DNA of 64,000 nucleotides from Thalassospira lucentensis MCCC 1A00383 = DSM 14000 (GTDB lineage: Bacteria > Pseudomonadota > Alphaproteobacteria > Rhodospirillales > Thalassospiraceae). Location of the stretch: positions 496,001-560,000 of the forward strand of contig NZ_ATWN01000001.1 in the NCBI RefSeq assembly GCF_000421265.1, given 5' to 3'. Positions 1-64,000 of this stretch are shown here, piece after piece (within the stretch, counting starts at the first letter, position 1; each line of letters begins with the position of its first letter). Under the pieces are notes generated by a model that saw only the letters and a list, made by a program, of their open reading frames with translations, did not search any database and was not told the DNA's origin. A program made the position numbers and the translations under genes.

Positions 1-1679
1 GGTTCGGGGTGCCCGAAATTGTCGGGCGTGTCATGGCGTCGCGCGGCATTGGCCTTGATGACGCCGAAAGTTTCCTGACCCCCACTTTACGCGATTTGAT
101 GCCCGATCCGTCCTCGTTAAAGGACATGGACAAGGCCGCCGCACGCATTGCCGATGCGATTGAGGCGGGCGAAAAACTTGCCGTTTTTGGTGATTATGAC
201 GTTGATGGTGCGACCAGCACTGCGCTTTTAAAACGGTTTTTCCGCGCTCTTGGCGCCGATGTGCCTGTCCATATTCCCGACCGCATGAAAGAGGGCTATG
301 GACCGAATGCCCCGGCATTGCTGGAATTGCAGCGCAACGGTGCCAACCTGATCTTAACCGTGGATTGCGGGGTGACTGCCTATGCCCCGCTGCAAGAAGC
401 CAAGGATGCCGGGATCGAGATCATTGTGGTCGATCACCACGCAGCAGAACCGGAATTGCCGCCTGCGGTCGCGGTGGTGAACCCCAATCGACTGGATGAC
501 GAAAGCGGTCTTGGTAATCTGTGTGCGGCAGGTGTGGCGTTTTTACTGTGTGTCGCGATTTTGCGCGAAGTGCGCAGTCGCGGCTGGCTCGAAAAAGCCG
601 GACTGCGTGCGCCGGATTTGCGTAACTGGCTTGATCTGGTGGCGTTGGGCACGGTGTGTGATGTTGTGCCGCTGCGTGGGTTGAACCGTGCCTTTGTCAC
701 ACAGGGGATCAAGGTCATGCGTCATCGATCCAATGTCGGCATGACGGCATTGGCCGATATTGCTGGGGTGAATGAAACGCCAAGTGCCTATCACCTTGGG
801 TTTGTTCTGGGGCCGCGTGTAAACGCTGGTGGGCGCGTTGGCGAAAGTTTCCTTGGCACAACCCTGCTTTCAGGCGAAAACCCCGCTGAGGCGCAGGATA
901 TCGCGCGCAGGCTTGATGAATATAACCGTGAGCGCAAAGCGATTGAGGATATCGTCCTTGATCAGGCAATTAGTGCCGCCGAAGGAAAATCAAAAGTCGG
1001 ATCAATGGTGCTGGTCGGTGGTGAGGACTGGCATCCTGGCGTGATCGGCATTGTCGCAAGCAGGCTTAAGGACCGGTATCACGTGCCGTCGCTGGTGATG
1101 GGGATGGTCGATGGGGTCTATAAGGGATCAGCACGATCTGTGCGTGGCATTGACCTTGGGGCGGCGATCATTGCTGCACGCCAATCGGGTCTTCTGATCA
1201 ATGGTGGCGGGCACGGCATGGCGGCGGGCTTTACCCTTGATCCTGAAAAGCGCGATGCGTTTGAAGCATTCCTTGAAGAACGCTTCGCCAAGATCATTGC
1301 CGAAAACGATATTCGCCCGACCATCACGGTTGATGGGGCACTTCATGCCGCAGGCGCGACCCTTGATCTGATTGAGGCGCTTGAAAATCTGGGGCCGTTT
1401 GGGGCGGGCAATGCTGAACCCCGATTTGTCTTTGTCGATTGCCGGGTGATCAAGGCCGATGTGGTCGGGGCTGATCATGTGCGCTGTATCCTGACCGGGG
1501 CGAACGGCAAGGGACGGCTTAAGGCCATCGCATTTCGGTGCCTTGATAATGATATGGGCCAGACGCTTATCAAGCATGGTGGGCGTCCGTTGCATATTCT
1601 TGGTCATTTGCGCCGTGATAGCTGGCAAGGGCGCGAAGGCGTTCAGTTGATGATTGATGATGTGTCCCTTCCGGTGTGA
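1..1679 (+). CDS. recJ: Single-stranded-DNA-specific exonuclease RecJ, 5' end outside window
   Basis: RecJ is a 5'-3' exonuclease on single-stranded DNA that acts in recombination and repair in the cytoplasm. Counting from the GTG at 9, motif I GDYDVDG lies at residues 61-67 and the DHH motif VDHH at 141-144. The DHHA1 glycine-rich motif GGGHGMAAG lies near 400, followed by a C-terminal OB-like region. The frame is open leftwards to base 3, with FG encoded before the GTG. The family normally has more N-terminal sequence, so the true start is upstream of the window. The stop is TGA at 1677-1679. The family assignment is secure; only the N-terminus is missing. Confidence 0.96.
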   Translation, partial: FGVPEIVGRVMASRGIGLDDAESFLTPTLRDLMPDPSSLKDMDKAAARIADAIEAGEKLAVFGDYDVDGATSTALLKRFFRALGADVPVHIPDRMKEGYGPNAPALLELQRNGANLILTVDCGVTAYAPLQEAKDAGIEIIVVDHHAAEPELPPAVAVVNPNRLDDESGLGNLCAAGVAFLLCVAILREVRSRGWLEKAGLRAPDLRNWLDLVALGTVCDVVPLRGLNRAFVTQGIKVMRHRSNVGMTALADIAGVNETPSAYHLGFVLGPRVNAGGRVGESFLGTTLLSGENPAEAQDIARRLDEYNRERKAIEDIVLDQAISAAEGKSKVGSMVLVGGEDWHPGVIGIVASRLKDRYHVPSLVMGMVDGVYKGSARSVRGIDLGAAIIAARQSGLLINGGGHGMAAGFTLDPEKRDAFEAFLEERFAKIIAENDIRPTITVDGALHAAGATLDLIEALENLGPFGAGNAEPRFVFVDCRVIKADVVGADHVRCILTGANGKGRLKAIAFRCLDNDMGQTLIKHGGRPLHILGHLRRDSWQGREGVQLMIDDVSLPV

Positions 1680-1794
1680 TCGTGATGTCTTGGTGGGGGC
1701 GCAAAACCCTGATATATTAAGAGGATAAATCGTCATGTTGCGTGAAATTCGTGGCTCATATGTGCTGAAATAGCATTAAAAGCGAGTATCCTTT

Positions 1795-2694
1795 TTGATC
1801 CTTTCTGGCGAACCTCAGGACCTTCAGGCAAGCCGACTTTGCCGCAATAACCCTGTTTTGCGTCGATGTTGCGGGGGCTTGTTGAGGGCTTTGCTGACTG
1901 CTGCGGTTGTGATGATGACGGGAACCATTGTTCAGGCGGGGCCGCTTGATGGTTTGGACCCGTCCGATTTGCAAAAAGCGCGGAACGTCACACTCGTCAC
2001 CGAAGAATATCCACCGTATAATTTTATCGAGTCAGGTCAATTGCGCGGGGTTGGTGCCGAGGTGGTGCAGGCCATGGCTCTAGCCATCGGCTATCATAAG
2101 GAAATAGAGGTTCTGCCGTGGAAGCGCGTACTTCTGCGTCTTGAGGATGAGGCGGAGATTGGTGGGTTTTCAATGACGCGCACCGCGCAGCGTGAAGAAC
2201 AGTATGCCTGGGTTGGTCCGATTGTTAAGGCCAGTGTCGGGATGTACCAATTGGTGGGGCGAACTCCGCCTTTGCGCTCGATTGAGGGGCTGCGCCATGT
2301 TGAAGCAATTGGCGTGCAGGCGGGCGGTGCGCATGAGCAGGCATTGCGCACATATGGTTTTGAGAATCTTGAGCCGATCTACAATCAGGGCAGTAGCATC
2401 CAGATGCTTGCAGCGGGCCGGATTGATCTTCTGGTTTCCTCGGACATTGAACTTTTTGAGCAGCTGAACAAAACAGCCCTTACGCGAGAAGACCTTGAAT
2501 TGGTCTATAGCTTTGGCCGTGGTGATCTTTATCTGGCTTTTTCAAAACAAATATCGGCATCTGCCCTGCAGGTTTGGCAGTCGGCCTACGATCATATTGT
2601 CGAAAACGAGGAGTTTGGTCGTATCATGGCAAAACACGGCGTGATGGATGATCAGCATCCGCTGCTTGAAGGTGATCTGTCTATCGGGCAGTAA
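1795..2694 (+). CDS. Periplasmic solute-binding protein, family 3-like
   Basis: This looks like a periplasmic substrate-binding protein of the amino-acid type (SBP_bac_3 family). A basic, hydrophobic signal segment ends near the Ala-Gly before GPLDGLD. The mature part opens with a typical first strand and binding loop (VTLVTEEYPPYNFIESG). No permease or ATPase gene is adjacent, so it may be an orphan receptor-like protein and not a transporter component. The frame begins with TTG at 1795. A later start, such as the TTG near 1879, would still keep the signal peptide, so the exact start is unsure. The ligand cannot be told from sequence. Confidence 0.8.
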   Translation: MILSGEPQDLQASRLCRNNPVLRRCCGGLLRALLTAAVVMMTGTIVQAGPLDGLDPSDLQKARNVTLVTEEYPPYNFIESGQLRGVGAEVVQAMALAIGYHKEIEVLPWKRVLLRLEDEAEIGGFSMTRTAQREEQYAWVGPIVKASVGMYQLVGRTPPLRSIEGLRHVEAIGVQAGGAHEQALRTYGFENLEPIYNQGSSIQMLAAGRIDLLVSSDIELFEQLNKTALTREDLELVYSFGRGDLYLAFSKQISASALQVWQSAYDHIVENEEFGRIMAKHGVMDDQHPLLEGDLSIGQ

Positions 2695-2770
2695 GGAATA
2701 AGCAACGCATATTTTCCTTGTGCGGCAAAGACTTGCCGTAATCTCAAGATGGGATTATGCCAGACGCATC

Positions 2771-4027
2771 ATGACACAGTACCCCACGACGCCATCCTCA
2801 TCTTCTTCTCACGGTCTCAAAGCCTTTTTGACGGTTTTGATCCCGATCCTCCTGGCATTTTCACTCAGTCAGTTTTTCAGATCCGCTCAGGCGCTTCTCG
2901 CCGAACCGCTACGCGCGGAGCTTATGGTTTCGCCCGAACAGCTTGGTCTGATTTCCGGTAGTTTCCATTTTGCCTTTGCCCTGATGCAAATTCCGGTGGG
3001 CGTGATGCTGGACCGTTATGGCCCACGGTTGACCAACGGTTGCCTGATGTTGGCAACGGTGGTTGGCGTTTTGATTTTTGCCAATGCACAAAGCGTTGTC
3101 GGATTGATGATCGGGCAGGCGGTGATTGGACTGGGGTGCTCGGCGGCATTTATGTCTGCCCTTGTTCTTGCCGCCCGCTGGGTGGCACCCGAAAAGTTTG
3201 CGGCAACATCGGGTTTGATTGTGTCGTTTAGTTTGCTGGGGGTTCTGGCATCGGCAACACCATTGGCCGCCTTGGTCGAAAGCCATGGCTGGCGCGTGGT
3301 GTATTACGGGTTGGCGGGATTGAGCGTTTTTGCCGTGATCCTTGATTTCCTGTTTGTGCGCGATACGCCGCCGGGCCGGGCGAAGGCCGACCAGAAAGGC
3401 GAAACCGTTATAGAGGCCCTGTGCGGGATGATTTCAGTCTGGAAAAACCGACAGGTCTGGCTTTTGTGCGGGGTGGCGTTTTTCAGCTATCCGACGATCC
3501 TGACGGTGCGCGGGCTTTGGGGCGGACCTTATTTGCATGATGTGTTTGATCTCGGGCCGGTCGGCGTTGGAAATATCCTGCTGATCATGACGGTGGGCAT
3601 GATCCTTGGGCCGCCGACCTATGGGCAATTATCACGCAAGTGGGCGGGCAAGACGCATGGCTTGATCGTCTTTGCGGTGCTGGTTGGGGCGGTGACATGT
3701 TTGCTACAGGCGTTTGTGGGCCCTGTGGGGGTTGGTGTGGCTGCGGTGTTGCTGTTGCTGCATGGGTTCCTTGGTAGCAGTGCGACGCTGAACTACGCGG
3801 CCTCGCGTGAGGCTGTTGCGGAACATCAGATCGGCCGGGCCCTGACGACGATCAACCTTGCAACTTTTGCCGGGCTGTTTGTGTTGCAAGGCATCGCCGG
3901 ATTGATCATTGGTCAGTATGAAGCCGGATCGCCCAATGGCTATCGCGCGATGTTTGTTTTCCTTGGAGTAGGACTTGGTGTGGCGGGGATCAGTTTCTGG
4001 TTCGGCGCGCGGCGTAAAAAGGGATAA
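2771..4027 (+). CDS. MFS transporter
   Basis: This is a major facilitator superfamily permease of about 418 residues with some twelve hydrophobic segments. It carries the loop 2-3 motif typical of the family (GVMLDRYGPRLTNG), which follows the second helix. It acts in the inner membrane as a secondary transporter. I chose the ATG at 2771 (MTQYPTTPSSSSSHG), because the 17 residues before it from the GTG at 2720 look non-coding. A short serine-rich cytoplasmic leader precedes the first helix. Its neighbours give no clue to the substrate. Confidence 0.88.
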   Translation: MTQYPTTPSSSSSHGLKAFLTVLIPILLAFSLSQFFRSAQALLAEPLRAELMVSPEQLGLISGSFHFAFALMQIPVGVMLDRYGPRLTNGCLMLATVVGVLIFANAQSVVGLMIGQAVIGLGCSAAFMSALVLAARWVAPEKFAATSGLIVSFSLLGVLASATPLAALVESHGWRVVYYGLAGLSVFAVILDFLFVRDTPPGRAKADQKGETVIEALCGMISVWKNRQVWLLCGVAFFSYPTILTVRGLWGGPYLHDVFDLGPVGVGNILLIMTVGMILGPPTYGQLSRKWAGKTHGLIVFAVLVGAVTCLLQAFVGPVGVGVAAVLLLLHGFLGSSATLNYAASREAVAEHQIGRALTTINLATFAGLFVLQGIAGLIIGQYEAGSPNGYRAMFVFLGVGLGVAGISFWFGARRKKG

Positions 4028-4210
4028 TCTGGAACCGTTCGACCATCGGCTCGGGTTGTCGCAACATGCTTTCATCCTTATGTGGAAGGACGAAACGTGA
4101 AATAAACCACTTGGTTAAACAAGGAGGCTTGGTTTTTCCGGGATTTGGCCGGTTATGGCCCTATTTTGGGTGGGGGATTAAAAAAAACGTCACAGGGGTG
4201 AAAAAGCCGC

Positions 4211-4239
4211 TTGACCTTACCCGACCCAATCGCTAAAAA
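4211..4239 (+). promoter_or_regulatory. Candidate sigma-70 promoter for the tRNA-Glu pair
   Basis: A TTGACC -35 box at 4211-4216, a 17-base spacer and a TAAAAA -10 box at 4234-4239 lie 21 bases before the first tRNA-Glu. The placement suits a stable RNA promoter. It is seen by eye only. Confidence 0.45.
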
Positions 4240-4260
4240 CCGGCCTCGTTAACGCGCTGC

Positions 4261-4336
4261 GTCCCCTTCGTCTAGAGGCCTAGGACACTGCCCTTTCACG
4301 GCGGCAACAGGGGTTCGAATCCCCTAGGGGACGCCA
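4261..4336 (+). tRNA. tRNA-Glu (TTC), copy 1
   Basis: This is a full cloverleaf. The acceptor GTCCCCT pairs with AGGGGAC, the anticodon loop CTTTCAC carries TTC, the T-loop is GGTTCGAATC, and the CCA is encoded at 4334-4336. It is the first of two identical tandem copies. Confidence 0.97.
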
Positions 4337-4367
4337 CTCGTTAACACAGACTGTTTTTGGTGACCGT

Positions 4368-4443
4368 GTCCCCTTCGTCTAGAGGCCTAGGACACTGCCC
4401 TTTCACGGCGGCAACAGGGGTTCGAATCCCCTAGGGGACGCCA
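4368..4443 (+). tRNA. tRNA-Glu (TTC), copy 2
   Basis: It is identical over all 76 bases to the copy 31 bases upstream, including the encoded CCA. The two are probably co-transcribed and then processed. The spacer between them is unrelated to the flanks, which fits an old tandem duplication kept identical by gene conversion. Confidence 0.97.
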
Positions 4444-4476
4444 CTTTTCTGATCGCAGGATCAATGTGTTACCAGC

Positions 4477-4510
4477 AAATGCTCGTCCGATGGTTCGGCG
4501 GGCATTTTTT
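4477..4510 (+). terminator. Rho-independent terminator after the tRNA-Glu pair
   Basis: An imperfect stem of about ten pairs (AATGCTCG... with ...CGGGCATT) is followed by a run of six T. It sits 34 bases after the second tRNA. Confidence 0.6.
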
Positions 4511-4581
4511 GCGTCTGAACGCAATATTTCCCCTACCGTTTCTATGTGCATGATCAGAACTTTGCGCTTTGCGATACTCTT

Positions 4582-5982
4582 TCAGGACACCGTTTCGGGT
4601 TGTTGTGCCGATATGGTGAAGCAGGCGATCATACCGCCGGTCGGGTTGTGTTCAAGCCAGATTTCCTGACCATCCTCGCGGCACAAATCGCGGCACAGCG
4701 ACAAGCCAACCCCAGATCCTTTCTCGCCCGATGTTCCGCTGGTTGAGGCATATGAAGCTGTTCCCCTGGAAAATCCGGCGATCATTTCGTCTGAAGCGCC
4801 CGCGCCATTGTCACAGATTCGGATAACGATTTTGTCAGTACTTTTGTCGGCTTTCTGTTCCGGGGCAATTGCGGTGGAAATCGAAATACTGCTGCGCGGG
4901 TTTGAGAACTTGATTGCGTTTACAATCAGGTTGCGGCAGATCATTTCAGCATGATGGGTGATGCCAAACCCTGATAATCCCCGTTTGTCGAATTCAATCT
5001 TGATAGACTTGGCCTCGATCAGGGGCCTTAGGATTTTAAGGGTATTCTCAACCAGAAGGTCGAGATTGATCTCTGATCTGGCGGGTTTTTCGTCCTCAAA
5101 CAAGGTCCGTCCCCAGATCAGTAAGTCATCAAGGAACCGCTGGGTTTCCGATGTCGATGTATGGAGTAGACGAATGTTGGCAAGCGCATGGGCCTGATTG
5201 CCCGCCACCAGATCCTGCTGCGCAAGAAGTGAAATACCGGCCAAACCGCTAAACGGTGTGCGCAGGTCGTGTGCCAGCACGGTGAACAGGCGGTTCTTGG
5301 CTTTCATTTCTGCCAGAAGTGAGCCGTTGAGCGAAATAATGATCATGCCGGTAAAGCCAACAGCGGTCAGCAGCAGGAAGAAAATCACATCAAGGAATGC
5401 GACCATATGGATTGAGGATGCCGCCATGAAGCTGGCAATTTCCTGATGTTCAAGCCACGTATATGTCACACGGCATGTGTGGAAAATGCCGTGTGCGGCA
5501 AAGGTGATTGCCATCAGGGATTCAGGCGCGGTCCGCTCGACACGGCCACGAAACCAGAGTGTCTTAAAGCTGGTCAGCGAGAACACCGCAAGCACGCCTG
5601 AGATCACCATGATTCGGGCTGCGATATTGGGCGCAAAATTGGTGAAATAGACGAACAACACTGCAACCAAGACCAGTGGTGCCGCAAAGGACACAAAGCT
5701 TGGTTCTCTACGCGTGTATTTCTGCAAGCCCAGCCAGTACAATCCATGCGACGCTGCAATCAGGATATTGGCAAGAATAACCGAAGCCAAATCGGGAATT
5801 ACACTGCGAAAGCCAAGCAGCACAAATCCAATGGCCGCGCAAATGCCACCAATTGCCCAATACTCCGCCCCGTTGCCGCGCCGTGTAACAAACGACAGCG
5901 CGGTAAACGCAAGTGCCTGCACGATCGCAGACAGGGTGGCGATAAAGGCAAGTGTACGGATATCAAGTTCGACGCCAAACAT
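4582..5982 (-). CDS. Membrane-bound sensor histidine kinase
   Basis: This 466-residue protein has an N-terminal sensor of about seven membrane segments (residues 8-218). A short linker leads to a HisKA domain with the phospho-acceptor H-box LAHDLRTPF (His238). A HATPase_c domain follows, with an N-box (RNLIVNAIKFSN), G1 (CDNGAGAS) and G2 (GEKGSGVGLSL). It should autophosphorylate in response to a membrane or periplasmic cue and pass phosphate to a response regulator. No response regulator gene lies beside it, so it is an orphan kinase here. The start ATG at 5982 has a good Shine-Dalgarno (GGGAGT). Confidence 0.9.
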   Translation of the reverse strand: MFGVELDIRTLAFIATLSAIVQALAFTALSFVTRRGNGAEYWAIGGICAAIGFVLLGFRSVIPDLASVILANILIAASHGLYWLGLQKYTRREPSFVSFAAPLVLVAVLFVYFTNFAPNIAARIMVISGVLAVFSLTSFKTLWFRGRVERTAPESLMAITFAAHGIFHTCRVTYTWLEHQEIASFMAASSIHMVAFLDVIFFLLLTAVGFTGMIIISLNGSLLAEMKAKNRLFTVLAHDLRTPFSGLAGISLLAQQDLVAGNQAHALANIRLLHTSTSETQRFLDDLLIWGRTLFEDEKPARSEINLDLLVENTLKILRPLIEAKSIKIEFDKRGLSGFGITHHAEMICRNLIVNAIKFSNPRSSISISTAIAPEQKADKSTDKIVIRICDNGAGASDEMIAGFSRGTASYASTSGTSGEKGSGVGLSLCRDLCREDGQEIWLEHNPTGGMIACFTISAQQPETVS

Positions 5983-6226
5983 TCAGACTCCCAATTCGAT
6001 CTTTGTGCATGCCTTAACGTCTGATGTTTTTGGCAGCATTATTTTTATGGTTTCGGGTTTGCATTTTGGGTGGCCGCAAGCTCATTGCAATATCAAACGA
6101 AGCCCAATGTTTGATAAATTCAGATATCCATTTGAGTGCTGCAACGCGCTGGTAGAATAAGGTTAAAAGTCGGCAGCGGGATAGTTGTTTTTGTTGAGTT
6201 CGGCCCCTAATGGTGTGCAATAGGTT

Positions 6227-7594
6227 TTAGAACCTGAACCGGTGTTGGCGGACGATTTTCTTTTTGTGCAGGCGATATCGACGCGTCAGGCTTTCGCGCA
6301 GCTGTTCGGCGGTCGGGCGCGGAAGTTCGATGGTTTTGCGCAGGTCGGGCGTTTCATTCTCTGTGTCGGCATTGTCTGTGGCGATGCCCGCTGCCGTCTC
6401 GGCGAATAAATCCACCGGATCGGCTTGGTCAGCGGCAAACAGGTCGGTAACCCCTACACCTAGCAAACGGTATTTCGTGCCGTCGATTTCCTTTTTCAAA
6501 AGTGTCAGCGCGGTATCGAGAATGACGTCTTCGCGTAACGTCGGATAGGTTAGGCGCATGTTGCGGGTGCGGATTTTGAAGTCCGATGATTTCAGTTTTA
6601 GCACCACGGTGTGGCCAGCAATTTCCTTGCGCGCCAGATCGCTGGCAACACGGGCGGTCAGGCGGGTGGCAATTTCGGTCAGTTCATCAAGGCCTGCGAC
6701 ATCTTCGTTAAAGGTGGTTTCCGACGACAGGCTTTTGCGTTCGGTACTTTGTTCGACCCGACGATTGTCTTCTCCGCGTGAAAAGTAATACAGCCGTTTG
6801 CCAATGCTGCCGTAACGGCCCTGCAGGGCATGGATATCGCATTCCTGAAGTTGTCCGATGGTGGTGATGCCATCGTCATGGAGCTTGCGTTCCATCGCCG
6901 GTCCAACGCCCCACATCATGCGTACCGGCTTGTCGGCCAGGAAATTAACCGCCTCGGCCGCACCTATTATTGAAAAGCCAAAGGGCTTGTTGAGATCAGA
7001 TGCGATCTTGGCGAGGAATTTGTTATAGGAAAGCCCGACGGACACGGTAATGCCGACCTCACGTCTGACGGTTGTCTGAAGTTCGACCAAGCATTCGGCA
7101 GGTGACTTGCCGTGCATGTCATGGGCGTTTGACAGGTCCAGAAAGGCCTCGTCAATCGACAGCGGTTCGATGTCCGGGGTCAGGGCGCGCATCATGTCGC
7201 GGACCCGGTATCCTTCGCGCTGATATTTCTTCATATCGGGGGGCAGAAACACCGCATCAGGGCACAGTTCACGGGCCTTGAAGGCCGGCATGGCAGACCG
7301 GACACCATATTTACGCGCCACGTAACAACAGGTCGAGACAACCCCGCGATGGCCGCCACCAATGATCACCGGCTGATCAATCAATTCCGGGCGGTCGCGT
7401 TTTTCGATGGAGGCATAAAATGCATCGCAATCAAGGTGACCGATAAAAAGGTCCGGCAGTTCAGCGTGCGCAATGGCGCGTTTGGCACCGCAGGATGAGC
7501 AGGCAACATAGGAACCCGCACCGCCCTTGGGCAGCGGTCGATCAAGGGTCAGGCGCCATTTATGCTGGCAATCGGTGCAAAGCGCATAGAGCAT
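6227..7594 (-). CDS. dinB: DNA polymerase IV (Y-family) with N-terminal zinc ribbon
   Basis: This is a Y-family translesion polymerase. It has an extra N-terminal zinc-ribbon-like element with Cys6, Cys9, Cys32 and Cys35, a layout I recognise in alphaproteobacterial DinB proteins. The palm carries the first metal ligands in HLDCDAFYAS (Asp55) and the catalytic pair in LSIDEAF (Asp148, Glu149). The little-finger domain follows. I place the start at the ATG at 7594 (MLYALCTDC), because 34 further residues upstream from 7696 show no family resemblance. A basic C-terminal tail ends the protein. No RecA-like cassette partners (imuA, dnaE2) are adjacent. Confidence 0.93.
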   Translation of the reverse strand: MLYALCTDCQHKWRLTLDRPLPKGGAGSYVACSSCGAKRAIAHAELPDLFIGHLDCDAFYASIEKRDRPELIDQPVIIGGGHRGVVSTCCYVARKYGVRSAMPAFKARELCPDAVFLPPDMKKYQREGYRVRDMMRALTPDIEPLSIDEAFLDLSNAHDMHGKSPAECLVELQTTVRREVGITVSVGLSYNKFLAKIASDLNKPFGFSIIGAAEAVNFLADKPVRMMWGVGPAMERKLHDDGITTIGQLQECDIHALQGRYGSIGKRLYYFSRGEDNRRVEQSTERKSLSSETTFNEDVAGLDELTEIATRLTARVASDLARKEIAGHTVVLKLKSSDFKIRTRNMRLTYPTLREDVILDTALTLLKKEIDGTKYRLLGVGVTDLFAADQADPVDLFAETAAGIATDNADTENETPDLRKTIELPRPTAEQLRESLTRRYRLHKKKIVRQHRFRF

Positions 7595-7770
7595 GCTTAT
7601 TTGTACTTCTTTTGTTCCTTTGTTGCCAAGTCCGGAAATAGCCAAGCTGGTTTGGAATGTGTGGTTGCTGACAGGTGTTGTCAGCAAGTCGGGCAAAGAA
7701 AAAGCCGGGGATGTGCCCGGCTTTGGTCATTGGTCTTATGGGCACTCGCGCATTTGCTTTGCGCCTGATG

Positions 7771-9081
7771 CTAGCTTGTCGGTTTGCGCTCGGCCGGTTT
7801 TGGTGCGGCCGGTTTTACCGCTGCGGGTTTTTGCCCGGCCTTTGCGGCACGTTTTGCGCGGCGCTGACGGGCGATCATTTGATCAATGTAGCGTCCCTGG
7901 AACAGGGTGATGCCAAGTGACTGACCGAACTTGATGGCGGTTGGGCTGTCGCACCGACACAGGATGACGCGTTCACGGCCGGAGTTTTTAACTAGACTGT
8001 CCATCTCGCCGTATTTTTTGCGGATGACATTGTCTGTCATTTCTTCGCGCCATGCGACCTTGATGAAATCGGCCTTAAGACGTTTGCGATCCACAAAGGA
8101 CAGCGATTCCACGGTCAGATTATCAATCAGGATCCTATAGCCGCGTTCATGAAAATCATCACGCACCTTCAGATATGTTTCCAGATTGGAAAACAGATCG
8201 ACCTGATTAAGTTCGATGATCACGTTGCCCGGCCATTTGCGCCGCACGGTTTCATCAAACTTGTCAAAATCCTTGGACGTCAACGTTCCAAGGTTCAAGT
8301 TTAACGAGAATGAGCTGGCGTGTGTCTTGAATGTTCGCTTGCACAGGTAATTGAGCATGCGTTTATCAAGGACTTCGGTCATGTGCTGAAACAGCCAGCG
8401 ATTTGACGCCAGATCGATCTTTGGCATCAAGGCATTGCGCAAATCGGTGATGGAGACAAAGAATTCATCGAAAACCGGATGGAGTTCCTTGGACCCGCCA
8501 TGGGCAAATACGCACACGGGTTGCTGACGGATATGTTCCGAAAGGTCGGCGGAATGAATGGTTTCCTCAAGCTGGGCGAGGTTTTCCGCATCAATCGGCT
8601 GCAGGGTTTCATCCTTGTCGCGCTGCTGGGCTGCGCGCATGTTGAGGTTTTGCTGTAGTTTTTTGGCGCGTTCATCAAGATGCTGACACAGCAGCAGGAA
8701 TTCCTGAAACTCGGTATTCAGGTTGTACCAGGTGCAAAAGCCGGTTTCTTCGCTGTCGTCCTGTGACAGTGGATCATCGCGGAACAGATAACGCAGTGTA
8801 TCGACCGCCGGTTCAACATCGGCGATTGATTTGTCTTTCCACACGAAAATAAGATCGTTGTTGGTCAGGACAAAAATACGCCCGACATAGAGTTTCACAT
8901 AGCTTTCAAAGGTATTGGTCGCAACGCGGATGTGATAGTCGCGGCGATGAAACGGTTTCATCCGCGACATATGGATATGTACCGCGCGATGCCCGTATTT
9001 CCGGGTTTCCAGCCGTTGCACATAATCAAGCAACAGGTATTCCTGTAACGCCTGCTGACCATATTGCTGCGGTTCAATCAC
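7771..9081 (-). CDS. Protein with degenerate EAL-like domain
   Basis: This 436-residue soluble protein is of unassigned function. Residues 186-400 follow the order of an EAL (c-di-GMP phosphodiesterase) domain: QQPVCVF, then FSLNLNLGTL (about 258), VIIELNQ (about 287), ILIDNLTVESL (about 317), DFIKVAW (about 338) and LGITLFQGRYID (about 389). The catalytic ExLxR is absent (DEFFVSI sits there), the DDF metal motif reads IDN, and the late Glu is replaced within LCRCD. Catalysis therefore looks lost, and it may bind nucleotide or a protein partner. The first 185 residues match nothing I recognise. The C-terminal 35 residues are a Lys/Ala/Pro-rich tail. It is transcribed divergently from the next gene. 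Confidence 0.7.
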   Translation of the reverse strand: MIEPQQYGQQALQEYLLLDYVQRLETRKYGHRAVHIHMSRMKPFHRRDYHIRVATNTFESYVKLYVGRIFVLTNNDLIFVWKDKSIADVEPAVDTLRYLFRDDPLSQDDSEETGFCTWYNLNTEFQEFLLLCQHLDERAKKLQQNLNMRAAQQRDKDETLQPIDAENLAQLEETIHSADLSEHIRQQPVCVFAHGGSKELHPVFDEFFVSITDLRNALMPKIDLASNRWLFQHMTEVLDKRMLNYLCKRTFKTHASSFSLNLNLGTLTSKDFDKFDETVRRKWPGNVIIELNQVDLFSNLETYLKVRDDFHERGYRILIDNLTVESLSFVDRKRLKADFIKVAWREEMTDNVIRKKYGEMDSLVKNSGRERVILCRCDSPTAIKFGQSLGITLFQGRYIDQMIARQRRAKRAAKAGQKPAAVKPAAPKPAERKPTS

Positions 9082-9404
9082 GAGCGACCCCTGAAAGAGA
9101 AACTAATAGTTTTATATCGTTATGGGCTCATTCCATACAATGGCGAGCAACGCAGGAGCAAATCATATTCTTCTGAAGTTCAGGTTAATACGCCGATCTG
9201 CCTGTCTCTTTTATATGAAGTATCTATTGCCAAGGGCAAGTCGGAGCTGAATGACAGTTACGGTTTTTTCTTTAACGAATTCTTGGCAAGCAGAGTGCAA
9301 AATCAATGTGATATGGGGTAATCGATACTAATTTTTTGCCAATTGTCGGGTGGGAATGCAGTATGGTTTTACGAATTGTCTTTAGATTATAGGGGATTGG
9401 CGCC
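9082..9404. other. Divergent intergenic region, AT-rich, no gene seen
   Basis: This is 323 bases between the EAL-like gene and the SPOR lipoprotein gene. It must hold promoters for both. An open frame runs through part of it but has neither a ribosome site nor protein-like composition. No clear repeat or RNA gene was seen. Confidence 0.5.
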
Positions 9405-10814
9405 ATGCAGGTATCCGCAAAGCGGACCGCAAACTGGCTGAAAATCAGCAAGGGGCTTGCTGTAATCGGCATGGTTTCATGGGTGTCGGCCTGTGCGCCG
9501 CTGCTAGATCAGGACTTCTGGGACGAAGCAACATCGTTTGCGGATGAAAATTATACCGCACTTGGTCTGCAGCAACTTGCCAGTGGCGACTATGCCTCGG
9601 CCGAGAAGTTGTTTGACGAAGCATTGCGCAAAAATCCGCAAGACGGTCACGCGATGCTGTGGCGGTCGGTTCTTTATCAAAACACCAACCGACCGGACCG
9701 TGCGAAGGATGGCTATGACACATTGGTCGCCATGAACCCGCCCGGCACCGTTTTAATGAGTACGGCAAGCGGCACTCAGCCCCGCCCATTGCGCGATGCG
9801 GCCGAATTCAACCTGATGCGTTTGCAGCGCGGATTGCCCGGATCGCTCAGCATCAATGATCAAATTGTCACCGGGCCGTCGGGGTTGTCCAATGTGAACA
9901 GTGGCATGGATACACCGGCTGGCATGGGCAATACCATGCCACAGGGAAAATCGGCCATGACCACCGCGGCACGGACGGCGAACATCCCCGCAGGTGCGGC
10001 ACTTTCGGCGGGCGATGAAGCCATTGCAAAACGGTTCGGGATTTTGCGCGATCTGCAATCAACCGGCCTGATCACACCCGAAGAATATTCCGCACGGCGT
10101 TCAGCAAACCTTGGCGCCTTGTTGCCAATGAGTCAGCAGGTGCCGTCAGCCTTTCTTGATAGCCCGCCACCAGACGGGTCGCAGGTCGAACAACGGTTGA
10201 ACCAGTTGAACCGCGCCTTGCAAATCGGTGCGATCACGGTTCAGGAACATGTTGCAGAACGCACCGCCATTCTGGATGCCTTGTTGCCCGCCCAACCACG
10301 CCAGCGCGCGACACCCGCACCCGCACCACAAGGCTTGATGGATGCGGCCCGCCAGATTGCCCGGATCGAAGATCTGTCGCAGATGAAGCTTGTGACAGCC
10401 GATGAATTCAAACGGGAACGCGACGCCATCGAGGCTGCGATTATCGAGCCAGCTCAGGCAAATGTTATGCGCGTTAATTCCGGTGAGCCGGTACGCCGCG
10501 TTGCCACAGGCGAAAGCCGCGCGGTGCAGCCAGGCGATGCCGACGCCATGGCCCCAGACGCCGCACCGATCGCAAGTGGGGGGCGTTCCGCCCATCTTGC
10601 ATCGTACCGCAATGAACAGCAGGCCGAGCGAGGGTGGCAAGTCCTTAAGGGGCGTTATGGTGAACTGGCATCCTTGCAGCATGGTGTGACACGCGCCGAA
10701 ATTTCCGGCAAAGGCACTTATTATCGCCTGATGGCGACGGGGCTTAGTGACAGTGCTGCAAAATCGCTGTGTGCGGACCTTAAACGTCGCGGTCAGTTCT
10801 GCGACGTTAAGTAA
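9405..10814 (+). CDS. Lipoprotein with TPR, three SHOCT-like repeats and SPOR domain
   Basis: A lipobox VSAC places the lipidated cysteine at residue 30, so the protein should be anchored to the outer or inner membrane and face the periplasm. Residues 50-115 form about two TPR-like helix pairs (ALGLQQLASGDYASAEKLF...). Three copies of a short helical unit follow near residues 203-232, 262-291 and 313-342. Each has the pattern L...L...G.IT..E...R...L, which resembles the SHOCT motif. Pro/Ala-rich linkers separate them. The last 75 residues are a SPOR domain that normally binds denuded septal peptidoglycan. I infer a cell-envelope or division-site role. Confidence 0.78.
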   Translation: MQVSAKRTANWLKISKGLAVIGMVSWVSACAPLLDQDFWDEATSFADENYTALGLQQLASGDYASAEKLFDEALRKNPQDGHAMLWRSVLYQNTNRPDRAKDGYDTLVAMNPPGTVLMSTASGTQPRPLRDAAEFNLMRLQRGLPGSLSINDQIVTGPSGLSNVNSGMDTPAGMGNTMPQGKSAMTTAARTANIPAGAALSAGDEAIAKRFGILRDLQSTGLITPEEYSARRSANLGALLPMSQQVPSAFLDSPPPDGSQVEQRLNQLNRALQIGAITVQEHVAERTAILDALLPAQPRQRATPAPAPQGLMDAARQIARIEDLSQMKLVTADEFKRERDAIEAAIIEPAQANVMRVNSGEPVRRVATGESRAVQPGDADAMAPDAAPIASGGRSAHLASYRNEQQAERGWQVLKGRYGELASLQHGVTRAEISGKGTYYRLMATGLSDSAAKSLCADLKRRGQFCDVK

Positions 10815-10867
10815 CGCTGTCACAGCAGGGTTTTGGGATAAACGGCCCTAAGCCTAAGATACCGAAT

Positions 10868-10918
10868 ATAACGCCGGTGGGTTGATCCTTCGTGATCTTG
10901 TAGCCCGCCGGCGTTATT
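10868..10918 (+). terminator. Long hairpin, probable terminator of the SPOR lipoprotein gene
   Basis: AACGCCGGTGGG pairs with CCCGCCGGCGTT with one G-T pair, enclosing a smaller GATC/GATC stem. The T-rich tail is weak (TTATTGTTTG). It lies 54 bases after the stop and 48 bases before the next start, so it could also act as a leader structure. Confidence 0.5.
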
Positions 10919-10965
10919 GTTTGTGCAAGACTATCAGCAAGTTGTCCCCAAAACGGTGCAAAGTG

Positions 10966-11712
10966 ATGATTTTTATCTTTAGCGATTTTGGCATTAACGG
11001 ACCCTACAGCGGCGCCATGCGGTCGGTCGTGATGCGTATGGCACCCGCTGTGCCGGTGTGTGATTTGATGGTGGATGCGCCCGATCGTAATCCCAAGGCA
11101 GCGAGTTATCTGCTGGCAGCCCTTTGTTGCGAATTCAAGCCCGGTGATGTGGTGCTGGCGGTGGTTGATCCCGGCGTTGGCAGTACGCGAAAAGGGGTGG
11201 TTGTGCAAAGTGATGGGGTGTCATTTGTCGGGCCGGACAACGGTCTGTTTGAAATCATCATGCGTCGCGGCAAGGACGTCTCCATGCGCACGATTGACTG
11301 GATGCCAGATGATCCGTCGGCCAGTTTCCACGGGCGGGATATTTTTGCGCCGGTTGCGGCGATGATTGCGACCGATACGTCGTTTGAAACGAGCCCAATG
11401 GTGGCCAAGGATCGAAATATAACGGCGCAAGGCTGGCTAGATGAGCTGGCTGAAGTGATCTATGTCGATACATACGGTAACCTGATGACCGGACTGTTGG
11501 CGCAAAAAATGTCTGATCAATTGATGCTCAACAATCAGGTCATTGCTGGTGCGCGTACATTTTCAGACGTGAATTTGGGAGAAGGATTTCACTACCGCAA
11601 CTCAATCGGCCTGTGTGAAATCGCGGTTAATTGCGGACGTGCTGATCAGCAGTTCGATGCGGTGATTGGAACGGCGGTTGCAAAACATCGCCTTGATGAC
11701 AACAATCTGTGA
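10966..11712 (+). CDS. SAM hydroxide adenosyltransferase (DUF62 family)
   Basis: This 248-residue protein belongs to the family related to 5'-fluoroadenosine synthase, which hydrolyses S-adenosylmethionine to adenosine and methionine. Recognisable blocks are IFIFSDFGINGPY at the N-terminus, VVLAVVDPGVGS near residue 60, FVGPDNGLF near 87 and FHGRDIFAPVAA near 120. The ATG at 10966 is used, because the family starts just before the first strand and the 28 residues before it are not conserved-looking. A C-terminal beta domain ends with IGTAVAKH. The cellular role of these enzymes is poorly defined. Confidence 0.88.
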   Translation: MIFIFSDFGINGPYSGAMRSVVMRMAPAVPVCDLMVDAPDRNPKAASYLLAALCCEFKPGDVVLAVVDPGVGSTRKGVVVQSDGVSFVGPDNGLFEIIMRRGKDVSMRTIDWMPDDPSASFHGRDIFAPVAAMIATDTSFETSPMVAKDRNITAQGWLDELAEVIYVDTYGNLMTGLLAQKMSDQLMLNNQVIAGARTFSDVNLGEGFHYRNSIGLCEIAVNCGRADQQFDAVIGTAVAKHRLDDNNL

Positions 11713-11800
11713 TTGGTTTGTCTGGGAAAAGTGATATCTTTCAAGCGTATTTCATCATTGGTTCGCGTCATGCGAACAGAAGTCAGTCGGGGTCCGTTGA

Positions 11801-12625
11801 ATGACGATTGAGGTCAAATTTTGGGGGGTGCGTGGAAGCATTGCGTGCCCGTCACCGGACCATGTTGTGTATGGCGGCAACACCAGTTGTCTTGAAATGC
11901 GGATTGGCAATCAGGTTCTGATCTTTGATGCGGGGACCGGCATTCGCAACCTTGGCAAGGATATGATCCGTCGCAATATCACCCACGCCACAATCTATTT
12001 GACCCATACCCATTGGGATCATATCAACGGGTTCCCGTTCTTTGTGCCGGCTTATAACCCTGATGCGTCGTTTAAGGTGATGGCGGGGCATTTAACCGAT
12101 CAGGGTGGGGTGGAACGGGTATTTTCCGCTCAGATGGCTGACCCAACATTCCCAGTGCCCTTGTCGACGATGCGATCCAAACTGACGTTTGAGGATTTCA
12201 ATGTTGGTGATGAATTACATCCGGGCGAAGGTATTGTTGTGAAAACGGCACCCTTGCGCCACCCGAATGGGGCGACGGCTTACCGCGTTGAATATGAGGG
12301 CAATTCGGTGTGCTATGTCACCGATACCGAACATGATCCCGATGCACCCGATGAGGCCATTTTAGACTTCATTCAAAATGCTGATCTGGTGATTTACGAC
12401 AGCACATATACCGACGAAGAATTTCCCACCAAGGTCGGGTGGGGGCATTCCACATGGCAGGAAGGTATTCGGTTATGCCGGGCGGCCAATGCCAAACGAT
12501 TGGCCCTGTTCCATCATGACCCGGATCATAATGATGCCGCCATGACCGTGATCGAACAAAAAGCCAGATCGAGCTGGGCGGATGCCTTTGCCGCGCGCGA
12601 TGAAATGGTTCTTAGGATCGAATAG
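11801..12625 (+). CDS. MBL-fold metallohydrolase, TaR3-like
   Basis: This 274-residue protein has the metallo-beta-lactamase zinc motif HTHWDH near residue 69, an N-terminal FWGVRGSIACP segment and a glycine-rich GGNTSCLE stretch. A later histidine (LRHPNGATAYRVE) and CYVTDTEH fill the remaining metal positions. FHHDPDHND near the C-terminus resembles the final histidine motif of this subgroup. It is probably a cytoplasmic phosphodiesterase-type hydrolase of unknown substrate. It follows the SAM-hydrolase gene after 88 bases. Confidence 0.82.
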   Translation: MTIEVKFWGVRGSIACPSPDHVVYGGNTSCLEMRIGNQVLIFDAGTGIRNLGKDMIRRNITHATIYLTHTHWDHINGFPFFVPAYNPDASFKVMAGHLTDQGGVERVFSAQMADPTFPVPLSTMRSKLTFEDFNVGDELHPGEGIVVKTAPLRHPNGATAYRVEYEGNSVCYVTDTEHDPDAPDEAILDFIQNADLVIYDSTYTDEEFPTKVGWGHSTWQEGIRLCRAANAKRLALFHHDPDHNDAAMTVIEQKARSSWADAFAARDEMVLRIE

Positions 12626-12718
12626 GCAAATTTCCCCGTTTTTCTGACACGACAACGTATCGCCATGTGGTGCCCTAGTGTGATGATGGGGCGGGTCACT
12701 CTTTGGTGTGTTTGGTGT

Positions 12719-13411
12719 TTAGAAAACGCGGGAATATTTCGGGAAGATGCGAATTTCAATGCGGCGATTTGCCTCGCGGTTTTCCTCGATTGGGTTGCCG
12801 AAGTCATCGCGGTTGGGCAGCTTTGGCCGGGTGTCACCATATGAAATCGCGCGCATGCGTTTTTGATCGGGGTCAACCCCAAGAGCGTGCAAAAATCGCA
12901 CAACGGCAATGGCGCGACCTCCGGCCAGTTCCCAATTTGACGGGAACCGCCTGGTACTGATGGGGCTATCATCGGTGTGACCGGCGACTTCAACCTGAAA
13001 ACCCAAATAGCGCGGCTGCTTTAACAGGTCGCCTGTGTCTTTGAGGAATACGACCGCGTCGCGGGTCAGATTGGCCGATCCTGGCTGGAAAAACGCGCCA
13101 CTGCCAAGCTCCATCAGGATGCCTTCATCGTCGGTGGACACCTTGACGTCACTGTCCATCGCCATATTGAAAACGACATCTTTGAGGTCGGTTTCAAGTA
13201 CCTCTGTCGGGCGGATAACCTCACGCTTGCCGATTTGTTCGGCAATCCCGGCCTGCACTTTTTCAAAGATCGGGATTTCGACTTTGGAAAAGCTGACCAG
13301 CATGACGAAAAAGGCCATCAAAAGGGTGATGGCATCGGCATAGGTTGCCAGCCAGTCCTCGTTGACTTGTTCTTCCTCTGTGCGTTGCATGCCTTTTCTG
13401 CGGCGTGCCAT
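12719..13411 (-). CDS. motB: Flagellar motor stator protein MotB
   Basis: This is the stator B subunit that couples ion flow to flagellar rotation. A short basic N-terminus precedes one membrane helix holding the ion-binding Asp26 in YADAITLLMAFFVM. The OmpA-like peptidoglycan-binding domain begins near residue 130 (VEVAGHTDDSP...SNWELAGGRA...NREANRRIEI). At 230 residues it is short for MotB and close to PomB-like or simple MotB forms. It lies 45 bases after motA on the same strand with a good Shine-Dalgarno (AAAGGAAG). It converges on the MBL-fold gene. Confidence 0.93.
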   Translation of the reverse strand: MARRRKGMQRTEEEQVNEDWLATYADAITLLMAFFVMLVSFSKVEIPIFEKVQAGIAEQIGKREVIRPTEVLETDLKDVVFNMAMDSDVKVSTDDEGILMELGSGAFFQPGSANLTRDAVVFLKDTGDLLKQPRYLGFQVEVAGHTDDSPISTRRFPSNWELAGGRAIAVVRFLHALGVDPDQKRMRAISYGDTRPKLPNRDDFGNPIEENREANRRIEIRIFPKYSRVF

Positions 13412-13456
13412 GGTGTCTTCCTTTTGTCAGTGCAGATCAGTGCGCGTGACCGGTTG

Positions 13457-14263
13457 TTATTTTGACGACTTGTCGATGTTAAAGTGGATCGCAGGATCAA
13501 GGAATGAGTTCATTTTGTCCTGAATGGCGCGTGGGCCTTTGCGATCCGCCAGCATGATCAGGCCTTCGGCAATCAGGTAATTGCGAAACCGCATGATTTC
13601 TTCGCGCTGCTGAATTTTGCTGGCAGCGGGCATAAAGAAAAACCGGGCCGCAACAATGCCATAGAGCGTTGTGATCAAGGCAATTGCCAAGCCAGCGCCA
13701 AGCGACGTCGGATCATCGGCCATTTTATCAAGCATGATGACAAGGCCGACCAGTGTGCCGATCATGCCAAAAGCCGGTGCTGCGGCGGCCATGCTTTTAA
13801 GGATTGAAACCGGGACCAGATTACGGCTAAACGCATTTTCAATAGCGTTATGGAGCATATCGGCGGTTTCATCGCCGTCGTAGCCGGTAATGACCACTTC
13901 CATTGCCCAGCCAAGAAAAGGTTCGTCCTTGCCAACGCGCTCGGCTTCCTGCTCAAGTGCGTTGATGCCCTTTTTTTGCAGAAGATATCCCCATTTGACA
14001 ACACGGCCGACTTCGCCCGTCAGTTGCCCACGGCCCATCTGAGGGGCGCGAAAAATCTTGAAAATCAGTTTTAAGGCAAGCAGTACATAGCGTGCTTCAT
14101 AGGCAATAAATGTCGCGGCGAGTGTGCCGCCGATAACCATCAATGCGCTCGAAAGGCTAACAAATACAAAGTAGTTATCGGTCGAAATAAAAATCGATCC
14201 GATAAACAGCCCAAGCCCGACCATGATGCCCAAAATTGTCGTAAACGACATGGTTGCTCTCAT
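13457..14263 (-). CDS. motA: Flagellar motor stator protein MotA/PomA
   Basis: This 268-residue inner-membrane protein has four hydrophobic segments: two near the start (residues 8-30 and 35-55) and two around 155-210 (APAFGMIGTLVGLVIML, LGAGLAIALITTLYGIVAARFFF). A charged cytoplasmic loop between them interacts with the rotor switch. It resembles the PomA/MotA-type of many marine alphaproteobacteria. A start at the second ATG (14251, MSFTTILG) has better spacing to the GGGGGA motif than the ATG at 14263. No other flagellar genes are in the window. Confidence 0.93.
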   Translation of the reverse strand: MRATMSFTTILGIMVGLGLFIGSIFISTDNYFVFVSLSSALMVIGGTLAATFIAYEARYVLLALKLIFKIFRAPQMGRGQLTGEVGRVVKWGYLLQKKGINALEQEAERVGKDEPFLGWAMEVVITGYDGDETADMLHNAIENAFSRNLVPVSILKSMAAAAPAFGMIGTLVGLVIMLDKMADDPTSLGAGLAIALITTLYGIVAARFFFMPAASKIQQREEIMRFRNYLIAEGLIMLADRKGPRAIQDKMNSFLDPAIHFNIDKSSK

Positions 14264-14619
14264 TCCCCCAGAAAGTACGCATCGGTATTCCCCAACCGAT
14301 GACTTCGTTCTTTATAAACAGTCTAGATCTTTTGCGCTAGCATAGCTGTCTCAATGGTTGCCATTCGGTGAAAACTGGGGCGAGATATTGCCTGATTTGA
14401 AGGATCAGCTGTCTAAGGGGAGCAGGGGTTCTCAGGGTATTGAGTAAGCCGTACGGTGATTGTCCCTCCCTTTAAGGTGCTTGATCAGGTATCGCGTGAC
14501 GTTTAGATCAGTGGAGGCGTCCCATCTGCTCGCAAATCGATCCCTTTATTTTTGCCCGCCGATGGGAAAATACAAGGTTTCTTTGGCTTCAGGTTATTTA
14601 ATCAAGGTTCGTGAATGCT
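14264..14619. other. Intergenic region upstream of motA, no gene seen
   Basis: This is 356 bases between the motA start and the chemoreceptor stop. It probably holds the motAB promoter. Short open frames here lack ribosome sites. I saw no strong hairpin or repeat. Confidence 0.45.
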
Positions 14620-16332
14620 CTATGACGCCCGAATGTCGCTAAGGAACTTGTCGACCTCGGTGCGCAGATCAACCGACAGTCCACCAAGTTCATCGGCAAC
14701 GGCCAAGACAAGATGGGCAGCCTGATCGGTTTCCGATACGGTGCCACTAACACGTTCGATGTTCGAACTGACTTCCTGTGTGCCGATGGCAGCCTGTTCA
14801 ACATTTTGCGCAATTTCGTCGGTTGCTTCGGACTGTTGCTGAACCGCATCCGAAATGGTGTTGGTCATATCGGTAATCCGCGTGATCACACTGGCGATGT
14901 CGCTGATAGAGGTCACCGTTTTACCAGTTTCTTCCTGAATGGCAGCGATCTGGGCGGAAATGTCATCGGTCGCCCGCGCGGTTTGGTTGGCAAGGTTTTT
15001 GACCTCAGCGGCGACAACTGCGAACCCCTTGCCAGCTTCGCCAGCACGGGCAGCCTCAATGGTGGCATTGAGGGCAAGAAGGTTTGTTTGACCGGCAATA
15101 TCACTGATCAACTCGACAATTTCACCAATGCGGTTGGCCGCATCCGACAGACCGGCAACTGTGACAGATGATTGTTCGGCTTCGCGCGATGCTTCCTGTG
15201 CAACGCGGCTGGATTGCTGAGCCTGTTGACCGATTTCGGAAATTGATGCGGATAAATGATCGGCAGCGTTTGATACAGTGCGTACATTAACGGTGGCTTC
15301 TTCGGACGCGGCGGCGACGGTTGTTGCACTTTTGCTGGCAAGGTCAGCGGCCTGCACCAAGCCACGCGCCGTTGTTTGCATTTCACCTGCAGAATGCGAT
15401 ACCGCATCAATGATTTTGGCGATCAGACTATCAAAATTCTCAATATGGCGTTCGAGCTTACCCATGCGTTCTTCGCGGCGTTGGGATGCGGCGTGTTGTT
15501 CGGCCTCCATCTTCTTTTTGGCAATGGCGTTGGTGCGAAAGACATCAACCGATTGCGCCATGCGCCCAATTTCATCGCGGCGGGTCAGGGCATTGATTTC
15601 AAAATCCGTGTTGCCATTGGCAAGGGCGGTCATGTCGGTGCCAAGGTTGGACAAAGGGCCAGTGACGATACGTGACAGCAAAACGCGCATGCCGATGATG
15701 GTGGCAATCGCAATCGCGATCCCGCCGATCAAGATACCGATCAGGATGCGGTTGGTTTTGGCCTGTTCCGGGGCAACAGACAGGCTGGACGACAGGACTG
15801 CAATCACATCGCCTTTTTGTGCGTCCATGGCTCCATGGCAGCTAAAACAAACTTCGCGATCGGCCCCCTTGGTCACGCCTAGAACAATCGGCATGGATTT
15901 GCGATAGGTCCCTTCATCGGTATAGCGACCGATGGTTTTGCCGGTTTCTATGGCCTCGATATCAATGGCGTCACGCGGGGCTTTAATAGGCTTGTCACCA
16001 AATTCCTGCATGTAGGCGACCGTTTTGGGCCCCCATGCCGACCAAAGTTCGCCGGGGTAATCTTGGTTGCGGCTGTCAAACCAATTGTTGAAAACGTTAA
16101 TACCAATATCGTCAATATCATCTGGGCGGGCTGCCATAACATTGACGATCAGGGCATGAAGCGACGTCAGTTCATTCTGGCTAAGTTGGTCAAGCTTGGC
16201 ATCCATGGCGCGTTCTTCGACGATGGTCATCATCAAAAGCGCAATGACCACAGTTGTTGTCACGCCGAACGCGGACGCCCACATGAAACGTTTGCGGATG
16301 CCCATGGCATTGAAGGCAGACAGAATGCGCAT
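14620..16332 (-). CDS. Methyl-accepting chemotaxis protein with periplasmic c-type haem domain
   Basis: This is a 570-residue chemoreceptor. TM1 lies near residues 13-37 and TM2 near 195-218. Between them is a periplasmic domain of the Tll0287/DUF3365 kind with a haem-binding CFSCH at 162-166 (bases 15835-15849). A HAMP domain and a long coiled coil follow, with the conserved signalling tip [20 protein letters not shown] and [12 protein letters not shown]. No C-terminal CheR/CheB tether pentapeptide is seen. The start ATG at 16332 has a strong Shine-Dalgarno (GGGGAAG). The likely ligand is a redox state or a gas sensed through haem. Confidence 0.92.
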
Positions 16333-16587
16333 ATTTCTTCCCCGGGTGGCGGTGATGGACAAACCACGCGGATGCCCCGCACGGATTTCCTGCTGTTCAT
16401 GGATGGACCGAACATCGTCTGAACGCGGGCTGCGTGCTTTGATGTGCGTCAAGACAAGTTAAAGTCGTTGGGACGAGACAGGGTAATCAGCGCATTGATC
16501 AGGAAAGGCCGGGCTGGGGGCTTGTCAGCTTTACGATCAACAGGCATAACCACGCCAAGAGATACATTCGAAAGACAGGACTGTTTG

Positions 16588-16854
16588 ATGACGCTTTCAT
16601 ATAGCGATACGCGCAAAAAACTCGATCAAATCACCGCTGAAATGGTGGGTTTGATCCGGAAATACGATCTTGATGCTGCCAGTCCGTTTGACGTTATTGC
16701 CGTGGCGCGCGCCAAGATTTCAGATGAGCGCGATTACATCCGGTTCCTTGAGCTGTCTCTTGAAGGCCGGATTTACGGCGAATATGGCGAGGCGTTGCAA
16801 AAGCAGATTGATCAGGAAGCCAAGCAGGCAGAGGCCGCCAAAAAGTTGAACTGA
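16588..16854 (+). CDS. Small conserved-looking protein, unknown function
   Basis: This is an 88-residue, mostly helical, charged protein (MTLSYSDTRKKLDQI...). It has no signal peptide or membrane segment. The ATG at 16588 is preferred over upstream starts because the preceding 48 codons are unlike protein. It ends in a Lys/Ala-rich helix and is followed by a strong terminator, so it is likely a real monocistronic gene. No family is recognised. Confidence 0.6.
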   Translation: MTLSYSDTRKKLDQITAEMVGLIRKYDLDAASPFDVIAVARAKISDERDYIRFLELSLEGRIYGEYGEALQKQIDQEAKQAEAAKKLN

Positions 16855-17184
16855 AAGCCAAACCTGTCTGGTGCTTGTGAGTACGGCTGAAACCAAAAAT
16901 ATCCTGAAAATTTGAAACGCCTGTTTTCGTTTGAGAAGACAGGCGTTTTTGGTTTCGCAACGGTTGATAAATGACGGAAATATTATAGTCAGGCATTGCC
17001 TGATAAATCGCGGGTTTTGCGATTAAGGCGGGGTGTCACAAAATATTCCCGATGTTGTCACCGTCCTGACGTTGAGAGACCGCCAAACACCGATTATATC
17101 GCTGCTCTAAGGACGCGGCATGAACGCCCCGTCATTGTTTCGCGAAATATCTCGTGAAACGTCACGAGCAACAGGATGGCTGAC
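16855..17184. other. Intergenic region with one terminator
   Basis: This is 330 bases between two small unknown genes. It contains the terminator at 16915-16950 and, near 17143-17166, a short palindromic stretch (TTTCGCGAAA, then TCTCGTGAAACGTCACGAG) that may be a control site for the next gene. Nothing else is seen. Confidence 0.4.
16915..16950 (+). terminator. Strong rho-independent terminator
   Basis: AAACGCCTGTTTTC pairs with GAAGACAGGCGTTT (one G-T pair) around a six-base loop, followed by T5. It ends the 88-residue gene's transcript. Confidence 0.85.
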
Positions 17185-17409
17185 ATGAAAAAGAGTTATG
17201 TCCAAACTCTGATGGAAGTCGAAAAAGTATTCGGTCAGATCAATGACCATGACTATCGCCTTTACCGCGCGGTATGGGGAAATCGGCAAGCCGCCGAAAC
17301 CGGCCTTTCGCGTGGTATACGGGCTGAAATCAGCAAGAAACTTGCCAATGATTTTGTCACGCGACCCAACGCATCTGTGCCGCGCACGGCAATTGCCCAC
17401 GCAGCCTGA
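17185..17409 (+). CDS. Small hypothetical protein
   Basis: This is a 74-residue basic protein (MKKSYVQTLMEVEKVFGQIND...) with a helical first half. An ATG at 17176 would add three residues. The AGGA at about 17172-17175 is well spaced only for the 17185 start. No family is recognised. The gene sits alone between a terminator and the apt leader. Confidence 0.5.
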   Translation: MKKSYVQTLMEVEKVFGQINDHDYRLYRAVWGNRQAAETGLSRGIRAEISKKLANDFVTRPNASVPRTAIAHAA

Positions 17410-17503
17410 TCACGTGGCAAACATAAACGACCGGATTCTATGGCGGGCAGGGTGATCGACCTTGCCAAGGCAATCGGTTTGAGGCATCAAGTGACGCTCA
17501 TGA

Positions 17504-17536
17504 AGGGTAAACAGCGACCATGTTCGTCGTTTACCC
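17504..17536 (+). other. Hairpin upstream of apt
   Basis: GGGTAAAC at 17504 pairs with GTTTACCC ending at 17536 around a partly paired interior. There is no T run after it, so it is more likely a leader structure or an operator than a terminator. Confidence 0.35.
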
Positions 17537-17577
17537 CAAGCAGCGTTTTTATGCCTGATTGCTAAGCGGAGTTTCCC

Positions 17578-18105
17578 ATGTCGATTAAGTCGTTGATCCG
17601 TACCATTCCCGATTATCCGAAAAAGGGAATTATGTTCCGCGATATCACGACGCTGTTTTCCGATGCGGACGGATTGCGTGACGTGATCGACGGTTTCGCC
17701 GCCGAATATCAGGATAAAAACATCGACGTGATTGCCGGGATCGAAGCCCGCGGCTTTGTCATTGGTCCGGCAGTCGCTGTTGCGCTTGGCATCGGGTTCG
17801 TCACTGTGCGTAAAAAAGGCAAGTTGCCCGCTGAAACCATCAGTGTTGAATATGATCTGGAATATGGTTCGGATGTGATTGAAATCCATAAGGATTCCAT
17901 CAAGCCCGGTCAGCGCGTTTTGATCATGGATGATCTGATTGCCACTGGCGGGACGGCTCTTGGTGCGATTGATCTGGTTGAAAAGGCTGGTGGTGACGTT
18001 GCCGGATGCGCCTTTATCATTGATTTGCCCGACCTTGGCGGCGCGCAGAAAATCCGCGACCGTGGTGTCGATGAATTCCATCTGGTTGAATTCGAAGGCG
18101 ATTAA
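17578..18105 (+). CDS. apt: Adenine phosphoribosyltransferase
   Basis: This enzyme salvages adenine to AMP using PRPP in the cytoplasm. At 175 residues it has the usual length. The PRPP-binding loop VLIMDDLIATGGTA lies near residues 119-132. The N-terminal IPDYPKKGIMFRDITTLF and the GIEARGFVIGPAVA block are characteristic. The ATG follows a GGAG Shine-Dalgarno. Confidence 0.97.
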   Translation: MSIKSLIRTIPDYPKKGIMFRDITTLFSDADGLRDVIDGFAAEYQDKNIDVIAGIEARGFVIGPAVAVALGIGFVTVRKKGKLPAETISVEYDLEYGSDVIEIHKDSIKPGQRVLIMDDLIATGGTALGAIDLVEKAGGDVAGCAFIIDLPDLGGAQKIRDRGVDEFHLVEFEGD

Positions 18106-18221
18106 AACAGGCCTCATTCGGCCGGTTTGTCGATTTTTCTGCCGTTTTGCCCCGTTTTCGAGTATAATGTTGCAGTTGAATAAGATTTAATGCGTTGCCG
18201 GTTTCCGGCAGGGATTGGAAA

Positions 18222-18668
18222 ATGGTTGTTGCTGTAAATACACCGCAGGCCGTTACGCAAGTCAGTCAGTACGGGCGACTGATGGCTGCTGGCGCGCGCG
18301 GTGTGGCAACAGTTGACCGCAACAGTCAGGTCGAAGAGTCTTCTCAGCATTTCGGATATAACCCCGATGATGACGGCATTTTGTTCAATGCCTATGTCGA
18401 TGGCAAACACAAACGCCAATCGGGGCAGGGGCATTCTAGCGAGCAAAAAGACCAACGCACAGAGCAGCGCGGCATGTCGGCCGCACGCCGTTCCAGTGAC
18501 AAGGACGGCGCGATTGAACCGCAGGGTGACATTGATTTCGCAAGCCTGCTTGATCCCAGCATTCCGTTCGATCTGTCGTCAAACAGCGGCACGTCTTTTT
18601 ACGCCGTGGTGAATGCGGTGGTACATGGTGCGGGCTATCGCGGGACGCATCTTGATACGTCTGTCTGA
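18222..18668 (+). CDS. Hypothetical protein
   Basis: This is a 148-residue soluble protein starting MVVAVNTPQAVTQVSQYGRL. Its middle is hydrophilic and charged (residues 60-100) and its C-terminus is more ordered (FAVVNAVVHGAGYRGTHL-like). The ATG at 18222 is preferred over the TTG at 18195. No family is recognised. It lies 116 bases after apt and may be cotranscribed. Confidence 0.55.
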   Translation: MVVAVNTPQAVTQVSQYGRLMAAGARGVATVDRNSQVEESSQHFGYNPDDDGILFNAYVDGKHKRQSGQGHSSEQKDQRTEQRGMSAARRSSDKDGAIEPQGDIDFASLLDPSIPFDLSSNSGTSFYAVVNAVVHGAGYRGTHLDTSV

Positions 18669-18793
18669 TCGCTGTTTGGCAAAACAATCATCATTCAAAA
18701 TTTTGAAAAATGGGCTGGTGGGTGCTTGTTGGTGTCTGCCATAGGCCGTATGATTGCCCGTCGTTAATTCTTAGTCAGACCATCGGGCGCAGC

Positions 18794-19336
18794 ATGAAGA
18801 ACAAGCCGGTTCTCAATACGGTTTTCGAAGCAGCATTCAGACTTATCGATCATGCGCTGAATGATAACGAATATCTGCAGCCGCAAAAGCTGCACCGGCT
18901 TTTGTATCTGGCGCAAGCCTATTACGGGGCAAATTACCACGGCAACATGCTGATGCCCGCCATCTTTGTCGCCGAGGAATTCGGTCCGGTTGAACCAAAC
19001 CTTTATGCCGTGATGGAAGAATGCCGTCCCGATGTGCGGCTTAAACCGGTTGATCCGAAAACATCGCATTTCATCGAAAGCATCTGGGCACAATTTGGCC
19101 ACCACACGGTCGAACATCTCAGCATGACGGTCTGTAACCATCCGCCCTATACCAAGGCCTACAAGGCGGGTACAGGGACGATCATTCCCTATCAGGACCT
19201 GGTCGATTTCTATGCGTCGGTTCGCAAATCTGCAACCACACCAGAAGCCAAGGAAGTCGTGCGCCCGCGTGTCATGCAGTCGCACAAGGGTAAGCCGGTT
19301 GCCACAACGGACTGGTTGCCGCGACGTCTGAAATAG
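18794..19336 (+). CDS. Panacea/SocA-like (DUF4065) domain protein
   Basis: This 180-residue protein contains the pattern of the Panacea domain: KLHRLLYLAQAYYGANYHGNML followed by AIFVAEEFGPVEPNLY. SocA of Caulobacter and many toxin-antitoxin or phage-associated proteins carry this domain and can act as protease adaptors or antitoxins. The N-terminal extension is short, and a basic C-terminal tail of about 50 residues follows the domain. No obvious toxin gene is adjacent, so the role is open. The start ATG at 18794 is chosen because the domain begins about 20 residues later. Confidence 0.7.
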   Translation: MKNKPVLNTVFEAAFRLIDHALNDNEYLQPQKLHRLLYLAQAYYGANYHGNMLMPAIFVAEEFGPVEPNLYAVMEECRPDVRLKPVDPKTSHFIESIWAQFGHHTVEHLSMTVCNHPPYTKAYKAGTGTIIPYQDLVDFYASVRKSATTPEAKEVVRPRVMQSHKGKPVATTDWLPRRLK

Positions 19337-19388
19337 TCGGTGAGATGGTCCCAAAACCTACGGGACGAGGGGAACTCGATCTTGTGCG

Positions 19389-20483
19389 TTACTGACCCAT
19401 TTTAAGGTCATCGCACGGATTTCCGCGCACGATGTCATTGGTAAACCACATGAAATCAATCGCATCAGACGGCCCAAACCGCAGTGCGTAATCTTCAATG
19501 TTGCTGGGATCGTCACTTGGGTCATCGGCCTCGATCAGGCTGACAACTGCGACATCCTGATCGGTCAGGTTCGTATCAAACCGGCGTAAATGCCATGGGG
19601 CGGCGATGCCACGGCGGACATGCATCGCACCGGCAATCAGATAGGCGCCATCTGTGGTGTCACTGTTCGCGGCATCATACATCGCACGTGCAAGCGATGC
19701 ATCGCGGGCAAATTGCACGGTTGAAAAGGCAGGCAGCATTGATTTCGGCAACGTGTCGCAATGTCCCTCGGCGATTTCCTGATCAAGCAGAACTTGAATA
19801 TCAGCCGGAATATCAGGAAGCGAAAGATCCTTTGCCAAATCATCTGGCAGGGCCGAAACACCATTGGCAATCATTGGTCGCAAAATATCATCTGGCAGGT
19901 TGCCCGCCACCATTGCCAGATCATTGTTGCGCGCGGCTTGCGCAATCGGGGCGTAATCCTGCCAGGATGGCCAGCCGCGATCTTCCCACGTCATGGCCAG
20001 ACCGAGATCCGCCACAGTCAAATCGTGCCAGTTTTGGTCAAGCGAAGCCTGCTGATCGCGGGTGAACATTTCCCAAACGACCGCACGATGGCGATTGCCC
20101 GATTTGCTCAGCGCATCAATCAGTTCAGCCTGATGGTGATGGTGGATCGGGTTGTCATGCTTTTCCCCGATCAGGACATATTTGGCGTCGCCAATACGCC
20201 GGACCAGTTCGCCGAGCATGATGTATTCCCCGGCCCGAACATCAAAAATCAAACCCGGTGCAGGCGGAAGGGGACTGACATCTGTAATCACGATGTTAGC
20301 GCTAACATCCTTTGTGTGTGCCGGATCATTCGCAAGGGCTTCATCGGCTTTTACCGGCGGACTAAGCAAGATTGCGGTGGTTACAATTGCAGTGACAACG
20401 CCCAATCGGCGTGCGGCAACTGGGCCGCATAAGGATATCAATTTGTATGCTGGTGTTGTCAGTCGCAATGGCGTCACAGGCAC
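19389..20483 (-). CDS. ChaN-like haem/iron-uptake family protein
   Basis: This 364-residue exported protein has a hydrophobic signal segment at about residues 25-45. It belongs to the ChaN/DUF399 family (Tiki/EreA-like fold). Recognisable parts are YVLIGEKHDNPIHHHHQAELI near 95 and VVWEMFTRDQQ near 128. A C-terminal block YLIAGAMHVRRGIAAPWHL carries another conserved histidine. Campylobacter ChaN binds haem, but function in alphaproteobacteria is not established. The start is GTG at 20483, and a second GTG two codons later is equally possible. Confidence 0.75.
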   Translation of the reverse strand: MPVTPLRLTTPAYKLISLCGPVAARRLGVVTAIVTTAILLSPPVKADEALANDPAHTKDVSANIVITDVSPLPPAPGLIFDVRAGEYIMLGELVRRIGDAKYVLIGEKHDNPIHHHHQAELIDALSKSGNRHRAVVWEMFTRDQQASLDQNWHDLTVADLGLAMTWEDRGWPSWQDYAPIAQAARNNDLAMVAGNLPDDILRPMIANGVSALPDDLAKDLSLPDIPADIQVLLDQEIAEGHCDTLPKSMLPAFSTVQFARDASLARAMYDAANSDTTDGAYLIAGAMHVRRGIAAPWHLRRFDTNLTDQDVAVVSLIEADDPSDDPSNIEDYALRFGPSDAIDFMWFTNDIVRGNPCDDLKMGQ

Positions 20484-20508
20484 ATCCCCGATGATGGAAC
20501 AATATGGC

Positions 20509-21663
20509 TTATTTGCTTAAGGTCAGAGCTGTTTCGATGTCGTTAACAAGGTCATTGCCGTTTTCGATGCCAACCGACAACCGCAACAGGTCATCGGGTA
20601 CGGGGCTGGTTGGGCCTTCGACCGATGCGCGGTGCTCAATCAGGCTTTCCACCCCGCCAAGCGATGTGGCGCGTTTAAACAGTTTGCACTGGTTGTGGAA
20701 ATCAACAGCCCGTTTGCCGCCGCCCTTTACCCGGATCGACAACATGCCACCGAAACCGCCGGTCATTTGCTTTTTCGCGATGTCATGGCCGATGTGGCTT
20801 TCAAGGCCGGGATATTGAACCTGTTCGACTTCCGGGTGGTTTTCAAAATGTTTGGCAATCGCCATGGCATTGGCCGACGCACGTTCTACCCGGATCGAAA
20901 GGGTGCGCATACCGCGCAGCAACAGCCACGTTTCAAATACGCCCAAAACAGCCCCGCCCGATGCGTGTTGCTTACATACACGCTGCCAGAATTCGCTGTC
21001 CTTGGCTGTGGTCAAGCTGCCAGCCAAAACGTCGCTATGACCGTTCAGATATTTGGTCGCCGAATGCATGACGATATCCGCGCCAAAATCAATCGGGCGG
21101 GTCAAAAGCGGGGTAGCCACCGTGTTATCAACCACGACCTGCGCGCCAGCCGCATGGGCAACCTCGGCAACGGCGGCGATATCGGTGATTTGCCAATCGG
21201 GATTTGCCGGGGTTTCAAGCCAGACCATTTTGGTTCTGCCAGCGACAATGTGCTTGGCCCAATCGGCGGTATCACCGTTATCGACAAAATCAAATGTCAG
21301 TCCAGCACGCACACCACTGTCGAGCATAAAGCTGCGCAGCGCCCAATACATGACCTTGGGGGCAACAACATGATCACCGGGATTAAGTGCGTGCAATACC
21401 GCAACGGCGGCCGCCATGCCCGATGCAAACAGGCGGGTTTCAGTGCCGCCTTCAAGTGCGTTTAAAACCGCACTTGTCTGATCATATGTTGGGTTATCTG
21501 CACGGGTATAGCACCGCCCGTCATGATAACTGAGGTCCGTATTCCGTTCGAAGGTGGTCGACGGATAAAGCGGTGGGGTGACAGATTTAGTGGCGTCATC
21601 TACCCAGCCCAGCGCCTGTGCTGTGATGGTGGCAGGAGACTGTTTTTTTGTCTGATCAGACAT
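20509..21663 (-). CDS. PLP-dependent trans-sulfuration enzyme (cystathionine beta-lyase type)
   Basis: This 384-residue enzyme belongs to the Cys/Met metabolism PLP family. The Schiff-base lysine is Lys204 in HSATKYLNGHSD. The phosphate-binding segment FASGMAAAVAVLH lies at 79-91 and VVVDNTVATPLL at 176-187. A late GGVESLIEHRAS motif shows that it is the gamma-synthase/beta-lyase type. The exact activity cannot be told from sequence. The start ATG at 21663 fits the family's N-terminus. It is transcribed away from the FAD oxidoreductase gene. A second family member lies at 47.5 kb. Confidence 0.87.
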   Translation of the reverse strand: MSDQTKKQSPATITAQALGWVDDATKSVTPPLYPSTTFERNTDLSYHDGRCYTRADNPTYDQTSAVLNALEGGTETRLFASGMAAAVAVLHALNPGDHVVAPKVMYWALRSFMLDSGVRAGLTFDFVDNGDTADWAKHIVAGRTKMVWLETPANPDWQITDIAAVAEVAHAAGAQVVVDNTVATPLLTRPIDFGADIVMHSATKYLNGHSDVLAGSLTTAKDSEFWQRVCKQHASGGAVLGVFETWLLLRGMRTLSIRVERASANAMAIAKHFENHPEVEQVQYPGLESHIGHDIAKKQMTGGFGGMLSIRVKGGGKRAVDFHNQCKLFKRATSLGGVESLIEHRASVEGPTSPVPDDLLRLSVGIENGNDLVNDIETALTLSK

Positions 21664-21765
21664 GGTGGCACCTGATTTTGTTGAGATTTGTTGGCGCGCA
21701 ACATAACTTGGTTCGCGCCACACACCAAACCGAAAACCATCTGAAACCCGATTAAAAGGCCCCAC

Positions 21766-23079
21766 ATGACGCAGTACCCTGAAATTGACTTACCCAAAGA
21801 ATGTGACGTCGTTGTGATCGGCGGCGGTATTCATGGCGCCTCAAGTGCCTATTACCTGACAAAGGCGGGTATGAAGGTTGTTCTTCTGGAAAAGGACACG
21901 ATTGCATCGCACCAGTCCGGGCGGGCATGGGGGTTTGTCCGCCAACAAGGGCGTGATCCGGTTGAAATGCCATTGATGATGGCCTGTAACCGCATCTGGC
22001 AGGGGCTGGAAAAGGAACTGAATGCCGATCTGGAATGGCGGCAAGGCGGGGTTCTTTTTGTCGCGCGTGATGGTTCTGAAATGGCCGAGTACGAACAATG
22101 GATCGAAGATACCAAGGGATTTGGTGTTGAGACACAGGTGCTTGACGCCAAAGGGATCGCGAAAATCACACCGGGCATCACAACACCGGGTGTTGGTGGG
22201 ATTTACACCCCGTCCGATGGACAGGCCGAACCGAAGAAAGCCGTACCTGCGATTGCCAAACGCGCATCGGAACTGGGGGCTGTGATTGCCGAAGGGTGCG
22301 GCGCCCTTTCGATTGAAACCCAAGGTGGTGCGATCAGTTCGGTCGTGTCTGAGCGTGGCGAGATCAAATGCAAATACGTTATTTGTGCTGCCGGGGCCGC
22401 CACCCATAAATTCGTTGCCAAACTGGGCCGCCGTTTGCCCCAGCAAACCACGCGCGGCACGGTTATTCGCACCACCCCCGTGCCCGATATTTCCGCTGCT
22501 GGGACGTTGGCCGCTGGCCTTGCATTCCGTCAACGCACCGACGGGTCGATGAACATCGCAGATGAATTTATGACCGATATTGATCTGACTTTGGGCCGGT
22601 TTAAATTCGCGCGTGATTTTGCGCCGGGGCTGTTTGATAACTGGGCGACGTTTAAGTTCCACCTTAATAAGCGGTTCTTTGACGATCTGGTGGACCGCAT
22701 GCCCGGATCGGACGTCTCAAAACAACCAACCATCGGGCGGCGCACCAATCAGGCCGAGCCCTATAAGGTTCGGGTCAGCAACGCGATGGCAAACCTGCAA
22801 AAGGTTTTCCCGCAGATCAAGCAGGTCGGTATCGTAGATACATGGGCCGGTGATATTGATGTTACCCCGGACGCCGTGCCGGTGATTGATCAGTTCGACA
22901 ATCCCAAGCATTTCTTTGTCGCAACCGGATTCTCCGGCCATGGATTTGCCATGGGGCCGGTGGTGGGTAAGGTGCTGGCCGACTGGATCACTACCGGACA
23001 ACCTTCGATCACACTGGCCGGGATGGAACTGTCACGGTTTGAAGACGGATCGGTCCGGCGGCCACGCTCGCGGGTTTAG
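21766..23079 (+). CDS. FAD-dependent oxidoreductase (DAO/sarcosine oxidase-like)
   Basis: This 437-residue flavoprotein has the Rossmann dinucleotide motif DVVVIGGGIHGASSAYYL at residues 14-31 and ends the first beta-alpha-beta unit at VVLLEKD. A flavin-contact motif SGRAWGFVRQQG lies near 49. The C-terminal GDIDVTPDAVPVID and FVATGFSGHGFAMGPVVGK close the FAD site. It resembles the DAO family, including glycine/sarcosine and D-amino-acid oxidases. The substrate is unknown. The long 3' region ends at a terminator 190 bases downstream. Confidence 0.9.
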   Translation: MTQYPEIDLPKECDVVVIGGGIHGASSAYYLTKAGMKVVLLEKDTIASHQSGRAWGFVRQQGRDPVEMPLMMACNRIWQGLEKELNADLEWRQGGVLFVARDGSEMAEYEQWIEDTKGFGVETQVLDAKGIAKITPGITTPGVGGIYTPSDGQAEPKKAVPAIAKRASELGAVIAEGCGALSIETQGGAISSVVSERGEIKCKYVICAAGAATHKFVAKLGRRLPQQTTRGTVIRTTPVPDISAAGTLAAGLAFRQRTDGSMNIADEFMTDIDLTLGRFKFARDFAPGLFDNWATFKFHLNKRFFDDLVDRMPGSDVSKQPTIGRRTNQAEPYKVRVSNAMANLQKVFPQIKQVGIVDTWAGDIDVTPDAVPVIDQFDNPKHFFVATGFSGHGFAMGPVVGKVLADWITTGQPSITLAGMELSRFEDGSVRRPRSRV

Positions 23080-23266
23080 GCTCTTAGTTTCGTTTCAAAT
23101 GTTTTTGTGAGCTATCGTGCTTGGGAGCGATGGTTTTGATGCACCGAAGTCGCCATCCCATTGATCTCTAGGATGTAATACAACTCATTTGCGCTGGGCA
23201 AAGGGCCTTTGTGGCAGCCAGCAAGACAGAAACTGCTAGACGGGTTGGTCCAAAGGGTTGCGGATT

Positions 23267-23307
23267 AGGAGGCTGGCAACAACTGCACGTTGCCAGCCTC
23301 CTTTTTA
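23267..23307 (+). terminator. Very strong rho-independent terminator
   Basis: AGGAGGCTGGCAAC pairs perfectly with GTTGCCAGCCTCCT around an eight-base loop and is followed by T5. It lies 187 bases after the oxidoreductase stop. Confidence 0.9.
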
Positions 23308-23567
23308 GGTTCGGTTGGTGTTTCGTGACAATTGTTTCTGTTTCAGGTTGCGATCTCTCCGTCGCGAAGTTTGTCGTCTTAGACTCTTGCTTTGCACACT
23401 TTAAAAAACCAATCCAAGGGGATGTTTTGTGAGGTTTTGATGAGTATTTATATAAAATAAAAATTTTGACGGATTTTATTTTTGGTGTCATTTTTTATAT
23501 AAATAGTTGATATATAATAATAAATATTATTTTAGGTCGGTGATTTTGGATTCGTTTAGTTTCAAAA

Positions 23568-23584
23568 TTGGATCAGTGGTCCAA
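23568..23584. promoter_or_regulatory. Candidate GntR-family operator upstream of lactonase-TRAP cassette
   Basis: TTGGATCAGTGGTCCAA is a 17-base near-palindrome. Half-sites TTGGA and TCCAA fit the kind of operator used by FCD-type GntR repressors. It lies 105 bases before the lactonase start. The likely binder is the GntR encoded at the end of the cassette. This is inference from position and symmetry. Confidence 0.45.
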
Positions 23585-23689
23585 CCTATTTGTTGACGAT
23601 AAATTCGACTTGTGCTTGGTTCTTTGGGCGATGTGTAGGGAAGCTGCACCGTGTTGCGGTTGCGCCATGCGCATTGAAGGAGGGTTTAT

Positions 23690-24613
23690 ATGTTCAAAGA
23701 GCCAGCTCAAGTTGCGGCAAAAATTCACCTGTCTCTTCCGCAAAGTTTGCGCGACAACGACAGGCAAACCGAATGGAGCGCGGCTTATACCCACGGCAAG
23801 CGCCTGATGCATTCCTTCCTGGAGGGGCCGTCATTTGATGCCTCTGGGCGTCTGTATTGTGTTGACGTTGCCCGTGGGCGCATATTTCGAATCACGGATG
23901 GCGTTTTTGACGTTTTTGCCAATTATGACGGCGAACCCAATGGGCTAAAGGTCTTGCCGGATGGGCGAATCTTGGTTGCGGACTTTCGGTTGGGACTTCT
24001 TCAATTCGATGCTGATACCGGCGAATATGAAGTTTTGGTTGATCGCTTTCATTCGGAAAAGTTTAAGGGGATCAATGACCTTGCCGTTGGCCGAGACGGG
24101 ACGGTCTATTTTACAGATCAGGGGTCAACTGGGTTGCAGGATCCAACGGGGCGTGTGTTCCGCCTTAACCCTGATGGGCGCTTGCAGTTGCTGCTTGGCG
24201 GGTTGCTTGGTCCGAATGGCTTGGTGCTGAACCGCGAAGAAACCGAGCTGTATGTTGCCGCAACCCGGGGCAATAACATTCTTCGATTGCAGCTAACCCA
24301 ATTTGGTGACGTGACCAAAGCTGGTGTTTTCATTCAGATGAGTGGCGGTATTGGCCCTGATGGCATGACAATTGATGCTGCCGGGAACCTTGTCGTGGCG
24401 CATATCGGAATGGGGTGTGTTTGGGTTTTTGACCGCAAGGGAGAGCCCATTTTACGCATCGTGACCGATGCTGGTGATCGTATTTCTAATCTGACCTATG
24501 GCGGAAAGGATGGGCGCACCTTGTTTATGACCGAGGCAGATAGCGGTTCCATTCTTTCTGTCGAGATGGAAATTAGCGGGTTTTATCGTGAGTGGGCGCC
24601 GAACGGCGTCTGA
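23690..24613 (+). CDS. SMP-30/gluconolactonase-like lactonase
   Basis: This 307-residue six-bladed propeller protein belongs to the SMP-30/LRE family. Metal-site and blade motifs visible are FLEGPSFDASGRLYCVD (about 44), GEPNGLKVLPDGR (about 84), INDLAVGRDGTVYFTD (about 128), GPNGLVLNREE (about 176) and GGIGPDGMTIDAAGNLVVA (about 220). Such enzymes open sugar lactones. It is the first gene of a cassette with a TRAP transporter and a GntR regulator, so the imported compound is probably a sugar acid or lactone. The ATG follows GGAGG. Confidence 0.87.
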   Translation: MFKEPAQVAAKIHLSLPQSLRDNDRQTEWSAAYTHGKRLMHSFLEGPSFDASGRLYCVDVARGRIFRITDGVFDVFANYDGEPNGLKVLPDGRILVADFRLGLLQFDADTGEYEVLVDRFHSEKFKGINDLAVGRDGTVYFTDQGSTGLQDPTGRVFRLNPDGRLQLLLGGLLGPNGLVLNREETELYVAATRGNNILRLQLTQFGDVTKAGVFIQMSGGIGPDGMTIDAAGNLVVAHIGMGCVWVFDRKGEPILRIVTDAGDRISNLTYGGKDGRTLFMTEADSGSILSVEMEISGFYREWAPNGV

Positions 24614-24659
24614 TATGTGGCAGTTCATCGTGAACAGCTGCTTTAAATGGGAGGAAACA

Positions 24660-25685
24660 ATGAACTTTAATAAAAATCAAAGTCGTCGTGCGTTCCTGAA
24701 AAACTCTGCTGCAGCAGGTGCATCTGCACTGGCCGCATCAACATTGTTTTCGACGGGGGCATTTGCATCGGCCAAGACGCTAAAAGTGGGCCATATTGAA
24801 GCCCCGAACAGTGCAACCCAAAAGGCCTACGAAGCTTTCGCACAGAAAGTTGCGGAACGGACCAATGGGTCGGTCAATGTTGAAATCTATCCGGCAGGGC
24901 AACTTGGTGGTCTTCGCGATTTGTATGAAGGCTTGCGGTTTGGTTCTGTTGAAATGACGTCAAGCGGTCCGGACTATGTTTCCAATCTGGTCCCTGTTGT
25001 CGTTGCGGGGTCGCTTTACTACCTTTGGGAATCAAATGATCACGCGCGCGAAATGCTCAGCGGTGCGAATGGTGCAATCTTTAACAAGGCATTGATTGAA
25101 AAGGCACAAATCCGAAATCTTGCATGGGGAAATCTTGGTTTCCGTTCGGTGTTTACGAATAATCGCCCGATTGAAACGCCAGAAGATCTCAAAGGCCTCA
25201 AAATCCGTGTGCCAGAAGCAAAATTGCATCTCGAACCAATGAAAGCCTTCGGTGCGCTGCCGGTTGGTGTTCCGTATGCTGAGGTTTATACATCATTGCA
25301 AACCGATGTTGTTTCGGGCGCAGAGGGTGTGCCGTCGGCTGTTCTTCAGCAGAAATTTAACGAAGTCAGCAAATATTATTCTCTGACCGAACATCTGTTC
25401 AATCCGCTGATGATTACCATCAGCGAGCGGTTCTATCAGTCTCTGAGTACCGCTGAACAAGAAGCTGTCACTGAATCTGCCCGCGAAGCGTGGGCCGACG
25501 AATGGGATGCAGCCATTGTAGATAATAGCGCTGCACTTGATAAAATCGCAGCAGGCGGCGTTGTAATTAATCGTCCGGACAAGGCTGCATTCGCAGAAAT
25601 TGCGCAAACCTCATGGGCGAGCGTTCTTGACCCGGTTGGCGACGAAGCCTGGGACATTGTCAAAACATTCCAGCGTAAAGCCTAA
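24660..25685 (+). CDS. TRAP transporter solute-binding protein DctP
   Basis: This 341-residue periplasmic binding protein has a Tat signal: SRRAFLKN at residues 8-15, then an Ala-rich hydrophobic stretch and cleavage near AFA-SA. The DctP fold follows (LKVGHIEAPNSATQKAYEAFAQKVAERTNG...). The family arginine that clamps substrate carboxylates is probably in LKGLKIRVPEA near residue 181. The ATG at 24660 has an excellent Shine-Dalgarno (GGGAGG). Use of the Tat route implies folding or cofactor binding before export. Confidence 0.92.
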   Translation: MNFNKNQSRRAFLKNSAAAGASALAASTLFSTGAFASAKTLKVGHIEAPNSATQKAYEAFAQKVAERTNGSVNVEIYPAGQLGGLRDLYEGLRFGSVEMTSSGPDYVSNLVPVVVAGSLYYLWESNDHAREMLSGANGAIFNKALIEKAQIRNLAWGNLGFRSVFTNNRPIETPEDLKGLKIRVPEAKLHLEPMKAFGALPVGVPYAEVYTSLQTDVVSGAEGVPSAVLQQKFNEVSKYYSLTEHLFNPLMITISERFYQSLSTAEQEAVTESAREAWADEWDAAIVDNSAALDKIAAGGVVINRPDKAAFAEIAQTSWASVLDPVGDEAWDIVKTFQRKA

Positions 25686-25753
25686 TTAATCAAATCATTG
25701 TGCCGTGTCAGTGTGATGCGGCACAATGATGGCCTGCGTTCCAAGAGGTAATC

Positions 25754-26272
25754 ATGACAATGCGCCTATCTTTTGTGCGCTCGGTTTTTCTGCGGTTTAT
25801 GGGGTTTGTAAATCGTTTTAACGAGCTGTGCGTCATTTCACTTTTTACGGTTTTTGTAACACTTACGATTGCGCAGATTGTCCTGCGCTATGTGTTTTCT
25901 GCATCTATTGACTGGGCTGACGAGGTGTCGCGTGCATCCTTTATTTGGATGGTTTTTATCGCCGCAAGTCGGTTGGTGCAGAAAGAAGGTGCGCATATAA
26001 CTCTGGAACTTCTTAGGGGGAAGCCAGAGTCTGTTACGGAAAAATTGATCAATATATTTGTCAATCTGGTCATTGCTCTTTTTTCCGCACTGATGATCTT
26101 TTACGGCGAACGCTTGATGACCCTTAACGCGTTCACAACAGCGCCGGCAACTGGCTTCTCAATGGCAATTTATCAGTCGATTTTCGTGATTTTCGGTGTT
26201 CTTTCGATCCTTAGTGCCGTCACCGCGATGCTTCATCCAACTCATTCTCTTGGTGAGGATAGTCCGATATGA
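25754..26272 (+). CDS. TRAP transporter small permease DctQ
   Basis: This 172-residue inner-membrane subunit has four hydrophobic helices. The family feature VLRYVFSASIDWADEVSRASFIWMVF lies around residues 40-65, where RYVF and W-x-x-E are typical. The stop overlaps the start of dctM by four bases (ATGA), showing translational coupling. It works with DctM to move the substrate delivered by DctP using an ion gradient. Confidence 0.92.
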   Translation: MTMRLSFVRSVFLRFMGFVNRFNELCVISLFTVFVTLTIAQIVLRYVFSASIDWADEVSRASFIWMVFIAASRLVQKEGAHITLELLRGKPESVTEKLINIFVNLVIALFSALMIFYGERLMTLNAFTTAPATGFSMAIYQSIFVIFGVLSILSAVTAMLHPTHSLGEDSPI

Positions 26273-27549
26273 CCCTCACTATTCTGCTTGTCAGCTTTGC
26301 TGTTTTGATTTTTCTGCGGGTTCCTGTCGCCTTTTCCATGGGGGTGAGTGCGGTTCTCGCTATTGTGCTGGGCGGGAAGGGGTTGCCGCTGGAACTCATT
26401 CCCCAGCGAATGTATGTGATGATTGACAGTTCGTCCTTGCTGGCCATTCCGTTCTTTATTCTTGCTGGCGAATTGATGGAGCAAGGCGGATTGTCTGCAC
26501 GTATGATCCGGTTTGCCCAATCGCTTGTCGGGCATTGGCGTGGCGGTTTGGCGCAGGTGGCTGTTCTTGCCAATACTATTTTTTCAGCTCTGACCGGTTC
26601 TTCGGCAGCGGCGGCAAGTGCAATCGGATCAATCATGATTCCGGCGATGAAAGAAAAGGGCTATCCTGCTGCGTTTGCCGCATCAATCAATGCGTCCGCG
26701 GCATCTATCGGCCCCATTATCCCGCCAAGCATCATTATGGTTGTTTACGGATCGATTACAGGTGTTTCGGTAAGTGCAATGTTCATGGCCGGAATTGTCC
26801 CGGGGTTGATCATTGCGTTTGGTTTGATGGCTTTGAACTGGATTTATGCTTATCGGAATGGTTGGGGCAGTGAGCGGCGCCAGACGATCGGCCAAATTAT
26901 TAAGAGTTTTAGCAGCTCTATCTGGGCTCTTTTGGCGCCGATCATCATTATCGGGGGCATCATTTGCGGGATTTTTACGCCGACAGAGGCGGGCGCGGTC
27001 GCGGTTGTTTATGCCGGTCTTGTTGCGCGGTTCGTCTATCATGAACTTCCGATGGCACGGTTGAAAAATATTCTATCCAAGGCTGCGTATTCTACCGGAA
27101 TGGTAGCATTCATTATGGCCTCCGCAGGCATCTTTGGCTGGCTTCTTGCCGTGGAACAGGTGCCGCAAACCGTTGTAAGTGCCATTCTATCCGTCACCGA
27201 TGCGCCCGGTTTGGCGATCTTGTTGGTTATTGCGATTGTTTTGGTGATCGGGGCTGTGGTTGAGGTAACCGCAGCAGTCGTTCTTATTGTCCCTGTGTTC
27301 TATCCTTTGGGGCAGGCGCTTGGATTTAATGATGTGCATTTTGGGATTATTCTTTGTGTCGCCTTGGTTTTTGGTAATGTAACGCCCCCTGTTGGGTTGC
27401 TCCTTTATATCACATCGGCAATTTCCGGGTCGCGGATCGGACAGATCATGCGATATCAGTGGTCATCTTTGATCGTGCTTGTTACAGCCTTGCTCATCGT
27501 GACCTACTCTGAAACAATCACGCTCATGTTTACCGGGCTGCTGAAATAG
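26269..27549 (+). CDS. TRAP transporter large permease DctM
   Basis: This 426-residue permease has about twelve membrane helices. Family signatures are IPFFILAGELMEQGG near residue 60 and SASIGPIIPPSIIMVVYG near 145. It is the transport channel of the TRAP system and is coupled to dctQ by a four-base overlap. The GntR gene follows after 29 bases. Confidence 0.95.
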   Translation: MTLTILLVSFAVLIFLRVPVAFSMGVSAVLAIVLGGKGLPLELIPQRMYVMIDSSSLLAIPFFILAGELMEQGGLSARMIRFAQSLVGHWRGGLAQVAVLANTIFSALTGSSAAAASAIGSIMIPAMKEKGYPAAFAASINASAASIGPIIPPSIIMVVYGSITGVSVSAMFMAGIVPGLIIAFGLMALNWIYAYRNGWGSERRQTIGQIIKSFSSSIWALLAPIIIIGGIICGIFTPTEAGAVAVVYAGLVARFVYHELPMARLKNILSKAAYSTGMVAFIMASAGIFGWLLAVEQVPQTVVSAILSVTDAPGLAILLVIAIVLVIGAVVEVTAAVVLIVPVFYPLGQALGFNDVHFGIILCVALVFGNVTPPVGLLLYITSAISGSRIGQIMRYQWSSLIVLVTALLIVTYSETITLMFTGLLK

Positions 27550-27578
27550 CCAGTCTAAAAGAATTAGGACGGTAAGGA

Positions 27579-28316
27579 ATGGGTACGTCACTTAAATTGA
27601 ACGACCGGCCGGGTGAACGGCGGTTGTATCGCTCTGTCGCTGATGCAATTGAGGTCGAAATTCATGCTGGCACATATCCGCCCGGTTCCAAACTACCGAC
27701 CGAGCGTGATCTTTCTGCAAAGATCGGAGTTTCACGAACAACCGTTCGTGAGGCTTTGATTGCGCTTGAAATTGCCGGTTTAATCCGCATTCGTATGGGG
27801 GCAGGGGTTTTCGTTAATAAGCTCGAAACGCCGCAGGTTCGTCACGGAAATGACACGGAAACAGATGCAGAGCAAGAAGGTGCTGGTCCATTCGCCCTGA
27901 TTGATGCCAGATTGACGATTGAGCCTGAAATTGCGGCGAATGCGGCTCAGCGTCGCACGGATGCTGATCTTGTTGCCCTCCAAGAAGCTATTGATCGAAT
28001 GGTTGCGGAATATCGCAACAATGCTGATCATGAAAGTGGGGACCGTGATTTTCATTTGGCGATGGCCAAGGCGTCGGGAAATATGTTTTTATCCGGCGTC
28101 GTTTCGGATCTCTTCCATCAGACAGAGTTGACCCTTTGGTCTATTTTCCAAAATTGGATCAGGCAGCCTCATCATCGGCTGAAATGGATAGAAGATCACA
28201 AGGAAGTTCTTGCAGCCGTAAAGGCGCAGGATCGACGCAAGGCAAGAGCGGCGATGCGTCGGCATCTACAGAATGTAGATGCAACACTTAAACGTGCGCC
28301 GATCTCAGCGGATTAA
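27579..28316 (+). CDS. GntR-family regulator with FCD domain
   Basis: This 245-residue regulator has an N-terminal winged helix (residues 17-80; SKLPTERDLSAKIGVSRTTVREAL is the recognition region). A C-terminal all-helical FCD effector domain follows, with its metal-ligand region DRDFHLAMAKASGN near 150. Such repressors release DNA on binding a sugar acid or related metabolite. As the last gene of the cassette it likely controls it, through the palindrome upstream of the lactonase. It converges with the DMT transporter gene. Confidence 0.92.
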   Translation: MGTSLKLNDRPGERRLYRSVADAIEVEIHAGTYPPGSKLPTERDLSAKIGVSRTTVREALIALEIAGLIRIRMGAGVFVNKLETPQVRHGNDTETDAEQEGAGPFALIDARLTIEPEIAANAAQRRTDADLVALQEAIDRMVAEYRNNADHESGDRDFHLAMAKASGNMFLSGVVSDLFHQTELTLWSIFQNWIRQPHHRLKWIEDHKEVLAAVKAQDRRKARAAMRRHLQNVDATLKRAPISAD

Positions 28317-28394
28317 GGATTGGCGCGAACTGTTTTTCCTGAACGTAAAACGGTTAGTTTTTGTGGGACTACAGTTTGGTTCAGGTCGAGGAGG

Positions 28395-29246
28395 TTAAAG
28401 GCTTTTGGCCAGCCGCAAGATAATTGCCCCGCCGAGCGTCATCATGGTGGAGGAAACTTTCACAAGATTGAGTTTCTCGCCCATGAAAAACACGCCGATA
28501 AAAAGGGCAAAGACAATACCGGTTTCACGCAAGGCGACCACCAGCGGGATTGGTGCTTGCGTAAAAGCCCACATCACAGTGGCATAGGCGACAAAGGATG
28601 CCGTGCCGCCAACAAAGAAGATCCTTTTGCCGCGCTTGGCGACATCAACAAGGATGCGCGGCCGCATCACAGTTGCGATTAGGCCAAAGATCAAAACGTC
28701 ACCGACGGTCTGATAAGCATAATAGTCAAGCGCACTTCCGGCCAGCCTTGCCCCTGTGCCATCGACCAGCGAATAACTGCTGATAAAGCAGCCCGTTATA
28801 ATGGCGGCAAGGGCGGCATTGCGGTTGCGCATGCCATCAGCCTGACGCACGATGCACATGCTTAAAATCCCCAAGCCGATGACAACAATCGCCAGCCATT
28901 CACTGACCTGAAGCGTCACACCGAGCACAAGAACCGATACCGCAGCCACGATCAGGGGTGAGGAGCCGCGCGCAATCGGATACACCTGACTAAGATCACC
29001 AAGGCGATAAGCCAGGATCAAAAATAGCTGATAGCCGATATGAAGCCCGATCGAGCCAATAAGATAGGGCCAGCTTTCGCGTGCGGGAACGTCCACAAAG
29101 GGAAACAGGATCAGAACAATTGGAATATGACCCAGCACAATCGCGGTCATGTTCATCAGTTTGTCCGGGCCACCTTTGACCAAGGCATTCCAAACGGCAT
29201 GCATCAGGGCAGCACCCATAACGGCAAGAAAGACGGTCAAGCTCAT
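28395..29246 (-). CDS. EamA/DMT-superfamily transporter
   Basis: This 283-residue membrane protein has ten hydrophobic helices in two EamA-like halves (first half residues 1-140, second about 150-283). The early MHAVWNALVKGGPDK and the late ETGIVFALFIGVFFMGEKL are typical. It is probably an exporter of small metabolites. The start ATG at 29246 replaces an upstream one, because the first helix begins directly after it. Confidence 0.87.
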   Translation of the reverse strand: MSLTVFLAVMGAALMHAVWNALVKGGPDKLMNMTAIVLGHIPIVLILFPFVDVPARESWPYLIGSIGLHIGYQLFLILAYRLGDLSQVYPIARGSSPLIVAAVSVLVLGVTLQVSEWLAIVVIGLGILSMCIVRQADGMRNRNAALAAIITGCFISSYSLVDGTGARLAGSALDYYAYQTVGDVLIFGLIATVMRPRILVDVAKRGKRIFFVGGTASFVAYATVMWAFTQAPIPLVVALRETGIVFALFIGVFFMGEKLNLVKVSSTMMTLGGAIILRLAKSL

Positions 29247-29336
29247 GGCAAAGCAACCAGTGTTACGGTTTTGTGACGTATCACTGATGCTTAGCACGGG
29301 GACGGAATAACCACTAAACCGATCTGATGGGGGCTG

Positions 29337-30437
29337 CTATGCCGGGGACGCTGTGGGCTCGACCTTTTGCAAGGTTGTCTGTTGGGCCGTGGGTTTACCG
29401 TCAAAGAACCGGGTTGCACCAATCGGCGGGGCAATAAAGTCACCGTGTCCAATGCCCGCATCCGTGCAGGCAGATGCCAGTCGCACGGGCGGTTCGTCAA
29501 CCGGTTCGGCGGTTAAGACAAACGTGCCCCAATGAATGGCAAGCGCCTGCTTAACACCCATCACCTGCATAATCGAAACGGCTTCTTCGGGGTTGCAGTG
29601 CGCATTGCGCATGAAGTCACGCGGGTCATAGGCCCCAATCGGGATCAGGCCAAAATCAATACCGCCATATTGTGCACCCAACTCGGTAAAAAGCGCCTCG
29701 TTCCAGCCGGTATCACCGACGAAATAAAACCGATACCCATCGGCAAATTCAAGAATGTAACCACCCCACAGCATTTCCTTGCGGTCCTTGGTCGTGCGGC
29801 TCGACCAATGGTTGGACGGAACGTGGGTGACCGTCACGCCGGAATGCGATAGCTGATCATCCCAATCCATTTCGTCATAACGATCCGCGGTTATTCCAGC
29901 CTTTTCCAGCAAGGTGCCGTTTTTAAGCGGCAAGACATAGCGCGGCCCGTTGCCAAGTTTGGTCAAACTATCAAGATCGAAATGGTCGTAGTGATTGTGC
30001 GACAGCAACACCAGATCAAGCTTAGGCAACTGATCGATGGTCAGGCCCGGCTGGCTATAACGTTTTGGTCCGACACGCTTGAACGGCGATGCGCGGTCGG
30101 CAAAGACCGGATCGGTCAGAATGTTCAGCCCGCCATATTGTACCAGAACCGTGGCATGGCCGATCCATGTGACCTGCAATCGCGTCGGGTTAGGGTTTTG
30201 GATGGCGTCATGATCTGGGGCCTCGACCGGGGTTTTGCCATGCTGATGTTTGGCTTTGGGCCATTCGTCGTCACCAAAATAGCGCCGTCTCAAAAACCGC
30301 CAGAACGACCGTTTGACCGGATCGGGCAGCGGGTGCCGGTTTTCAAATCCGGTTTCGGTGTGGTGTGCTGGCTTGGTTTTGCTTTGCACTTGGTTGTCCT
30401 GACTGTGAGCTGATGCGACCTGCAGTAGATGTCGCAT
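29337..30437 (-). CDS. MBL-fold hydrolase, NAPE-PLD-like
   Basis: This 366-residue protein resembles the N-acyl-phosphatidylethanolamine phospholipase D group of the metallo-beta-lactamase fold. It has TWIGHATVLVQ at 90-100, NILTDPVFADRASP at 105-118, and the zinc motif HNHYDH at 147-152. A later VTHVPSNHWSSR and FVGDTGWN supply further metal ligands. AIHWGTF near the C-terminus carries the last histidine. The first 75 residues are hydrophilic with no signal peptide. Bacterial substrates of this group are mostly unknown. Confidence 0.85.
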   Translation of the reverse strand: MRHLLQVASAHSQDNQVQSKTKPAHHTETGFENRHPLPDPVKRSFWRFLRRRYFGDDEWPKAKHQHGKTPVEAPDHDAIQNPNPTRLQVTWIGHATVLVQYGGLNILTDPVFADRASPFKRVGPKRYSQPGLTIDQLPKLDLVLLSHNHYDHFDLDSLTKLGNGPRYVLPLKNGTLLEKAGITADRYDEMDWDDQLSHSGVTVTHVPSNHWSSRTTKDRKEMLWGGYILEFADGYRFYFVGDTGWNEALFTELGAQYGGIDFGLIPIGAYDPRDFMRNAHCNPEEAVSIMQVMGVKQALAIHWGTFVLTAEPVDEPPVRLASACTDAGIGHGDFIAPPIGATRFFDGKPTAQQTTLQKVEPTASPA

Positions 30438-30517
30438 TTTATAGGGTGACCATAAGGTAACCGTCTGCTGATGCGATGCAAGGTTTCAACGGTTGGTGTT
30501 GATGATGCACACATAAA

Positions 30518-30552
30518 GAAAGGCCGGAACGGTCCAGTTGTTCCGGCCTTTC
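30518..30552 (-). terminator. Rho-independent terminator after thiY
   Basis: GAAAGGCCGGAAC pairs with GTTCCGGCCTTTC. Read on the minus strand it is followed by TTTA. It lies 76 bases after the thiY stop and ends the thiZXY transcript. It may work in both directions. Confidence 0.75.
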
Positions 30553-30627
30553 AGGGTGCCTTCGCATTCACCGGGACAAGCGATGCGAAAGCAGGGGGGA
30601 CTTGTCGGTTAGGCGATCATGCGATCA

Positions 30628-31593
30628 TCACTCAATAACCGTGGCGTAGGTTTCAAGCGCGGGGGCACCGGTGATCAGGCCCTGTTTGACCATGTAATCG
30701 GCAAAGCGGGCATAGCGCGCTTTGTCAAGGGCGCCCGGACGCAACGCAAAGCGCGGCAGGGTATCGGCCCATGCCTTGATGTTCAGCTCATCATCAAGGT
30801 TGGGGTAGGCGGCAACAAAGGCATCCCAACTGTCATCGGGATGGTTGATCAGGTACTGAACGCCTTCTTCCAGGGCCGCCAACATACGCGCATAACGCGG
30901 ATCGTCGGTTTTGTCATTGCGCACGGTCAGGATCAGCTCGTCATAGGGCGGCACACCTTCTTCCTCGACAAAGAATGCCTTGCCCGGCTTGCCTTCGATT
31001 TCCATCTGGTTCAGTTCGAAATTGCGATATCCGCCAATGATCGCATCGACCTGCCCGGAATAAAGTGACGGGGACAGCGAGAAGTTCACGTTGATCAACT
31101 CGACATCATCAATTGATACCCCGTGATTGCCCAGCATGGTGCCGAGCATTGCGTCCTCAAATCCAGCCAGAGAATAGCCGATTTTCTTGCCCTTCAGATC
31201 GGCGATTTCCTTGATCGGGCCGTCTTTCAGGACAATCAGGCTGTTAAGCGGGGTCGCGACCAGCGTTCCGATGCGGGTCAGCGGCAATCCTTGGGCGGCT
31301 TGCACATGAAGCTGTGGCTGATAATTGACGGCAACATCGCCCTGACCAGCAGCAACAAGGCGCGGCGGGGCGGATGGATCACTTGGCTCGATCAATTCGA
31401 CATCCAGATCATGCTTGGCAAAAAAGCCCTTTTCCTTGGCAACAATCAGTGGCGCGTGGTCGGGATTGACGAACCAGTCAAGAAGGATGGTCAGTTTGTC
31501 CGCCGCAAAGGCCGGGCTGGATGTGCCCAGAACGGCGGCACTTAATGTTGCGCCAATGGTGACTGCTTTAATCATGGATTTCAGGCGTGACAT
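30628..31593 (-). CDS. thiY: Thiamine-precursor ABC transporter, periplasmic binding protein ThiY
   Basis: This 321-residue exported protein has a signal peptide ending near PAFA-AD. The NMT1/THI5-like core begins KLTILLDWFVNPDHAPLIVAKEKGFF. A TPP riboswitch heads the operon, so it most likely binds a pyrimidine thiamine precursor such as formylaminopyrimidine or HMP. ATG 31593 has a well placed AGAGG; the ATG at 31620 has none. It lies 83 bases downstream of thiX. Confidence 0.88.
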   Translation of the reverse strand: MSRLKSMIKAVTIGATLSAAVLGTSSPAFAADKLTILLDWFVNPDHAPLIVAKEKGFFAKHDLDVELIEPSDPSAPPRLVAAGQGDVAVNYQPQLHVQAAQGLPLTRIGTLVATPLNSLIVLKDGPIKEIADLKGKKIGYSLAGFEDAMLGTMLGNHGVSIDDVELINVNFSLSPSLYSGQVDAIIGGYRNFELNQMEIEGKPGKAFFVEEEGVPPYDELILTVRNDKTDDPRYARMLAALEEGVQYLINHPDDSWDAFVAAYPNLDDELNIKAWADTLPRFALRPGALDKARYARFADYMVKQGLITGAPALETYATVIE

Positions 31594-31676
31594 GGATGAA
31601 CCTCTGTTGTGATGGGCCATTACGTATTTGTATGAGTTTTGCTGTCGCGGCCATTTTCAGTCGCGACGGATGGGGT

Positions 31677-32477
31677 TTATCGAACCGGCGTCAGGCTGTC
31701 GGGTTGCCAGGGCAGCGCGGCACGCAACACGCGATCCACAATGAAATATTGCGTGATCGAAAAGGCGCACAGGATCAAAAGACAGGCAAAAACCATATCA
31801 ATCTGAACCCGCGCATTGGCGTGCAGCATTAAATATCCCAGTCCGTGACTTGATCCGACCCATTCGCCAATCACCGCCCCAATCGGGGCAACGGCCGTGG
31901 CAACCCGGAAACCCGATGCAAATGCGGGCAGGGCGGCAGGCAAACGAATATGGGTCAAAAGCCGCCACCGGCTGGCCCCCATGGTGCGCGCCAGATCAAG
32001 CCATCCGGGTTCAGTGCGGGCCAATCCGTCAAAAAAGGCGACGGTGACCGGGAAGAAAATAATAAGCGCAGCCATGGCGATCTTGGATGCCAAACCAAAT
32101 CCCAGCCAAAGGACCAAAAGCGGAGCCAAGGCAAAAAACGGAATGGCTTGGGACACCAGCAAGATCGGCATCAACCAGAACCGGACGGGCGTAAACAGCG
32201 CCATCGGAATGGCCGCCAGCGCGCCAAGGGTCGCCCCGGCAAACAGGCCAATCACGGTTTCGGCAATGGTATAGCGCGCGTGATCAAACAACACCGCATA
32301 GCGGGTGATCAGGGTGTGCCAGACATCAATCGGGGTCGGCAGCATATATTTCGGCGCCCCGGTCAGGGTCACGGTCAGTTGCCATGTCGCAATCAGTGCG
32401 ACGATGATGATGATCGGGCGGGCAATTTTCAAAAGCCGCCGTTCAGACAGGGGGGTGCGTTTTGCCGGGGTGCTCAT
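31677..32477 (-). CDS. thiX: Thiamine-precursor ABC transporter, permease ThiX
   Basis: This 266-residue permease has about six membrane helices and the EAA-type coupling loop near residue 168 (LDLARTMGASRWRLLTHIRLPAALPAF). It resembles SsuC/TauC/ThiX permeases. The ATG overlaps the thiZ stop by four bases, so the two are translationally coupled. Riboswitch context favours thiamine precursors over sulfonates. Confidence 0.88.
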   Translation of the reverse strand: MSTPAKRTPLSERRLLKIARPIIIIVALIATWQLTVTLTGAPKYMLPTPIDVWHTLITRYAVLFDHARYTIAETVIGLFAGATLGALAAIPMALFTPVRFWLMPILLVSQAIPFFALAPLLVLWLGFGLASKIAMAALIIFFPVTVAFFDGLARTEPGWLDLARTMGASRWRLLTHIRLPAALPAFASGFRVATAVAPIGAVIGEWVGSSHGLGYLMLHANARVQIDMVFACLLILCAFSITQYFIVDRVLRAALPWQPDSLTPVR

Positions 32478-33271
32478 TGGGCATTCTCCGACACTGCTGC
32501 TGCGGTTTCATTGGCGCCCAGTTGGCGCAGCAATTGGGCCTGCTGGCGCAAGATATCGGCATCGGTGATGTCGCGCGGGCTATGGCCTGCCGGGGTGATG
32601 GCGTCTTGCAGGCGGGCCGGGCTGCCGCGCAGAACATGGACAAAGTCGCCAAGGCGAAGCGCTTCTAACGGATCATGGGTGACCAGAAGGACGGTTTTGC
32701 CGCGCAACACCCGTGCGGCGAGTTCTTGCAGCCGCAACCGATTGACCGGATCAAGGGCGGAAAACGGCTCGTCCATCAGGACAACCGGTCGGTCTTCCAT
32801 CAGGGTGCGGGCAAGGGCGGCGCGCTGTTTCATGCCGCCCGATAACTCGGCGGGCCGCAGATGGGCGGCATTGCTTAGCCCGACCTCGGCAATCAGGCGG
32901 TCGGCCTTGTCATGATCGGGGCGTTGCCCGCGAAGGGATGCGCCAAGTTCGACATTTTCGCGGACCGTGCGCCATGGCAACAGCAAGTCCTGCTGCGCCA
33001 TATAGGCAATGCGGGATTTAAGCGGCAGCCCATCCGAACAGGAGATGTTACCGCTAACATCGCCTTCTACCAGATCGGCGAGAAAGCGCAAAAGTGTGCT
33101 TTTGCCAACACCACTTGGCCCGAGCAAGCAGGTGAAACTGCCTGCAGGCAAACCAAGATCAAGGTCATGGAAAATATCAACGCCGCCAAATGCCACACGG
33201 GCAGAACGCAGGTCAATATCGAACTGGGTTGGATTGGGTGCCGTAGTGGGCTTGGGTGTCGTGTCGGTCAT
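32474..33271 (-). CDS. thiZ: Thiamine-precursor ABC transporter, ATPase ThiZ
   Basis: This 265-residue ATPase has Walker A LLGPSGVGKSTLL near residue 48, a Q-loop in AYMAQQDLLLPW, the signature LSGGMKQRAALARTL near 143 and Walker B VVLMDEPFSALD near 163, followed by the H-loop VTHDPLEA. It is the first gene after the TPP riboswitch and powers uptake through ThiX. Confidence 0.9.
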   Translation of the reverse strand: MTDTTPKPTTAPNPTQFDIDLRSARVAFGGVDIFHDLDLGLPAGSFTCLLGPSGVGKSTLLRFLADLVEGDVSGNISCSDGLPLKSRIAYMAQQDLLLPWRTVRENVELGASLRGQRPDHDKADRLIAEVGLSNAAHLRPAELSGGMKQRAALARTLMEDRPVVLMDEPFSALDPVNRLRLQELAARVLRGKTVLLVTHDPLEALRLGDFVHVLRGSPARLQDAITPAGHSPRDITDADILRQQAQLLRQLGANETAAAVSENAQ

Positions 33272-33275
33272 ACGA

Positions 33276-33372
33276 TCCTTCCTACGCCGGTCTTAACCGG
33301 TTCAGGTTCAAAGGGTCGTTTGGCAACACCAAACCTCTCAGCCGATTTACGATCGGCCCCCCCGGAGATGAC
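33276..33372 (-). promoter_or_regulatory. TPP riboswitch controlling thiZXY
   Basis: On the minus strand the leader shows the conserved THI-element. GGGGGGCC and a small hairpin (CCGATCGTAAATCGG) come first. CTGAGAGG follows, then a hairpin (TTTGGTGTTGCCAAA), ACCCTTTGAACCTGA, a CCGGTTAAGACCGG stem and GCGTAGGAAGG just before the thiZ ATG. The GTAGGAAGG part overlaps the ribosome site, so control is probably at translation initiation. Thiamine pyrophosphate should switch the operon off. Confidence 0.95.
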
Positions 33373-33599
33373 GGGACTATGCGCAGACATTTTACCTGCG
33401 TCAAGTTTTGTAACAATTGATCGCAATGGCCCACAACATGTCACGACGTGAAATTTCGGTTTCCTACCCTGTCTGGGGCTTGGGTGCATTGGTCTGATGA
33501 TTTGAAAAGGTGAGCTGGGTCACAGCCTGTGATTGTTATTTCAGAAGGGTTGTCTATTTTTGTTTGGGTGGTGATTGGAAAAGGGCGTGGAACACAAAA

Positions 33600-34208
33600 A
33601 TGCAGCATCAGGGATTTACCCTTCAGCCCGGCATTGCCGATAAACATCGCGAGGCGGCCTGTGCCCTGTTCTGGGAAGCGTTCCGTCAAAAGCTCGCCCG
33701 TGTGATGAACCCCGAAGACAAGGCATTGGCGTTTTTAAAACAGGTGATGGCGTCCAGCCATGCCATCAGTGCGATTGGTGAGGATGGCCGTTTGTTGGGT
33801 GTTGCCGGGTTTAAAACCACGGCGGGTGCCTTTGTCGGGGGTGGGGTGTCCGATATCTGTTCGGTGTATGGTGCGTGGGGTGGATTGTGGCGCGGCCTGT
33901 TGCTTGATCTGCTTGAACGCGATCTGGCGCCAGATATGCTTTTGATGGATGGTATTTTTGTCGATCCGATTGCGCGTGGGCAGGGGGTTGGAACGGCACT
34001 TTTGGCCGCGGTGGCCGACACGGCGCGGGAACGCGGGCTGTCACAGGTTCGTCTTGATGTGATTGATATCAATCCGCGTGCACGTGCGCTTTATGAACGA
34101 TGCGGTTTTCGCGCAACCGGGACACAGGATATCGGGCCGCTGCGGTATCTGTTTGGTTTTAGGGCAGCAACCACCATGCATCGGGATATTGGCCGGGCGG
34201 CACCGTAA
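33600..34208 (+). CDS. GNAT-family N-acetyltransferase
   Basis: This 202-residue protein has the acetyl-CoA-binding motif A around residues 117-137 (MDGIFVDPIARGQGVGTALLAAV, with the R/Q-x-x-G-x-G/A pattern RGQGVG). A typical end-motif NPRARALYERCGFRATG follows near 160. The ATG at 33600 is used; residues before it are not protein-like. The substrate is unknown. Confidence 0.85.
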   Translation: MQHQGFTLQPGIADKHREAACALFWEAFRQKLARVMNPEDKALAFLKQVMASSHAISAIGEDGRLLGVAGFKTTAGAFVGGGVSDICSVYGAWGGLWRGLLLDLLERDLAPDMLLMDGIFVDPIARGQGVGTALLAAVADTARERGLSQVRLDVIDINPRARALYERCGFRATGTQDIGPLRYLFGFRAATTMHRDIGRAAP

Positions 34209-34225
34209 AGCGATACACTTTGCCG

Positions 34226-35302
34226 TTATGGGCTGTCGGTGGCTTGATGTATCCAGTTTGCTGTTTGGTCAAGGACGTCAGGCGCGTAGGCATAACGCCC
34301 CATCGCAGCAAACAGCCACTGGCGTTCTTCGGGCATTTCGGATGCCAGTTGATAGTTGAACAGATTGCTGTGCAACAATCCGTGGCTGGCATCGGGGATC
34401 AGGATGACGTCATTTTGTGGATGACGCCCGATCAGGACATCTCGATAAATGACCGAATCGCTTTTGGCATCGACATTCAGATCATCCGCGCCGAAAAGGG
34501 CAAGGACAGGTTGATCAATACGTGCCAGATCGGACCGGGCATCTGCTGTAATGTTGCGTTTGACAAAACCAAACCGGTCTTCTGACATCGGAAAGCTATC
34601 GTTTATAGCTGAACGATAGGTTTGATAATCCGCATTCGGGGCAAAAATTGCACTATCGCGCAGGCGACTTTGCGCGATCTGTTTGGTGATTTCATTATCG
34701 GCAATGCCATCGCGCATCAAGCGCTTGCGCATGTAAAATGCGCCCTGATCCTGCCAGTTAGCGGCACCCCCGATGACAACGCCAAAGGCGATGCCAATAT
34801 TCATCGGCAGGGCCTTGGGAATTACCCAGCCAGCTTGCGAAAAACCGAACAAGCCGATTTTGTCGGCTTGTTTCGGACGTGCCGTGGCTATTGCGTCAAA
34901 GGCGTTGATGGCCTCCTTTGCGCGATCTGACATGGATTGATCCAGCCAGTTGCCGGAACTTTCGCCTATGCCCGCTTTGTCCCAGGTATAGACCCCAATC
35001 CCGTGATCCAGCAGGGCGTTGATCAGAGGTAAATAGCCATCATCGGAAAATCGGTTCTGTGGTCCATCCCCATGAATGATAAGGGCAATCGGCCCACGAT
35101 GACTGGCATCGGGTAATATCAGGCTGCCCGATAGCCGGTTTTGGTCATGGGTGAAATCGAGTTCTACGACATGTCGATCTGACAGGTCGAAATCGGAAAG
35201 CCCGTTCAGGGCAAAACCAACCGGTACGATGATAATCAGGAAAATGACGATCAATGTCGCGATAAAGTACCGGCGAAACCTTTTGCGGTGGGGCGATGGC
35301 AT
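34226..35302 (-). CDS. Alpha/beta hydrolase, membrane-anchored or exported
   Basis: This 358-residue protein has an N-terminal hydrophobic anchor (residues 12-32) after basic residues. An alpha/beta-hydrolase fold follows. The oxyanion region is LIIHGDGPQNR near 74, the nucleophile elbow is GLFGFSQAGW near 149 (Ser in GFSQAG), and an acid and a late His (DASHGLLHSN) complete a plausible triad. It is similar to bacterial acyl-CoA thioester hydrolase-like or dienelactone-type proteins. The start at 35302 is set by the membrane anchor. Confidence 0.82.
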   Translation of the reverse strand: MPSPHRKRFRRYFIATLIVIFLIIIVPVGFALNGLSDFDLSDRHVVELDFTHDQNRLSGSLILPDASHRGPIALIIHGDGPQNRFSDDGYLPLINALLDHGIGVYTWDKAGIGESSGNWLDQSMSDRAKEAINAFDAIATARPKQADKIGLFGFSQAGWVIPKALPMNIGIAFGVVIGGAANWQDQGAFYMRKRLMRDGIADNEITKQIAQSRLRDSAIFAPNADYQTYRSAINDSFPMSEDRFGFVKRNITADARSDLARIDQPVLALFGADDLNVDAKSDSVIYRDVLIGRHPQNDVILIPDASHGLLHSNLFNYQLASEMPEERQWLFAAMGRYAYAPDVLDQTANWIHQATDSP

Positions 35303-35383
35303 GTGGGGGCTTTCGATCCGATGATGGAAAGGGCAGCTAATGATAATCAGAGCTTGCGCCAAGCTGTGTAAACGGTCAATCCT

Positions 35384-36562
35384 TTGGACCATGCCCGAAT
35401 TCACACTTCGATCCGGTCTTTTATTGTGACCCTTCCTGATTTTCGAGATGCCAAAATTCCCCCGCGCATGATTGCGGCCGAGATTTATCGTGGGTCGAGC
35501 TATGGGCCAAAACATCCATTGGCGATCCCGCGTGTATCGTTGGTGGTTGATATGGTGCATGCGCTGGGCTGGGTCGACGGCAGTAGCTATGTCACCGGCC
35601 CGGTGGCAACAGCCGGACAACTCACCCGTTTTCATGATCCTGACTATGTCCGTGCGGTGATGCAGGCCGAGCGCGATCAGGCATTGCCCGAAGACATGAT
35701 GGTCAAATTCGGATTGGGTAAAAACGGCAATCCGATTTACCCGGAAATTTTCCGGCGTCCGGCGACGGCGGCCGGATCATCGATCATGGGGGCGGACATG
35801 ATCGCCAAGGGCGGGATTGTGCATCATCCTGCCGGGGGCACACATCATGGGTTGCGCGACCGGGCATCGGGGTTTTGTTACTTCAATGATCCGGTTCTGG
35901 GGATTTATGCTTTGCTCGATTCGGGGCTGGATCGTGTGCTGTATGTCGATATTGATGCCCATCATGGTGACGGGGTGCAGATTGCCTTTGCCGAAGACGA
36001 CCGGGTTCTCACGGTTTCCATGCATCAGGAAGACCTGTGGCCCAAGACCGGCGCGATTGATGACATCGCCGGGGGCATGGCGCGTAACCTTCCGATGCCT
36101 GCCGGGATGAACGATGATGAGATGCGCTATGTTCTACATGAATATTTGATTCCTCTTGCATTAAGTTTTGCACCACAAGCCATTGTTTTACAATGTGGGT
36201 GTGATACATTAGCAGAAGATCCATTGTCAAAGCAGCTGTTGGGCAATCAGTCGATCTGGGAAGTCGTTGGTGCGATGACCAAATTGGCGCCACGGAGCCT
36301 TGTTCTTGGCGGCGGAGGATATAGTCCGTATGGGGTGGCGCGCTGTTGGTCCGGGGTGTGGGCGACCATTAACGGGATCGAAATACCCGCTGTGTTACCT
36401 ATCACAGCGGAAAATATCCTGCGTGTCATAAAATGGACGCATAGCCGTGGAAGACAGCCCGACGACACGATGTTTACGACACTTTGCGATCCGTGGCGGG
36501 GTGGCACGATCCGGGAGGACATCCGTGAGCGTGTTAGAAGACTAAGAGGGTATGGGGTATGA
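35384..36562 (+). CDS. Histone deacetylase/AcuC-family deacetylase
   Basis: This is a zinc-dependent deacetylase of the class I HDAC/AcuC type. The catalytic features are all present: paired histidines in HHPAGGTHHG, GFCYFND, metal ligands in VDIDAHHGDGVQ and GCDTLAEDP, and the tyrosine in LGGGGYSPYG. It should remove acyl groups from lysines or polyamines. The frame begins with TTG at 35384; GTG at 35426 or ATG at 35468 are alternatives. Codons between about 36128 and 36240 are strikingly AT-rich compared with the rest of the gene. The stop overlaps the next start (ATGA). Confidence 0.9.
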   Translation: MDHARIHTSIRSFIVTLPDFRDAKIPPRMIAAEIYRGSSYGPKHPLAIPRVSLVVDMVHALGWVDGSSYVTGPVATAGQLTRFHDPDYVRAVMQAERDQALPEDMMVKFGLGKNGNPIYPEIFRRPATAAGSSIMGADMIAKGGIVHHPAGGTHHGLRDRASGFCYFNDPVLGIYALLDSGLDRVLYVDIDAHHGDGVQIAFAEDDRVLTVSMHQEDLWPKTGAIDDIAGGMARNLPMPAGMNDDEMRYVLHEYLIPLALSFAPQAIVLQCGCDTLAEDPLSKQLLGNQSIWEVVGAMTKLAPRSLVLGGGGYSPYGVARCWSGVWATINGIEIPAVLPITAENILRVIKWTHSRGRQPDDTMFTTLCDPWRGGTIREDIRERVRRLRGYGV

Positions 36563-37005
36563 AGTCGCTTTTTCAGATGGTCTTGGTTGTGTGCTTTATC
36601 AGTGCAGCAGTTGTTGCCGGACTGAATGCAAAGGCAACCGGGTTTGAACGATCCCGCATTTTGGTGGATGGCGAAGTTTTCAATGTGGAAATGGCCATCA
36701 CACCTGATGAGCGATCGCGTGGATTGATGTACCGCACCGAAATGGCCGATAACGCAGGCATGTTGTTTGATTTTGGCCGGGCGGCGGATATTTCGATGTG
36801 GATGAAAAACACTTTCATCTCGCTCGATATGCTGTTCATTGATGCCAAGGGCACGATTGTCGGTATTGAAAAACGCACCGTGCCACAGTCGGAAGCCATC
36901 ATTCTGGGTCCAAAGCCGGTGCGCTTTGTGCTGGAGCTGAATGGTGGGGCATCCGACCGGATGGGATTTGAAGTCGGCGAAAAGGTCGAAGGCCTGCCGC
37001 GCTAA
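36559..37005 (+). CDS. DUF192-family exported protein
   Basis: This 148-residue protein has an N-terminal signal peptide (residues 1-24). The DUF192 core follows (FNVEMAITPDERSRGLMYRTEMADNAGMLFDF ... ISMWMKNTFISLDMLFID). It is translationally coupled to the deacetylase gene by a four-base overlap. The family's function is unknown; it often lies near envelope or stress genes. Confidence 0.9.
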   Translation: MKSLFQMVLVVCFISAAVVAGLNAKATGFERSRILVDGEVFNVEMAITPDERSRGLMYRTEMADNAGMLFDFGRAADISMWMKNTFISLDMLFIDAKGTIVGIEKRTVPQSEAIILGPKPVRFVLELNGGASDRMGFEVGEKVEGLPR

Positions 37006-37044
37006 AGGCCGGATTTCGGACGACATATATCAATCAGCAATAGC

Positions 37045-37080
37045 AAGCCCGCAGAGGATATCTGCGGGCTTTGGTTTTTT
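37045..37080 (+). terminator. Terminator of the deacetylase-DUF192 operon
   Basis: AAGCCCGCAGA pairs with TCTGCGGGCTT around a short loop and is followed by TGGTTTTTT. It lies 40 bases after the DUF192 stop. Confidence 0.85.
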
Positions 37081-37152
37081 GTACGTTTTTACGATAAAAA
37101 CGATAATACGGGCTTGCCCACATCAAAGTGTGGTGCTAAACCCTCCCTCGTT

Positions 37153-37229
37153 CGGGGAGTAGCGCAGCCTGGTAGCGTACCTGCTTTGGGAGCAGGGGGT
37201 CGCGAGTTCGAATCTCGCCTTCCCGACCA
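37153..37229 (+). tRNA. tRNA-Pro (TGG)
   Basis: This is a complete cloverleaf. The acceptor CGGGGAG pairs with CTTCCCG, the anticodon stem-loop CCTGCTTTGGGAGCAGG carries TGG, and the T-loop is GTTCGAATC. An encoded CCA lies at 37227-37229. Confidence 0.97.
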
Positions 37230-37375
37230 CTTTTCCCCTTTTGTTGTTTTATGAAGTTCCAATGGGATTTCCAATTGGCAGCAAAAGGTGTAAAAGATAG
37301 GGTGATAGCAGGGGGGACAGAAACCCGTTTAACTGCCATCTCCATCTTATCCTGACGGTCAAGACGAGGGTCCCG

Positions 37376-37669
37376 ATGAAGGTCCGTGTTTACAAACCTG
37401 CCAAGAACGCCATGCAGTCCGGTCAGGCTGCGACCAAGCACTGGGTTATGGAATTTGAACCGGGTGCGAAAAAAGTCGCGGATCAACTAATGGGATGGAT
37501 CGGTTCCACCGATACCCGCGGACAGGTCAGAATGTATTTCGAAACGCTTGAAGAAGCTCAGGCATTCGCCGCGAAACACAAATTGATCGCCGACGTCGAG
37601 CAGCCCAAACGCCGTAAAATCCAGATTAAGGCCTATGCCGATAACTTCGCGTTTAAACGCGTCGTTTGA
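37376..37669 (+). CDS. Complex I accessory subunit, NDUFS4-like
   Basis: This 97-residue protein of the ETC complex I subunit family is homologous to mitochondrial NDUFS4. Features are VRVYKPAKNAMQSGQ at the start, WVMEFEPGAKK, and GWIGSTDTRGQVRMYFETLEEAQAFA in the middle. A basic C-terminus follows. It probably stabilises the NADH-binding arm of respiratory complex I. It stands alone between two tRNA genes, away from the nuo operon. The terminator at 37713-37732 follows it. Confidence 0.92.
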   Translation: MKVRVYKPAKNAMQSGQAATKHWVMEFEPGAKKVADQLMGWIGSTDTRGQVRMYFETLEEAQAFAAKHKLIADVEQPKRRKIQIKAYADNFAFKRVV

Positions 37670-37712
37670 TTACGGGCGACTTCTGGATAGCGGAACGTCA
37701 AAGACCATTCAC

Positions 37713-37732
37713 CGGGGCGGATTTCCGCCCCG
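37713..37732 (+). terminator. GC-rich hairpin after the complex I subunit gene
   Basis: CGGGGCGG pairs with CCGCCCCG, followed by GTTTGTCTG. The stem is strong but the T run is weak. Confidence 0.55.
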
Positions 37733-37821
37733 TTTGTCTGACAGGGGACGTTAAACCCTGAAACAATTGTCGGGCGGGCGCCCAATGCCATGCCCCGGGG
37801 TTTGTAACCACCCCACACCGC

Positions 37822-37898
37822 GGTCCCTTAGCTCAACTGGATAGAGCAACAGACTTCTAATCTGTAGGTTGCAGGTTCAAGTCCTGCAGGGATCGCCA
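37822..37898 (+). tRNA. tRNA-Arg (TCT)
   Basis: The acceptor GGTCCCT pairs with AGGGATC (one G-T). The anticodon stem-loop CAGACTTCTAATCTG carries TCT, the T arm is GCAGGTTCAAGTCCTGC, and CCA is encoded at 37896-37898. An AT-rich islet begins directly beyond its terminator. Confidence 0.97.
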
Positions 37899-37910
37899 TT
37901 TTTCCAAAAT

Positions 37911-37938
37911 AAAGCCCCTCAGAAACTGAAGGGCTTTT
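37911..37938. terminator. Bidirectional terminator between tRNA-Arg and the AT-rich islet
   Basis: AAAGCCCCTCAG pairs with CTGAAGGGCTTT around AAA. T runs are present on both strands, so it can serve the tRNA (plus) and the islet operon (minus). Confidence 0.8.
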
Positions 37939-37959
37939 GGTTAAGGCTGTTTTTTAACT

Positions 37960-38139
37960 CTAGGCAGAGAATTGAGCGTCTTCTCGGTTTCCGTTAAGAG
38001 CTCTGGTATCTGATCCAAACTTCCTGCCTTCTTCGTATGCTTTGTTGAGCGTTTTAATATCTTCACTACACTGTAGGTCGCCCAGATATTTTTCGCGCAA
38101 CTCTTTGAGGCGTTCTTCATATTTCATCTGAAGTGTCAT
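37960..38139 (-). CDS. Small charged protein in AT-rich islet, unknown
   Basis: This 59-residue ORF starts with ATG at 38139 behind an excellent Shine-Dalgarno (AGGGGG, eight bases away). It ends at TAG just before a terminator. The protein is mainly helical and highly charged (MTLQMKYEERLKELREKYL...), with no membrane segment. It lies 26 bases downstream of the proteasome-like gene on the same strand, so the two form an operon. No family is recognised. It may be an adaptor, inhibitor or regulator of its neighbour. Confidence 0.65.
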   Translation of the reverse strand: MTLQMKYEERLKELREKYLGDLQCSEDIKTLNKAYEEGRKFGSDTRALNGNREDAQFSA

Positions 38140-38165
38140 ACTGTTACCCCCTAACAGTTATTCGG

Positions 38166-39419
38166 TTATACTCTATCATATTGTGCATTGAAATGTGGAT
38201 TTAGTTTGGCATTGAAATAGTGTTTTCTTTCCATCCAAACTAGACCGTCACCTTTCGTTATCACAGCAACGTCAATTGGTCCGCCGACTGTTTCGGCATT
38301 TCCGCGTACTTTCTTTTGGAACGAGTTCAAGTTAACCAAAGTCTCCGCGACCAATGCCATCTCATCTTTAGGTAGGTAGGCAAGTGTCTTATGAAACGAA
38401 TCAATGTTGGATTGCGTAAACTCTCTTATTTTGAGCTGTGCAGTTTCTAGTGTAGCGAAGCATATTTCGGCCACGCGTTCGTCAACTATGCTTTTCAGTT
38501 CTTCATTGGGAGCAAACTGCTCCTGAATTAAAGCTGTGACCTTGTCGACAGTGTTAATATACTGACTGTGCAAAATGCCAGTAATTATCTGATCCGCAAT
38601 TGCGTCTAAACCGATTATCGTCTGCGTTGTTGCTTGAGACTGTGCAAAGGTAAAGACGCCTGTGCGCCGTTCTCGTGAAATTTCATGTTCAGTATTTTTT
38701 CTGATCCTTCTGAGATCATGAAGCGGGGTCATGATTTCAACAGATACGCAGGCAGGAAGTATTTGATCTAATCCAAAGCCTGAGATCACAATTCCAGAAT
38801 AGCGAAATTTATAATCTTCACTGAAAATGTATTTTACCCAAGAAGATAGGAAGGGTTGCCATAAATCTTCTAGTTGCGAAAATGATTCGTCTTTTTGGAA
38901 GATTGGTAATGCAAGTTCGTTTAGGGCTGCTAAGTGATCATCTAGGGCCGCTTCGTTACAAAAATGCGGTTGAATCTGGTTCCAAATTTCAATCTGTCCA
39001 ACAATGCAATCATGAAAATTTTCCTCATAGTTTTTGTCGTCAGAGTTTATAGTTTTATTGAAGGCAGAGTTGTGTACCTCTGATAAAAAACTCTCAAGTG
39101 AGGCCATAGTTTCACGCACTGCGTAGTCGTCACAGACCCATTTATTTTGATGTACAAAATCTAGGAAGTGCGTCATTTGCTCGCTAATTGTACCCATAGG
39201 TTCAAAGCCGTCTCTCCGGTATTCTTTGATAATTGTTTCCCATGGGACACCGCAGAATTCAGCGCCCTGATAAATCATTATGCCGATAGGGTATGAGTAA
39301 TTCAGTGCGAATAGTTTTAAGGCTGAGTTGTAGATACGTTTGCCATCTCCAATGGTAACAGCGCTGTCTGCTGCCAAAGCTACTGCACTTGAATTCATTA
39401 CGGCTACTTCAGAGGTCAC
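38166..39419 (-). CDS. Proteasome-like Ntn-hydrolase candidate with large helical insertions
   Basis: This 417-residue soluble protein has an N-terminus that matches the proteasome beta/HslV pattern. After Met removal it starts TSEVAV (Thr1), then AVALAADSAVT places Asp at 17, and NSALKLF places Lys at 34 (33 in HslV). The strand pair YSGIVISGFGLDQILPACVSVE (about 207-228) resembles the sheet after the first helices. The C-terminal GGPIDVAVITKGDGLVWMER resembles the last strand. The intervening stretches (about 70-200 and 260-350) are predicted helical and make it about twice the length of HslV. The GTG start has a GGAGA Shine-Dalgarno. GC is clearly lower than in neighbouring genes. The fold call is inference. 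Confidence 0.62.
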   Translation of the reverse strand: MTSEVAVMNSSAVALAADSAVTIGDGKRIYNSALKLFALNYSYPIGIMIYQGAEFCGVPWETIIKEYRRDGFEPMGTISEQMTHFLDFVHQNKWVCDDYAVRETMASLESFLSEVHNSAFNKTINSDDKNYEENFHDCIVGQIEIWNQIQPHFCNEAALDDHLAALNELALPIFQKDESFSQLEDLWQPFLSSWVKYIFSEDYKFRYSGIVISGFGLDQILPACVSVEIMTPLHDLRRIRKNTEHEISRERRTGVFTFAQSQATTQTIIGLDAIADQIITGILHSQYINTVDKVTALIQEQFAPNEELKSIVDERVAEICFATLETAQLKIREFTQSNIDSFHKTLAYLPKDEMALVAETLVNLNSFQKKVRGNAETVGGPIDVAVITKGDGLVWMERKHYFNAKLNPHFNAQYDRV

Positions 39420-39439
39420 AGGTTATCTCCAACTAGAGT

Positions 39440-39468
39440 TATATCTACCTGCACTAATTTAAAGGCAA
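39440..39468 (-). promoter_or_regulatory. Candidate promoter of the islet operon
   Basis: On the minus strand a TTGCCT -35 box and a GATATA -10 box are separated by exactly 17 bases, 20 bases ahead of the GTG start. The islet thus appears to carry its own promoter and terminator. Confidence 0.5.
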
Positions 39469-39506
39469 CCTATGATTGATTTGTTAATTAGTTTGTTTTG
39501 TGGCTG

Positions 39507-40154
39507 TTACCGGGCAGCCAAATACCGACCCGGACGGTGGTTAATCGCGATGATCAGGTTCAGCACAACCGCACCCAAGATCGACAGCAGGACCTTATCA
39601 AACGGCAGAGTCAGGAAGGCGATGACGAGGATCGCCATGTCGACGGCAAGTTGAAAATATCCGGCCCGGATACCAAAATGTTCCTGTAGATAAAGGGCGA
39701 GGATGTTGATCCCGCCAAGGCCTGCGCGGTGACGAAACAGCATCAAGAGGCCAATCCCCATCAGCGCACCGCCGGCAACCGCCGCATAGATCGGGTTGAG
39801 CATGGTGAAATCGACCATCATCGGGGTCAGTTTGGAAAAGATCGATACCAACCCGACCGCGACAAAGGTTTTGATGGTGAATGCCCTACCCATGCGTTTA
39901 TAGGCCAGCCAGTAGAATGGCAGGTTGATGACAAAGAAGATCACGCCAAAGCTAAACCCGGTGGCATGTTCGATTAAAAGGGCGGCACCCGCCGTGCTGC
40001 CCGTGACCAGAACGCTTTCGCTATACAGTGTCACCCCAAGTGACACGACCATGGTGCCGAGCAGAAGGGCCAAGACATCCTCATACAGACGATGGGAAAT
40101 ATCGTCCTTTTTTGGGGTGTCGGAGTTGGTGGTGCGAGCGGTGGGTTTGGTCAT
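39507..40154 (-). CDS. YitT-family membrane protein
   Basis: This 215-residue inner-membrane protein has about six helices and the YitT-type features TGSTAGAALLIEHATGFSFG near residue 50 and FRHRAGLGGINILALYLQ near 140. The function of the family is unknown. The start ATG at 40154 is followed by a hydrophilic leader. Composition returns to the normal host pattern here, marking the islet's right edge. Confidence 0.85.
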   Translation of the reverse strand: MTKPTARTTNSDTPKKDDISHRLYEDVLALLLGTMVVSLGVTLYSESVLVTGSTAGAALLIEHATGFSFGVIFFVINLPFYWLAYKRMGRAFTIKTFVAVGLVSIFSKLTPMMVDFTMLNPIYAAVAGGALMGIGLLMLFRHRAGLGGINILALYLQEHFGIRAGYFQLAVDMAILVIAFLTLPFDKVLLSILGAVVLNLIIAINHRPGRYLAAR

Positions 40155-40280
40155 GATCTGCGAACTGTCTTTTGTCTGATGAATGGTGATCAGGGTACGA
40201 TGTTCGCAGGTGCGAAACAAGCAGCCGTCGATGGTGCCGTATTCTTCGCCGGTTTCTGACAGTGTGCTGAGTATAAACGC

Positions 40281-40309
40281 AAAAGACCGGCCCAGTTCAG
40301 GCCGGTCTT
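40281..40309 (-). terminator. Terminator after the aldo/keto reductase gene
   Basis: AAGACCGGCC pairs with GGCCGGTCTT. On the minus strand it is followed by TTGCG, with TTTT overlapping the stem end. It lies 41 bases after the reductase stop. Confidence 0.7.
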
Positions 40310-40349
40310 GGTAATTTTATGTGTTGGGGGATATATGGTTAGGACGCGA

Positions 40350-41180
40350 TCAGGCCGCAGCATCCCATTTAGGCGCAAAGTCTGGATCAATCAGGCGGCC
40401 GTCTGGTTTGGCCAGATCGCTGATTTTTGCCATTTCTTCGTCGGTCAGCTCGAAATCAAAGATGTCGAAATTGGCCGCCGCATTTTTGGGCGATCCTGAT
40501 TTCGGGATGGCCATGACGCCATCCTGTTGCATCAACCAGCGCAATGTGACCTGTACGGCCGACTTGCCATGTTTGTCGCCGATGTCACTGAGCGTTTCGT
40601 CCTTGAGCACTGCACCACGTGCAATCGGGCAATAGGCCGTCATCAGCATGTCATGCGAATGCGCGTTTTCAAGCACCTTGGTTTGATCGATATAGGGATG
40701 ATATTCGACCTGATTGACCGTCAGCGGGACGTTCGTCAGGTTGATCGCCTTATCCACCAGCACGGTCGGGAAGTTTGAAATCCCGATCAGGCGCGTCATG
40801 CCAAGGTTTTTAACCTCGTTCAAGGCGGGGATGGTTTCGCTAAGAGACACGTCTTCGTTTGGCCAGTGCAGCAGCAACAGGTCAACGTGATCAAGGTCAA
40901 GTTTGCGCAATGATTCAACGACCGAGGTTTGCAAATCGCCGCTTTGGAAGGCGTCGGGCCAGACTTTGGTCGTTAAGAAATAATCGTCGCGCGCAAGGCC
41001 TGAGGCCTTAAGGCCCTGACCAACGCCTTGTTCGTTATGATACATCTGGGCGGTATCAAAATGGCGATAGCCAATTTTGGCGGCTTCGGCGACCATCTTT
41101 GCGGCCGCAGCATTATCAAGCTCGTACGTCCCAAATCCGAGGGCCGGAATCTTGTTACCCTGCCAGTTCCGGTAAATCAT
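40350..41180 (-). CDS. Aldo/keto reductase (2,5-diketogluconate reductase type)
   Basis: This 276-residue NADPH-dependent reductase of the AKR family has catalytic residues visible as Asp and Tyr in FDTAQMYHNE (about 41-50), Lys in TTKVWP and His in LLLHWPNED. The nucleotide-binding end IPKSGSPKNAAANFDIFDFEL is typical of DkgA/B-like enzymes. The substrate is probably a small keto-aldehyde. Confidence 0.92.
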   Translation of the reverse strand: MIYRNWQGNKIPALGFGTYELDNAAAAKMVAEAAKIGYRHFDTAQMYHNEQGVGQGLKASGLARDDYFLTTKVWPDAFQSGDLQTSVVESLRKLDLDHVDLLLLHWPNEDVSLSETIPALNEVKNLGMTRLIGISNFPTVLVDKAINLTNVPLTVNQVEYHPYIDQTKVLENAHSHDMLMTAYCPIARGAVLKDETLSDIGDKHGKSAVQVTLRWLMQQDGVMAIPKSGSPKNAAANFDIFDFELTDEEMAKISDLAKPDGRLIDPDFAPKWDAAA

Positions 41181-41527
41181 ATGTGTACCCCCTTGGTTTG
41201 ATTGTTGTGTTTGTGGGTGCTGTCATTTGTCCTTGAGGTGACAAATATCCCGATATGCGCCTGATTTAGTCCATAACCAGATCATCGCAACCTGTACGAT
41301 TGGATGAAGCGGGCTGTTCTTTCGGGCAAAGACGGCAGGGGGATGGGCTTGTGCCAAAAAAGAAAGTTCACAAAAAAAAGGGCGGCCAACGCGCGGCCGC
41401 CTGAAGTTCTGAACATAGGCCCTGAGCCTAGAGTGAGGCTGTATCAAGCCAGAAATGAGGATGCCTGAATGCGCGGGTGATATCCTTGATGTGGCTCAAT
41501 CGCGGAATTTATATCCGTTTGGGAAAA
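41181..41527. other. 347-base intergenic region with one terminator
   Basis: This lies between the aldo/keto reductase start and the end of the cobW-type gene. It holds the terminator at 41367-41402. A minus-strand open frame at 41223-41447 has no ribosome site and overlaps the terminator, so it is not called. Confidence 0.5.
41367..41402 (-). terminator. Terminator of the hisI-cobW operon
   Basis: On the minus strand GGCGGCC pairs with GGCCGCC around GCGCGTT-type loop bases, followed by T8. It ends the zinc-linked minus-strand operon. Confidence 0.88.
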
Positions 41528-42646
41528 TCAATCAGGCGTGCCATTTTCCGCCGTTTCGGCGACGGCTGCATTCAAATGATAAAGCGATTCCCGGATGATC
41601 TGCGGGCCAAGGTCCTTGGTGATAAAGACGATCTTTGATCGATGATCATCGCTTGGCCATGCGGGCAGGGATGCGGGCGGGTGGAAAATATGCTGCACGG
41701 CGTGAATGGCCACCGGGGCGTTTTCACTGACCAGATTTAAAATGCCCTTTACCCGCAGAAGGCTTTCGCCGCGCATCTGGGTAAAGATTTCGGCCCAGGT
41801 GACAAAAGCATCCCAGTGGATCGGATCATCAAAGGTGATGCAGAACGACTGAATATGGTCATCATGGCGGTTTACGTCGTTGGCGTGGCTATGGCCATGA
41901 TGCTCATGGTCATGTTTGTGGTCGTGCGTATGGTCATGCACTTCTTCGCCGTGATGATCATAGGCTTCGTCGCGCAGCCATTTCTGCACGTCCATGCTTT
42001 TGGTTGTTGGATCATACAGCCCGGCATTAAACAGTTTGTCGGCGGCAATATCGCCGTTGTGAACCGGGTAAATTGGTGCGGCGGGATTAAGGGCGCGCAG
42101 GCGTGTTGCCAGCGTGTTGCTGTGTGTTTCGCCGGCAAGATCAGCCTTGGTCAAAAGAATACGGTCGGCAACGGCGGCTTGCTTAACACTTTCGGGATGA
42201 TGATCAAGCTGATGTGCACCGTTCACCGCATCCACCGTGGTCACCACGCTATCAAGACGGAACTTGGTCGTTAGCAAGGGATCGGTCATAAGCGTGTGCA
42301 GGATCGGTGCGGGGTCGGCAAGGCCGGTAGTTTCAATGATCACGCGATCAAACTGCGGGATTTCACCGCGCGTGCGTTTGACAAATAAATCACGCAAACC
42401 TGAAATCAGATCGCCGCGCACTGAACAGCAAATGCAGCCGGAATTAAGTAAAACAACGTCTTCGGAAATTTCGCGCACCAGCAAATGGTCCAGCCCGATA
42501 TCACCAAACTCGTTGATCAGGACGGCAGTTTTATCCATGCCGTCTTGGGTCAGTAATGCATTAAGCAGGGTGGTTTTGCCACTGCCGAGAAAGCCGGTGA
42601 TAACCGTGGTGGCGACGCGTTCGACTTGTTCGTTGGAAATAGCCAT
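41528..42646 (-). CDS. CobW/ZNG1-type GTPase, putative zinc metallochaperone
   Basis: This G3E-family GTPase shows Walker A GFLGSGKTT near residue 20, the metal motif GCICC near 70-74, ETTGLADP and the LTKAD guanine motif. A His/Asp-rich loop of about 40 residues (bases about 41860-41970, HDHTHDHKHDHEHHGHSH) would bind zinc. A CobW C-terminal domain follows. It shares a divergent Zur box with zur-znuCB, which points to zinc delivery under starvation and not cobalamin synthesis. The ATG at 42646 is used. A GTG at 42664 would overlap the hisI stop. Confidence 0.9.
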   Translation of the reverse strand: MAISNEQVERVATTVITGFLGSGKTTLLNALLTQDGMDKTAVLINEFGDIGLDHLLVREISEDVVLLNSGCICCSVRGDLISGLRDLFVKRTRGEIPQFDRVIIETTGLADPAPILHTLMTDPLLTTKFRLDSVVTTVDAVNGAHQLDHHPESVKQAAVADRILLTKADLAGETHSNTLATRLRALNPAAPIYPVHNGDIAADKLFNAGLYDPTTKSMDVQKWLRDEAYDHHGEEVHDHTHDHKHDHEHHGHSHANDVNRHDDHIQSFCITFDDPIHWDAFVTWAEIFTQMRGESLLRVKGILNLVSENAPVAIHAVQHIFHPPASLPAWPSDDHRSKIVFITKDLGPQIIRESLYHLNAAVAETAENGTPD

Positions 42647-42660
42647 GGGACTGGTTTTGA

Positions 42661-43059
42661 TCACTTTTTGCCATAGAGTTCATCGACAGCGACTTCCGGC
42701 TGGGAAATCACGACTTCCGCACCATCGCGCGCGGCAAAATAGAAACAGTTGCGCCGCCCGGTGTGGCAGGCCACGCCAAGCTGATCAACCTGTGCCAGTA
42801 CCGTGTCCTGATCGCAGTCATAGCGAAAATCAACCAGTGTCTGTATCTGGCCGGAACTTTCACCCTTACGCCAAAGCTTGCCGCGCGAGCGTGAGAAATA
42901 GCACACCCGACCGGTCGACAGCGTTTCAAGCACCGCATCGCGGTTCATCCATGCCATCATCAGGACTTCGCCCGTATCATGCTGCTGCGCGATTGCTGGG
43001 ATCAGGCCGTTTTCATTGTATTTCAGTTTATCGGCAATCTGTTCATTGGCGGTGGTCAT
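42661..43059 (-). CDS. hisI: Phosphoribosyl-AMP cyclohydrolase
   Basis: This 132-residue enzyme of histidine biosynthesis opens the adenine ring of phosphoribosyl-AMP. The metal motif DCDQDT lies near residue 80, with zinc ligands in VACHTGRRNCF. An upstream Zur box and a downstream zinc metallochaperone suggest it is a Zur-controlled copy that gets priority for scarce zinc. Whether another hisI exists elsewhere cannot be seen here. Confidence 0.92.
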   Translation of the reverse strand: MTTANEQIADKLKYNENGLIPAIAQQHDTGEVLMMAWMNRDAVLETLSTGRVCYFSRSRGKLWRKGESSGQIQTLVDFRYDCDQDTVLAQVDQLGVACHTGRRNCFYFAARDGAEVVISQPEVAVDELYGKK

Positions 43060-43112
43060 GAAGGGCTCCGGTCGATGATGGTTGACTTTTGGGGCGTGGC
43101 ACGGCAGAAAAT

Positions 43113-43130
43113 GATATATTATAACATTTC
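43113..43130. promoter_or_regulatory. Zur box between hisI and zur
   Basis: GATATATTATAACATTTC is an 18-base near-palindrome: 7 of 9 positions match between half-sites GATATATTA and GAAATGTTA. It matches the alphaproteobacterial Zur operator type (GTTATAACAT core). It lies 53 bases from the hisI start and 79 from zur, well placed to repress both divergent operons when zinc is ample. Confidence 0.82.
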
Positions 43131-43209
43131 AACAAATGCCACGGCTTTTTGGCTGCTGCCAATATGACCGAAAGTGGGCCACAGTGGCAATGCTGCGAGA
43201 AAACCTAGT

Positions 43210-43686
43210 ATGAGCGATCTTTTCCCGAAAAAGGGCCACGATCACGACAGATGCGTACATAGCGCAATTGCCCAGGCAGAGAAAGTCTGTGACGACGCAA
43301 GTGCACGGTTTACCGACATGCGCCGCAAGGTTTTTACTTTGATCTGGCAATCGCACAAGGCGGTGACGGCCTATGAATTACTTGATGCGCTGACGTCCGA
43401 AGGGCAGCGCGTGCAGCCGCCAACCGTGTATCGGGCGCTGGAGTTTTTGACCGACCTTGGCTTGGTGCATCGGATTGAATCACTAAATGCCTATTTCGGC
43501 TGTGACCGGCCAGATTGCGATCATCTGGGGCAGTATTTCATTTGTACCGAGTGCGGCCGTGTCGCCGAGGAAGTCAACGAAGACATGAGCAATGCTGTGC
43601 GTAAGGCCGCAGGCAATGTCGGTTTTGCCATTCAGGCGACCACGGTTGAAATCAAAGGGCTTTGCCATGACTGCGCCACTCATTGA
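43210..43686 (+). CDS. zur: Zinc uptake regulator Zur (Fur family)
   Basis: This 158-residue repressor has an N-terminal winged helix with recognition helix [20 protein letters not shown] near residue 70. The dimerisation domain carries two CxxC structural zinc pairs (ICTECG near 114 and CHDC near 153). A His-rich N-terminal stretch (GHDHDRCVH) is present. It probably represses its own operon and the divergent hisI-cobW operon through the Zur box. The ATG at 43210 fits the family start. Confidence 0.92.
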
Positions 43687-44488
43687 GGGTCGGGGACTGA
43701 CCCTTTCGTTTGGTAGTGAGCGCGTGCTTGATCAGGTGTCGCTGTCCATTCAGGCTGGCGAAATCATGACGTTGATCGGTCCCAATGGGGCGGGTAAATC
43801 AACGCTGGTTAAAACGTTGCTGGGCTTGCAAAAGCCTGACAGTGGTGATGTGATCCGCAAAAACGGCCTTCGTATTGGTTATGTGCCCCAGAAGTTGGCG
43901 ATTGATCAGGTCTTGCCCATGACCGTAAAGCGGTTTTTGACCCTGACGCGCGCGGCTGCACGCAGTGCCTGCGAAACGGTGTTGGGGCAGGTCGGTGCCG
44001 CGCATGTGATTGATGCGCAGATGAGTAGCCTTTCAGGTGGAGAATCCCAACGCGTCATGCTGGCACGTGCCTTGTTGTTGCGCCCGGAACTTCTGGTTCT
44101 CGATGAACCGACACAGGGTGTTGACGTTAGCGGGCAGGCGGAACTTTATCGCCTGATTGATGACATCCGTGCGGAGCTGAACTGCGCGGTCCTGATGATT
44201 TCCCATGATCTGCATCTGGTGATGGCCAAAACCGACAAGGTGGTGTGTTTCAATCGCCATGTGTGCTGTTCGGGCATCCCTGACACGGTGCGTCAGCATC
44301 CTGAATACAGGTCGCTTTTTGGCGTGCGCGAGGCCGATGCGATTGGCATCTATACCCACGAACATGATCATGAACATGATTTGTCGGGGCATGTGGTGGG
44401 CGACTGTGGCCATGACCATTCCCATGATCACGGGCATTCGCATCATCATCATGACCATCAGAAGCAAGAGGCAGAAACCACAAAATGA
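43667..44488 (+). CDS. znuC: Zinc ABC transporter ATPase ZnuC
   Basis: This 273-residue ATPase has Walker [14 protein letters not shown] near residue 36, the signature [15 protein letters not shown] near 125 and Walker [13 protein letters not shown] near 146. Its C-terminal 40 residues form a histidine-rich tail (HEHDHEHD..., [16 protein letters not shown]) likely to bind or sense zinc. The start overlaps the zur stop by 20 bases and its own stop overlaps znuB by four, so zur-znuC-znuB is one coupled operon. Confidence 0.94.
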
Positions 44489-45282
44489 TGGATGATTTCC
44501 TGTTTCGTGCAGTGACGGGTGGCGTCTTGCTGGCCTGTGTCTGTGGGCCGTTTGGCGCGTTTATCGTCTGGCGACGGATGGCGTTTTTTGGCGATATGCT
44601 GGCCCATTCGGCGTTGCTGGGTGTTGCACTTGGTTTGCTGATCGGGGTTGATGTACGCCTTGGCATGATTGCCACATGCCTTGCCAGTGCGTTGATCCTT
44701 GCCATCGGGCAACGTCAATCACGGATTGGCAGTGATACGGTGCTGGGCATGCTGGCGCACTCGACACTAGCCCTTGGCATGGTGACACTTGCATTCGTGC
44801 AGGGGGTGGCTGTTGATATTATGGCCTATCTGTTTGGTGATATTCTGGCCGTCAATGTGACCGATATCTGGATTTTGGCCGCGGGCGGCAGTTTTGCCAT
44901 TGCGGTATTGATCTGGATGTGGCGACCGTTGCTGGCGGTCACGGTCAGCCCGGAAATTGCCGCGGCGGAAAGCATCCCGGTTGAACGGTTACGCCTTATT
45001 TTTATGCTGTTGATGGCGCTTGTGATCGGCATGGCGATCAAGATTGTCGGGGTGCTTTTGATCACAGCCCTTTTGATCGTGCCTGCCGCCAGTGCGCGGT
45101 TCTTTGCCAGAACGCCCGAACAAATGGCGATTGGCGCGGCGGTGTTTGGTGTGGCGTCTGTGATGGCCGGTATTGCGCTGTCATGGCATGCCGATACACC
45201 CGCTGGCCCCAGCATCGTGATTTCAGCAGCCGGTTTGTTTGTGCTCAGCTCGATCGTGATGATGGGATTGCGCCGGAACTAG
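44485..45282 (+). CDS. znuB: Zinc ABC transporter permease ZnuB
   Basis: This 265-residue permease of the ABC-3 family has about eight membrane helices. Family features are [42 protein letters not shown] at the start and [24 protein letters not shown] near residue 190. It is translationally coupled to znuC. No znuA gene follows, so the binding protein must be encoded elsewhere. Confidence 0.94.
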
Positions 45283-45328
45283 GAGGTTGGGCGCTGTTAC
45301 CAGATGAGCCGTGGCATGATGAGCGGGA

Positions 45329-47170
45329 TCACTGTTCAAGTTCTGAAATCATCATATTTGCCTGACGCAGGCGGCTTGCCAGAATGCGATTAAGGTTAAG
45401 CAACAGGCGCGTGACAATGTCCTGATGGTCCTGTCGCAGGGCTGCGAAATCGGTACCATCAAGTGACAGGCACAAAGCATCGGTTGTGGCGACGATAGTG
45501 GCCGATCTTGGCGCTCCATCAAGCAGTGCGACCTCGCCAAACAGCGTGCCTTCCGTGATGGTGTTGATGCGTTTTTGACGACCCGTTCCCGGCACGTTGA
45601 TCACAACATCCATACGCCCGAAAATCAGGAAATAGGCGCGATTACAGGTGTCGTTCTGCTGAAAAACAAGGTCACCTTTTTTGAAACGCTGACGTTGGGC
45701 TTTGTAACCAAGTGTTGTGATTTGATCACGCGTCATGCCGTTTAACAGCAAACTTTTGGCAAAAACCCTGTGAATGCCGCGATCAGGTTTGTCGCAGAAC
45801 CGGCGCAACAAAAGTTCTTCGCAATGAGCAAGGGCAGCATCGGTTTCGGCAAAGAAGTTTTCCTTGCTGACCGCTTTGATAACCCCGTTCGCATCAAGAT
45901 TTAACCAGATCCAGCGTGGCTTTAATCTGTGATCGCGTTGATCGGGGGGCGAGTTCGGATTTGGTTCGGAGCGTTGTTTGTTCGGGGACAATCTGCGTTC
46001 CGGCTGAATGGAGCTCAGGAACAGGTGTTTGCCACCGTCGAGACATTGTTGATGAATGGCACGAAGAGCCTCGGACCCGGAGCTGTCGATTGACGTGACA
46101 TGGCGAAAATCAAGGATGAGATAATCAATCCCGGTTTCAAGATGACGGCTGACGGTGCTGCGCAAACGGGAACATGATCCGAAAAACAGTGCGCCCTGAA
46201 GTTCAAGAACGGCAATGCGATGACCTTCTTTTTCAAGGCATTCAACGATGGCGACTTTACGCTGTCGATGCGCATGAACACGAGATCCAAGATAGCTGCG
46301 CCGGACCGGGTTTTTACTCATGCCCAGAACAAATAAAATCACCGTATCAAATGACGACAGCAACCCGATGGTCAGTGCACTTGTGATCACGATGTCGATG
46401 TTTGGGTTCAGCTCATTCCAAACAGGTGTCGTCTTGATCAGGATGGGCATGCGCCAGATTTCGGAAAACTCTGTGGTGCCGATCAGGGGGGCGTTGGCAA
46501 GTGGGAAGATCGAGACACCAATGTAATAAATGGCCGTACCGCCGACCAACCCGACAATGGCAGCTGGCACAAACCGAATGGTGCGCGCAGCAATGAACTG
46601 GAACGAAATTGTTGTAAGGCTGACGGCAATTGCAAAGAAAAGAATGCTGTTTTCGTCAGGTTCGAAAATGGCCGTGATGTCGGGTGTCAGACTGCCAAGT
46701 GCGGTCGGGAGGGTGTTGATCAACACCAGAAGGGCGGAGGCATTTACAAAGCCCGATAAAACGGGGGCCGGAATATAAGACGCCACATTTCCCAGACGAA
46801 GCAGACCTGCGACAAACTGAAATATACCTGCGGCCAAAACGGCGACAAAGGCAATAACGATGGCATCACCGGCTGAGCTGCCACGTGTAATGGCGATCTG
46901 GATTGCCGATGCCAGAACAAGTGCGGTAACAGCACGCGGACCTGATACCAGAAACGGGTTAACGCCAAACATCCCGCTAATAATGCCAAACAGAATGGCA
47001 CTTCCGATGCTTGCACTAATGCCAAAGGATGCCCACTGAGGTCCGAGCGGATAAAACGCGATTAAGCCATAGGCAACCGCCTGCGGCAGTGTCGCCAGCA
47101 TCCCGACGCACGCCGCCCCGATATCAAAGCGTGCTGTTTCTAATCGGGTTTGACGTATGCCTTTGATCAT
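45329..47170 (-). CDS. SulP-like protein with truncated membrane domain, STAS and cNMP-binding domains
   Basis: This protein of about 613 residues has three parts. The N-terminal part is a SulP anion transporter core with the family motif FLVSGPRAVTALVLAS. The middle is a STAS domain (VLELQGALFFGSC ... LILDFRHVTSIDSSG). The end is a cyclic-nucleotide-binding domain (FKKGDLVFQQNDTCNRAYFLIFGRMDV ... LFGEVALLDGAPRSATIVA). At about base 46342 the helix ending LLSSFDT runs directly into VILFVLGMSKNPVRR, a segment that normally sits after the last helix. Around 150 residues of the membrane domain seem missing in frame, so transport is doubtful. Start ATG 47170 has a GAGG; GTG 47200 and ATG 47182 are alternatives. 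Confidence 0.8.
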   Translation of the reverse strand: MIKGIRQTRLETARFDIGAACVGMLATLPQAVAYGLIAFYPLGPQWASFGISASIGSAILFGIISGMFGVNPFLVSGPRAVTALVLASAIQIAITRGSSAGDAIVIAFVAVLAAGIFQFVAGLLRLGNVASYIPAPVLSGFVNASALLVLINTLPTALGSLTPDITAIFEPDENSILFFAIAVSLTTISFQFIAARTIRFVPAAIVGLVGGTAIYYIGVSIFPLANAPLIGTTEFSEIWRMPILIKTTPVWNELNPNIDIVITSALTIGLLSSFDTVILFVLGMSKNPVRRSYLGSRVHAHRQRKVAIVECLEKEGHRIAVLELQGALFFGSCSRLRSTVSRHLETGIDYLILDFRHVTSIDSSGSEALRAIHQQCLDGGKHLFLSSIQPERRLSPNKQRSEPNPNSPPDQRDHRLKPRWIWLNLDANGVIKAVSKENFFAETDAALAHCEELLLRRFCDKPDRGIHRVFAKSLLLNGMTRDQITTLGYKAQRQRFKKGDLVFQQNDTCNRAYFLIFGRMDVVINVPGTGRQKRINTITEGTLFGEVALLDGAPRSATIVATTDALCLSLDGTDFAALRQDHQDIVTRLLLNLNRILASRLRQANMMISELEQ

Positions 47171-47469
47171 TAAGTGCCTCATCGGAGGGTAGTCCACCAC
47201 GATCTGGTGCCCTATGTCTGCATGAAAACGCGATGCGATACAGGTTGCCAGTCGTCCGTATTTTGGACTCGTGAAGAACGTGGCAGTTATTAACCACCAT
47301 CCCCTAATTGTTTGATTTGATTGTTTATTGGATAGGCACGTATCAGTGTAAAATTAGATGTGACATTTTTGGAAAATTAAGTCCATCCACGGTTTGGTCA
47401 ATATTTTAAAACGACAAAGGCGACGCAGCATGATCTGCGTCGCCTTTGTCGTTGGCTTGCCTGTTTGAG
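47171..47469. other. Intergenic region with a long hairpin
   Basis: This is 299 bases. It contains the terminator at 47411-47452 and an AT-rich stretch. No ORF with a ribosome site was seen. Confidence 0.45.
47411..47452 (-). terminator. Long perfect hairpin, terminator of the PLP lyase gene
   Basis: An 18-base arm beginning ACGACAAAGGCGACGCAG pairs perfectly with its complement around a six-base loop. On the minus strand it is followed by TTTTAAAAT. It lies just downstream of the 47470 stop. Confidence 0.75.
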
Positions 47470-48654
47470 CTAGGCCGTCTTTAACCGTTCAAGCCCGGCC
47501 TCAAGATCGGCAATCAGATCATCGGGGTCTTCAAGGCCAACATGAAGGCGGATCAGCTGTCCGTCGTCTTCCCATTTGGTAGCGGTGCGGATTTTGGTTG
47601 GGTCGGATGGCAGGATCAGGCTTTCAAACCCGCCCCAGCTAAAGCCCATGCCAAACAAGTCCATATTGTCGACCATATTGGCCAGTTGCTTTTTCTCGAC
47701 CGGCTGCATGACGAATGAAAACAGGCCACACGCACCACTGAAATCACGTTTCCAGATTTCATGGCCCGGATGATCGGGCAGGGCCGGGTGCAGGACCGTT
47801 TTTACTTCAGGTCGGGTTTGCAGCCAGTTGGCAACCTTAAGGCCGCTTGTGTGGTGTTGCTTCATCCGAACGGCAAGGGTGCGTAGGCCGCGCTGTGCGA
47901 GGTAACAATCATCTGGTCCAATCGCGTCGCCGGAAATCAGGACCTGCTTTTTAATGGTCAGCAAATCTTCCTCGGTCGCGGTGGTAATCGTACCCATCAT
48001 CACATCGGAATGACCGACGATGTATTTGGTGCCAGCCTGAACCGAAACATCGACGCCCAAGTCGAACGGACGGCACAGGATCGGTGACGCCCAGGTGTTA
48101 TCAAGCATGACTTTGACGCCACGATCATGGGCCGCGGCGGCAATCGCGGGGATGTCCTGCATTTCAAAGGTCAGCGACCCCGGGCTTTCGCACCAGACAA
48201 GAACCGTATTGTCACGGATAAGTCCGGCAATATCGCCGCCAATGGTTGGATCGTAATACTCGGTTTCAACACCAAAGCGTTTCAGGAAGGTGTTGCACAG
48301 ATTGCGCGTCGGGAAATAGGTGCTGTCGGTGATCAGGATGTGATCGCCCGGTTTGACGAATGCCAAAATCGCATTGGTGATTGCCGAAACCCCCGATGAC
48401 ACACACAGCGTGCCATAACCGCCTTCAAGTTCGGCAACGGCTTCTTCGAGCAAAAATCGCGTTGGCGTGCCGTGGCGGCCGTAGGTGACTTTGCCCGGAG
48501 CCGATGCACCGGCCTTTTCAAGCTCGGCAAGGCTGTCAAACAGGATGGTTGAGGCATGTAGTACGGGCGGGTTGACCACGCCGTGATATTGGCTGGACCG
48601 GCGACCGGCGTGAACCAGCTTGGTTTCAGTTTTCTGGGGGCGATGACGTGACAT
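47470..48654 (-). CDS. metC: Cystathionine beta-lyase type PLP enzyme
   Basis: This 394-residue member of the Cys/Met metabolism PLP family has its lysine at residue 210 in VQAGTKYIVGHSD. The PLP phosphate region is LCVSSGVSAITNAIL near 83 and VMLDNTWASPIL near 182. The FGMGFSWGGFESL motif near 340 is typical of cystathionine beta-lyase (MetC), which gives homocysteine for methionine synthesis. The start at 48654 has a GGAG Shine-Dalgarno. It is transcribed divergently from the dehydratase gene. Confidence 0.9.
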   Translation of the reverse strand: MSRHRPQKTETKLVHAGRRSSQYHGVVNPPVLHASTILFDSLAELEKAGASAPGKVTYGRHGTPTRFLLEEAVAELEGGYGTLCVSSGVSAITNAILAFVKPGDHILITDSTYFPTRNLCNTFLKRFGVETEYYDPTIGGDIAGLIRDNTVLVWCESPGSLTFEMQDIPAIAAAAHDRGVKVMLDNTWASPILCRPFDLGVDVSVQAGTKYIVGHSDVMMGTITTATEEDLLTIKKQVLISGDAIGPDDCYLAQRGLRTLAVRMKQHHTSGLKVANWLQTRPEVKTVLHPALPDHPGHEIWKRDFSGACGLFSFVMQPVEKKQLANMVDNMDLFGMGFSWGGFESLILPSDPTKIRTATKWEDDGQLIRLHVGLEDPDDLIADLEAGLERLKTA

Positions 48655-48861
48655 CGGTGGTGCTTCTCCTTGGGCATGGGCCTTATTGTTTATGGATAAG
48701 ACAAAGCATCTCAAACGCGACCGTTCAAGGCTTTTTCACCGCTTTGTCGCGCATCACCATTGTGAAATCAGCCAACTGGGTTATTTCTTATGCGCGGACC
48801 AACCGGTCCTTCGTGCATTTTACCATCCCGTCAGACGAAACCATTCCCGTCAGGAGGCCCC

Positions 48862-49818
48862 GTGATCGATCTTCAGGATTTCCGTGCCGCGCGTCGCGCC
48901 ATTTCCAGTCATATGCGCTTGACCCCGGTATTTAAGGCAGACAATTTTGCGTCTAAATCGGTGTTTGATAAACCCGACTGCCAGCCTGAAATATTTCTGA
49001 AGCTTGAAAACATGCAGGTCACTGGATCGTTCAAGGCGCGCGGGGCGATGAATGCGGCATTGGCCCTTGATGAAGACAAGCGCGCCAACGGGTTGTGCAC
49101 GGCATCGGGTGGCAATCATGGCATGGGTGTGATCTATGCGGCGCGAACTTTGGGTGTTCCGGTGAAAATCTTTCTGCCGACCAATACGCCCAAGCCAAAA
49201 GTCGAAAAGCTGCGCGCACAGGGCGTCGAGGTCGCGCTGACTGGGGCGGTTTGGGATGATGCCAACCGGGCGGCAATGGATCATGCACGCCAAAGCAACA
49301 TGGCCTATATCCACCCCTTTGCGGATCCCAAGGTGATTGCCGGGCAGGGCACTATCGCGCTTGAGATGCTTGAACAGCAACCTGATCTTGATACGCTTGT
49401 TGTTGCGGTTGGCGGTGGCGGGCTGATATCTGGTGTGGCAACAGCAGCACGACTGTTGCGCCCGGCCATTCGGATCATCGGGGTGGAGCCGACCGGGGCG
49501 GCAACGCTTTTTGAAAGCTTAAAGGTCGGCGAGGTCGTGACCCTGCCGACGGTCAATACCGCCGCAACCAGTTTAGCACCGCGTCAATCATCGGCATTAA
49601 ACGTCGATTTGATCGGCAAGAATGTAGACCGTATTGCGCTTGTCTCGGATGAGGAGATGCAACAGGCGGCAAGCTGGCTTTGGCGCGAGTTTGGCATTGC
49701 GGTTGAGCTTTCTGCGGCGGCCGGGATGGCCGCGATTATGAAAGACCGCTTGGGGGTGAATGATCCGGGCCGGATTGGTGTGATTATTTGCGGGACCGGG
49801 AATGACGGGATGAAATAG
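48862..49818 (+). CDS. Threonine/serine dehydratase-like PLP enzyme
   Basis: This 318-residue fold-type II PLP enzyme has its lysine at residue 58 in NMQVTGSFKARGAMNA. The glycine-rich phosphate loop VGGGGLISGVATA lies near 183 and a C-terminal ICGTGNDGM closes the site. It lacks the regulatory ACT-like domain of biosynthetic IlvA, so it is a short catabolic-type or hydroxyaspartate/serine dehydratase-like form. GTG at 48862 has a near-perfect AGGAGG five bases upstream and is preferred over earlier starts. Confidence 0.9.
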   Translation: MIDLQDFRAARRAISSHMRLTPVFKADNFASKSVFDKPDCQPEIFLKLENMQVTGSFKARGAMNAALALDEDKRANGLCTASGGNHGMGVIYAARTLGVPVKIFLPTNTPKPKVEKLRAQGVEVALTGAVWDDANRAAMDHARQSNMAYIHPFADPKVIAGQGTIALEMLEQQPDLDTLVVAVGGGGLISGVATAARLLRPAIRIIGVEPTGAATLFESLKVGEVVTLPTVNTAATSLAPRQSSALNVDLIGKNVDRIALVSDEEMQQAASWLWREFGIAVELSAAAGMAAIMKDRLGVNDPGRIGVIICGTGNDGMK

Positions 49819-49935
49819 TCCGGTTTGGGTGCGCGGGCGGTCGACAAGAATGTGCGGGCGGACAAGGGGCTGTGCCACCCGTTTTGTTATGATTTTTAAA
49901 GGGTTACCGCTGCACACCTAAATCATCAGACAAAT

Positions 49936-49972
49936 AAAAAGGGATGGAACCGTTGGGCTCCATCCCTTTTTA
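49936..49972 (-). terminator. Terminator after rpmF
   Basis: AAAAAGGGATGGA pairs with TCCATCCCTTTTT around a loop; both strands have T runs. It lies 85 bases after the rpmF stop on the minus strand and also faces the dehydratase gene, so it may act in both directions. Confidence 0.82.
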
Positions 49973-49979
49973 AACCAGA

Positions 49980-50002
49980 CGCCATCCGAAAAACGGATGG
50001 CG
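49980..50002 (-). other. Short perfect hairpin near the rpmF 3' end
   Basis: CGCCATCCG pairs with CGGATGGCG around AAAAA. It lies between rpmF and its terminator. It lacks a T run and may protect the mRNA end. Confidence 0.4.
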
Positions 50003-50056
50003 CGGAATTTTGTAGCGTCGCAAACCGCCAAAGAGCAAAAGCCCTTTGGAGCGGAA

Positions 50057-50236
50057 TTACATCTTAGGCTCGACCACTTGACGACCACGGTACATACCGG
50101 TGTTCGGATCAATGTGGTGCGGGCGATGCAGTTCGCCGGTTTCTTTGTCTTCGCGGTACGAGCCCTTGGCGAGCTTGTCATGCGAGCGACGCATGCCCTG
50201 ACGGGACTTGGTCACTTTTTTCTTTGGCACTGCCAT
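50057..50236 (-). CDS. rpmF: 50S ribosomal protein L32
   Basis: This is the 59-residue ribosomal protein. It starts [20 protein letters not shown], the L32 signature, and ends in [10 protein letters not shown]. In alphaproteobacteria L32 has no zinc-binding cysteines in this form, and none are seen here. In other bacteria it often precedes plsX, but here it is monocistronic with its own terminator. Confidence 0.95.
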
Positions 50237-50277
50237 GGGTCATCATCCTCTGGCTTGGGTAAACTCAGGCGCGCTTG

Positions 50278-50964
50278 TTACCGTGCGCGCTCGGGAAAGT
50301 CAACGATCAAAATGTCAGAATTTGCATTATCTGCATTTTCTGTGGCACTTCCGCTGTCGGGCGCTTCGCCGTCCTGATTGCCAGCATGATCAACATGGTG
50401 ATCAATTGGCGGGATCAGCCCGACATCGCGAGGATCGTCAACAATATCTGTTCGCTGGTCGTATACAACAAAGCCAGCCTTTTGGTAAGCCCCCAATGCG
50501 CTTGGATGATCCAAAGTGCAGGTATTTACCGTAAGGCGGCGCGGCTTAAGGCCCCAGGCGGTGTCAATTGCCCAGTTCAAAAGGTATTTGCCATAGCCCT
50601 TGCCGATGAAATCGGGGATCAAGCCCATGTAATGCAGGTCGATCACGCCGTTTTCTTCAAGGTCGCCCAGATCAAGTTCGGCAAAGCCCGCCGGAACACC
50701 GGCAACATACAAAACATACACATGTGTTTCAGGCAGGGCCAGAATCGGGCCGAGTTCGTCGTCGCTCATCAAACGGCGCTGCCACCACAACCACGGTTCG
50801 CCAACCGTATCATATAAGTAGCGGTAAAAAGACAGTGTCAGGTTTTCGGCCCGCACAATGGCGACCTTTCCCGGTGGGATGGTGGCGGGTGCCCGTTCGG
50901 GCGGTGCGGGCATTTCAAGGAAGCTGACAACAACGTCAAGCTTGCGCGGATTGGATGGGCTCAT
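50278..50964 (-). CDS. GNAT-family N-acetyltransferase
   Basis: This 228-residue acetyltransferase has motif A around LHYMGLIPDFIGKGYGKYLLNWAI (GKGYGK is the acetyl-CoA loop) near residue 115. NTCTLDHPSALGAYQKAGFVVY follows. A long acidic, disordered-looking C-terminus (about 195-228) is unusual. The ATG at 50964 overlaps the stop of the upstream acetyltransferase by four bases, so two GNAT genes form a coupled pair. The substrate is unknown. Confidence 0.87.
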   Translation of the reverse strand: MSPSNPRKLDVVVSFLEMPAPPERAPATIPPGKVAIVRAENLTLSFYRYLYDTVGEPWLWWQRRLMSDDELGPILALPETHVYVLYVAGVPAGFAELDLGDLEENGVIDLHYMGLIPDFIGKGYGKYLLNWAIDTAWGLKPRRLTVNTCTLDHPSALGAYQKAGFVVYDQRTDIVDDPRDVGLIPPIDHHVDHAGNQDGEAPDSGSATENADNANSDILIVDFPERAR

Positions 50965-51503
50965 GGGGATAACCTCTTGCACATGAGGGTTGTTCGAAAA
51001 ACGTCATGCGCCTTTGTCTGTGGGGCATCAGTAATCGGTTCATAGCCCAGTTTGGCATAAAAGTCAGCAATCTCAGGCGTTTCAATTGTGGCCCGAACTT
51101 CAGCAAGATTGGACACACGCAGGATGTCTTCGGCCAGCTCCACCAGTTGACGACCAAGGCCAAGGCTTTGGACGAATTCGGCAATCGCCAGATAATGAAT
51201 CCAGCCAAATATCTCATCATGGCCGGTCATCATGGTGGCGATGATTTGGCGGTCTGATGGCAGGCGGGCAACGATCAGGCTGCCGTGATTGGCATTGACG
51301 CAATTTTCGATGTCTTTGCGGGCATCTCGGATTGCCGGGATCAGGCCGGTGGCGATCCAAAGGTGCGTTATGGCCGCAACATCGTCATCCGACGGGGTTT
51401 TAAGTTGTTCAAGCAAAATGCCCGTCCCGTCATCTGCGCCCGCCGAGGTGGCCGCATTTGCGGCTGGGATCGGTTTCGGGCGATAAGACGTCGGGTCGGG
51501 CAT
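50961..51503 (-). CDS. GNAT-like N-acetyltransferase
   Basis: This 180-residue protein has a GNAT pattern: IHYLAIAEFVQSLGLGRQLVELAEDIL (loop LGLGRQ) near residues 100-127 and IADFYAKLGYEP near 145. A loosely ordered N-terminal 30 residues precede it. It is coupled to the next acetyltransferase gene by ATGA overlap. The pair may act on the same or successive substrates. Confidence 0.82.
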   Translation of the reverse strand: MPDPTSYRPKPIPAANAATSAGADDGTGILLEQLKTPSDDDVAAITHLWIATGLIPAIRDARKDIENCVNANHGSLIVARLPSDRQIIATMMTGHDEIFGWIHYLAIAEFVQSLGLGRQLVELAEDILRVSNLAEVRATIETPEIADFYAKLGYEPITDAPQTKAHDVFRTTLMCKRLSP

Positions 51504-51631
51504 TTTTATTCCAGTCGGTATCTATATCTTTAGAACGATCAATCATGCAGGGCCGATGATTGCGGGACAGTCTAACAGATTGGCATATGCATGCGAAACG
51601 GCCCGCAATTCATGTTGTTGCTTTATGGAGC

Positions 51632-52495
51632 CTAGCCTTGTGACGGGCCGGTTGTGACCGGGCTGTCTTCGGTGGTGGCCCATTGTGCCCATGATCCGTC
51701 AAAGACGGCGACTTGCTTGTGACCGGCGATGTAAGCACCCATTGCAAGCACGCAGGCAGTGACGCCTGATCCGCAAGTTGCGACGACAGGGCGATCAAGA
51801 ACGATACCGGCATCTTTAAATGCAGCACTGATTTCGTCTGCATCCTTAAAGGTGCCGTCTGTGTTCAGTAGCTGATCAAAGGGCAGGTTAAACGCGCCGG
51901 GCATATGACCTGATTTCCCCCAAGGATCGTCGACCTCACCCCGGAAGCGTTCGCCCGCACGAGCATCGACAATCTGTTCGCGCTTGCTGGTGACGTTTGA
52001 AAGCACCTGATCATATTCGCGCAGCAAGAAACTGTTGGCGCGCGCGGTAAAGTGACGTTCGCGCGGCGGGGTGATCGCATCGGTCACCGGATGACCTTCG
52101 GCAAGCCATTTGGGCAGGCCGCCATCCAGAACGACAACGTCCTGATGGCCAAAGTGGCGTAGCATCCACCACGTCCGACATGCGGCCATGGCGGCACCGG
52201 TCTGAGCATACACCACAATGCGTACCCCATCGCCAAGGCCAAGTTTGCGGACCTTGGCGGAAAACTTGATGGCGTCTGGCATCATATGGGGTAGGGGTGC
52301 GCTGTCGTCAGCGGCGATGTCGTCAATATCAAAGAAAACCGCACCGGGAATGTGCTGCGCATTATAAAGGTCGCGCGCATTTTTGTTCTGGGCGGGCATG
52401 TAATAGCTGGCGTCAACGACGCGCACGTCCGGCGCGTCGATGTGATCCGCAAGCCACTGGGTGGAAACCAGGGCATCGGAAAGTGGATTGTTCAT
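51632..52495 (-). CDS. sseA: 3-Mercaptopyruvate sulfurtransferase
   Basis: This 287-residue tandem rhodanese has an inactive N-terminal rhodanese domain and a C-terminal one with active Cys241 in TCGSGVTACVL. The CGSGVT loop is the mercaptopyruvate type and not the CRxGxR thiosulfate type. It moves sulfur from mercaptopyruvate to acceptors in cysteine catabolism. Start ATG 52495 has a GGAGC Shine-Dalgarno; TTG 52501 is an alternative. Confidence 0.93.
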   Translation of the reverse strand: MNNPLSDALVSTQWLADHIDAPDVRVVDASYYMPAQNKNARDLYNAQHIPGAVFFDIDDIAADDSAPLPHMMPDAIKFSAKVRKLGLGDGVRIVVYAQTGAAMAACRTWWMLRHFGHQDVVVLDGGLPKWLAEGHPVTDAITPPRERHFTARANSFLLREYDQVLSNVTSKREQIVDARAGERFRGEVDDPWGKSGHMPGAFNLPFDQLLNTDGTFKDADEISAAFKDAGIVLDRPVVATCGSGVTACVLAMGAYIAGHKQVAVFDGSWAQWATTEDSPVTTGPSQG

Positions 52496-52636
52496 GGACA
52501 AGCTCCGATTGGCAATGGTGGGTATTGCGTGACCCCCGTTGGTCCGGGGATCAATTGTTTTTAAAGTGATCCTGTAGGTGAATTTGTAACGGGCCCATAC
52601 CGCGCTGGCAATATCCGGCCTGAAATCGGTTGTGTC

Positions 52637-53347
52637 TTATTCCTCAAAAACAAGATTAATGCGCCGGTTCTGACGGCCTTTTTTCTCGATCTTTGAAATA
52701 ATAACGCGGCCAATTTCCGACGTGTTTTTAACGTGCGTGCCGCCGCAGGGCTGAAAATCAATGCCTTCGATGGTGACGGTGCGGATCGAATGACCATCCA
52801 TCGGCGGCTGAACCGACATGGTGCGGACCAGTTCCGGGTTGGCTTTCAGTTCTGCGATGCTGATTTCACCGTCATAGACATCCGCGTTGCGCGCGATCAG
52901 CTCATTGAGCTTTGCAGTGATGTCGTCTTTATCAAGCACCGCATCAGGCAGATTGAAATCAAGCCGTGCCTTGTGGGCGGCGATGTTGCCGCCGGTCACA
53001 TCCCCCTCGATCACCGCACAGAGTAAATGCAGGGACGTGTGATAACGCATCAGACGATGTCTGTTGTCCCAGTCAAGTTCAGCTTCGACACTGTCGCCAA
53101 TGGCTGGGAGGTCATGGCCGTCGGCGATGATGTGCAAAAGGGTGCCGGTTTCGCGGTCCTTGACCGTTGTGGCGACCGGAAGGCTTGCGCCTGATGTGGT
53201 TTTAAGCGCGCCAATGTCGCCGGCCTGTCCGCCGGATGTTGCGTAAAATACGGTCTGATCAAGGGCGACGCCGCGGTCAGAAATTCCCGTTACGGTCGCG
53301 GTGCAGGTTTTGGCATAGGCATCTTCACGAAACAAAAGGCGGGTCAT
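52637..53347 (-). CDS. Alanyl-tRNA editing protein AlaX
   Basis: This 236-residue free-standing homologue of the AlaRS editing domain hydrolyses Ser-tRNA(Ala) or related mischarged tRNA. Zinc ligands are visible in HTSLH (His103, His107) and in QPCGGTHVKN near residue 200. The early GGQAGDIG loop is conserved. At this size it is the AlaX-M type. Confidence 0.94.
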   Translation of the reverse strand: MTRLLFREDAYAKTCTATVTGISDRGVALDQTVFYATSGGQAGDIGALKTTSGASLPVATTVKDRETGTLLHIIADGHDLPAIGDSVEAELDWDNRHRLMRYHTSLHLLCAVIEGDVTGGNIAAHKARLDFNLPDAVLDKDDITAKLNELIARNADVYDGEISIAELKANPELVRTMSVQPPMDGHSIRTVTIEGIDFQPCGGTHVKNTSEIGRVIISKIEKKGRQNRRINLVFEE

Positions 53348-53516
53348 TTTTCGGATATTCTCCCTTGGGTGTATTGGTGGCGATGGGCGCGTGCTGGGGC
53401 CGCGTACTCAGGTCTCGTACTGGGAAATCTTGGATGCGTTCTTTTAGTTGAATTCATCGTGCGGTGGGGTGGGGCAGGTTGTCGAGGGGAAATGTGTACG
53501 CCATCTATTTATTAGA

Positions 53517-53536
53517 TATGTATAATTATTTACATA
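53517..53536. promoter_or_regulatory. Inverted repeat in the AT-rich leader of the winged-helix gene
   Basis: TATGTA, eight bases, TACATA form a perfect inverted repeat. It lies 36 bases before the ATG at 53572 and is a possible operator, with an ATGTAT element that recurs nearby. Confidence 0.45.
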
Positions 53537-53560
53537 AAATGAAAAATGATGTTTGTAGTT

Positions 53561-53573
53561 ATACATAATGTAT
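53561..53573. promoter_or_regulatory. Perfect palindrome overlapping the first possible start codon
   Basis: ATACATAATGTAT is a perfect 13-base palindrome that runs into the ATG at 53572. This overlap suggests either repression at the start or that translation begins further downstream. Confidence 0.5.
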
Positions 53574-54336
53574 GGTATCCCGGTGGCGTAAATCAGGAGT
53601 ATCACCAACCTTGGCGGCACTTATTCACGTTAAATTGACGGGCGAAGGGGACTTCGGGCCGGTGGATCTCGAATGTGCGATCCCGCCTGCGCGCTTGCCT
53701 GTGGTGATGGCGGCCTTGTTTGGGCAGCCTGTCTCGGCATCCAATGTTCCGGGCGCGACAACTGCGGCGCGCATGGCGCCTGTTGTTCGGCCTTCGCGGT
53801 CTGCCGCGCAGACTTCGCTGCGACCATCAGATTATCCGATCCAGAACTCTGAGGCCCAACCTTCTGGGAGCCAGCCTTTTGAGGGGGGGACTGATGCCTC
53901 TTTGGATATGTCCGGGGCCGATACGCAAATGTCGCGTAACGATGACACCATTGTTGATCCAGCTTTAGCGGATAAAGTTCCCCATGCATTTGACGGTGGT
54001 TCGGTCGCGTGGGATGGGGCGATGGATCCGGGCAGTTTCCTGACCCGTTTTGTCGGATCTCTTGGGGATTTGATCGCACGTCTTCAGCCGCGTGGATATG
54101 CAGAAACCATTCTGATTGCGGCGATCTGGCTGCATTACCGTGATGGGCGCAACATGGTGACCCGCGATGACATTCGCCGGGTGCTGCGTCGACAGGATCA
54201 TCTGCGTATGCCACGAAACTTCAGCCGTGATTTCCATGCTGTGCTGTCACGTGGGTATCTTGATCCGATTGAAAACGATGATGGATTTGTCGTTTCCAGG
54301 GTTGGCTATCAGTGGTTTCGCGCGGAATGTAATTAA
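53572..54336 (+). CDS. Unknown protein with C-terminal winged-helix-like domain
   Basis: This 254-residue protein is not assigned to a family. It has a short beta-rich N-terminus (ALIHVKLTGEGDFGPVDLE), a low-complexity middle of about 90 residues rich in Ser/Pro/Ala, and an ordered C-terminal part (about 157-254) with helices and a beta-hairpin that look like a winged helix (NMVTRDDIRRVLRRQDHLRMP...FVVSRVGYQWF). The start may instead be TTG at 53611, preceded by AGGAG at a distance of 11. The upstream region is AT-rich with palindromes. The second gene follows after 89 bases. Confidence 0.6.
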   Translation: MVSRWRKSGVSPTLAALIHVKLTGEGDFGPVDLECAIPPARLPVVMAALFGQPVSASNVPGATTAARMAPVVRPSRSAAQTSLRPSDYPIQNSEAQPSGSQPFEGGTDASLDMSGADTQMSRNDDTIVDPALADKVPHAFDGGSVAWDGAMDPGSFLTRFVGSLGDLIARLQPRGYAETILIAAIWLHYRDGRNMVTRDDIRRVLRRQDHLRMPRNFSRDFHAVLSRGYLDPIENDDGFVVSRVGYQWFRAECN

Positions 54337-54368
54337 TAGTACAATTTGTCGAGAAATATGTTGACGGA

Positions 54369-54385
54369 ATGTATGGTTGATGTAT
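54369..54385 (+). promoter_or_regulatory. Direct ATGTAT repeats upstream of the second winged-helix gene
   Basis: ATGTAT occurs at 54369-54374 and again at 54380-54385, exactly 11 bases apart, about one helical turn. The same hexamer forms the palindromes upstream of the first gene. A TTGACA follows at 54391. Confidence 0.45.
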
Positions 54386-54425
54386 CGTTTTTGACAGGGA
54401 CAATAAAAGCGGGCAGGACCAAAAA

Positions 54426-54938
54426 ATGCGTGAATGGGAAGTTAGAACCAGTTGTCGGGTGTGGCGCGGTCGTTATGTCATCCGGGGTGATGTTGATCGT
54501 ATTGCTAATGACATTGTCGAGTTGCAGCAAAACCGTTTCCCGGGGCTTGAAACCAGTAAGGTATCGCTTCGGGTTGTGACCATGGCGGTGATGTCTGTTT
54601 TGGCCGAGGAATGCTGCGAAGACGGGGTGACTGCCGCCGAACTTTCCTTCCTTTTGACCACCTGTTTGGGCATGCCGATTTCACCGACCCGGATCGAACA
54701 GGAAATGGATGGCCTGTCGGGCCTTGTCTGGACCGGGCAATGGGGTGGTGAAACCCTGTATGTTATGGAAAAGCGCGGGTTGCGGTTCTTTGAAAGTGCA
54801 CGCGCGATGGCGTTGTCGGAAAACGGTACTGTTGCGCTTGGTGATGCGGACATCGCATCGGCGGTTAACGATGCCGGGTTTGATCCTGCAATCATTGCTG
54901 ATCCGGCCCCCCATGCGCGGTACCGTGTTGTCAGCTGA
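54426..54938 (+). CDS. Unknown winged-helix-like protein
   Basis: This 170-residue protein opens with a beta-rich segment (WEVRTSCRVWRGRYVIRGD). A helical region with winged-helix features follows: VVTMAVMSVLAEECCEDGVTAAELSFLLTTCLG, then SPTRIEQEMDGLSGLVWTGQWGGETLYVMEKRGLRFFES. No family is recognised. It lies in the same direction as the previous gene and shares ATGTAT elements upstream. The two may form a small regulatory unit. Confidence 0.6.
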   Translation: MREWEVRTSCRVWRGRYVIRGDVDRIANDIVELQQNRFPGLETSKVSLRVVTMAVMSVLAEECCEDGVTAAELSFLLTTCLGMPISPTRIEQEMDGLSGLVWTGQWGGETLYVMEKRGLRFFESARAMALSENGTVALGDADIASAVNDAGFDPAIIADPAPHARYRVVS

Positions 54939-55245
54939 TATCTGCTGACGATTTCATCGCCCGCTTAAGTGATTTCACCCGTCAGGTTCGTCCGGCGGGT
55001 TTTTTCATGCATGTGGTCACAGCATGTCCTGTTACAAAAGACGCTTGACCATCCCTGTTTTCAGCCTTACTAATTTTGGTATGGAAAACGCGATCATTCA
55101 TTTCAACGCCTATTTTACGTCGTACACATAAGTGCGGCGCGTGTTGATTTGTATCTGATCAAATGAAAACAGGCTGCCACAGGGCAGCCTTTTGTTTTTC
55201 ATCCCCGGTTTGCCCTAGGTGGTCGCACCACGAAGGAAAACCGAA
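54939..55245. other. 307-base intergenic region with two terminator-like hairpins
   Basis: A weak hairpin with T6 lies near 54976-55004 and a strong terminator at 55171-55199. Nothing protein-coding is seen. The stretch between them could carry a short RNA. Confidence 0.45.
55171..55199 (+). terminator. Strong terminator between the winged-helix and S4 genes
   Basis: AGGCTGCC pairs with GGCAGCCT around ACAG, followed by TTTGTTTTT. Confidence 0.8.
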
Positions 55246-55524
55246 ATGACCCATATCTCCGTTACTGACCGTACCCCGGCACTTGAATTCGCACCACAAG
55301 CCCTCAAAGATGGGATTGAAGTCGTATCCCTTATCCTGATGGCGGGATTTGCCAAAACAAGCACCGAAGCCCAAGACCTTGTTACGAGTGGGACTGTATG
55401 GATAGAAGAAAAGAAAATCACTGATCCTCATCATCATGTGCTGAATTACGCCTTTGATGATGGTGAAATTCTGCGGCTTTCGGTTGGTGCGGGCAAGCAC
55501 ACAACAATTCGGCGGGTGGGCTGA
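55246..55524 (+). CDS. Stand-alone S4 RNA-binding domain protein
   Basis: This 92-residue protein has a core (VVSLILMAGFAKTSTEAQDLVTSGTVWIEEKKITDP) that closely follows the S4 domain at the C-terminus of tyrosyl-tRNA synthetase (LxxAGLAxSxSEARRLIxxGGVxxNxxKVTD). It lacks the catalytic part. It probably binds structured RNA such as tRNA or rRNA. The ATG at 55246 follows AAGGA. It is an unusual free-standing form distinct from the usual RlmH/HslR-type S4 proteins. Confidence 0.72.
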   Translation: MTHISVTDRTPALEFAPQALKDGIEVVSLILMAGFAKTSTEAQDLVTSGTVWIEEKKITDPHHHVLNYAFDDGEILRLSVGAGKHTTIRRVG

Positions 55525-55568
55525 GCACTTTGGGCATGTGCCGGGTGGATGTTGGGGCGTGGGTGCGC

Positions 55569-56729
55569 CTAGAACAGCGACATCTGCCCATCCGCGCTGG
55601 GCCGTTTAAACCCGCTACAATCAAGATCAAGCGACCGTCCGATCAGGCCGTGTTTCTTGCGCGCGGCCTTAAACCGGGTAGCGATCAAATCGGCAATCGG
55701 GCCGGTGCCGCGCATGCGGGTGCCAAATTCGGATTGATAGCGTTCACCGTCGCGCATCTGGCGGATCAGGGACATGACTTTGGCTTTACGATTGGGGTAA
55801 TTGGCTTCGAGCCATTCTTCAAACAGATCGGCAATTTCAAGCGGCAGGCGAATGACGATATGTGATACCGATGTTGCCCCGGCGTCATGAACGGCGGCGA
55901 CCAGATTTTCGATTTCCATGTCATTGAGGCCGGGAATAATCGGCGCGCACAGAACCGTGACCGGAATGTCCGCATCGGATAATTTGCGGATGGCATCAAG
56001 GCGACGGTGCGGGGCGGACGCGCGGGGCTCAAGCAGGTTCGACAGCCTGTGATCAAGGCTTGTGACCGATACGGCAACCGATGCCCGGTTTTGGGCGGCC
56101 ATGGGGGCGATGAGGTCAATGTCGCGGGTGACAAGCGCGCTTTTGGTGATGATCGAAAAGGGATGCTGGCAATCGCTGAGCACACCTATGATCGATCGGG
56201 TCAGTTGCTTGTCCCGGTCGACGGGCTGATATGGATCGGTGCTGGTGCCAATCACAAGCGGGGCAGGGGAATAGCTGCGTGCCGAAAGTTGTTTGCGCAA
56301 AAGAGCGGGCGCCTCAGGTTTCCAGAACAGCTTGGTTTCAAAATCAAGCCCCGGCGATAGCCCCAGATAGGCATGGGTCGGCCGTGCAAAGCAATACACA
56401 CAGCCATGCTCACACCCTCGATACGGATTAATTGAACGATCAAACGGGACATCGGGGCTTTGATTACGGGTAATGACACTGCGCGCGCTGTCAATGCCAA
56501 GGGTGGTTTTGATGCGTGGCGGTTCGTCATCAAGCAACTGGTTGATCCAGCCGTCATCAACCGATTGATGGACATGACGTTCAAACCGGCCATCGATATT
56601 TGACACAGCGCCGCGTCCTTTTTGGCTACGCGCTGGAAGAAGGTCCGGATTGGAATTCGGGTCATACCAACCTTCGCCGGGAAGGGCTGTTGTTATGACG
56701 TCCGATGATGGTTCGATGGTGTTTCGCAT
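55569..56729 (-). CDS. Radical SAM protein (SplB-like, PA0069 family)
   Basis: This 386-residue enzyme has the radical SAM Fe-S motif CEHGCVYC with Cys106, Cys110 and Cys113. The preceding NPYRGC and the following GTSTDPYQPVD are characteristic of the PA0069/SPL-related family. The reaction is unknown. A C-terminal helical region ends with a conserved-looking SGFKRPSADGQMSLF tail. The ATG at 56729 is preferred over 56765 because the first 12 residues before it are hydrophobic and unlike the family. Confidence 0.88.
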   Translation of the reverse strand: MRNTIEPSSDVITTALPGEGWYDPNSNPDLLPARSQKGRGAVSNIDGRFERHVHQSVDDGWINQLLDDEPPRIKTTLGIDSARSVITRNQSPDVPFDRSINPYRGCEHGCVYCFARPTHAYLGLSPGLDFETKLFWKPEAPALLRKQLSARSYSPAPLVIGTSTDPYQPVDRDKQLTRSIIGVLSDCQHPFSIITKSALVTRDIDLIAPMAAQNRASVAVSVTSLDHRLSNLLEPRASAPHRRLDAIRKLSDADIPVTVLCAPIIPGLNDMEIENLVAAVHDAGATSVSHIVIRLPLEIADLFEEWLEANYPNRKAKVMSLIRQMRDGERYQSEFGTRMRGTGPIADLIATRFKAARKKHGLIGRSLDLDCSGFKRPSADGQMSLF

Positions 56730-56804
56730 ATGGAAAACACTAAAGAACAAAATAGGAACATTCAAGCGAAAAGCACCATGATCAAGTTTACGGGCATCTT
56801 CATG

Positions 56805-58442
56805 TCAGGGGCATGTTGTGCCATTTGTGAAACTGATTGAGCCGGTATTTGTCCCACCGCCAACACTGCATGTGCTTAAATTGCCGCTGTTCCCGGAGCC
56901 GGAGAGATTTGTATTGTTACTGTTAAAGAATATCAGGTGGTTGTTTGTCGCCCCGCTGACATTGAGCGTATTATTCTCGAATACGAGGTTGTCTGATCCG
57001 ACTGCTGAGAGGGCGTAGGCAAAGTCACGATTGCTGCTGGTTGTGATCGTGTTGCTGCGAATGACGGTATTTTGTGCGTTCCCCAGAACCTGTATGCCAA
57101 AGACCGTGTTGTCCGTTGCGGTGGTGGTCAAGGTGCTGTTGATAATTTCAACGTTATCCACGCCGTCAATCCGCACCGCTGTGACCGCCTCTGTTGCGGG
57201 GCCTGAAACAGTAACAGTAACGCCAACAAGGCGACTGTTGGCGGCCATATTGAAAATATGGTGCGGCGTGCCGAAGCCGACCGGAGGGGCGCCATCGCCG
57301 CTTAGGCTGGCGCCCGGTGTGGTGATGGTCACAGTGCGACCGGAAGGTGTTTTAACATCAAGATTGCCCGTTCCCATGATGGTTTGGCCATCCTGCACAT
57401 CAAGGCGGTTGTTGACATTGGTAAAGCTGCCGTTAAGGACCACGGTCGAATTGGCACCGGCGGTTGATATGGTGTTGGCAAGGTCGGTGCTTGACGTTGT
57501 TGCGCTGCTGACAAGCGTAATGGCGTTACCGTCGGTCGTGCTGGTGATTTCCTCTGCCTTGGTGAATTGCCCGGCCTGACTGACGATATCAATGTCACGG
57601 ATGATCGGGTCGGTCATCCGCCGTTCCATCGCGGTCAGGCGTGGTTTTGGACTGTCACCAAATGCCTGTAATGGAATGCGCAACCGGAAACTGGCAAAGC
57701 CCTGTGTGCCACGCGGATCGTCATGCTGAATTTCAGCGCCGAGTGAAAAGCGCGATCCTTCCCACAGAAACGGGACCTCATCAAACGTCAGGTCAAGTCG
57801 CCCACGCGGGCCTTGCACCGTATCGGCGCTTTTTTCTGTGAACCGATACCCACCAGCATAGGCGCGGAGCTGTTGTCCGGCATCGGCGTCAAACAGCGGA
57901 ACGCGCCAGCCGATTTCTGCGTCAAACCCGCGAAGGGCGCGTTCTTCGCCTTGTGTGTACATGATCGACGCGCCGGAAAAATCAACGGTACTCAGACTGT
58001 CTTCCATATAACTTGTGGTGCCGATCGGAACATAGCCATTGGCACGAAAGTCCCAATTCATAGACAGGGCCTCGACCCCGATGGTGACCTGATTGAATTT
58101 ATTGCCATACGGGCTGTGGCGGCGGTCAAAATACCCGTAACCGCCAATATTCCATCCCGTATCAAGCATCTGACGGATGCCAAGGCCAAAGTTGCCCTCA
58201 TGGCTGTTGTTGTCATCCATGCGTGCGCGGATGCTGCCAAAACTTAGCGTGTCGTCATCTTGCCAAAGTGGGATGAACAGATCCGTTTCGCCAAGGTTTC
58301 GATCCGTCCCGGCCTTGCCTTCAAGATCGATATGCGGGCCCCATTTTTCGGGTTCTTCCTGTGTTTGTGCATGGGCGCCAGAGGCAGCCAAAATCGTCGA
58401 GCTAAACAACAATCCAATCAGGGTGATATTTTTTATGTACAT
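56805..58442 (-). CDS. Inverse autotransporter with short beta-helix passenger
   Basis: This 545-residue outer-membrane protein has a signal peptide (residues 1-26, ending AHA-Q). An inverse autotransporter beta-barrel of the intimin/invasin type (about residues 30-270) includes the family pattern GNFGLGIRQMLDTGWNIGGYGYFDRRHSPYGNKFNQVTIGVEAL. A passenger of Asn/Thr/Ser-rich repeats (about 300-540) with NTVIRSNTITTSSN-like turns looks like a right-handed beta-helix. There are no Ig-like domains, unlike enteric intimins. It is probably a surface adhesin or biofilm factor. Confidence 0.85.
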   Translation of the reverse strand: MYIKNITLIGLLFSSTILAASGAHAQTQEEPEKWGPHIDLEGKAGTDRNLGETDLFIPLWQDDDTLSFGSIRARMDDNNSHEGNFGLGIRQMLDTGWNIGGYGYFDRRHSPYGNKFNQVTIGVEALSMNWDFRANGYVPIGTTSYMEDSLSTVDFSGASIMYTQGEERALRGFDAEIGWRVPLFDADAGQQLRAYAGGYRFTEKSADTVQGPRGRLDLTFDEVPFLWEGSRFSLGAEIQHDDPRGTQGFASFRLRIPLQAFGDSPKPRLTAMERRMTDPIIRDIDIVSQAGQFTKAEEITSTTDGNAITLVSSATTSSTDLANTISTAGANSTVVLNGSFTNVNNRLDVQDGQTIMGTGNLDVKTPSGRTVTITTPGASLSGDGAPPVGFGTPHHIFNMAANSRLVGVTVTVSGPATEAVTAVRIDGVDNVEIINSTLTTTATDNTVFGIQVLGNAQNTVIRSNTITTSSNRDFAYALSAVGSDNLVFENNTLNVSGATNNHLIFFNSNNTNLSGSGNSGNLSTCSVGGGTNTGSISFTNGTTCP

Positions 58443-58794
58443 CTCAAAATCAGGTCAGCAGGCATCATTGCGCAGCAGCAATATGCCGCAGCACCGAGAT
58501 ACATCAGGGGTATAAATACGTGGGAATTACAGTGTCCCGCTCATGCATGACTGTTTGTCATGTCTCTGTTTTCTTGCGGTAAAGTTACCGACAAAGACCC
58601 GCGTGAACCACAGATATTCTTTATCATTTTCGCAAGAGTTATCATTTTCCGCCAACGCGTTTTGGATGTGGTGTTTGGCGTTGATGGTAAATGTCATGGT
58701 GACAATTACCTGCTTGTCGGGGAGGGAAATAGATTTATAGTTTTGGGAAAGGTGCTTCTTCTTAAGGTGCCTGCCAGCCTCAAAGGAGTGCCCC
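58443..58794. other. 352-base divergent intergenic region
   Basis: This lies between the inverse autotransporter and LysE genes and probably holds both promoters. It is richer in A+T in its middle. Open frames here are short and lack ribosome sites. The LysE gene has a Shine-Dalgarno (AAAGGAG) at 58783-58789. Confidence 0.45.
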
Positions 58795-59427
58795 ATGGAT
58801 TGGACCCAGTTTTTTAGTTTTGCGCTTGTGACGTCGCTTTTGGTGATGTCACCCGGCCCGAATGGGGTGTTGATTGCGCGCACCGTCCCGACATCTGGTC
58901 GGGCGGCCGGGGTTGCCAATGTGGCTGGTTTCGTTACCGCCTTTTACCTGCATGGTGCGCTGTCGATCCTGGGGATCTCAGTCATTCTGGTGCAATCGGC
59001 ACAGGCGTTTATGATCGTCAAACTGCTGGGTGCGGCCTATTTGTGCTGGGTTGGGTTTAAGGCATTGCGTGATGCGTGGCGCGGTGTTGCCAAGGTAACG
59101 GACGTATCACCGGCAAAGCGTCGCCGGACCTTGATTACGGCCTATGGCGAAGGTTTTTTGACCAACGCGCTCAACCCGAAAGTGTCGATTTTCTATCTGG
59201 CGGCGTTTCCGCAGTTCATTCCGGTCGGCGAGGGCGCCATTGGATCGGCCTTCATGCTGGTATGCGTGCATGCCATGATCAACGCGGTTTGGTTCGGGGC
59301 GATGATTATGCTGTTGGCGCGCCTGACACGCTATGCCGGAAGCGGGCGTTTTCAGCGGGTGTTAAAGGCAACCACCGGGGCGGTTTTCATTGCCTTTGGC
59401 GTTAAGCTGGCAACGTTCCGGCCCTAA
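58795..59427 (+). CDS. LysE-family exporter
   Basis: This 210-residue inner-membrane exporter of the LysE/RhtB family has about six helices. The family motif MSPGPNGVLIARTVPTSGRAAG begins near residue 18, and EGFLTNALNPKVSIFYLAAFPQFI near 118 is diagnostic. It probably exports amino acids or related solutes. The ATG at 58795 has a strong Shine-Dalgarno. Confidence 0.92.
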   Translation: MDWTQFFSFALVTSLLVMSPGPNGVLIARTVPTSGRAAGVANVAGFVTAFYLHGALSILGISVILVQSAQAFMIVKLLGAAYLCWVGFKALRDAWRGVAKVTDVSPAKRRRTLITAYGEGFLTNALNPKVSIFYLAAFPQFIPVGEGAIGSAFMLVCVHAMINAVWFGAMIMLLARLTRYAGSGRFQRVLKATTGAVFIAFGVKLATFRP

Positions 59428-59462
59428 ACACATTTTAATTCGGATGACCGGTCGTGCCCGTG

Positions 59463-59488
59463 CCCGTCGGGATGATATCCCGGCGGGT
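59463..59488. terminator. Terminator between lysE and the lactate permease operon
   Basis: CCCGTCGGGA pairs with TCCCGGCGGG (one G-T) around a short loop, followed by TTTCTATTT on the plus strand. The convergent genes on both sides could share it. Confidence 0.65.
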
Positions 59489-59490
59489 TT

Positions 59491-59649
59491 CTATTTACGC
59501 AGAACGATCAACACCATGATGACCGCAAACAGTCCAAGCAGGATGTTGGCTGCTGTGGTGCTTTGAGCGATCACCGCTTCAAATGCGGCGACCGGCAGGA
59601 TCAGGGATGCCAGAAACAAAAAGACCGGATTGAACAGCATGTTTTTCAT
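59491..59649 (-). CDS. Small membrane protein coupled to lactate permease
   Basis: This 52-residue protein has two hydrophobic helices (MKNMLFNPVFLFLASLILPVAAFEA and AANILLGLFAVIMVLIVLRK). Its ATG lies one base after the lctP stop, which implies translational coupling. Nothing similar is named to my knowledge. A role as accessory subunit, or regulator of the permease, is inference from position. Confidence 0.65.
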   Translation of the reverse strand: MKNMLFNPVFLFLASLILPVAAFEAVIAQSTTAANILLGLFAVIMVLIVLRK

Positions 59650-59650
59650 G

Positions 59651-61225
59651 TCAAATACCCCCTGCGTGCATCGAAATCAGCAACATGCCCAGCGCCATCA
59701 CTCCGCACAGCAATGTCAGGATGACACCGGTTTTTAACACAACCGACAAGACCGGGCCCTCCTTGCCCGACAGGCCGACGGTTGAGCAGCCAACAAGGAT
59801 TTTGGGTGGGGCCAGCATGCTGCCAAGCGACGCGCCAGCCGCCTGTGCACCCAACACAAGTGATGTGGAAATGCCGGCAAGTTCGGCGGTGTGACGCTGG
59901 AACATGCCAAAGACAACGTTGGAATTGTTCGTACTGCCGGTCATAAACGCACCCAGCGCACCGATGGCTGGTGAAATCACAGGGTAGGCGACCGAAAAGG
60001 CCCCGGAAAACAGGGCTGCACCGCCCTCGGCCAAGGCATAGGTCATGCCTGCATGGTCCATAATGATCGCAAGCCCAATCACCGGAACCATGCCGATGCT
60101 GGTCGGAAGGCCACTTTTAAGGGTACGTTGCCAGATACGTTTGCCAATGCCGTCATCATAGTGACCGCGCATTTTAAAGAAGGCGAAGCTGATGGCAGAC
60201 GTATAAAGAAGTAACGCCCCCGGATGGCCGAAAATGGCAATTGCCTTGGCGCTTTCCGGGTTGATCAGCCAGCCAAGGGATGTGCTGGTGGCCGGGAAAT
60301 CAAGGGTAAAGCGGATGTGGCCAAGGAACGCCTCGACCGCCGGGATAAAAGTCGCACAACCGACCAGCACAATGAACACCAGATAGGGTGTCAGCGCTTC
60401 AAGAAGCGGCATGTGTTGATGGTCATCTTCGACCTGTTCGGCGATATCATCGGGATGAGGTTTCCAGAACCGGGTGACAAGGATCGACATTGCAAGCCCG
60501 GCAATCCCGGCGGTCAAGCCTCCCAGCGTCCAGACGCCGTAATTGGCCATGGCATATTGCGCAATTCCCATTGTGCCCGAAATCAGGACTAGTGGAACGA
60601 TCCGGCGGCGAATGGTGCGAAAACCGCCATCAAGCCACAAAACAGCAGCACCACACATCATCCCCGACAGCCCCAAAAGAATGGCGGCGTCATGGGTAAG
60701 CTCGGTTCCGGGAATGCCCGTCACACCAATAAGGGCTTCGAATGAGGTCGCCATATTGCCAAACAGCACCGACCAACTGTGCCCGATCATCGGGGCGGCA
60801 ACAGCCAGAACCGGCGAAAACCCCATGCCAAGCAAAAGCGGTGCGACCACGGCAATTGGCACGCCAAAGCCCGCAACCCCTTGCAGGAAACTGGCAAACA
60901 CATAACCAAGGATCAGCAATTGAAGTGGGCGGTCATCGGTTAGCGACCGGATTGCACGGCCAATGGTCTTAATCGCGCCTGCTTCGTCGGCGGCGAAATA
61001 TAGGATCAAGGCTGCCCAGACGATATAAAGGATATATAGGGCCAGCATCACGCCCTTGGCCTGGGCAATGATCAGCATGTCGGTTGGGGCGCCGAAATAG
61101 AAAACGGCAATCAGGGCTGTGACAAACCATGCCGCAGCACCGGCACGCGCAGCCCCCCAATTGGCCTTGATCATTAAAAAAAGGATCGTCGCAATCGGCG
61201 TTGCCGCCAGCAGAAACTCAGTCAT
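59651..61225 (-). CDS. lctP: L-lactate permease
   Basis: This 524-residue permease of the LctP family (lactate and glycolate uptake) has about twelve to fourteen helices. The family motif VFASFLQGVAGFGVPIAVVAPLL lies near residue 125 and SNVVFGMFQRHTAELAGIS near 440. The start ATG at 61225 is used; 49 residues upstream are not protein-like. No lactate dehydrogenase gene is adjacent. A 52-residue membrane protein follows. Confidence 0.92.
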   Translation of the reverse strand: MTEFLLAATPIATILFLMIKANWGAARAGAAAWFVTALIAVFYFGAPTDMLIIAQAKGVMLALYILYIVWAALILYFAADEAGAIKTIGRAIRSLTDDRPLQLLILGYVFASFLQGVAGFGVPIAVVAPLLLGMGFSPVLAVAAPMIGHSWSVLFGNMATSFEALIGVTGIPGTELTHDAAILLGLSGMMCGAAVLWLDGGFRTIRRRIVPLVLISGTMGIAQYAMANYGVWTLGGLTAGIAGLAMSILVTRFWKPHPDDIAEQVEDDHQHMPLLEALTPYLVFIVLVGCATFIPAVEAFLGHIRFTLDFPATSTSLGWLINPESAKAIAIFGHPGALLLYTSAISFAFFKMRGHYDDGIGKRIWQRTLKSGLPTSIGMVPVIGLAIIMDHAGMTYALAEGGAALFSGAFSVAYPVISPAIGALGAFMTGSTNNSNVVFGMFQRHTAELAGISTSLVLGAQAAGASLGSMLAPPKILVGCSTVGLSGKEGPVLSVVLKTGVILTLLCGVMALGMLLISMHAGGI

Positions 61226-61351
61226 AGGGAGCGCACCATAACCTTTTGAAACAAGGGTATTGTCGTCACGATTGCGACGGTGCGCGCATAGTGTCCGAGC
61301 ACGGATATAAGTGCAAGCTGTGATGAATTGTATTTCGTATGATGAAATGAA

Positions 61352-61380
61352 AATACCGGGTTCAGGAAGCACCCGGTATT
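61352..61380 (-). terminator. Terminator after the flavin monooxygenase gene
   Basis: AATACCGGGT pairs with ACCCGGTATT around nine bases, followed on the minus strand by TTCATTT. It lies 29 bases after the stop. Confidence 0.78.
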
Positions 61381-61408
61381 CGCATTTTCTGATCGATTAT
61401 TTGGTGCG

Positions 61409-62428
61409 TCAGGCGCAGTCTTGTTTGGTTTTTTCTGCGCCGAGCTCATTGAGCAGGTCGGCGGCAATATCAAACGATTTCAGGCGGGCTTCCTGATCAT
61501 AAATATTGGCTGTAACCATGACTTCATCGACATTAGTCATATAAATGAATTCGCGCAGTTTTTTGCGCACGGTGTCACGTCCGCCGATGGCGGCATAGCG
61601 CATGGCGTGATCAACCCCGGCCTTTTCGACCCGGTTCCAGACAGTACCCATATCCTTAACCGGCTTGGGAAGTTGACCCGGTGTACCGCGGCGCAAGTTC
61701 AGGAACTGTTGCTGCATCGAGGTCGCAAGATATTCACCTTCTTCGTCACTATCTGCGGCAAAGAAACCCATCGCGGCAACCGCATAGGGTTTATCGAGCT
61801 GGTCGCTTGGTTCAAACCGGTGACGATAAAGCGACAGCGCATCCATCAGCATGTCCGGGGCAAAATGCGATGCAAAGGCAAACGGCAGGCCAAGGCGTGC
61901 TGCCAAATCAGCTGAAAACAGGCTGCTGCCCAAAAGCCACATCGGGACTTGCGATCCATAACCCGGAACTGCGCGGATCGGCGGGTTGCCTTCAAGCGGG
62001 GCCAGAAATGCCTGAACCTGAAGCACGTCCTGAATAAATCGGTCTTCGGACCCGTGCATATCACGGCGAAGGGCTGCGGCGGTCCGTTGGTCGGTTCCCG
62101 GTGCGCGCCCGATGCCAAGGTCAATGCGCCCAGGGTATAATGCGTCAAGCGTGCCGAATTGTTCGGCAATCACAAGCGGCGCATGGTTTGGCAACATTAC
62201 GCCGCCCGATCCAACGCGAATGGTTTTCGTGCCCGCTGCCACATGGGCGATCACGACCGACGTTGCCGCACTGGCAATGCCGGGCATGTTGTGATGTTCG
62301 GCCAGCCAATATCGGTGATAGCCGAGTTTTTCGGCATGCTGGGCAAGTGTGAGCGTATTACGCAATGCATCACTGGGATGCTCACCGGCATTGACCGGGC
62401 ATAGATCAAGGAGAGAATATCGTACCAT
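61409..62428 (-). CDS. Luciferase-like flavin-dependent monooxygenase
   Basis: This 339-residue enzyme of the LLM class (bacterial luciferase fold) has typical elements [31 protein letters not shown] near residue 37 and [16 protein letters not shown] near 104. It uses reduced flavin supplied by a reductase. The substrate is unknown. It probably belongs to the MsnO8-like group often found next to transporters. The start at 62428 has a weak Shine-Dalgarno (AAGGAGAG). Confidence 0.88.
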
Positions 62429-62569
62429 TCGACAGACTTTCAGTTTGGCGCAAGCCGTTAGATGGGGGCGCGCCTGATTTCGACGTTGATGTTAATCTAG
62501 CCTGAAATCGCAACCTCGCCAGTACCAAGAGACAATGAACATGATGGAACAGAACAAAAGAGATCGGAA

Positions 62570-63088
62570 ATGTTGATCATTCTTGGTGGTTTACCCGGTG
62601 TCGGCAAAACGTCTGTGGCGCGAATTGCCGCGCGTGCCCTTGGGGCAATTCATTTGCGGATTGATACAATCGAACAGGCGGTTCTTGATGCCAATGTGCC
62701 ATCAGATGACGATATAGGTCCGGTTGGCTATATGGTGGCAAACCGGCTTGCGACGGATAACTTGCGGCTGGGCCACACGGTGATTGGCGATGCTGTCAAT
62801 CCGATTGAAATAAGCCGTTCTGAATGGCGGTGTGCTGCTGAACGTGCCAAAGTGCGATATGTTCAGATTGAGTTGATTTGCTCGGACAAGGCGGCCCATC
62901 GTCAACGGGTTGAAACACGGATCAGCGACATCGAAAACCATAAGCTGCCAGACTGGGCGAAGGTTTGCGCGCGTGAGTACGAACCATGGCAGCAGACTGA
63001 TCTGGTGATTGATACAGCACGCATGTCACTCGAAGAAGCGGCAGGGAAACTTGTTGAATTTGTTCAGGATCAAGATTCAAAGCTTTGA
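62570..63088 (+). CDS. AAA-type P-loop kinase
   Basis: This 172-residue protein has a Walker A P-loop (GLPGVGKTS) at residues 7-15 and an adenylate-kinase-like layout with GDAVNPIE near 73 and a Cys/Arg-rich lid region (RQRVETRI). It resembles small ATP-dependent kinases acting on nucleotides or antibiotics. The substrate is unknown. Confidence 0.75.
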   Translation: MLIILGGLPGVGKTSVARIAARALGAIHLRIDTIEQAVLDANVPSDDDIGPVGYMVANRLATDNLRLGHTVIGDAVNPIEISRSEWRCAAERAKVRYVQIELICSDKAAHRQRVETRISDIENHKLPDWAKVCAREYEPWQQTDLVIDTARMSLEEAAGKLVEFVQDQDSKL

Positions 63089-63098
63089 TTTTAAAGTG

Positions 63099-64000
63099 TC
63101 ATTTTTGAATTTCGCTAGGTGTTGTATCGCGATGAGCGGCCAGCGTACGGCTGACAAAATTGCGAAGTGCGATTGAAATGTCATTGCCGCGATAGGCCAG
63201 CGACAGTTCGGCGATTGGCACGTCGCCCTTTATTTCGCGGTAGACAACCCCATTGGCCTGAAGCTGGGTCATCGGTTTGGGGACAAGCGAAAAGCCAAGT
63301 TCAGCGGCAACGAAATTGATCACCGAGCCAAGCTGTGGTGCGGATTGACCCAGTTGCGGCTCAAACCCGGCCACGCGACAGGCGGTGACGACCTTGTCAA
63401 AATGGGTTGGGCCAACCGCACGCGGGGTCAGAATCAGGACATCATCGCACAGCTCCGTCAAGGCAACCTTGCCGCCCTGGGCCGCAGGATGCCCGGCGGG
63501 CAGGACCAGCACCATCGGTTCGGCCGAAATCACATGCAGGCGAATGCCGTCACCGGCTACCGCATCCTGACGCAAGAAAACCGCATCAAGACGTTCGTCC
63601 TTTAATCCGGTGACAAGCTGTGCCGAGTTGGCTTCTTCAAGTGTCATTTCAACACCGGGAAAGGCACGGCGGAAATCGCGAAAAATGCGCGGGACCGACG
63701 GGCTGAAGGCCGCCGATGCGGTAAAGCCAACCCGAATGGAGCCGACTTCGCCGCGTCCGGCACGCTGGGCCGCACGAATGGCCCGTTCAGCCAGATCGGG
63801 GAACTGTACGACGATGTCCAAAAAGGCCGATCCTGCCTCGGTCAGTTCCGCACCATGGGGGACACGGTGAAACAGCGGTGTTCCGATTTCGGTTTCAAGA
63901 TCACGGATTTGCTGGCTGAGTGGCGGCTGACCAATGCCGATTTTGGCTGCCGCACGGGTAAAGTTTCCTTCGCGGGCGACGGCTAGAAAATAGCGGATAT
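63099..64000 (-). CDS. LysR-family regulator, N-terminus outside window
   Basis: This LysR-type activator has a C-terminal substrate-binding domain and an N-terminal winged helix visible on the minus strand up to base 64000 (FLAVAREGNFTRAAAKIGIGQPPLSQQIRDLE). The recognition helix is complete, and only a few residues before it lie past the window. The downstream effector domain starts near IRVGFTASAAFSP. The effector is unknown. Confidence 0.88.
   Translation of the reverse strand, partial: IRYFLAVAREGNFTRAAAKIGIGQPPLSQQIRDLETEIGTPLFHRVPHGAELTEAGSAFLDIVVQFPDLAERAIRAAQRAGRGEVGSIRVGFTASAAFSPSVPRIFRDFRRAFPGVEMTLEEANSAQLVTGLKDERLDAVFLRQDAVAGDGIRLHVISAEPMVLVLPAGHPAAQGGKVALTELCDDVLILTPRAVGPTHFDKVVTACRVAGFEPQLGQSAPQLGSVINFVAAELGFSLVPKPMTQLQANGVVYREIKGDVPIAELSLAYRGNDISIALRNFVSRTLAAHRDTTPSEIQK

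Follow-up and report, generated by a model that had tools for sequence, protein, structure and literature searches.

The gene at positions 38166..39419 of the window (the whole 64,000-nucleotide stretch of Thalassospira lucentensis DNA analysed here) encodes a proteasome-like Ntn-hydrolase of 417 amino acids whose family fits PMI-4, and in most of the copies examined this enzyme gene is trailed by a very short gene with no earlier link to the enzyme family. The two genes therefore seem to make up a small mobile unit, i.e., a cassette of a PMI-4-type Ntn-hydrolase and a dedicated small ligand protein, a reading to which we give a probability of about 50%. Computation supports it through the fold, the invariant residues, the pairing of the two genes, selection acting on the relatives' small ORFs, the variable chromosomal slot and the occurrence on mobile elements. 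The relevant features of the window are:

37822..37898, plus strand: tRNA-Arg (tct), one border of the slot
37899..39506, no strand assigned: AT-rich islet of 1608 bp, GC 0.41, in the variable slot
37916..37933, minus strand: weak terminator-like hairpin 3' of the small ORF (two in the region, 1.2 expected by chance)
37960..38139, minus strand: small partner ORF of 59 amino acids, with AGGGGG seven bases before its ATG, in a conserved position
38166..39419, minus strand: PMI-4-type proteasome-like Ntn-hydrolase of 417 amino acids, predicted catalytic residues Thr2/Asp18/Lys35
39507..40220, minus strand: conserved neighbour gene, the other border of the slot, with a DNA match in 29/29 genomes of the genus

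The first-pass annotation had located the enzyme gene correctly. It starts with GTG, is preceded by GGAG, and its product begins with Met-Thr-Ser-Glu, so that Thr is residue 2. The gene is indeed AT-richer than its neighbours, as had been noted (GC 0.413 vs. 0.531-0.533 in the flanks). The promoter ascribed to it finds no support in a consensus scan, all three promoter-like sites of which lie on the plus strand and the gene on the minus strand. As to the terminator, a terminator-like hairpin is present (37933-37916 in the direction of the gene) but weak, the region holding two of them against 1.2 expected by chance. Furthermore, the islet described as self-contained harbours the 59-aa ORF, overlooked at that time, between the enzyme gene and the hairpin.

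In the structure model, the protein adopts the alpha-beta-beta-alpha sandwich of the proteasome beta fold, with strands 207-214, 382-388 and 392-399 corresponding to the two blocks in which the first-pass annotation had recognized a resemblance to Ntn strands. After the first sheet come helices resembling H1/H2 (60-71 and 78-91), and insertion helices are found at 97-198 and 273-347; these insertions account for a length of about twice that of HslV, as proposed. The predicted catalytic residues were inspected in an alignment of 141 sequences (distinct ORFs from genome and viral loci having one enzyme piece). Position 2 is Thr in all 128 rows aligned there (the 13 gaps are rows where the ORF caller picked an internal start), D18 is present in 136/136 rows with a residue (5 gaps) and K35 in 137/137 (4 gaps). 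Counted from Thr1, these residues are D17 and K34, thus the order Thr1, Asp17, Lys34 of proteasome beta/HslV claimed for the protein holds in every aligned row; note that Lys is at position 34 here and at 33 in the canonical Ntn triad of N-terminal Thr/Ser, Asp17 and Lys33. Two further stretches, spanning the last strands, are nearly invariant (E376, V378-G379-G380 and D383; D391-G392, W395, R398-K399 and Y401-F402). Neither a different fold nor homologues with other residues at these three positions, the two outcomes that would have spoken against the assignment, were encountered. Removal of the initiator Met would expose Thr as the predicted nucleophile Thr1, and the catalytic centre would consist of Thr1, Asp17 and Lys34, presumably acting on an amide bond. 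The autoprocessing activity considered earlier is not required, given that Thr directly follows the initiator Met in all rows whose N-terminus is aligned and a propeptide is absent. The helical insertions may replace ring packing or gate the active site.

A search of 5.8 billion proteins resulted in 5130 matches at E<=0.001 among 8000 scored candidates. The closest of the 120 matches listed (self excluded), P0003, is 66% identical, the others 32-37%, and none of these 120 carries a Pfam domain. The enzyme itself gave only weak, sub-cutoff matches to Pfam and NCBIfam and no match to PDB sequences. PHROG 5990, a family of unknown function, matches 30/30 members of set A1 and the window protein with E 2.8e-85; it provides a family name without a function, and mainly cellular copies were studied here.

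Fuchs, Alva and Lupas described 22 new proteasome-like families in 2021 (PMC8665760). One of them is PMI-4 (proteasome homolog with multiple insertions 4), for which 501 sequences at 90% identity are given. Its insertions follow H1/H2 and separate H3 from H4, and it is distributed over numerous bacterial phyla, Euryarchaeota and phages; among the PMI variants, Cyanobacteria and phages are marked only in its row of Table 1 of that paper. Both traits are found here: the model helices 97-198 and 273-347 occupy the corresponding places, and our loci include Bacillota, Bacteroidota, Planctomycetota, a Nostocales cyanobacterium, archaea and phages. The window enzyme family thus fits PMI-4 (representative HDY66466.1), being matched through the published description of insertions and distribution, and the "new" enzyme of the first-pass annotation would belong to a family already published. 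The likeness lies in a proteasome-like core with helical insertions, spread over many phyla, archaea and phages; the difference is that the portions of the 2021 paper used here report no suggestive genomic context and no function for PMI-4, whereas in our loci a small ORF trails most copies.

Other proteasome-like enzymes agree less well. The HslV subunit is compact, with about 175 amino acids. The window enzyme is twice as long as HslV or a 20S proteasome beta subunit and is devoid of a propeptide, and inspection by eye of the neighbouring ORFs listed revealed no HslU, Mpa, Clp-type or other ATPase gene, in line with the first-pass annotation. Anbu, as described in PMC8665760, possesses a C-terminal coiled-coil helix, whereas the insertions of the window enzyme are internal. 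Connectase is likewise a Thr enzyme of the proteasome type and also bears a helical insertion; according to PMC8665760, however, it lacks H1/H2 and carries a two-helix insertion at S3/S4, whereas the window enzyme has H1/H2-like helices (60-71, 78-91).

The region downstream of the enzyme was surveyed in 80 genome loci (the best 80 of 494) and 81 viral loci (80 of them the best 80 of 134). A small ORF was defined as an ORF of 40-85 amino acids on the same strand, with an ATG or GTG start located -32 to +32 nt from the enzyme stop; other ORFs of at least 250 amino acids in the same loci, called by a simple ORF caller, served as controls, and copies with less than 330 bases after the stop (3/80 genome and 4/81 viral loci) were excluded. 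A small ORF with a Shine-Dalgarno sequence follows the enzyme in 52/77 genome copies vs. 15/363 control genes, and in 45/77 viral copies vs. 24/296 control genes. If no Shine-Dalgarno sequence is demanded, the values are 74/77 vs. 83/363 and 70/77 vs. 72/296, respectively; note that the viral loci include near-duplicates and that viral small proteins recur (126 distinct among 154 over all loci). In 61/148 cases, the small ORF begins before the enzyme gene has ended. The pooled pN/pS of the relatives' small ORFs is 0.27 over 22 pairs, which share members.

In 37 small proteins, hand-chosen as alignable, a single invariant Pro is present within a short conserved aromatic-rich stretch; Pfam revealed no convincing family for them. 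A partner profile built from these 37 rows recovers 35 database proteins. Applied to 37,978 stop-to-stop ORFs, it gave 53 matches at E<=0.01 among the loci in which an enzyme had been mapped. Directly 3' of the enzyme lie 52 of them; as 37 of these adjacent matches are training rows, the independent share is 15/16. The sole non-adjacent match, in L067 (7492-7725, minus strand), is an additional, diverged partner copy that lies upstream of the enzyme gene and is encoded on the other strand. A second set of loci yielded nine profile matches, of which only five (L238, L248, L252, L255 and L256) are new, because the small proteins of L244-L247 were already represented in the first set. The small gene is annotated as hypothetical protein in four records (Javan468, Javan103, a Providencia phage and an Enterococcus plasmid); the E. 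coli record omits it, and a 49-aa ORF is present there. No small ORF was found within 60 nt of the enzyme stop in the new Pseudomonadota loci L235, L236, L237 and L238, the last having a profile match a little beyond this range. The partner is therefore either not universal or hard to see in these loci.

The 59-aa ORF of the window gave no match to the partner profile (probability 0.2%) and was not reached in a five-round profile search. One other database protein is similar to it (59 amino acids, 69% identity). The contig of this relative and that of the 66% identical enzyme relative have the same size of 7566 bases, which suggests that both genes lie on one contig.

The product of the second gene (mostly 50-65 amino acids, the gene often overlapping the end of the enzyme gene) would be the dedicated ligand of the enzyme and would bind to it. 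Our first choice for its role would be an inhibitor or antitoxin-like control peptide, as this fits best to the order of enzyme followed by small protein, the frequent overlap, the fast divergence and the frequent presence. The second choice, a dedicated substrate, appears unlikely to us: Thr1 would form an acyl-enzyme with the small protein, followed by hydrolysis or by transfer to another amine, as in connectase. Indeed, connectase is a proteasome-like protein ligase of high specificity, according to PMC8665760, and the invariant Pro in its aromatic-rich surroundings could be a recognition motif. However, a cleavage or ligation site is not evident in the small proteins, the partners of the phage copies are very diverse, and connectase has its own insertion elsewhere, at S3/S4.

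The assumption that the gene has been acquired is supported by its place in a variable chromosomal slot and by the occurrence of relatives on mobile elements. The slot between tRNA-Arg and the conserved neighbour gene could be compared in 26 of the 28 other genomes of the genus, the remaining two stopping at a contig edge. It contains 21 and 29 bp in two genomes, and in the other 24 it is occupied by 777-10,208 bp of different DNA; no blastn match to the window islet was found at the slot in these 26 genomes. One other genome of the genus (G022) has an enzyme gene, which is located elsewhere (L220, about 7969-9198; 31% identity), its slot being 21 bp. By eye, slot cargo in the genus loci (L194-L222) resembles a HigB/HigA pair and iron-uptake genes.

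Matches to the enzyme were found in 13 phage records (nine from Streptococcus, seven of these nine being satellites) and in nine plasmid records. In the records inspected, the gene holds accessory positions: it is among the last genes of two satellites, follows the lysin in Javan85, and in two E. coli prophages lies between Q and a DNA methyltransferase gene on the opposite strand. Both phages and phage satellites thus carry PMI-4-type enzymes as cargo, and a few plasmids have them next to ubiquitin-like operons.

These neighbourhoods were found in six alphaproteobacterial loci (L263, L264, L265, L266, L050 and L069), where multiubiquitin, ThiF (E1) and DUF6527 genes are located within about 1.5 kb of the enzyme in two layouts. 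Four of these loci are on plasmids, three from Rhizobium and one from Mesorhizobium, with multiubiquitin and ThiF genes at this distance from the enzyme; the layout of the Mesorhizobium plasmid recurs in L050 (Caulobacter) and L069 (Novosphingobium). This corresponds to 2/80 genome loci (with flanks of varying size) and 4/8 plasmid loci (from eight of the nine plasmids). No ubiquitin-like genes are present in 8 further Pseudomonadota loci or in the window; E1 is rare (1/385 genomes of the class at E<=1e-40), and the only E1-bearing genome has no enzyme gene within 19 kb. The ubiquitin-like link thus exists, but as a general rule it was rejected. In the broader two-gene reading given below, some alphaproteobacteria would hold a bacterial neighbourhood of ubiquitin plus a proteasome-like enzyme.

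Judging from the distribution, the cassette may plausibly serve in conflicts with phages or rival elements. In its stronger form, i.e., an anti-phage or inter-element system in which the enzyme, once freed from the control by the small protein, turns on a protein of the cell or of a phage, we regard this as possible but rather doubtful. The patchy distribution, the presence in phage satellites, phages and prophages, the variable tRNA-linked slot and the six loci with ubiquitin-like genes are all consistent with it, the last because ubiquitin-like conjugation (Bub) operons are putative immune pathways. However, the account of Bub in the part used of PMC13373217 leaves protection undemonstrated, and the ubiquitin-like genes are missing from the 8 further loci. 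In PADLOC 2.0.0, the window enzyme matches no family at E<=1, and other members gave scattered matches (best E 0.00075). Among 140 neighbours (all from L002-L047, within the first 150 of 261), defence-like genes were type IIG and II restriction-modification, PDC-S02, PDC-M19A, SoFic and mad2; with at most two members in each of the 25 families listed of 187 PADLOC families, there are few defence-like neighbours and no strong signal of a defence island, and this idea was dropped. A limited literature search found neither a partner nor a defence role for PMI-4.

We tentatively propose, at slightly less than even odds, that PMI-4 provides the catalyst of a widespread, hitherto unrecognised two-gene mobile system. 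Its proteasome-like threonine enzyme would either be switched by the co-encoded protein of ~50-65 amino acids or act on it, and would have come to stand beside ubiquitin-like conjugation operons in some alphaproteobacteria. The recurrent small partner makes PMI-4 testable, with two genes, one predicted nucleophile and one candidate ligand.

The enzyme could finally be an ordinary chromosomal amidohydrolase of metabolism or protein turnover with incidental trailing ORFs, which we consider very improbable. Many copies do lie among unrelated metabolic genes, with neighbours mostly unlike one another, and the four new Pseudomonadota loci have no close small ORF; against this stand the adjacency statistics, the pN/pS value and a prevalence near 2%, unlike that of a housekeeping gene. 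In three phyla, 9/398, 9/392 and 7/392 genomes possess the enzyme, and 1/17 in a small phylum (these counts include search-centre genomes and some fragments); in E. coli, 9/5426 genomes match by DNA over 24% of a distant query. Some of the archaeal copies look damaged: L249 has a stop within the match, and L250 and L252 as well as L253 and L254 are split into separate pieces.
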